A stretch of 12,266 nucleotides of DNA, taken from positions 1 through 12,266 of the forward strand of contig JAUSPT010000025.1 of NCBI GenBank assembly GCA_030652805.1, given 5' to 3'. Source of the DNA: a bacterium. GTDB lineage: Bacteria > JAHJDO01. A program made the translations under genes and the position numbers. Shown piece after piece: positions 1 to 12,266 of the stretch; the stretch's first letter is position 1; every line of letters starts with the position of its first letter. The notes under the pieces were generated by a model. That model made no database searches and was not told where the DNA came from. It saw only the letters and a program-made list of their open reading frames with translations.

Positions 1-127
1 AGGAGACAATGTAGATTTAGAGATAGAGTTAATAGCGCCGATAGCGATGGAAGATGGGTTAAGATTTGCGATAAGAGAGGGAGGTAAGACGGTAGGTGCT
101 GGTGTTGTATCTAAAATTATTAAGTGA
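1..127 (+). CDS. tuf: Elongation factor Tu, C-terminal end (partial)
   Basis: The first bases encode the last 41 residues of EF-Tu, the GTPase that carries aminoacyl-tRNA to the ribosome; the rest lies upstream of the window. The reading frame starts at base 2 and stops at TGA 125-127. The segment belongs to the C-terminal beta-barrel (domain 3) and shows the family signature [14 protein letters not shown] followed by a VVSKIIK tail. Isoleucine is mostly ATA and alanine often GCG, which differs somewhat from the ribosomal genes downstream, but the piece is too short to conclude from. It is one of two tuf genes bracketing the window; the other starts at 12192. A tuf gene ahead of the tRNA-Trp/secE/nusG group is the usual arrangement (tufB in E. 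coli). Identity is confident. Confidence 0.95.
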
Positions 128-153
128 ACTTAGTAGATAGGCAGTATTAGAGT

Positions 154-303
154 ATGCGCGATATAGTTATATTAGCATGTGTAGAGTGTAAAAATAGAAA
201 TTACAATACAACAAGAAACAAAAAGAATAAGAAAGACAAGTTGGAGTTAGAAAAATATTGTAGATTTTGTAAAAAGTATGTATTGCATAAAGAAACCAAA
301 TAG
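154..303 (+). CDS. rpmG: 50S ribosomal protein bL33, zinc-binding form
   Basis: This 49-residue protein is bL33, a small component of the large ribosomal subunit near the E site. It starts [12 protein letters not shown] and has two CxxC pairs, C9/C12 and C36/C39, which form the zinc ribbon of the zinc-dependent (C+) type; the basic middle with NTTRNKK and the KYCRFCK motif are typical. Length is normal for the family. The gene lies 26 bases after the tuf stop and 6 bases before the tRNA-Trp gene. No clear Shine-Dalgarno sequence precedes the ATG, so translation may depend on its neighbours. bL33 between tuf and tRNA-Trp/secE is a common bacterial order. Organisms with C+ L33 sometimes keep a zinc-free paralogue elsewhere, which cannot be judged here. 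Confidence 0.93.
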
Positions 304-324
304 AGCTGTAGGCCTGTAGCTCTA
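301..324 (+). repeat. Inverted repeat spanning the rpmG stop and the tRNA-Trp 5' end
   Basis: TAGAGCT at 301-307 is perfectly complementary to AGCTCTA at 318-324, with a 10-base spacer. The left arm covers the rpmG stop codon and the pre-tRNA leader; the right arm overlaps the 5' strand of the tRNA D-stem and the start of the D-loop. In the unprocessed transcript this could form a hairpin that competes with the D-arm. It may equally be chance. Confidence 0.5.
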
Positions 325-382
325 ACGGTAGAGCAGCGGACTCCAAATCCGATGGATGGGGGTTCAAATCCCTCCAGGCCTG
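310..382 (+). tRNA. trnW: tRNA-Trp (anticodon CCA)
   Basis: A complete 73-base cloverleaf can be folded by eye. The acceptor stem is AGGCCTG (310-316) with CAGGCCT (375-381), and G382 is the discriminator base, as expected for tRNA-Trp. The D-stem is GCTC/GAGC, the anticodon loop is CTCCAAA with anticodon CCA at 343-345, and the T-arm is GGGGG-TTCAAAT-CCCTC. The terminal CCA is not encoded (CTA follows), so it must be added by nucleotidyltransferase. The top pair of the anticodon stem (27:43) is a G-A mismatch. The gene sits between rpmG and secE, a widely conserved position, and must be cut out of a longer transcript. Confidence 0.96.
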
Positions 383-387
383 CTATT

Positions 388-409
388 ATGTTTAGAAATT
401 ATGTTTAGA
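388..409 (+). repeat. Short direct repeat ATGTTTAGA around the secE start
   Basis: The nine bases ATGTTTAGA occur at 388-396 and again at 401-409. The second copy contains the secE start codon. The first copy begins a six-codon frame (MFRNYV) whose stop at 406-408 overlaps the secE coding start, so it could act as a tiny upstream reading frame. It could also be a simple tandem duplication. No function is shown. Confidence 0.45.
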
Positions 410-586
410 CGCATTAAAATTTTTTTATTGGATGTTCATAAGGAACTCAAGAAGGTCTCTTGGCCAACGAAGAATGAAATTAAAGAATCCACTGTAATTG
501 TCATTATAGCTGTTGGGATAAGCGCAGTGTTTATTGGTGTAGTGGACTTTTTCTTGGGCAATATTTTGAGTAAGATAATAAGGTAG
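401..586 (+). CDS. secE: Preprotein translocase subunit SecE
   Basis: SecE is the small essential membrane subunit that clamps SecY in the protein-export channel of the inner membrane. The 61-residue protein has the family hallmark: an amphipathic stretch with HKELKKVSWPTKNEIKES (about residues 13-30), then one hydrophobic membrane segment (about 31-55, rich in V, I, A and F) and a short tail. This is the minimal single-span form, not the three-span E. coli form. I chose the ATG at 401 because the longer in-frame start at 356 lies inside the tRNA-Trp gene. No Shine-Dalgarno sequence precedes 401; after tRNA 3' processing the mRNA leader would be only about 18 bases. It is followed 11 bases later by nusG, its conserved partner. 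Confidence 0.93.
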   Translation: MFRRIKIFLLDVHKELKKVSWPTKNEIKESTVIVIIAVGISAVFIGVVDFFLGNILSKIIR

Positions 587-597
587 TAAGGGTAGCT

Positions 598-1128
598 ATG
601 GAAAAAAAGTGGTATGTAATACACATACACTCGGGTTTTGAGGGTAAAGTAAAGATGCAGCTAGAATGCAAGCTAAAGCTTGCTAATATGGAGGGATTTG
701 TATCTCGAATATTAATTCCAACAGAGAACGTTGTAGAAGTTAAAGCTGGGAAAAAAAAGGTTAGTAGTAGAAAATTTTTTCCTGGTTATATTCTTATAGA
801 GATGGAAATGAATGACGAGGTTTGGCAATTGATACGAAATGTTCCCGGGGTTAGCGGTTTTATTGGAAATAGAAGAAAAGCTGTACCGCTTCCTGAGAAA
901 GAAGTACAGAAAATATTTGAAAAATTAAAGGAAAAAGAAGAAAAACCCAAACCAAAGGTAATGTTTGATAAAGGAGAAAGTATAAGGATTATAGAGGGAC
1001 CATTTGCCGATTTTAATGGTGAAATTGAAGAAGTTAGTCCAGAAAAAGGAAGATTAAAAGTAATGGTTTCTATTTTTGGCAGATCAACGCCTGTTGAATT
1101 AGAATCATGGCAGGTGGAAAAGATATAA
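598..1128 (+). CDS. nusG: Transcription termination/antitermination factor NusG
   Basis: NusG binds the RNA polymerase clamp and modulates pausing, Rho termination and coupling to the ribosome. The 176-residue length is normal. The N-terminal NGN domain (about residues 1-110) shows KWYVIHIHSGFEGKV near the start and FFPGYILIEMEMNDEVW with the NVPGVSGFIG motif in the middle. A charged Lys/Glu/Pro linker (about 103-120) leads to a C-terminal KOW domain (about 122-176) with the GESIRIIEGPFADFNGEIEEV signature. There is no large insert domain as in some lineages. The ribosome binding site is AAGGG at 588-592, 5 bases before the ATG. It lies in the conserved secE-nusG-rplK order and is probably cotranscribed with both. 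Confidence 0.97.
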   Translation: MEKKWYVIHIHSGFEGKVKMQLECKLKLANMEGFVSRILIPTENVVEVKAGKKKVSSRKFFPGYILIEMEMNDEVWQLIRNVPGVSGFIGNRRKAVPLPEKEVQKIFEKLKEKEEKPKPKVMFDKGESIRIIEGPFADFNGEIEEVSPEKGRLKVMVSIFGRSTPVELESWQVEKI

Positions 1129-1155
1129 TTTTTGAATTAAGGAGTAAATTTTAAT

Positions 1156-1587
1156 ATGGCAAAAGAGAGAAAAGTTGCAGGAATGATAAAGCTACAGATT
1201 TCAGCAGGAAAGGCAACACCAGCACCACCAGTAGGGCCGGCTCTAGGTCAACATGGCATTAATATAATGCAATTTTGTCAGGCATTCAATAATCAAACCA
1301 AAGACAAGGAAGGATTAATAATTCCTGTTGTTATAACAGTTTATGAGGATAAGTCCATTACGTTCATTACTAAATCTCCTCCAGCTGCAGTTCTCCTGAA
1401 GCAAGCTGCTGGTATTGCAAAAGCATCTGGAGAACCTAATAAAAATAAGATAGCAAAGGTAAGCAAAGATAAGGTTAGAGATATAGCAAAAATGAAAATG
1501 AAGGATTTGAATACTTCTAATATTGAATCTGCAATGAAGATTATTGCAGGCACTGCTAGAAGTATGGGGATTGAAATAGAGGGATAA
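1156..1587 (+). CDS. rplK: 50S ribosomal protein uL11
   Basis: uL11 forms the base of the ribosomal stalk with 23S rRNA helices 43/44, part of the GTPase-associated centre where EF-Tu and EF-G act and where thiostrepton binds. The 143-residue length is standard. The N-terminal domain holds the proline-rich [14 protein letters not shown] (residues 21-34), the thiostrepton-contact segment, with all expected prolines. The C-terminal rRNA-binding domain includes [15 protein letters not shown] and ends with [13 protein letters not shown] strong ribosome binding site AAGGAG (1139-1144) lies 11 bases before the ATG. The 27-base gap after nusG contains no obvious L1-binding operator. rplA follows after 13 bases. 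Confidence 0.98.
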
Positions 1588-1600
1588 AGGGAACACTAGA

Positions 1601-2293
1601 ATGGAAAAAAGAAGTAAGAGGTATCAGGCAGTTGAGAAGTTAATGGATAAAGAAAAAGCGTATGATCTTCCTCAGGCAGTTGAATTGCTGAAAAAAACAG
1701 CTAATGCAAAATTTGATGAAACGGTTAATATGGTCTTTCATCTAAGAGTGGACCCTAAGCAAGCTGACCAGCAGGTAAGAGGTGTTATAAATTTACCTCA
1801 TGGAACAGGCAAGACGGTAAGGATTGCGGCTTTTGCAAAGGGCGATAATATTGATAAAGTCAAGCAAGCAGGAGCTGACTTTGTCGGTGATAAAGATCTG
1901 ATGGATAAAATAAGCAAAGGTTGGCTTGATTTTGATGTTGTAGTTGCAACACCTGATATGATGAAAGAGATAAGTAAGTTAGGGAAGATACTTGGCCCAC
2001 GTGGATTAATGCCTAATCCAAAAAGCGGGACAGTTGCTTTGGATATAGCAGGAGCTGTAGCAGAGATTAAGGCAGGAAAAGTAGAGTATAGGCTAGATAA
2101 AGGAGCAAATTTGCATATAGTAGTGGGAAAAGTTTCTTTCTCCAAAGAGCAATTATCAGACAATATACTGACAGTTGCAAAGGAAATAATTCATGCAAAA
2201 CCTGCATCTTGTAAAGGGCAATATGTAAGAAATCTTGCTATTAGTTCCACAATGGGCCCATCAATAAGGCTTAACATTAGGGGAGTCACATGA
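1601..2293 (+). CDS. rplA: 50S ribosomal protein uL1
   Basis: uL1 forms the mobile L1 stalk beside the E site and helps release deacylated tRNA; in many bacteria it also represses its own rplK-rplA mRNA. The 230 residues match the family length. Visible signatures include MVFHLRVDPKQADQQVRG near residues 47-64 and the invariant LGPRGLMPNPKSGTV at 131-145, followed by an ending typical of domain I (SSTMGPSIRLNI). The ribosome binding site AAAGGGA (1586-1592) overlaps the rplK stop codon. The last codon overlaps the rplJ start in an ATGA arrangement (2290-2293), implying translational coupling of L1 and L10. Confidence 0.98.
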   Translation: MEKRSKRYQAVEKLMDKEKAYDLPQAVELLKKTANAKFDETVNMVFHLRVDPKQADQQVRGVINLPHGTGKTVRIAAFAKGDNIDKVKQAGADFVGDKDLMDKISKGWLDFDVVVATPDMMKEISKLGKILGPRGLMPNPKSGTVALDIAGAVAEIKAGKVEYRLDKGANLHIVVGKVSFSKEQLSDNILTVAKEIIHAKPASCKGQYVRNLAISSTMGPSIRLNIRGVT

Positions 2294-2874
2294 ATAAAGA
2301 TGAAAAAGCAAAAAGGGTAAAGGAATTAGTCAGGCAATTTCAGAGGAGCCCTAATAATATGATATTTACAGATTATAAAGGGTTAACAGTTAAGGAGATA
2401 TCAGGTTTACGAGAAACATTAAATGAAAAAGAAATATCATATAAGGTTATCAAAAATAGACTTGCATGTTTGGCATTAAAGGAGAGTGGTCTTAAGGGTT
2501 TGGACCATTTTTTTACAGGTCCTACAGCTATTGCTTTTGCACAAAATGATCCAACTGCTCCAGCAAAAGTGCTGTCAAAATGTTCAAAAGAATATGATTG
2601 TCTTAGTATTAAAGGAGGGTTTATTGATGAACTCGTTTTTTCCAGAGAACAGGTTGAAGAGATCGCTTTAATTCCTTCTAGAGATCAATTGCTTATGCAG
2701 TTAATAGGACAGCTTCAAGCTCCAATAGGTAATTTTGCATATTGTATTAGATCAATACTAGCCAGGTTTGTGTATGTTATTCACGCTGTTTTAGAAACAA
2801 AGAGAAAGGAAGATGTAATAGATAGTAGAGCTAATTCAAAGATAAAGGAGGTAGATAATGGTAACAAAAGCTAA
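2290..2874 (+). CDS. rplJ: 50S ribosomal protein uL10
   Basis: uL10 anchors the L12 dimers to the stalk base; its N-terminal domain binds 23S rRNA and L11, and its C-terminal helix binds L12. Near the N-terminus are [19 protein letters not shown] and [13 protein letters not shown] (about residues 27-63), then [22 protein letters not shown]. The helical L12-binding region (about 135-175) includes [20 protein letters not shown]. At 194 residues it is some 20 longer than usual; the excess is a charged tail after about residue 174 ([20 protein letters not shown]). The start overlaps the rplA stop and has AGGGGAG at 2279-2285 as ribosome binding site. The 3' end overlaps rplL by 17 bases and carries the strong rplL ribosome binding site, so the longer tail may exist partly to host it. 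Confidence 0.96.
2844..2851 (+). promoter_or_regulatory. Strong ribosome binding site that fixes the rplL start
   Basis: AAAGGAGG lies 6 bases before the ATG at 2858, inside the end of rplJ. It is the best Shine-Dalgarno match seen before a start in the window, fitting the need for several L12 copies per L10. It decides for the long L12 form: no other ATG, GTG or TTG occurs in frame before the ATG of residue 41, which would cut into the conserved N-terminal helices. Confidence 0.85.
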
Positions 2875-3325
2875 GAAAACAACAGAAGAATCAGTAAAGA
2901 AAGTTCCCCAGGTTGAGGCAGAAAAGCCATCTGCAAAAAAGCCAGACAAAGCTAGTATTATAGATCTGGTAAAGAGTATGACAGTTTTAGAGTTATCGAA
3001 TCTTGTCAAAGATTTAGAAAAAGAATTTGGTGTTACTGCTGCTCCAGTTAGTATTGGAGCTGTCTCTCCAGGTGCAGCGTCTGCTTCTGCTGCTCCTGAG
3101 GAAGCGAAGGAAAAGACAACGTTTACTGTCTTATTAAAACAGTTTGGGGATAAGAAGATTCAGGTAATAAAGGAAGTAAGAGCTATTACAGAGTTGGGAC
3201 TTAAGGAAGCGAAAGATCTAGTAGAGAGCGCACCAAAGCCTATTAAGGAAAATGTTTCAAAGGATGAAGCCGAGGAACTCAAGAAGAAATTAGAAGCTGT
3301 TGGTGCTGTTGTAGAATTGCAGTAA
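2858..3325 (+). CDS. rplL: 50S ribosomal protein bL12, with N-terminal extension
   Basis: bL12 is the multicopy stalk protein that recruits translation GTPases. Here it has 155 residues instead of about 120-125. Compared with E. coli L12, about 26 extra residues precede the dimerisation domain; they are rich in Lys and Glu with several Pro ([15 protein letters not shown] onward to about 31). The dimerisation and L10-binding domain follows (about 32-60), then an Ala/Pro/Ser hinge (about 60-85), then the C-terminal factor-binding domain with [16 protein letters not shown] (about 111-126) and an AVGAVVELQ end. The hinge and C-terminal domain look normal. Start choice rests on the strong upstream ribosome binding site. 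The gene overlaps rplJ by 17 bases and is followed by a 67-base gap before rpoBC. Confidence 0.95.
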
Positions 3326-3347
3326 TGCTAGTCTTTAAAGATATAAT
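3317..3347 (+). promoter_or_regulatory. Possible internal promoter ahead of rpoBC
   Basis: A perfect -10 box TATAAT lies at 3342-3347. The best -35 candidate is TTGCAG at 3317-3322, over the rplL end, but the spacer is 19 bases, longer than ideal, and there is no extended -10. It would give a transcript starting near the hairpin at 3352. In an AT-rich genome such a -10 arises easily by chance, so this is a weak call. Confidence 0.3.
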
Positions 3348-3351
3348 AATT

Positions 3352-3366
3352 GCTGCTAAAAGCAGC
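3352..3366 (+). terminator. Small hairpin in the rplL-rpoBC gap, possible attenuator
   Basis: GCTGC-TAAAA-GCAGC forms a 5-bp GC-rich stem with a 5-base loop; a sixth T-A pair would leave only a 3-base loop. Downstream is a short T run (TTTT, 3371-3374), too weak for a full terminator. In E. coli the same gap holds an attenuator and an RNase III site that lower rpoBC expression relative to rplL, so a partial terminator or processing site is plausible. This is inferred from position and shape. Confidence 0.4.
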
Positions 3367-3392
3367 CTAATTTTGGTAAAGGGAGAATAAGT

Positions 3393-6300
3393 ATGTCTCA
3401 ACGTGTGTCTAATTCTTCTGGTAGAGATTTATATTGTCAGATATCTCCTGTTATGAATGTTCCCGATTTAATGTATGTTCAAAGGGAGCCATATGCAGAA
3501 TTTCTTCAGAGGAATGTAACTCAAGCAAATCGTAAGAATCAGGGACTTCAGGCAGTATTTAACGAGTTTTTTCCAATAATAGACGAAAAGGAGAGATTCT
3601 GCCTGGAATTTTTAAATTATAGTATTGGTGATCCTAAATACAATGTGTCTGAATGTGAGAGATGTGGGGCAACATATGCTGCGCCTCTTAAGGTAAGAAT
3701 GAAACTGACCATTAATGAGGAGGGTTCCACCAAAGCAGGCAGTGCAAGAGAGCAGGAAATGTATTTACTGGATTTGCCTCTTATGACAGAGCAGGGGACG
3801 TTTATCATCAATGGATCAGAGAGAGTTATTGTTAGTCAGTTACATAGATCCCCGGGTCTTTATTGTCAGAAAAAGGAAGTTTCCAATGAAAAAGAGCTTT
3901 ATTCAGCACGTCTTATTCCGTACAGAGGGGTCTGGCTTGAGTTTGAATTTGATGCTAATGATGTGCTTTATGTTAGTATGGACCGTAAAAGAAAGATGCT
4001 TGCTACAGTTTTGCTTAGAGCGTTTGGATATGTGACAGATGAAGAGATTATCAGGCTTTTCTATAATTGTAAGGAGAAGATAATTACAAATGAGACAGTG
4101 GCTGATGATCTTGTTAATGAAATTCTGTCAGAGGACGTAGTTGATGAAAATACAGGGGAGATCATAGCAGAGAGTAAAGAAAGAATAACTCCTTCTATTG
4201 CTAAGAAGATATTAACATTCAAGATTAAAAGCATAAACATAATAGAAATGTCCGTCAAAGATATTTCTATTATAAATACACTTGCAAAAGATCATAGAAA
4301 ATCAAAAGAAGAAGCTTTTGTAGAAATATATAAAAGATTGCGTCCAAGTGATCACTTTACAATAGATACTGCTGAGACTTATTTTAAGGACATTATTTAT
4401 AATCCCAGAAGATACGATCTTTCACAAGTTGGGAGATATAAGCTAAATCAGAAGTTAGGTCTTAATTATTCTTTGGACAAGACGACATTAGATAAGGAAG
4501 ACATAGTAAAAACAATCAATTATTTGCTTCTAGCAAAGTGCAATAAAGAAGATGAGGATGATATTGACCATCTTTGGAATAGAAGAGTTAGAACTGTTGG
4601 GGAATTACTACAGTCTCAGTTTAGAATAGGGCTTGCTAAGTTAGAGAGGTCTGTAAAAGAGAGAATAGCATTTCAGGAGCCAGATACTGTTATGCCGCAT
4701 GATTTAATTAATGGACGGTTAATTTCTTCGACAGTAAATGATTTTTTTGCGCGTGGACAGCTATCACAATTTATGGATCAAACAAATCCCTTAGCAGAAC
4801 TTACTCATAAAAGAAGACTAAGCGCCTTAGGGCCTGGAGGACTTACAAGGGAAAGAGCAGGGTTTGAGGTTAGGGATGTTCATCCAACTCACTATGGACG
4901 TATTTGTTCTATAGAAACGCCTGAAGGGCCTAATATTGGGTTGATAGCCTCTCTTGCTACATATACGAGGGTTAATAAATTTGGACTGTTAGAAACACCT
5001 GCAAGGAGAGTTGTCAATGGTCGAGTGACCAATGAAGTGGTTTGGCTGTCTGCCGATCCTGGTAATAAGAATGTTGTTGCTCAAGCTAATGCAAAGATTG
5101 ATAAAAAAGGGCATTTTATTGACGATGAGATATCGGTTAGAATTAAAGGCGACTTTCGTAAAGTCTCTCCAAAAGATGTGAATTTTGTGGATGTCTCACC
5201 CGATCAGATAGTTAGTGTAGCTGCAGGATTAATTCCTTTTTTAGAGCATGATGATGCAAACAGAGCTCTTATGGGGTCAAATATGCAGAGGCAGGCAGTT
5301 CCTCTTCTAAATCCGGAAGCTCCCCTGATTGGTACAGGAATGGAGAGTATTGTTGCCAAATGGTCTGGATCTGCCGTTGCTGCTAAGAGAGCAGGGATTG
5401 TGGAATCGGTATGTTCTGATAAGATAATTATTCGTCCAGAAGAAAGCAAGGATGATTTTGATGAATATATATTGAAAAAATTCGAAAAATCAAATCAAAA
5501 CACCTGTATTAATCAGCGACCGATTGTTAAAGAGGGAGAAAGAGTCTCTAAGAATGATATCATAGCTGAAGCCTCTGCCACAGATAATAAGGAATTAGCT
5601 TTGGGACAAAATCTGTTGGTAGCATTTATGCCATGGAGAGGATATAATTTTGAAGATGCTATTGTCATCAGTGAAAAACTGGTTAGGGATGATACTTGTA
5701 CCTCTATTCATATTGAGCAATTAGAAGTAGAAGCAAGGGAAACAAAACTTGGGAAAGAAGAGATCACTCGTGATATACCTAATGTTAGTGATGGAGAGCT
5801 GGCTAATCTGGACGAGCATGGGATTGTACGAATTGGGACACATGTAAAACCAGGAGATATATTAGTAGGGAAAGTGACTCCTAAGAGCGAAACAGGTCTG
5901 ACGTCTGAAGAAAAATTACTGATAGCAATTTTTGGAGAAAAGGCTAGTGATGTACTTAACACATCTTTAACTGTTCCCGTTGGTGTAGAGGGGGTAGTTA
6001 CAGATGTTAGAATATTGTCAAGACGTGATAAGGACGATATTGATGGTTTGGGGAAAAAGATTATTGAGGATATTGAGCATAGAATTGACGAGGAGATCAG
6101 AAAGACTAAGGATAATCTAATTGAGGCACTTGGGAGCCTTATTAGAGGGGAAGTAATAGCTGAGGATATGATTAATAAGAATGGAAAAGTCTTTCTCTCT
6201 GCTGGACAGAAAGTTAGAATAAAAGATGTGGATAATATACCTGTCAAGTATTTGAGAAGACTTAGAGTTAAAAATAACAACATCAATAAAAAACTTCTTG

Positions 6301-9300
6301 CATTAATTGAAAGCTTTGAGGAAGAATTAAAGTCTCTTAGTAAAGAGAGGAAACTAGAAGTAGAAAAGATCAAGAAGGGAGATGAACTTTCACCAGGTGT
6401 AATAAAACGTATAATGGTTTATATAGGCAATAAGAGAAAAATCTCAAAGGGAGATAAGGTCTCTGGCAGGCATGGTAATAAGGGTGTGATTGCAAAAATA
6501 TTGCCAGAGGAAGATATGCCGTATTTATCAGATGGAACATCAGTGGAAATTTTGCTTAATCCTTTAGGCGTTCCTTCAAGAATGAATGTGGGCCAAATTT
6601 TGGAAACTCATCTTGGGTGGGTAGCCAAGGTTTTGGGTATAAAGATTGCGACTCCTGTTTTTAATGGAATTAAAGAGGCAGAAATAAAACAGCTTCTTAA
6701 AAAGGCAGGGTTGCCTGAAGATGGTCAGGTTACTTTGTATGACGGGATGACAGGGGAATCATTTGATAATAAGATAACTGTTGGCTATATTTACATGATG
6801 AAGTTGTCACATCTTGTGGATGATAAGATGCATGCTCGTGCAACAGGTCCGTATTCATTAGTTACTCAGCAGCCTTTGGGAGGAAAGGCTCAGTTTGGAG
6901 GACAGCGTTTTGGCGAGATGGAGGTATGGGCATTAGAAGCATATGGTGCTGCTTATACTTTACAAGAATTGCTTACAGTAAAAAGTGACGACGTTGTTGG
7001 CAGAATGCGGATATACGAAAGTATTGTAAAGGGAGAAAATACAGTTCAATCCGGCATACCAGAGTCTTTCAATGTTTTATTGAAAGAGTTACAAGGTTTA
7101 GGATTGGGAGCTAAACTTGTAAGGGCTAAAGGGCCTCGTGTATTTTCTGATCTTGCTTTTCGAAAATGGCAACCTAATAGCTCGGAGGAATTTCAAAACG
7201 GAACGGATACGATTGAAGCCATATCTATTAGTTTGGTTTCTCCTGAAGAGATCAGGCTGTGGTCTAAAGGAGAAGTTAGAAAGCCAGAAACTATAAATTA
7301 TAGAACATTCAGGCCGGAAAAAGATGGGCTTTTTTGTGAAAGAATCTTTGGTCCAACAAAGGATTGGGAATGTTACTGCGGTAAATATAAGAGGATTAGG
7401 CATAAAGGGGTAATTTGCGATAGATGTGGTGTGGAAGTTACACAATCTAAAGTGAGGCGTCAACGTATGGGGCATATAAGTCTTGCTTCACCAGTAGCTC
7501 ATGTTTGGCTTTTTAAGGTTGTACCAAGTTATATGAGTACATTACTTGATTTGAGTTTGAAGAATATAGAAAAGATTCTCTATTATGAGAGTTATGTAGT
7601 GCTGGATGCTGGAAAGACCTCTTTAGGGAAGTATCAGCTTTTAAGTGATGAGGAGTATGAGAAATACAGAGAAGAATTCGGAAATGGATTTCATGCAGAG
7701 ATGGGGGCTTCAGCTATTAAAAAAATGCTACAAGAGATTGATTTAGATAAACTTGCAGAGAGTTTGAGGGAAAAAGAGGGGAAAACAGCATTTAAACAGG
7801 CAAAGAAAAAAATTAATAAGAGGTTAAGGGTTGTTGAAGCCTTTCACACTTCTGGTAGTAGACCTGAGTGGATGATTATGGATGTTATACCTGTTATACC
7901 TCCAGACTTAAGACCTTTAGTGCCTTTAGATGGAGGACGCTTTGCGACCTCGGATTTGAATGACTTATATCGAAGAGTTATTAATCGAAATAACAGGCTG
8001 AAGAGACTTCTAGAACTAGGTGCACCTAACATAATTATTAGAAATGAGAAAAGGATGTTACAGGAATCGGTTGATGCTCTATTTGATAATGGCAGACATG
8101 GCAGGACAGTAGTTGGACATGGTAATCGTCCGCTTAAATCTCTTAGCAACATGTTGGGTGGAAAACAGGGTAGATTTAGACAGAATCTTTTGGGAAAACG
8201 CGTTGATTATTCTGGAAGATCAGTTATTGTTGTGGATCCAAGATTGAAACTACATCAATGTGGTTTACCTAAGCGCATGGCGTTAGAACTGTTTGAGCCA
8301 TTTGTGATTAGAAAATTAAGAGAGAGGGGAATAATAAATACTATAAAGAATGCAAAGAAGATGCTGGAAAAAGCAGAAGCGGAAATATGGGATATTCTTG
8401 ATGATGTAATAAAGAATCGTTACGTTTTACTTAACAGGGCTCCAACATTACATAGATTAGGTATACAGGCATTTCAGCCTGTTCTTATTGAAGGGAAGGC
8501 AATAGGAGTCCATCCTTTGGTTTGTGCAGCGTTTAATGCAGATTTTGATGGAGACCAAATGGCAGTTCATGTGCCTCTTACACCAGAGGCTGAGTTAGAA
8601 GCAGAGTTTTTAATGTTACCAAGTAGGAATATTTTTTCTCCTGCTAGTGGAGAAGCAATAATGGTGCCAAGACAGGAGATTGTATTAGGATGCTATTACT
8701 TGACAAAAGAAAAGCAGAGCAATAGGAAAGAAGAAAAGATATTTTCATCATCTGACGAAGCAATTATTGCATATGATTCTAAAAAAGTGAAATTGCATTC
8801 TAGGGTAAAGATAAGGATAAATGGAGAACTGATAGAGACAACTGTAGGGAGAATTCTGTTTAATGAAATTTTGCCTAATTCATTGCAGTTTGTAAATAGG
8901 GTGTTTGATAAAGACAAACTGGGTGACTTAATTGAAGAGAGTTTCAAAAAGGAAGGATATCATCAGACAGTTATAATGCTGGACAGGATTAAGACATTAG
9001 GATTTGAGATGGCTACTAAGGGCGGCATTTCCATTTGTATTGATAATATAGTTATTCCTGCAATAAAGAGTAAGTTATTGGAGCAAGGGAAACGAGAGGC
9101 TAGTATTGTTGAGGAGCAGTATAGGAAGGGCGTTATTACTGATGGAGAGAGATATAATAAGGTGATTGATGTATGGACACATACTACGGATAAGGTCTCA
9201 GATGCCATGTTTAAAGAGATGGAAAAAGATCCTTTTAATCCTGTTCTAATGATGCTGCTTTCAGGTGCAAGAGGCAGCAGTCAGCAGATAAGGCAATTGG

Positions 9301-11258
9301 CAGGCATGCGGGGACTAATGGCTAAACCTAAGAAGAAGATTATAGGAGAGATAGGAGAGATCATAGAAACTCCTATAATGACAAACTTCCGTGAGGGACT
9401 GAGTATGTTGGAATATTTTATCTCAACTCATGGGGCTAGAAAAGGTTTGGCAGATACAGCTTTGAAAACTGCAGAAGCAGGATACTTAACCAGGAGATTG
9501 GTCGATGTAGCACAGGACGTAGTTGTTACAAGCGAAGATTGCAGAACACTTAACGGTATAAGCGTTGTAGCAATTAAAGAAGGAGACAGAACTATTGAAT
9601 CACTTAAAGACAGGCTTGCAGGGCGAATAGCATTGGAAGATATAAAAATACCCTTGTTGGATAATATAATCGTTAAAGCAGGCGAGGAGATTGCAGATGA
9701 AATGGCAGAAGTCATAGAGGAGGCAGGAGTAGAAAAGGTAATGATAAGGTCTGTTCTAACATGTGAGCAGGAGAAGGGGATTTGTGCTAAATGTTATGGT
9801 AGAGATCTTACAACAAAGAAGCGAGTTAGAGTGGGAGAAGCTGTAGGAATTATTGCAGCTCAGTCCATAGGAGAACCTGGAACTCAGCTTACTCTAAGAA
9901 CTTTTCATATTGGAGGAACAGCTAGTAGAATAATTGGTGCCTCAAAAATAGTAGCCATTAATGATGGCATTGTTAAATTTCACGGAATAAGAACAGTGGT
10001 GGATAAGAATAATAACGTAGTAGTGATTAACAGGAATGGAGAAATAGCAATAGAAAATGCAGAAGAGAAGGAATTAGAAAGATGCAATATGCCTTTGGGC
10101 AGTGTACTTAAGTTTAAAGATAATGATGTAGTAAAAAGAAAAACCGTGTTAGCTGAGTGGGATCCATATACCTTGCCCGTAATTTCTATAGTGAGTGGGG
10201 AAGTAAAATTTATTGATATAATTGAAGGTCTTACAATGAAGACCGAAGTAGATAAGATCACCGGGAAAAAAGAAAGGATTATTACAGATTACCGAAGCAC
10301 TGGTATGCATACACAAATATTGATACAAGACAAGAATGGAGAGGTGTTAAATTACCATAGTATCCCAAGTGGAGCGTACCTAATAGTTAAAGAGGGAGAG
10401 CAAGTTTTGGTAGGGGATTTGTTAGCAAAGACTACAAGGGAAAGAAGTAAAACCAGAGATATTACAGGAGGATTACCAAGAATCGCTGAACTCTTTGAAG
10501 CGAGGAGACCTAAGAATCCTGCTATAGTGACTGAGATAGATGGAATAGTGGATGAACCTGTTGGTCTTAAGAAGAATATGCGTAGAATAACTGTGACAGC
10601 AGATAATGGTGACGAAAAAGAATATCTCATTCCTCATGGTAAGCACTTGATTGTTTATAAAGGCGATAGGGTAAAAGCAGGTGATCAGCTTACAGATGGA
10701 TCTGTGATTCTTGATGAAATATTAAGAATAGAGGGAGATAGGAGATTACAGGAATATTTATTAAATGAAGTTCAGGAAGTTTATCGGCTGCAAGGTGTTT
10801 ATATCAATGATAAACATATAGGATTAATTGTAAGACAGATGCTTAGAAAAGTCAGCATAGAAGATAGTGGAGATACTAAGCTCTTAGCTGGAGAACAAGT
10901 AGATAAAGTTGTTTTTAAAAAAGAAAATGAAAGAGCTGTCGCAGAAAATAAAAAACCTGCTCGTGCAATACCAGTTCTTCAGGGTATTACACGAGCGTCT
11001 ATAAATACAGAAAGTTTTATATCAGCTGCTTCATTTCAGGAAACTACGCGAGTTTTAACCAAGGCTACTGTTTTTTCTAAGGTAGATAGATTATCTGGAT
11101 TAAAAGAAAATGTAATAATTGGACGTTTAATTCCTGCTGGTACAGGGTGGGCTCACTATAGGAATATAACATTAACAGGAACTGAGTTATCCGATAAAAA
11201 GGATACGGAAGAGGCTAAAGATAAAGATAATAGTAGTGTGGAAGAGGTGAAAGATTAG
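3393..11258 (+). CDS. rpoBC: Fused RNA polymerase beta and beta' subunits
   Basis: One uninterrupted 2621-codon frame encodes both large catalytic subunits of RNA polymerase. The beta part (about 1-1243) has the rifampicin-pocket segment at 456-479 with Q459, D462, H472 and S477 as in sensitive enzymes, ED at 754-755 of GYNFEDAI, and the lysines K1022 and K1030 of [13 protein letters not shown]505 is followed by Ser where most bacteria have Pro. After a linker of about 30 residues, beta' (about 1274-2621) shows the N-terminal zinc site (C1327, C1329, C1342, C1345), the catalytic NADFDGD with D1717, D1719 and D1721, the bridge helix (around 1957-1978), the second zinc site (C2050, C2124, C2131, C2134) and the trigger loop with R2169 and H2172. 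The trigger loop carries the long insert of Gram-negative enzymes, and a flap-region insert is also seen. The end is an acidic/lysine tail. The ribosome binding site is AAAGGGAG (3378-3385). Natural fusions are known in Helicobacter, Wolinella and Wolbachia. Confidence 0.97.
7122..7211 (+). other. Beta-beta' fusion linker
   Basis: Residues 1244-1273 join the last recognisable beta segment ([16 protein letters not shown]) to the first beta' homology ([15 protein letters not shown]). The linker has no conserved motif I recognise. It contains no ATG, GTG or TTG in frame before the beta' core; the first in-frame TTG (7233) lies inside conserved sequence. GGAGG occurs at 7184-7188, and in another frame tandem stops TAA-TAG lie at 7175-7180. 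These could be relics of separate genes. With no usable start codon after GGAGG, independent beta' translation looks unlikely. Confidence 0.8.
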
Positions 11259-11272
11259 GAAAGGGAATAAAT

Positions 11273-11644
11273 ATGCCAAGATTGTCACAATTGATAAAAA
11301 AAAGCAGGAAGAAGAATACAAAGAAAACGTCTACTCCTGCCTTAAAAGGTTCTCCTCAAAAGCGAGGAGTATGTACCAGGGTGTATACGGTTACTCCTAA
11401 AAAGCCAAATTCAGCATTAAGAAAGGTGGCTAGAGTGAGATTGACGAGTGGTGTGGAGGTTACAGCTTATATTCCTGGAATAGGACATAATCTACAGGAA
11501 CATTCAATTGTTTTAATTAGAGGTGGAAGCGTTGCAGATCTTCCGGGTGTTAGATACCACATAGTTAGAGGAGCTTTGGATACTGCAGGGGTTACGGATA
11601 GAAAGAAAAGCAGGTCTAGATATGGTGCAAAAAGAGCAAAATAA
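11273..11644 (+). CDS. rpsL: 30S ribosomal protein uS12
   Basis: uS12 sits at the decoding centre and controls accuracy of tRNA selection; it is the classic streptomycin-resistance target. The 123 residues align with E. coli S12 without gaps through position 88. K43 in [11 protein letters not shown] is kept. Position 88, nearly always Lys, is Ala here (GCA at 11534-11536), and Arg86 is Ser, giving [14 protein letters not shown]. The following Asp89, the RimO methylthiolation site in E. coli, is retained. The rest is typical, including the basic end [11 protein letters not shown]. The start lies 14 bases after the rpoBC stop with a purine-rich AAAGGGA upstream. The position 88 change would be expected to affect streptomycin binding or decoding; that is inference. 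Confidence 0.97.
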
Positions 11645-11656
11645 AGGAGACATGTA

Positions 11657-12124
11657 ATGCCTAGAAAGGGGAGGGTTACTAAAAGGACAATAACACCGGA
11701 TCCTAAATACAGTGACCAAATAGTAGCTAAATTTGTAAATTGTATTATGAGAAGAGGCAAAAAAAGTTTGGCTGAATCTATACTCTATGATTCTTTGGAT
11801 ATTATACATAAGAGTACAAAAAAAGACTCTTTGGAAGTGTTCAAGCAGGCTCTTGATAATGTAAAGCCGGTTTTAGAGGTTAAGTCCAAAAGAATTGGAG
11901 GCGCTACGTATCAAGTACCTATAGAAGTTAGCTCTGATAGGAGAACAAGTTTGGCTATGCGCTGGATTATAACTTATGCTAAAGCGAGAAAGGGCAAAAG
12001 CATGGGGGAAAAATTGGCGCAGGAAATTGTGGACGCATCTAAAGGCGAAGGAACTTCCGTAAAAAAGAAAGAAGACGTCCATAAAATGGCAGAAGCTAAT
12101 AAAGCTTTTGCGCATTATAGATAA
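11657..12124 (+). CDS. rpsG: 30S ribosomal protein uS7
   Basis: uS7 nucleates assembly of the 30S head and contacts E-site tRNA and mRNA near the exit channel; in E. coli it also represses the str operon. Its 155 residues are the usual length. It begins [18 protein letters not shown], carries the [16 protein letters not shown] segment and the hallmark [11 protein letters not shown] at 81-91, then the [10 protein letters not shown] helix and an end with [13 protein letters not shown] strong ribosome binding site AAAGGAG (11643-11649) overlaps the rpsL stop, so rpsL and rpsG are surely cotranscribed. The gene is followed not by fusA but by a promoter and tuf. Confidence 0.98.
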
Positions 12125-12127
12125 TAC

Positions 12128-12155
12128 TTGCAAGAGAAAGAGGATATGATATAAT
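12128..12155 (+). promoter_or_regulatory. Extended -10 promoter for the downstream tuf gene
   Basis: TTGCAA (12128-12133, four of six matches to the -35 consensus) and a perfect TATAAT (12150-12155) are separated by 16 bases. TGA precedes the -10 box, giving the extended -10 TGn motif. Transcription would begin near 12162, about 30 bases before the tuf ATG. It lies just after the rpsG stop, between the two genes. No terminator separates rpsG from it, so read-through from the operon is also likely. Confidence 0.7.
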
Positions 12156-12161
12156 CCGTGA

Positions 12162-12266
<105 letters not shown>

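Follow-up and report, generated by a model that had tools for sequence, protein, structure and literature searches.

A natural rpoB-rpoC fusion and its distribution among bacterial phyla

The gene layout of RNA polymerase is usually taken as nearly invariant, and the only paper in our search to mention natural fusions of rpoB with rpoC gives the Helicobacteraceae and Wolbachia as the sole cases (PMC7483510). NCBIfam holds two curated fusion families, NF007172 for the Helicobacter type (PRK09603, 2890 aa) and NF011417 for the Wolbachia type (PRK14844, 2839 aa), and our literature search, which covered few subscription papers, turned up no description of a fusion beyond Wolbachia and the relatives of Helicobacter. 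The rpoBC gene described here shares the architecture of both, with beta and beta' in one frame joined, as in the Helicobacter-type protein, by a short linker. At 2621 aa versus 2890, its product is shorter than the Helicobacter-type protein, and it also differs in its linker and in its place in trees. It scores 2862 against NF007172, well below the cut-off of 5372, whereas the Helicobacter-type genome in our sample (G045) passes at 5736. Against NF011417 it reaches 2710, with a cut-off of 4632, and it is by this score that the lineage differs from Wolbachia, our trees being built without Wolbachia rows. The architecture itself is already known; what is new, as far as we have checked, is how widely it occurs, that it is fixed across whole phyla and that it arose repeatedly.

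The window, by which we mean the whole 12,266-base stretch analyzed, is an entire contig of a metagenome-assembled genome of 2.0 Mb (completeness 95.6%, contamination 2.2%), and all of its genes lie on the + strand. The rpoBC gene occupies positions 3393-11258 as a single reading frame of 2621 codons, which begins with ATG and runs without an internal stop. Its beta (RpoB) part, at 3393-7136 (aa 1 to about 1248), matches TIGR02013 over the full length of the model (aa 14-1240 to model positions 8-1236 of 1238, 1732 bits versus a cut-off of 801), and its beta' (RpoC) part, at 7218-11255 (aa 1276-2621), does the same with TIGR02386 (aa 1277-2590 to model positions 2-1146 of 1147, 1780 bits versus a cut-off of 963). 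The Pfam Rpb2 domains and Rpb1 domains 1-5 follow one another in order along the fused protein. A hydrophilic linker of 27 residues (7137-7217, aa about 1249-1275) separates the end of beta from the start of the beta' core. The first-pass annotation had described the catalytic and zinc residues as intact, and each of them can indeed be read in the protein: the lysine motif of beta (13 residues, at 1019), the magnesium-binding active-site loop of beta' (NADFDGD, within a ten-residue motif at aa 1715, 8535-8564), the first zinc site of beta' (CYC at 1327 and CDRC at 1342), and the second (C2050 and an 11-residue motif at 2124). An AlphaFold model of a 705-residue stretch spanning the junction had a pLDDT of 45, which is too low for interpretation. 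Except that rpoB and rpoC are joined, the order of the surrounding genes is the standard layout. A tRNA-Trp and then a secE-like frame precede nusG; nusG, rplK, rplA, rplJ and rplL (598-3325, + strand, from the ORF sequences) lie upstream of rpoBC in the usual order, and rpsL and rpsG (11273-12124, + strand, likewise) lie downstream. The 2.0 Mb assembly contains a single match to rpoC domain 1, and a second, split copy of rpoC was not seen in it.

Judged from the sequence, the locus is very probably a natural fusion that encodes both catalytic subunits as a single chain, in a bacterial RNA polymerase that is ordinary in other respects. The product is most likely functional, a core of the usual kind in which beta is tethered to beta'. 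The polymerase core has the composition alpha2-beta-beta'-omega, and the C-terminus of beta lies near the N-terminus of beta' in this enzyme, so that a short tether should be tolerated; engineered beta-beta' fusions of E. coli work, and the independent fusions found elsewhere show that the joint has been tolerated repeatedly. The event would have begun with an ancestral operon in which rpoB and rpoC stood end to end. An indel or the loss of a stop in an ancestor would have joined the two frames, the rpoC start codon would then have been lost, and the old rpoB end, the spacer and the rpoC start could have become a flexible linker. The fused chain would assemble with alpha and omega into the usual core enzyme, in which beta and beta' are joined from the outset and invariably present 1:1. 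Such forced 1:1 synthesis and tethered assembly would fit the absence of a beta' start codon.

The first-pass annotation had regarded fusions of this kind as rare outside the two described groups, and this part of its account does not hold. A genome was counted as fused when a frame crossed the junction without a stop, and the DNA of representatives was then read for stops and for runs of N. Besides the Helicobacter type, there are seven phylum-level groups in which all testable genomes are fused, 58 genomes altogether; representatives of each group were read base by base, and the rest rely on the search reporting no stop. These groups are the phylum of the window (4/4 testable genomes) and the phyla of G197 (7/7, in five families), G236 (7/7), G094 (3/3), G042 (2/2), G246 (30/30) and G104 (5/5). 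For the phylum of G246, 26 matches cross the joint, and reading of the DNA confirmed the fusion in another four, whose linkers are very short; the match in G588 ends at the joint. Several members of that phylum (L203-L206, L216 and L218) are nearly linkerless, the aligned ends of the two subunits being only 4-5 residues apart. In a broad sample of 385 genomes from some 330 genera, 368 had a match and 19 of these were fused. The fusion is thus far more common than one would expect from the textbook cases, Helicobacter and Wolbachia. In the phylum of G377, 137 genomes had a match, and a fused frame was seen in none of them; this phylum is probably Omnitrophota, because it pairs with an Omnitrophota record (L127) in trees. 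G088, which showed a long frame in the broad sample, proved on reading to have split genes. In another genome (G017, locus L074), about 2.1 kb lies between rpoB and rpoC in place of the usual adjacency.

The closest named split relative is the Omnitrophota record L127, in which rpoB and rpoC are adjacent and share 55% (beta) and 62% (beta') identity with the fused protein. The two genes of L127 are separated by a stop, followed by a ribosome site and the ATG of rpoC, where the rpoBC gene of the window continues in one frame. When trees were built from each half separately, the genus fell into one clade with L127 and other genomes (support 99 for beta, 96 for beta'). The lineage had been called different and deep-branching in the first-pass annotation; the difference is borne out, while its position is more aptly described as that of a clade next to the Omnitrophota-type group. 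When beta and beta' were concatenated (26 rows, 2414 columns) and analyzed with a site-heterogeneous model, the genus and the phyla of G236 and G197 came out as a single clade, fused throughout (bootstrap 100, SH-aLRT 98), within which the genus and the phylum of G236 were closest partners (100/100). A 39-row tree that lacked the phylum of G236 supported the genus with the phylum of G197 at 97/93. A quick 60-row tree broke the all-fused clade up, but the likelihood rose by 41.6 when its 11 rows were constrained to one group. Resolution at the base of the wider clade is poor. These trees suggest that the fusion of the three phyla goes back to one ancestral event, beside a split Omnitrophota-type phylum.

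A single clade for all 19 fused rows was rejected (p-AU 1.9e-7), which argues for about six origins if the ancestry was split; the split arrangement is taken as ancestral from its prevalence, and gain and later splitting are not separable by these trees alone. If the 11 rows are taken as a single clade, the fused groups occupy six places: that clade, the phyla of G094, G042, G246 and G104, and the Helicobacter type. The alternative that fares best is an older fusion that also covered the phylum of G094 (L189), after which the Omnitrophota-type lineages would have split their genes again. Holding L189 together with the 11 rows was indeed not rejected, but that 12-row constraint gained 14.2 over the free tree as against 41.6 for the 11-row constraint, and the careful 26-row tree sets L189 apart (100/99), so that we regard the older fusion as unlikely. 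We consider it likely instead that the beta-beta' fusion is a fixed, phylum-level trait with about six origins among the sampled Bacteria besides Wolbachia, one of them shared and derived in three or more uncultured phyla that stand next to Omnitrophota, and that it is of use there as a rare genomic marker. Phylum-wide fusions of several origins imply that cells can do without making beta and beta' separately, and that the two are joined easily and lastingly. The junction can readily serve to relate uncultured phyla to one another, and analysis pipelines in which RpoB and RpoC count as two markers are affected.

An open frame could still yield two subunits if the cell initiated translation within the linker or cut the chain by proteolysis. 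The linker contains a GGAGGA (7184-7189, + strand) that is possibly a relic of the rpoC ribosome-binding site; L127 has GAGGAA right before its rpoC ATG, and the linker sequence may thus be a remnant of the old site. No start codon stands behind it, however: in-frame ATG, GTG and TTG are absent from 7107 to 7232 in the window, which leaves beta' without an ordinary start of its own, and the TTG at 7233 falls within the conserved beginning of beta' and has no ribosome site at the right distance. The GGAGGA was also considered as a conserved internal start and rejected, since it is no better conserved than chance: identity is seen at 62% of the invariant codons, and stretches of at least four occur 63 times. 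The sole hint of internal initiation comes from the linker of another species of the genus (L032), where an in-frame ATG lies 19 bases behind a GAGGAA. We therefore think it quite improbable that two subunits are made by either of these routes; later cleavage of the chain, or initiation of beta' at a non-standard codon, is possible. Synthesis as a single chain is the reading adopted here.

The junction itself is real. The phylum of the window in GTDB was sampled by five genomes, all of one genus, and the same in-frame junction is present in all four that are testable for rpoBC: the window, L031 (G002), L032 (G004) and L033 (G003). The G003 contig has two open ends but includes the joint; the fifth genome, which is 62% complete, is without the gene. 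The linker is identical in length across the four genomes and differs in sequence between species, whereas most of the 100-residue blocks that flank it are 85-100% identical to the window protein. This combination of constant length, diverged sequence and conserved flanks argues for a real tether under weaker constraint. Neither an indel nor a stop occurs at 7100-7220 in any of the four assemblies; either of them would have spoken against the first-pass claim of a genuine fusion and not an accident of annotation. With the open frame, two full-length halves and one junction in four assemblies, that claim is confirmed, and the rpoBC of the window is a real, conserved rpoB-rpoC fusion. A lost stop or shifted frame in the assembly or consensus could in principle have joined two separate genes, the window being a metagenome contig, but four species share the junction and linker length with diverged sequence and no N, and fused frames recur in related phyla, so that such an error is hardly credible. 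An apparent fusion in Nitrospirota (L115) was exactly such an artefact and was rejected, because a scaffold gap of N runs across its joint; scans for fusions need to be screened for runs of N.

Common descent with the Helicobacter-type or Wolbachia fusion, or transfer from one of them, is suggested by the shared architecture and is extremely improbable given scores about half of both curated cut-offs, the rejection of a forced clade of the genus with the Helicobacter-type row (p-AU 0.0014), and the position of both halves in the clade on the Omnitrophota side. In the separate trees neither half groups with G045 or with the alphaproteobacterial rows (Wolbachia itself being absent), and the independence from the Helicobacter type that had been proposed for this fusion is thereby upheld.

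Large insertions in beta' were encountered in two other genomes. In L036 (G043, 8790-11100), an unrelated genome, about 415 residues are inserted into beta' close to the second zinc site; surrounded by degenerate repeats, a restriction-endonuclease-like domain (Pfam MTES_1575, also DUF559) lies in this insert. In L037 (G040, 874-7002), where beta' has 2043 residues, an insert of about 510 residues, for which no Pfam match was found, lies in the N-terminal part of the subunit.
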